Shown here in pieces: positions 1 through 10,384 of a stretch of 10,384 bases of DNA; positions within the stretch are counted from its first letter, which is position 1, and each line of letters begins with the position of its first letter. The DNA is taken from the NCBI GenBank assembly GCA_934845495.1, contig CAKWRB010000032.1:1-10384 (forward strand), in the 5' to 3' direction. Source of the stretch: an uncultured bacterium (GTDB lineage: Bacteria > Bacillota > Clostridia > Oscillospirales > Ruminococcaceae). The translations under genes were made by a program, and so were the position numbers. Under the pieces are notes generated by a model. It was given only the letters and a program-made list of their open reading frames with translations. It searched no databases and had not been told where the DNA came from.

Positions 1-1
1 G

Positions 2-814
2 ACCTACACGGTACAGCAGGGAGATGCCCCTACCGTCATCGCCCAGAAGTTCGATATGCTGTATGCCGACTTCAAGGCACTCAATCCCGATGTGGAAAAA
101 TCGCTGCTGGTGGGTCAGGAAGTCCTGATCGAAAAGGCAGTTCCCACCCTGGGTGTGCAGGTAAAGCGCACCGAGGTGTACAATGAGGAGGTTGCCTTCT
201 CCATCGAACACAAGCAGGACCCCAATCTCCAGCAGGGTTACACCAAGGTGACCCAGATCGGTGAAAAGGGCGTCAATGAGATCACCGCAGAGGTGGTCTA
301 TGTGGACGGTGTTGAGCAGTCCCGTACCATCCTCAATTCGACCGTGCTCAAGGAGCCGGTGAATGAAGTGATGATCGTGGGCGGTAAGAAGCCGCTGGCC
401 CAGCTGCCAGCAACTGCTATGTCCACTGACAGCTACTTCATCTGGCCTGTGGATGGCGGTTATCTGTCCTGTGGCTTCTATGGCTATTACAACCACGGCG
501 GCATGGATATTGCGGCCAAGATGGGCACAGCAGTCCGGGCTTCGGCATCGGGCACTGTTACCGCTGCCTTCAACTATACCAACGGCGCCTATGGTCGGTA
601 CATTGTCATCGACCACGGCGGCGGCGTTCAGACCCTCTATGCACACAACAGCCAGGTTTATGTTCAGCCGGGCCAGTGGGTAGAGCAGGGCCAGCTGATT
701 GCTGCAATTGGCGCCACCGGTAATGCCTACGGAAACCATTGCCACTTTGAAGTGCGCGTCAATGGCCTTCGCAAGGATCCTGCCGCTTACATTGGCAGAC
801 GGTACAATCGCTGA
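2..814 (+). CDS. LysM-G5-M23 cell-wall endopeptidase, 3' part (5' end outside window)
   Basis: The frame is open from base 2, so the start and presumably a signal peptide or more LysM repeats lie to the left. The visible 270 residues begin with a LysM peptidoglycan-binding domain (about 1-45, starting TYTVQQGD). A G5-type domain follows (about 47-125, with the alternating strand pattern around GYTKVTQIGEKGVNEIT), then an M23 (lysostaphin/DD-endopeptidase) domain (about 140-262). The M23 zinc ligands are all present: His165 and Asp169 (NHGGMD), and His248 in the HxH motif HCH; His215 lies in LYAH. This predicts an active, exported metallopeptidase that cuts peptide cross-links in peptidoglycan and acts outside the membrane. 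It ends with TGA 22 bases before a strong terminator, so it is the last gene of its transcript. The domain calls are read directly; the cellular role (wall growth, separation or sporulation) is inference. Confidence 0.93.
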   Translation, partial: TYTVQQGDAPTVIAQKFDMLYADFKALNPDVEKSLLVGQEVLIEKAVPTLGVQVKRTEVYNEEVAFSIEHKQDPNLQQGYTKVTQIGEKGVNEITAEVVYVDGVEQSRTILNSTVLKEPVNEVMIVGGKKPLAQLPATAMSTDSYFIWPVDGGYLSCGFYGYYNHGGMDIAAKMGTAVRASASGTVTAAFNYTNGAYGRYIVIDHGGGVQTLYAHNSQVYVQPGQWVEQGQLIAAIGATGNAYGNHCHFEVRVNGLRKDPAAYIGRRYNR

Positions 815-836
815 TTGCGTTCAAACAGAATACCAG

Positions 837-876
837 AAAAGCCGGTCCGGCAAGTAGATACGGATCGGCTTTTTTC
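837..876 (+). terminator. Rho-independent terminator of the M23 peptidase gene
   Basis: A 13-bp stem (837-849 with 861-873, one G-T pair) encloses an 11-base loop and runs into a T-rich tail (870-875). It starts 22 bases after the peptidase stop. Confidence 0.9.
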
Positions 877-1117
877 TTTGCCTGAATCAGGAAACGACAG
901 CGAATAATATTATAAAATGTATATTTATGTGATATAGTACATTTTGTTTTGCAGATGCAGGCGGAACATGGAAGAAGCTCCAGCGCAGCAGAGAGGAGCG
1001 CACATGCCGCAGTTGCAGCATAGATCAGCTGGTTTGATCGCAATATCCGTATAATATAGTGCGGATATTACAATTTGTCGATAATTGCGCCCAACCACAG
1101 ACACCGAAGTACAGAAG
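877..1117. other. Gene-free stretch with two inverted repeats and a possible short ORF
   Basis: No convincing gene is seen here. The stretch is locally AT-rich (900-950) and holds an 8-bp inverted repeat (914-921 with 938-945). An extended -10-like TGATATAGT (930-938) overlaps the right arm. A 28-codon plus-strand frame runs from ATG 968 to TAA 1052-1054. An internal ATG at 1004 follows a GAGAGGAG at suitable spacing. Coding is unproven and the frame has no recognisable motif. Confidence 0.35.
1042..1069. repeat. Inverted repeat between convergent genes
   Basis: AATATCCG (1042-1049) is an exact inverse of CGGATATT (1062-1069), with a 12-base AT-rich spacer. There is no T run on either side, so it is not a standard terminator. 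It could be an operator or a transcript hairpin. Confidence 0.4.
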
Positions 1118-1162
1118 AAACGCCCTCCCGGTTCCGGTATAAATGGATCCAGGAGGGCGTTT
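1118..1162 (-). terminator. Terminator of rarA
   Basis: An 11-bp perfect stem (1118-1128 with 1152-1162) begins one base beyond the rarA stop on the minus strand and is followed there by TTTCTTCTGT. The loop is long (23 bases). The plus-strand side also has a short T-rich tail, so it could act weakly in both directions. Confidence 0.8.
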
Positions 1163-1163
1163 G

Positions 1164-2438
1164 CTATTTCTGTTCTGGTTTGGGGCTGCGCTGCTGGTGC
1201 CGGTAGGCCAGGGCGGCCTGTTCAGTCCGGTTCTGGCCGAACTGGTAGTAGACCCGGTCCCGGAGCTCATCCGGGAGGTACTGCTGCTGTACCCAGCCGC
1301 CGTAGTCGTGGGGGTACTTGTACCCGATGGCACGGCCCAGCTTGTTGGCGCCGCCGTAGTGCCCGTCCTTGAGGTGGGGCGGCACATCGCCGTACTTGCC
1401 CTTGCGCACATCGGCCAGAGCTGCATCGATGGCAGCATTGGCCGAGTTCGATTTGGGTGCGGTGCAGAGCAGGATCACGGCCTCGGCCAGGGGGATCCGT
1501 GCTTCGGGCAGGCCCAGCTGCATGGCGGCATCGATGCAGGTTTTCACCACCACCACCGCCATGGGATAGGCCAGGCCGATGTCCTCACTGGCACAGACCA
1601 GGATCCGCCGACAGGGGGAGATGAGGTCGCCCGAATCCAGCAGCCGTGCCAGATAGTGCAGGGCGGCATTTTCATCCGAGCCGCGGATGGACTTCTGCAG
1701 GGCGGAGAGCAGGTCGTAGTGGACATCGCCGTCTCGGTCATACCGGTTGGAGGAGCGCTGGGAGACCTCCTTGGCGGCCTGCAGAGTGGCCACTGGGATC
1801 TCGCTGGAGCTTACAGCTGAAAGCACCAGCATTTCCACCGCATTGAGCGCCTTGCGCACATCACCGCCGCAGGAGAAGGAGATGTGTTCGGCAACCCCTT
1901 CCTCTACCGTGAGGCCGGGGTATTCCTCGGCACAGAGGCGGAAGGCCCGCTCCACTGCCCGCTGGACCTCGGCAGGTTCCACCGGCTTGAACTCAAAGAC
2001 GGTGCAGCGGCTCAGCACCGCATTGTAGACATAGAAGTAGGGGTTTTCGGTGGTGGAGGCGATGAGGGTGATGCTGCCGTTCTCAATAAACTCCAGCAGG
2101 CTCTGCTGCTGCTTTTTGTTGAAGTACTGAATCTCGTCCAGATAGAGGACCACACCGTTACGCCCTTCAAAGGTATCCAGCTGGCTGACGATCTCCTTGA
2201 TGTCTGCGGTGGAGGCGGTAGTGCCGTTGAGCCGGTAGAGCTTTTTACCAGCCCTGCTGGCGATGATGTTGGCAACGGTGGTCTTTCCAACCCCTGAGGG
2301 GCCGTAGAAGATCATATTGGGGATCGTGCCGCCGTCAATGATGCTGCGAAGCACCTGTCCCCGGGTCAGCAGGTGGGACTGCCCCACCACATCTTCCAGT
2401 GTTTTGGGGCGCAATTTATCCGCAAGCGGTGATGCCAT
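1164..2438 (-). CDS. rarA: RarA/MgsA-type replication-associated recombination ATPase
   Basis: This is a 424-residue AAA+ ATPase of the RarA/MgsA/WRNIP1 family, close to the usual length. These proteins act at stalled or gapped replication forks in the cytoplasm, working with SSB and the recombination machinery. In order: the N-terminal PLADKLRPKTLEDVVGQ element, Walker A GPSGVGKT (46-53), Walker B LYLDEIQ with the Asp-Glu pair at 101-102, sensor 1 STTENP (about 128-133), a sensor 2 region (GGDVRKALN), then the family's C-terminal tetramerisation part (ASEDIGLAYP; PHDYGGWVQQQYLP). I chose ATG 2438 because the Shine-Dalgarno AGAGAGG (complement of 2448-2454) lies nine bases before it. A TTG at 2444 is in frame but only three bases from that site. 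It starts 39 bases after the esterase gene with no terminator between, so the two are probably co-transcribed. Confidence 0.95.
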   Translation of the reverse strand: MASPLADKLRPKTLEDVVGQSHLLTRGQVLRSIIDGGTIPNMIFYGPSGVGKTTVANIIASRAGKKLYRLNGTTASTADIKEIVSQLDTFEGRNGVVLYLDEIQYFNKKQQQSLLEFIENGSITLIASTTENPYFYVYNAVLSRCTVFEFKPVEPAEVQRAVERAFRLCAEEYPGLTVEEGVAEHISFSCGGDVRKALNAVEMLVLSAVSSSEIPVATLQAAKEVSQRSSNRYDRDGDVHYDLLSALQKSIRGSDENAALHYLARLLDSGDLISPCRRILVCASEDIGLAYPMAVVVVKTCIDAAMQLGLPEARIPLAEAVILLCTAPKSNSANAAIDAALADVRKGKYGDVPPHLKDGHYGGANKLGRAIGYKYPHDYGGWVQQQYLPDELRDRVYYQFGQNRTEQAALAYRHQQRSPKPEQK

Positions 2439-2447
2439 GTTCAAAAA

Positions 2448-2454
2448 CCTCTCT
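2448..2454 (-). promoter_or_regulatory. Ribosome binding site that decides the rarA start
   Basis: AGAGAGG on the minus strand lies nine bases before ATG 2438 but only three before the upstream in-frame TTG 2444, which favours the ATG. Confidence 0.6.
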
Positions 2455-2477
2455 CATTCTGTCCGATCTTCCGAGGA

Positions 2478-3275
2478 TCAGACGTGGTATTTGCGCACCT
2501 GGTCGTAGGTGTTGAGCATTTCCCGGACGGCCTCGTCCCAGACAGCCCATTCATGCATACCCTTCTGCTCGAACCAGATGTGTTCCAGGCCCAGTTCCTT
2601 GAGCAGGTTCACATAGGCTACATTGCCCTGGTACAGAGTGGGGATCTCGTCCTCGGTGCCGCAGCTGATGAAGAAGCGGCACTGCTGTTCCTTGGGCAGC
2701 TGGGCATGTTTGCGGGTAAGGCACAGGATATCATCGTCCTCCTTGGGTTCCATCTCCAGGCCGAAAATGCCCTGGTATTCTGCCCGGGCACGGGGCTCCA
2801 GGGTGGACTGCATGGTGTCGAAGATGCGCATCAGGTCGGCTGCACCGGAGAAGCTGCCGATGGTGCCGTACTGATCCGGCCGGCTCAGGCCGATCTTCAG
2901 GGCGCCGTAACCACCCATCGAAAGGCCGGCGATGTAGTTGTCCTCTCGCTTATCGCTCAGGCGGAACATCTTGCGGCAGAGCTCGGGCAGCTCATCGGCC
3001 ACAAAGGTAAAGTAATCCAGACCGTACTCCATGTTCCGGTAGAAGCTGCGCTGCACCTCCGGCATGATCACAGCAAAGCCATGCTCCATGGCATACCGTT
3101 CGATGGAGGTCCACCGCATCCAGGAGGCAGAGGAACTGCCCTGGCCGTGCAGCAGCCACAGCGTTTTGCAGGGATCCTGGGAATAGTCATGCGGGTGATC
3201 ATAGGGCAGGATTACATTGAGCGCAATGTCCATACTCAGTGCCTTGGATTTGATGTCGCCTTTGAATGAAGCCAT
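2478..3275 (-). CDS. Alpha/beta-hydrolase, putative esterase family (PF00756; EstA/FrmB-like)
   Basis: This 265-residue serine hydrolase resembles the putative esterase family that includes tributyrin esterase EstA and S-formylglutathione hydrolase. The nucleophile elbow is GLSMGG with Ser119. The likely acid is Asp209 (SCGTEDE) and the likely base is His241 (GMHEWAVWDE). An oxyanion-type LLHGQG lies at 41-46. There is no signal peptide or membrane segment, so it should be cytoplasmic. The substrate cannot be read from sequence; short-chain acyl or acetyl esters, possibly on sugars, are typical of the family. The ATG has a near-perfect AGGAGG eight bases upstream. It is the first gene of a likely esterase-rarA unit, and the pairing does not suggest a shared function. 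Confidence 0.9.
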   Translation of the reverse strand: MASFKGDIKSKALSMDIALNVILPYDHPHDYSQDPCKTLWLLHGQGSSSASWMRWTSIERYAMEHGFAVIMPEVQRSFYRNMEYGLDYFTFVADELPELCRKMFRLSDKREDNYIAGLSMGGYGALKIGLSRPDQYGTIGSFSGAADLMRIFDTMQSTLEPRARAEYQGIFGLEMEPKEDDDILCLTRKHAQLPKEQQCRFFISCGTEDEIPTLYQGNVAYVNLLKELGLEHIWFEQKGMHEWAVWDEAVREMLNTYDQVRKYHV

Positions 3276-3319
3276 AAGAAAAACCTCCTGTAAGTATAAA
3301 ATTTAGATACTAATAAATT

Positions 3320-3325
3320 ATTATA
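3320..3325 (-). promoter_or_regulatory. Candidate -10 box for the esterase-rarA unit
   Basis: A perfect TATAAT on the minus strand lies 44 bases before the esterase ATG in an AT-rich stretch. No good -35 is seen at 16-18 bases; TCCAGT would be the 17-base candidate. The exact promoter is therefore uncertain. Confidence 0.35.
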
Positions 3326-3419
3326 CTACAAAATTGTGAGCAACTGGAAAGAAATTCGTGAATGAATCCTGAAATAAGCCATAAAATTTTCCGAAAATGG
3401 TGCAGGAAATTGCTAAAAA

Positions 3420-3449
3420 ACCGGCACTGAAAAAGTAGATACCGGCACT
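3420..3449 (+). repeat. Nine-base direct repeat with 21-base period overlapping a -35 box
   Basis: ACCGGCACT occurs at 3420-3428 and again at 3441-3449, exactly 21 bases apart (two helical turns). The second copy touches the -35 box at 3449. The placement suits a regulator bound on one face of the helix. Confidence 0.5.
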
Positions 3450-3477
3450 TTACGGCGCAGGTGAAACATGGTATGAT
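3449..3477 (+). promoter_or_regulatory. Promoter for the small membrane protein gene
   Basis: TTTACG (3449-3454) and TATGAT (3472-3477) are separated by an ideal 17 bases, matching the sigma-A consensus at 4/6 and 5/6. It would give a leader of roughly 80 bases before GTG 3562. Confidence 0.65.
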
Positions 3478-3511
3478 GGTAAAAGAAACGAAGCGCGTGA
3501 TACACAGAGTG

Positions 3512-3540
3512 AGCCGTCTGCTCCCGGTGGAGCTCCGGCT
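3512..3540 (+). other. Leader hairpin just upstream of a ribosome site
   Basis: AGCCG (3512-3516) pairs with CGGCT (3536-3540), and inside it GCTCC (3520-3524) pairs with GGAGC (3529-3533) around a CGGT loop. It ends a few bases before AAAGGAG (3545-3551). It has no T run, so it is not a terminator. It may modulate translation or mRNA stability. Confidence 0.4.
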
Positions 3541-3561
3541 GTACAAAGGAGAGTTTTTGCA

Positions 3562-4089
3562 GTGAATCGATTGATGCTGATGGCCATGGGTGGCTATGGA
3601 GATATGGGAATGATGGATGCAGCAGCTGGCGGCGGCGGTGTGATCGAATCGCTCAAGGCGAAGCTGAGCTTCCTGCCGGGGTGGGCCTCCATCCTGGTGA
3701 TTGCTGTGCTGGTGATCCTGGCAGCTATGCTGGTGGGCTGGATCGGCGGAAAAATCATCGGTTCGATCCTCTATCCCGACCCGGAAAAGCAGAGCATCCT
3801 GAGTAAGAAGCAAAAGTTCCTGGTGCTGGGCGGTGCTGTTGCGGCGGTTGCCCTGACCATCTTTGCCCTGACCTATACCCCGGCCCCCAAGCCGGAGGAG
3901 GATTCGCTGCCGGTGGGCGGCGAAATGACCGATGGGGAGCTGCCGGATGGTGAGGACGGTACGGTGGAGGAAGAGTCGGCAGTGGAGCCCGACGAGGAGA
4001 TCGACGCTGTCCCGGAGGCAGGCGGTGCCATCAACGGTGCCAATGTGTGGGTCGGCGGCGGTACAGCGGTTGCGATCCCCATGGGTTGA
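3562..4089 (+). CDS. Small membrane protein with acidic tail, unknown function
   Basis: I do not recognise this 175-residue protein. It has a short Met/Gly-rich N-terminus (to about 25) and a first hydrophobic helix at about 44-66 (ASILVIAVLVILAAMLVGWI). A charged loop follows, with SKKQKF near 81-86. A second helix lies at about 88-105 (FLVLGGAVAAVALTIFALTY). The long, strongly acidic, Pro-containing tail (about 110-155) ends in a Gly/Val-rich stretch. Two helices and the positive loop suggest an integral membrane protein with both ends on the same side. It starts with GTG: AAAGGAG lies about ten bases before it. An in-frame ATG 12 bases later is the alternative. It is monocistronic, with its own promoter and terminator, between minus-strand genes. 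Confidence 0.8.
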   Translation: MNRLMLMAMGGYGDMGMMDAAAGGGGVIESLKAKLSFLPGWASILVIAVLVILAAMLVGWIGGKIIGSILYPDPEKQSILSKKQKFLVLGGAVAAVALTIFALTYTPAPKPEEDSLPVGGEMTDGELPDGEDGTVEEESAVEPDEEIDAVPEAGGAINGANVWVGGGTAVAIPMG

Positions 4090-4113
4090 TACCAGGCCCG
4101 AATCAGAACAGTC

Positions 4114-4146
4114 AACCGGGTGGCCGCAGGGCCATCCGGTTTTTTT
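4114..4146 (+). terminator. Terminator of the small membrane protein gene
   Basis: A 12-bp stem (4114-4125 with 4130-4141, one G-T pair) around a GCAG loop is followed by a run of seven T (4140-4146). Confidence 0.92.
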
Positions 4147-4208
4147 GCAAGGGGGAAGAGGCACGGAGATAGCAAACACCCCGCCGGTAAGCAAATAAAA
4201 AATCTGGA

Positions 4209-4247
4209 ACAAAAACCCCCGTCAGGATTAGTTCCTGACGGGGGTTT
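4209..4247 (-). terminator. Terminator of ppa
   Basis: A perfect 14-bp stem (4213-4226 with 4234-4247) with a seven-base loop starts 14 bases after the ppa stop on the minus strand. There it is followed by TTTTTGTTCC. Confidence 0.92.
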
Positions 4248-4261
4248 GCTATTGCAGCAGA

Positions 4262-4798
4262 TTAGCGGTCTACATACTTGGCGTTGTAGTTATCCATGCA
4301 GTGGCGGATCACATTCCGGGCTTCGTCCGCACCGGCAATGCTGGTGATCTCGGTGAACTTGCCGGGCTCCAGCTGCTTGTAAACCGAGAAGAAGTGCTTC
4401 ATCTCGTTGAAGATGTGCTCCGGCAGCTCGGAGATGTCCCGGTAGGTGTTGTACATGGGATCGTTGAAGGGCACAGCAATGATCTTCTCATCGCCTTCGC
4501 CGTTGTCCAGCATGCTGATGACACCAATGGGGTAGCAGCGTACCAGCACCAGCGGATCGATCTCTTCCGAGCAGAGAACCAACACATCCAGCGGGTCCTT
4601 GTCATCGCCGTAGGTACGGGGGATAAAGCCGTAGCTGGCGGGATAGTGGGTGGAGGTGTGCAGGATCCGGTCGAGAATGATCATACCGGTATACTTGTCC
4701 AGCTCGTACTTCTTCTTGCTGCCCTTGCTGATCTCGATCACAGCGGTGAAGTCTTCGGGAGAAATACGGTTGGGGTTCATATCATGCCAGATATTCAT
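4262..4798 (-). CDS. ppa: Inorganic pyrophosphatase, family I
   Basis: This 178-residue soluble family I pyrophosphatase hydrolyses the PPi released by biosynthesis to two phosphates in the cytoplasm, using Mg2+. Length fits bacterial family I enzymes (about 175). The signature DKDPLD is present with metal-ligand aspartates 66, 68 and 71. Other family landmarks are EISKGSKKKYELDK (substrate-binding lysines), YPASYGFIPRT, and Asp98/Asp103/Lys105 in MLDNGEGDEKIIAVP, matching the conserved metal and phosphate ligands of E. coli Ppa. The ATG has AAGGAG eleven bases upstream. It has its own promoter (4846-4874) and terminator. No clear terminator separates it from the GGGtGRT gene upstream, so some read-through into it is possible. 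Confidence 0.97.
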   Translation of the reverse strand: MNIWHDMNPNRISPEDFTAVIEISKGSKKKYELDKYTGMIILDRILHTSTHYPASYGFIPRTYGDDKDPLDVLVLCSEEIDPLVLVRCYPIGVISMLDNGEGDEKIIAVPFNDPMYNTYRDISELPEHIFNEMKHFFSVYKQLEPGKFTEITSIAGADEARNVIRHCMDNYNAKYVDR

Positions 4799-4845
4799 AG
4801 GGGAAAACGCTCCTTTGTCTTTATTCCAAAAATGGTTCTTCCCCT

Positions 4846-4874
4846 ATTATACGGGATAGCCCCCCAGACTGCAA
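4846..4874 (-). promoter_or_regulatory. Promoter of ppa
   Basis: On the minus strand TTGCAG (4874-4869) and a perfect TATAAT (4851-4846) are separated by 17 bases. It sits about 50 bases before the ppa ATG. Confidence 0.7.
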
Positions 4875-4933
4875 GAGATAATCTGGCTATTTTCGACAAA
4901 ATGCCTTGCTAATTTTATAACGAATGCCGAATT

Positions 4934-5932
4934 TTATCGGGAGGCCTGCTCCACTGCCACGGCACAGGCTACTGTGGCACCTACCATGGGGTTGTTGCCC
5001 ATACCAATCAGGCCCATCATTTCCACATGGGCAGGAACCGAGGAGGAACCGGCAAACTGTGCATCGCTGTGCATCCGGCCCATCGAGTCGGTCAGACCAT
5101 AGGAGGCCGGGCCGGCTGCCACATTGTCCGGGTGCAGGGTGCGTCCGGTGCCGCCGCCCGAAGCCACCGAGAAGTAGTTCCGTCCGTTTTCCACAGCCCA
5201 CTTCTTATAGGTGCCAGCCACCAGATGCTGGAACCGGGTGGGGTTGGTGGAGTTGCCGGTGATGGAGACATCCACGCCCTCCTGCTTCATGATGGCAACG
5301 CCTTCCAGTACATCGTTGGCACCATAGCACTTGACTGCGGCCCGCTCTCCGTCCGAGAAGCGGCGCTCACCGGTGACCTTCAGGGTGCCGGTGGCAAAGT
5401 CGAAGTCGGTGGAGACATAGGTGAAGCCGTTGATGCGGGAGATGATGTAGGCAGCGTCCTTGCCCAGGCCGTTGAGGATGACCCGCAGCGGTTCCTTGCG
5501 CACCTTGTTGGCCGAGCGTGCAATGCCAATGGCGCCTTCCGCAGCGGCAAAGGATTCATGGCCGGCCAGGAAGCAGAAGCACTTGGTCTCCTCCCGGAGC
5601 AGCATGGCACCCAGGTTGCCGTGGCCCAGGCCCACCTTGCGCTGGTCGGCGACCGAACCGGGTACGCAGAAGGCCTGCAGCCCCAGCCCAATGGCCTCGG
5701 CTGCATCGGCAGCGGTGTGGGCGCCCTTCTTCAGGGCGATGGCAGTGCCCAGTGTGTAAGCCCAAACAGCGTTTTCAAAGGCAATGGGCTGTACGCCCTT
5801 GACAATGGCCGCTACATCGATGCCGTGTTCCTTGCAGAGAGCCTCTGCCGCTTCGAGCGAATCCAGGCCGTTTTCCCGGAGGCAGGCTTCGATCCCGGCC
5901 ATCCGGCGTTCCATTCCTTCAAACTGTATCAT
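4934..5932 (-). CDS. GGGtGRT family protein
   Basis: This 332-residue protein carries GGGTGRT (259-265), the motif after which the GGGtGRT family of anaerobic Firmicutes is named. No biochemical function is established that I know of. The chain is soluble, with no signal peptide or membrane helix. It is glycine-rich in conserved-looking blocks: GLGHGNLGAMLL (101-112), CFCFLAGHE (118-125), a Thr/Asn-rich VSITGNSTNPTRF (222-234), and a C-terminal GLIGMGNNPMVGATVACAV. Cysteines 118 and 120 form a CxC next to His125, which could bind metal. The gene begins 21 bases after the Fe-S scaffold gene, with a GGAGG nine bases before ATG 5932, so the two are almost certainly one operon. A role in Fe-S or metal-linked chemistry is inference from that partnership. 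Confidence 0.88.
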   Translation of the reverse strand: MIQFEGMERRMAGIEACLRENGLDSLEAAEALCKEHGIDVAAIVKGVQPIAFENAVWAYTLGTAIALKKGAHTAADAAEAIGLGLQAFCVPGSVADQRKVGLGHGNLGAMLLREETKCFCFLAGHESFAAAEGAIGIARSANKVRKEPLRVILNGLGKDAAYIISRINGFTYVSTDFDFATGTLKVTGERRFSDGERAAVKCYGANDVLEGVAIMKQEGVDVSITGNSTNPTRFQHLVAGTYKKWAVENGRNYFSVASGGGTGRTLHPDNVAAGPASYGLTDSMGRMHSDAQFAGSSSVPAHVEMMGLIGMGNNPMVGATVACAVAVEQASR

Positions 5933-5953
5933 TGTGCGTCGTCCTCCGTCCTG

Positions 5954-6646
5954 TTATTCCTCTCTCGGGTCGATAATGCGGGCTGCCTGGTCAAACCGGC
6001 CATAGGTGGCAGTGTTTTTCCGCAGGGCTTCCTCAGCAGGAACACCGTGGCGGATATCCTCCATCATCTTGCCCAGCCGTACAAATTCGTAACCGATGGT
6101 TTCGTCATGGTCGTCCAGTGCCAGACGGGTGATGTACCCCTCGCTCATTTCCAGATAGCGTACCCCCTTGGCCGAAGTGCCAAAGATGGTACCGGTCTGG
6201 CTGCGCAGTCCCTTGCCCAGATCCTCCAGCGAGGCGCCGATGGGCAGGCCGCCTTCCGAGAAGGCAGTCTGGCTGCGGCCATAGACCAGCTGCAGGAAGA
6301 TCTCCCGCATGGCCACATTGATGGCGTCGCACACCAGGTCGGTGTTCAGCGCTTCCAGCAGGGTTTTGCCGGGCAGGATCTCGCCGGCCATGGCAGCGGA
6401 GTGGGTCATGCCGGAGCAGCCCAGGGTTTCCACCAGGGCCTCCTCAATAATACCGTCCTTCACATTGAGGGTGAGCTTGCAGGCGCCCTGCTGGGGAGCG
6501 CACCAGCCCACACCGTGGGAAAGCCCCGAGATGTCAGCGATCTGATAGGGGCGCACCCATCTGCCTTCTTCGGGAATGGGAGCCGGGCCGTGATTGGGTC
6601 CCTGGGCTACCACACACATATTCTCTACTTCCTTGGAATAAACCAC
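5954..6646 (-). CDS. IscU/NifU-like iron-sulfur cluster assembly scaffold protein
   Basis: This 230-residue protein contains an IscU/NifU N-terminal-like domain at about 45-130. Residues APQQGACKLTLNV (about 50-62) correspond to the first cysteine region of IscU (Cys56). LGCSGMTHSAAMAGEILPGKTLLEAL (75-100) matches the GCGSAIASS...GKSLDEA region with Cys77. The usual third ligand (HCS) is not obvious at its expected place, where the sequence reads YGRSQTAF. Cys49 or Cys106 might substitute. The N-terminal about 45 residues and C-terminal about 90 residues extend well beyond classic IscU (about 130), as in the longer scaffolds paired with GGGtGRT proteins. The start is GTG 6646, nine bases after AAGGAG. 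No IscS or SufS is nearby. It is the first gene of the scaffold-GGGtGRT operon. Confidence 0.85.
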   Translation of the reverse strand: MVYSKEVENMCVVAQGPNHGPAPIPEEGRWVRPYQIADISGLSHGVGWCAPQQGACKLTLNVKDGIIEEALVETLGCSGMTHSAAMAGEILPGKTLLEALNTDLVCDAINVAMREIFLQLVYGRSQTAFSEGGLPIGASLEDLGKGLRSQTGTIFGTSAKGVRYLEMSEGYITRLALDDHDETIGYEFVRLGKMMEDIRHGVPAEEALRKNTATYGRFDQAARIIDPREE

Positions 6647-6732
6647 CGTGGTAATCTCCTTTCGGGTTGGATTGGCGGGTTTGCAGCGGCTTATGGCGCA
6701 GAAATGCCAGCCGCCGGTTCAGTTCAGTTCCT

Positions 6733-6741
6733 ATTGTATCA
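6733..6741 (-). promoter_or_regulatory. Extended -10 promoter for the scaffold-GGGtGRT operon
   Basis: TGATACAAT on the minus strand matches the extended -10 (TGnTATAAT) with one mismatch. The -35 at 17 bases (TTCCGT) is poor, as is usual for extended -10 promoters. The leader would be about 80 bases and carries a GCGGC/GCCGC pairing. I recognise no riboswitch. Confidence 0.5.
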
Positions 6742-6765
6742 CAAAATATGCGCAGACGGAAATGG

Positions 6766-6821
6766 AAAAAGCCGCCCGGCCTTATAAAAAACCCCAGGGT
6801 GGCAGGGGGTATTCCGGGCGG
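6766..6821 (-). terminator. Nested terminator-like hairpins on the minus strand
   Basis: Read on the minus strand, CCGCCCGG (6821-6814) pairs with CCGGGCGG (6779-6772) and is followed by a five-T run (6770-6766). Inside it, ACCCC (6810-6806) pairs with GGGGT (6795-6791) and runs into six T (6791-6786). No minus-strand gene ends here, so these are orphan terminators upstream of the scaffold operon. They may block antisense transcription coming from the surface-protein genes. Confidence 0.5.
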
Positions 6822-6886
6822 AAAGGGCAGCCCGGGTTTTCAACGAGAATTTTCCACAGTGTGAAAAACTTTCCCACGCAAAAAAA

Positions 6887-6917
6887 CTGACAAAATTTGA
6901 ATTAACTGGGGTAGAAT
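6887..6917 (+). promoter_or_regulatory. Possible upstream promoter with 19-base spacer
   Basis: CTGACA (6887-6892) and TAGAAT (6912-6917) each match the sigma-A consensus at 5/6, but the spacer is 19 bases. GGGG abuts the -10. It could act weakly or need an activator. Confidence 0.35.
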
Positions 6918-6994
6918 CATGCAAAAAAGCCCCGATTTATCCCGAAAACCACGCATTTTGAAGTGGAAATTGCAGTTTGGAAAATTTAGGGGAG

Positions 6995-7029
6995 AAAATT
7001 ACAGAAAAATTACAAAATTAACTCAAAAA
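6995..7029 (+). promoter_or_regulatory. Helically phased A-tracts upstream of the poly-G promoter
   Basis: A-tracts begin at 6995, 7005, 7014 and 7025, about every 9-11 bases. AAAATTACA is repeated at 6995 and 7006. The block ends four bases before the -35 box, as expected for intrinsically bent DNA or an UP element. Confidence 0.5.
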
Positions 7030-7033
7030 GGGG

Positions 7034-7059
7034 TTGACAAGGTGCGGGGGGGGTATAAT
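7034..7059 (+). promoter_or_regulatory. Poly-G promoter, likely phase-variable, of the first surface-protein gene
   Basis: A perfect TTGACA (7034-7039) and perfect TATAAT (7054-7059) are separated by only 14 bases. The last eight of these (7046-7053) are all G. Sigma-A promoters need about 16-18 bases, so gain of two to four G would restore good spacing. This is the layout of slipped-strand phase-variable promoters such as Neisseria porA. Transcription would start near 7066 and give a leader of about 60 bases with a TTTCCC/GGGAAA hairpin. Confidence 0.75.
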
Positions 7060-7115
7060 TGCCTTACAACAGGGATTTCCCCGTGGGAAAAAACTGTGTT
7101 GAAATTTACAAAAAT

Positions 7116-7120
7116 GGAGG
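7116..7120 (+). promoter_or_regulatory. Ribosome binding site fixing the start at 7129
   Basis: GGAGG lies eight bases before ATG 7129. The in-frame ATG 6919 lies before the promoter, has no such site, and would place a promoter inside the gene. Confidence 0.85.
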
Positions 7121-7128
7121 AAAAAGCA

Positions 7129-8931
7129 ATGAACACTAAGAAGATTACTGCTCTGGCTCTGGCTGCTCTGATGGCTGCTGGTTCTACAAGCACTGCTTTC
7201 GCAGTATCGGTTGATACCAACAAGAACCAGGCACTTGTTTTCGATGGCACAAATGCCTACGAAGAGGATGACAACGGCGTTCTCGTTGAGGATAAGGATG
7301 GCGTAGCCCCTGGCGACAGCATCTACTTCCTGCTGAAGGATGGTGCCTTTGACGATATCGAGGACAAGGACCGCGACCGCATCAAGGTATACGCTGACTG
7401 GAAGATGGGCAAGGACTACATCAAGGATATCGAGATCGTTTACAAAAAGGGCGAGGCTGTTACCTCTGGCTCTGCTGTAGCTGATTCCAAGTACTACACC
7501 GTTAAGATCGGCGGCAAGGAACTGAAGGTCGTTGTTGGTAAGGGCGAGACCCGTAAAGAAGCTATCGAGAGAGTAATCTATGGTGCGATGTCTGATCCCA
7601 ACTTCCTGAAGGACGAGAGAGCTAAGGAGTACGAAAGCATCCAGGACGTAACAACTGGTGCTGTAATTGAGGGCAAGTATGTTACTGACACTTACACCGA
7701 GAAGGACAGTGGTCTGGTTGCTGTTGACGATAAGTACTACGCTTCTGCTTCTGCTGCCAAGGATGCCCTCTTTGCATCTGCTGCGAGTCTTCCCAAGCTG
7801 TGGGTTCTGACTGCTGATGACAACGAAAATATTCAGCATGCCAGCAAGGCTAGCACAACTCCTGGTGTTGAGTATACAGATAAGGATGGAGAAAAGTCCA
7901 ACTACACCTACAGAGATGTTAAGGGCGATGACATTCTTGTAATCCCCACTAGCAAGGCAAGTCAGGTTGCAGATGCTGATCTGCTTAAGCATAATCTGGC
8001 TACAGCAGTAACTTCTGATGCTATCCTGGTTCATAAGGATGACAGCACCTTCGCTTGGAAGGATGATAAGAACTATGTTGTAAATGCACAGGCTCCTGCA
8101 TACGAGTACGCTTCTACCAAGTATGTAACCAAGGCTGAGGCTAAGGATGCTGCTGACCATGCTATCGCCGCTGCTGAGGCTACAGACTTGGATGGCAAGA
8201 CACGCGTAGTTGTTGATTCTGACATCGACTCCGTTGCTAAGCCTGACTTCACCTACTGGGTAAAGATCGACACCAAGGAAAGCTTCACCACCAAGGAGCA
8301 GGACATCGCCGGTACTCTGTACCTGGGCACCAGCAAGAACAGCGCTGAGGACAAGGGCTCTAAGCTCAAAATCGGTCTGCCTCTGTCCAACCGTATCGAC
8401 GACAATAACGGTTCCTATGTCATCAAGGATGGCGATACCATTTATCCCGACGCTAACGGCGCTGTAAAGTTCGAGGACGATGCTGAGGAAGTTACCATCT
8501 ACTTCGGCAGCAACGAGGATGCTTGGTTCACCTTCAACGCTGCTGGTCAGAGCGCTCTGAACCTGGCTTACAACACCAAGTTCAACAAGGAGATCGCTGA
8601 CCTGTTCCCGAAGGCCAACATCGACTTCATCTCCTGGATCGCTACTCCCGCTGCTAACCGCACCGGCGACCTGTACATCACTGCTAAGGAAGATACCTTC
8701 CTGTATCAGGTAACTGAGGATGGCAAGGGCATCAAGGAAGTTAAGGGCGCTGACTACGATGAGAACGAGGGCGCATGGCACATCCGCACCAGAAAGCTGG
8801 GCTCCTATGTAATTTCTGACATGGAGCTGGATACCACCGCTAAGGTAGAGGACAAGGACGAGGCTTCCAGCAACAGCTCCACCTCTTCCAAGCCCAACGG
8901 CGACAAGCACAACCCGGATACTGGTAGATAA
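7129..8931 (+). CDS. Secreted, cysteine-free surface protein ending in NPDTGR (paralogue 1)
   Basis: This 600-residue protein of unknown function has a clear Sec signal peptide (charged MNTKK, hydrophobic core to about 20, cleavage after AFA at 25). The mature part is acidic and Lys/Asp/Ala-rich, with no cysteine. N-terminal blocks (PGDSIYFLL about 61-69; ADWKMGK about 89-95) and the region from 392 (DIAGTLYLG) to about 565 align with the downstream gene. Between them lies an insert of roughly 250 residues, absent from the paralogue, that may contain a repeat (202-230 resembles 331-360). The shared C-terminal domain (about 447-565) ends in RTRKLGSYVISDMEL. A Ser/Lys/Asp linker follows, then NPDTGR and stop. 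No anchor helix or SLH domain is seen. Codon use (GCT, GTT, AAG) suggests very high expression. An S-layer-like or coat component is inference. Confidence 0.85.
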   Translation: MNTKKITALALAALMAAGSTSTAFAVSVDTNKNQALVFDGTNAYEEDDNGVLVEDKDGVAPGDSIYFLLKDGAFDDIEDKDRDRIKVYADWKMGKDYIKDIEIVYKKGEAVTSGSAVADSKYYTVKIGGKELKVVVGKGETRKEAIERVIYGAMSDPNFLKDERAKEYESIQDVTTGAVIEGKYVTDTYTEKDSGLVAVDDKYYASASAAKDALFASAASLPKLWVLTADDNENIQHASKASTTPGVEYTDKDGEKSNYTYRDVKGDDILVIPTSKASQVADADLLKHNLATAVTSDAILVHKDDSTFAWKDDKNYVVNAQAPAYEYASTKYVTKAEAKDAADHAIAAAEATDLDGKTRVVVDSDIDSVAKPDFTYWVKIDTKESFTTKEQDIAGTLYLGTSKNSAEDKGSKLKIGLPLSNRIDDNNGSYVIKDGDTIYPDANGAVKFEDDAEEVTIYFGSNEDAWFTFNAAGQSALNLAYNTKFNKEIADLFPKANIDFISWIATPAANRTGDLYITAKEDTFLYQVTEDGKGIKEVKGADYDENEGAWHIRTRKLGSYVISDMELDTTAKVEDKDEASSNSSTSSKPNGDKHNPDTGR

Positions 8932-8947
8932 GTCATAAATGACTTAT
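8928..8947 (+). repeat. Perfect palindrome over the stop codon of paralogue 1
   Basis: ATAAGTCAT (8928-8936) and ATGACTTAT (8939-8947) form a perfect 9-bp inverted repeat with two bases between. The stop TAA (8929-8931) lies in the left arm. There is no T run after it. Confidence 0.6.
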
Positions 8948-8952
8948 CCACA

Positions 8953-8981
8953 CAGCGAATTTGGCTTCGCCAAATGTCGCC
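8953..8981 (+). repeat. 29-base stem-loop element, copy A
   Basis: The arms GCGAATTTGGC and GCCAAATGTCGC pair around a TTC loop with one bulged G. Copy C (10255-10283) matches it at 27 of 29 positions. It lies 21 bases after the stop of paralogue 1. Confidence 0.65.
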
Positions 8982-8995
8982 GAGCGATCTTTTGG

Positions 8996-9019
8996 CGAGT
9001 TTTGAGTAATCAAAACTCG
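8996..9019 (+). repeat. 10-bp perfect hairpin with GTAA loop
   Basis: CGAGTTTTGA (8996-9005) and TCAAAACTCG (9010-9019) pair exactly around GTAA, a GNRA-type tetraloop. It is not followed by T residues, so an RNA-stability or structural role is likelier than termination. Confidence 0.55.
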
Positions 9020-9037
9020 TAGGAAGCAAACTCTAAT

Positions 9038-9063
9038 GCGATTTTGCTTCGCCAAATGTCGCC
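9038..9063 (+). repeat. Stem-loop element, diverged copy B
   Basis: GCGATTTTGCTTCGCCAAATGTCGCC keeps the outer GCGA/TCGC arms and the CTTCGCCAAATGTCGCC half of copy A, but has lost one G in the left arm. Its left part can also pair with GAAGCAAA (9023-9030), an alternative fold. Confidence 0.5.
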
Positions 9064-9077
9064 CAACCCACCGGGGT

Positions 9078-9105
9078 TTGAGCAATCGGACCCTGGGGGC
9101 ATAAA
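9078..9105 (+). promoter_or_regulatory. Weak candidate promoter for paralogue 2
   Basis: TTGAGC (9078-9083) and CATAAA (9100-9105) each match at 4/6, with a 16-base spacer containing five G near the -10. If used, its transcript meets the hairpin at 9117-9143 within about 10 bases. Confidence 0.3.
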
Positions 9106-9116
9106 CAGTTGAAATG

Positions 9117-9143
9117 GGCGGTTGGATGTCCAGCCGCCTTTTT
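9117..9143 (+). terminator. Intrinsic terminator between the paralogues, upstream of the second ribosome site
   Basis: A 9-bp stem (9117-9125 with 9130-9138, one G-T pair) around ATGT is followed by five T (9139-9143). It ends only 22 bases before the AGGAGG of the next gene, so it acts either as the end of the first transcript or as an attenuator of the second. Confidence 0.8.
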
Positions 9144-9180
9144 CAAAATAAAAAACCTATATTGTAGGAGGAAAACAAAC

Positions 9181-10239
9181 ATGAAGAAGATTTTTGCTCT
9201 TGCTCTGGCTGCTCTGATGACTGCCAGCATGGCAACCGTTGCCTTCGCTACTGCTGATGGCAAGTACGATGGCGTAAAGGTAGGCCCCAAGCAGACTTCT
9301 GGTACTCTGGACAAGGTTTATGTTCTGAGCGATTCCAGAGCTGAGAATGTAGTAGACGGCAATTCTGAGAAGAATGCTGTTGACGACAAGTTCGAGGGTG
9401 GAGACCGTCTGGCTATCCCGCTGATTGTTTGGGACGATGATAATGACAACGGTACCTTTGATGCTAACGAAGCTGTTTGGTACACCAAGGATGTAGACTA
9501 TAAGAAGCCCGTTATCAAGGCTGACTGGAAGGTTGGCGAGGCTGATGTAGATTACGAGCTGGTTAAGTACGATCAGTCTCTCCTGGGTCTCTCCAAGGAC
9601 GAGTACATCTGGTCTGCTGTTATCACCCTGCCTGAGAACAAGGGCAACAAGGCTGTAGACCTGGCTGGTAAGATCCAGGCAGGCGCCAACTCCACAAGTG
9701 CTAAGAAGGACAAGGGTATCGACATTGAACTGACCTACCTGCCCGATGAAACCACTAAGCCCCTGTTTGATGGCGGTGAGCTGACCTCTGGCAAGACCGG
9801 TATCGTTGAATTTGACAAGGATGCTGGCGAGATCGACATCGACTTCGAGGATGTAGCTACCTTCACCGTTGATGTATCCAGCCAGGGCAAGCTGAACATG
9901 GAGTGGAACACCACTTTCGATAAGGAGTTCGGCAAGAAGTACGACTACGCCAACCTGGAGTTCATCACCTTCGAGGGCAAGCCTTCCTTCAACAAGACCG
10001 GTACTCTGTACATCTACGCTGAGGACAAGAACACCTTCGTTTACGAGGCTACCGAGGACGGCGCCAAGGCTGTTGATGCCAAGTGGAACGAGGACTACGA
10101 GGCTTGGGAGATCAAGACCCGCAAGCTGACCAGCTATGTTCTGTCCGATGTAGAGCTGGACAAGCAGACCGTTACCGAGGACAAGAACGAGTCCTCCAAG
10201 CCCGAGAGCGGCAAGGACAACCCTGATACCGGTAGATAA
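9181..10239 (+). CDS. Secreted surface protein with EF-hand-like loop, ending in NPDTGR (paralogue 2)
   Basis: This 352-residue protein is a paralogue of the upstream gene without its central insert. It has a Sec signal peptide (MKKIFALALAALMT, cleavage after AFA at 23), no cysteine, and an acidic composition. Residues 86-97 (DDNDNGTFDANE) fit a 12-residue EF-hand calcium loop: Asp at 1, Asn at 3 and 5, Gly at 6, hydrophobic at 8, Asp at 9, Glu at 12. Shared blocks are ADWKVGE, DLAGKIQAG, and the C-terminal domain (about 209-325) ending in KTRKLTSYVLSDVEL. A Glu/Ser/Lys linker precedes NPDTGR and stop. ATG 9181 is preceded by AGGAGG at nine bases. An earlier in-frame ATG (9109) lies before the terminator hairpin and would spoil the signal peptide. 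The role is unknown; a calcium-stabilised surface layer or coat protein is inference. Confidence 0.87.
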   Translation: MKKIFALALAALMTASMATVAFATADGKYDGVKVGPKQTSGTLDKVYVLSDSRAENVVDGNSEKNAVDDKFEGGDRLAIPLIVWDDDNDNGTFDANEAVWYTKDVDYKKPVIKADWKVGEADVDYELVKYDQSLLGLSKDEYIWSAVITLPENKGNKAVDLAGKIQAGANSTSAKKDKGIDIELTYLPDETTKPLFDGGELTSGKTGIVEFDKDAGEIDIDFEDVATFTVDVSSQGKLNMEWNTTFDKEFGKKYDYANLEFITFEGKPSFNKTGTLYIYAEDKNTFVYEATEDGAKAVDAKWNEDYEAWEIKTRKLTSYVLSDVELDKQTVTEDKNESSKPESGKDNPDTGR

Positions 10240-10246
10240 ATCTACC
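10231..10246 (+). repeat. Perfect palindrome over the stop codon of paralogue 2
   Basis: GGTAGAT (10231-10237) and ATCTACC (10240-10246) form an exact 7-bp inverted repeat. The stop TAA (10237-10239) sits at its centre, paralleling the palindrome at the stop of paralogue 1. Confidence 0.6.
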
Positions 10247-10254
10247 TTTAGTCC

Positions 10255-10283
10255 CAGCGAATTTGGCTTCGCCGAATATCGCC
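10255..10283 (+). repeat. 29-base stem-loop element, copy C
   Basis: Two differences from copy A: one turns a T-A pair into T-G, the other changes the bulged G to A. Both keep the hairpin. It lies 15 bases after the stop of paralogue 2. A further imperfect hairpin follows at 10291-10314. Confidence 0.65.
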
Positions 10284-10318
10284 GGGTTTAGGGTGAATCC
10301 GAATGGGATTACCCCATA

Positions 10319-10349
10319 AAAACAAGGGAGCATCTGCTCCCCTGTTTTT
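10319..10349 (+). terminator. First terminator after paralogue 2
   Basis: GGGAGC (10326-10331) and GCTCCC (10336-10341) pair around ATCT. The stem extends past one A-C mismatch by AAAACA/TGTTTT, ending in five T (10345-10349). Confidence 0.88.
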
Positions 10350-10380
10350 GAAAGCGGAGAGAAGTTTCCTCTCCGTTTTC
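10350..10380 (+). terminator. Second, tandem terminator
   Basis: A 12-bp stem (10350-10361 with 10369-10380, one G-T pair) with a seven-base loop and TTTT in the descending arm directly follows the first terminator. The window ends just after it. Confidence 0.7.
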
Positions 10381-10384
10381 AAAA

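Follow-up and report, generated by a model that had tools for sequence, protein, structure and literature searches.

The window, that is, the whole stretch of 10,384 nucleotides analysed here, carries two genes for secreted-type proteins downstream of a consensus promoter. Its features are as follows.

6998..7014, forward strand: ATTACA-N5-ATTACA box, an 11-bp direct repeat that starts 36 bases 5′ of the −35 hexamer
7034..7039, forward strand: −35 hexamer TTGACA, a perfect consensus match
7046..7053, forward strand: G8 tract in the spacer, abutting the −10 hexamer; the proposed slippage site
7054..7059, forward strand: −10 hexamer TATAAT, a perfect consensus match
7066..7101, forward strand: predicted transcription start, placed by inference at A7066, and 5′ leader hairpin (7067-7101)
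7129..8931, forward strand: protein of 600 aa with conserved ends, the C-terminus NPDTGR and an N-terminus that looks like a signal peptide by eye
7516..8238, forward strand: hypervariable middle of this protein (residues ~130-370), which differs between relatives with near-identical ends
9181..10239, forward strand: second secreted-type protein, 352 aa, also ending in NPDTGR

The gene for the 600-aa protein begins 70 bases past the −10 hexamer and is preceded by a Shine-Dalgarno sequence. A promoter scan of the interval between the two genes found none, and the 352-aa protein is probably encoded in the same transcript. The same tandem of a large and a small gene occurs twice at locus L081 of the cultured strain An564 (genome G001), which is labelled Hydrogenoanaerobacterium saccharovorans and served as the centre genome of the order and class comparisons. 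Neither window protein had a Pfam match or anything above the NCBIfam cut-offs, and a comparison of the profile of the 600-aa protein with solved structures gave nothing convincing, the best match being an antibody chain at E 0.25. Here and below, "secreted" denotes a signal-peptide-like N-terminus judged by eye, not by a predictor. The terminal [NI]P[DNS]TGR-stop motifs (8911-8931 and 10219-10239 in the window) resemble a sortase motif, with no membrane segment after them. A 30-base repeat (GCGAATTTGGCTTCGCCAAATGTCGCC-like) lies 3′ of both genes, at 8953-8982, 9035-9064 and 10255-10284. An Rfam search of the window gave nothing at the gathering thresholds, and no tRNA genes were found in it.

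The two hexamers are separated by 14 bases, AGGTGC followed by G8. The initial annotation had described exactly this site, with a perfect TTGACA and a perfect TATAAT 14 bases apart and eight G directly before the −10, and its coordinates and sequence are all exact. When both strands of the window were scanned for perfect TTGACA-N12-20-TATAAT, the 7034-7059 site was the only pair, and a perfect hexamer pair appeared in none of 200 dinucleotide-preserving shuffles of the window. Runs of G7 or more number two in the window, as against a mean of 3.25 overlapping matches expected from such shuffles. With G7+ runs turning up in shuffled sequence as well, the run by itself is no proof, and it is its position that exceeds chance. 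The G count of a homopolymer in a consensus sequence may be wrong by one.

The same promoter lies at homologous loci in strain An564 and in Candidatus Avimicrobium faecavium; the other three of the five named-genome loci have no such promoter. A pattern search returned several poly-G promoters per genome, with differing numbers of G, and found them also in a third genome placed in the same genus; in G003 (Merdimmobilis), no poly-G promoter was among the matches listed. By adding promoters reached via G runs or genes, and by admitting the variants TTGACG, TATACT and TATAAA, we assembled a set of 28 poly-G promoters: the one in the window and nine each in G001, G002 and G004. The perfect hexamers of 20 of the 28 were imposed by the search pattern. 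The promoters differ mainly in their G count, which ranges from G5 to G11. The part of the spacer that precedes the G run is 6-7 bases long in 25 of the 28, and across the set its length shows no compensation for the number of G (r = +0.17). The resulting spacers measure 11 (two promoters), 13 (one), 14 (three), 15 (four), 16 (ten), 17 (five), 18 (two) and 19 bases (one). Those of 16-18 bases (17/28) would also be expected from selection for a working promoter, which counts against the reading of the tract as a switch.

To this set we can compare all runs of G9 or more in the three related genomes, collected with no promoter condition. There are 24 in total (6, 7 and 11 by genome), and in 21 of them the last G abuts a −10 hexamer that has TTGAC[AG] upstream of it. 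Because the list was drawn up without a promoter condition, this result is independent of the hexamers imposed by the search pattern, and it indicates that long G runs are kept almost only inside promoters in the three genomes. The three exceptional runs all belong to G004 and all lie inside reading frames; one of them encodes what we take to be the glycine-rich motif of an IspE-like kinase. The other two, the G9 runs L168:276 and L169:2972, stand in the context TATACG9TATA and are possible coding phase switches. One of these is found where the frame of a possible regulator of the GntR type ends, ahead of a presumed ABC transporter gene.

Behind 24 of the 28 poly-G promoters lies a gene for a secreted-type protein (window 1, G001 8, G002 8 and G004 7). 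The other four are followed by a permease (two promoters), by a possible regulator of 221 aa, and by a contig end. The permease promoters (L085:2430 in G001 and L086:2221 in G002) point to a possible non-surface target, which we assume to be an APC-type, amino-acid permease-like protein. The C-terminus [NI]P[DNS]TGR is present in 20 of the 21 complete secreted-type proteins. Taken from the side of the proteins, of 32 complete [NI]P[DNS]TGR genes, 18 are closely preceded by a poly-G promoter (17 by the script pattern, plus L132 with TTGACG), three by an ordinary consensus promoter, and 11 by none that was recognised, some of these being second tandem genes. Genes for sortases were detected in all three related genomes (6, 3 and 4 matches over the cut-off).

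A protein search returned 212 relatives of the window protein, of which the best 120 were listed. Among these 120, the first 70 relatives of 480-680 aa gave 229 pairs whose last 200 residues are at least 93% alike; the middle falls below 50% identity in 161 of the 229. The variable middle of the family looks like the outcome of domain replacement by recombination, as judged from such alignments, with divergence after duplication as an alternative.

Upstream of the −35, an ATTACR-N5-ATTACR box with at most one mismatch lies 35-36 bases before the hexamer in 17 of the 27 assessable poly-G promoters; the other ten have no box. Among 27 ordinary control promoters, from loci of G001, G002 and G003, none came within two mismatches of the box, the best having three. 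The box is a candidate activator site or, equally possibly, an UP-like element. OmpR/PhoP-type regulators often bind 11-bp direct repeats. By eye, ATTAC direct repeats are also seen upstream of some paralogues whose genes lack a poly-G promoter (L133, L146), and the box may mark a wider regulon. Downstream of the promoter, the window leader folds with −13.6 kcal/mol (z −2.9 against mononucleotide shuffles). Hairpins with z of −2.0 or lower are predicted in 21 of the 26 folded leaders, the window's among them (28 leaders, two unfoldable); their sequences differ, and the leader alignment is too divergent for covariation analysis.

The shared box allows a reading in which tract length is a dial that works with a regulator at ATTACR-N5-ATTACR, a spacer of 14 being active when the activator is bound, with regulation coming first and variation second. 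In favour of this reading, the box stands at a fixed distance (−35/−36) in those 17 of 27 promoters, and in Treponema pallidum a regulator acts together with poly-G length at tprE, G and J, according to the accessible text of PMC7864442. The promoters of the tandem type, the window's and the two at L081, also fit: all three have a spacer of 14, reached through different G counts (G8 once, G7 plus an extra C twice). The window and L081 promoters are 80% alike, and with G8 in the one and G7 and the extra C in the other, it looks as if the spacer of 14 had been kept. The two promoters within L081 are also 80% alike and have equal tracts, which counts against the switch. However, the box is absent from ten of the 27 assessable promoters and is therefore not needed for the tract, and spacers of 11 and 19 also occur in the family. 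We consider the dial with a regulator unlikely.

The spacers of the poly-G promoters differ from ordinary ones. A scan of G001 and G002 listed 118 perfect TTGACA-N10-20-TATAAT sites, of which 103 lack a G5+ run at the −10 and 15 have one. A spacer of exactly 17 is found in 67 of the 103 ordinary promoters versus two of the 15 poly-G promoters (Fisher p 3.4e-4), and the mean distance from 17 is 0.59 versus 1.87 bases (permutation p 4.5e-4; Levene p 0.03). Four of the ordinary sites have a spacer of 14 or less and six a spacer of 20; short spacers are thus not exclusive to the poly-G promoters. All three paralogues of the [NI]P[DNS]TGR family with consensus promoters that lack poly-G have a spacer of 17.

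Tract lengths also differ between closely similar promoters. The flanks of the L088/L090 pair in G002 are identical at 156 of 173 positions (90%), and the tracts are G8 and G10, with spacers of 15 and 17. In the L082/L084 pair of G001, 69 of 72 upstream and 71 of 101 downstream positions are identical, with G9 versus G11 and spacers of 15 versus 18. The L148/L170 pair is 99% alike with equal tracts, which counts against the switch. Between genomes, reciprocal-best protein pairs (n=14; distant, at 35-66% identity) differ in spacer in nine cases and agree in five, the latter counting against the switch, and the promoter of the related permease gene has a spacer of 11 in G001 and of 16 in G002. 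Lengths on either side of the optimum, from 11 to 19, thus occur across paralogues and species, as compared in one genome per species.

Outside the genus the arrangement is rare. Within the order, the pattern GGGGGGGGTATAAT was found in 9 genomes out of 295, at 16 sites (reversed control, 0), and within the class in 6 out of 291, at 13 sites (reversed control, 2); G001 contributes six sites to each count. Outside the genus there are 17 GGGGGGGGTATAAT sites, and a perfect TTGACA precedes 14 of them at a spacer of 14-20. Genes could be recognised behind 12 of them; nine of the 12 products are signal-peptide-like by a crude rule, and several have a lipobox by eye. These other genera have different spacer prefixes and the same design, in which the G run abuts the −10. 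With a looser pattern, 116 of 396 genomes from the family gave matches; most of those listed from outside the genus were promoters of the ordinary kind, in which the G5 is interrupted and the spacer is 16-18 bases long. In G543, which belongs to another genus, two promoters of the same type (L174:2020 and L174:5716) have spacers of 15 and 17, and they precede secreted-type proteins that end in a sortase-like motif, a membrane segment and a KKR tail. Viral contigs gave two matches in a scan for the promoter pattern, both rejected as ordinary-looking, with interrupted GGGG in the spacers, and a protein profile search of the viral contigs found no relative.

These comparisons bear on the idea that the G-rich spacer is a fixed flavour of promoter, inherited by duplication and subject to slow length drift, with no switching in the population. 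Promoters do duplicate together with their leaders (L148/L170, L088/L090), and the 17 spacers of 16-18 bases lie inside the working range. Against it stand the difference in length between promoters of one genome whose flanks are 90% alike, the clustering at 17 of the ordinary promoters of the same genomes, the near confinement of long G runs to poly-G promoters and the recurrence of the G-abutting design with different prefixes in other genera. A fixed flavour is, on this evidence, quite improbable. The probability that the site is a chance resemblance or a sequencing artefact with no promoter function is practically nil: although shuffling also produces G runs and one consensus G count may be off by one, the perfect hexamer pair arose in no shuffle and the arrangement recurs 27 times in the three related genomes.

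Two switches of other types were considered and rejected. For an invertible promoter of the Clostridioides difficile type, no inverted repeat of at least 16 nt flanks the promoter within 6640-10384, where the only inverted pair of that length lies inside the second gene. For the T. pallidum tprL type, in which the poly-G lies over the −10, an intact TATAAT follows the tract.

The window site is very probably one of a set of phase-variable promoters at many loci that would act by spacer slippage of the porA type and would control a vlp-like repertoire. Slipped-strand mispairing at replication would lengthen or shorten the G tract that lies between the −35 and −10 hexamers, and with it the spacer, and so alter the grip of the vegetative RNA polymerase on both. 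A spacer of about 16-18 bases would permit transcription, and a clearly shorter or longer one would permit little. With each locus switching independently and at random, a population would contain many combinations of secreted proteins, the middles of which differ between relatives as well. Several paralogous secreted proteins each have a tract of their own, as in vlp, and by our reading these tracts would switch. The initial annotation had proposed a porA-like spacer switch at the single window promoter. The comparison of sequences supports this reading strongly and shows it to be too modest: instead of one promoter, each related genome has about nine of them, which would form a multi-locus system. 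We infer the slippage rate, the switching, the on/off assignment, the surface location and the benefit, which may consist in escape from phage, antibody or predators.

By the porA rule, the window copy with its spacer of 14 is predicted to be low or off, and both NPDTGR proteins would then be low or off as well. A tract of G10-G12 would bring the spacer to 16-18, an expectation of the initial annotation whose arithmetic is right for the window copy. The spacer of 14 in all three tandem-type promoters, two of them in one genome, casts doubt on the "off" call: this length could be tolerated in the tandem type, or its gene could usually be off.

In a wider reading, to which we lean, a genus of gut Clostridia would practise combinatorial coat switching: each genome would have about nine poly-G spacer switches working independently, most of them with a common regulator box, and these would act on secreted targets with a cassette-exchanged middle and a new C-terminal motif, NP[DNS]TGR. 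If true, a commensal would have its own version of the antigen systems seen in Neisseria and Mycoplasma, perhaps directed against phages or IgA. Phase variation in Clostridia is known mainly as DNA inversion. Promoter-spacer switches across the genome, if true, would add a second mechanism that needs no recombinase, in one of the major classes of gut bacteria, and one missed by inversion-based searches of metagenomes. Under the spacer-switch reading, the G count of each locus would suffice to predict the secreted proteins that a cell produces. A literature search, with subscription papers mostly outside its reach, gave no homopolymer promoter switch in Clostridia among the matches listed.

Among known systems, porA of Neisseria meningitidis has a poly-G between the −35 and −10 whose length sets the spacing, with an optimum of 17 (van der Ende 1995, cited in PMC7864442), and shortening the spacer below this optimum abolishes transcription (accessible text of PMC7864442). 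FetA with a 17-base spacer is consistently highly expressed (PMC4577077, in the part accessible). The window and the 28-promoter set likewise have a homopolymer, poly-G, inside the spacer between the −35 and −10. They differ from porA, a single gene in Neisseria, in that about nine loci per related genome are involved, in Clostridia, mostly with perfect hexamers and many with a common box and a leader hairpin, and in that the targets are non-porins. In Mycoplasma hyorhinis, the vlp multigene family of surface proteins has a homopolymer in every promoter and is switched on and off by indels, and in Mycoplasma mycoides, a change in the length of a promoter-spacer repeat switches the surface protein Vmm (both from the accessible text of PMC10502178). 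The vlp tracts are poly-A, before lipoprotein genes of mollicutes, whereas ours are poly-G at dispersed loci, before NPDTGR-ending proteins; vmm differs in its dinucleotide repeat and in being a single gene. In T. pallidum, poly-G of variable length upstream of the antigen-family members tprE, G, J and L affects transcription, but for tprL the tract covers the −10 according to the authors, who exclude a spacer effect of the porA kind (accessible text of PMC7864442). In the gut commensal Bifidobacterium breve, replication slippage at G tracts controls the surface structures of its pilus, although these tracts, as the accessible text of PMC9187656 describes them, are intragenic and do not set promoter spacing. 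For C. difficile, a recent review names phase variation by invertible promoters (PMC11868660, in the part accessible), a DNA inversion unlike the present locus with its lack of a flanking inverted repeat of at least 16 nt. The mechanism is thus known from porA and the multigene architecture from vlp, and what the genomes compared here suggest is the combination of the two, at many loci, in Clostridia.
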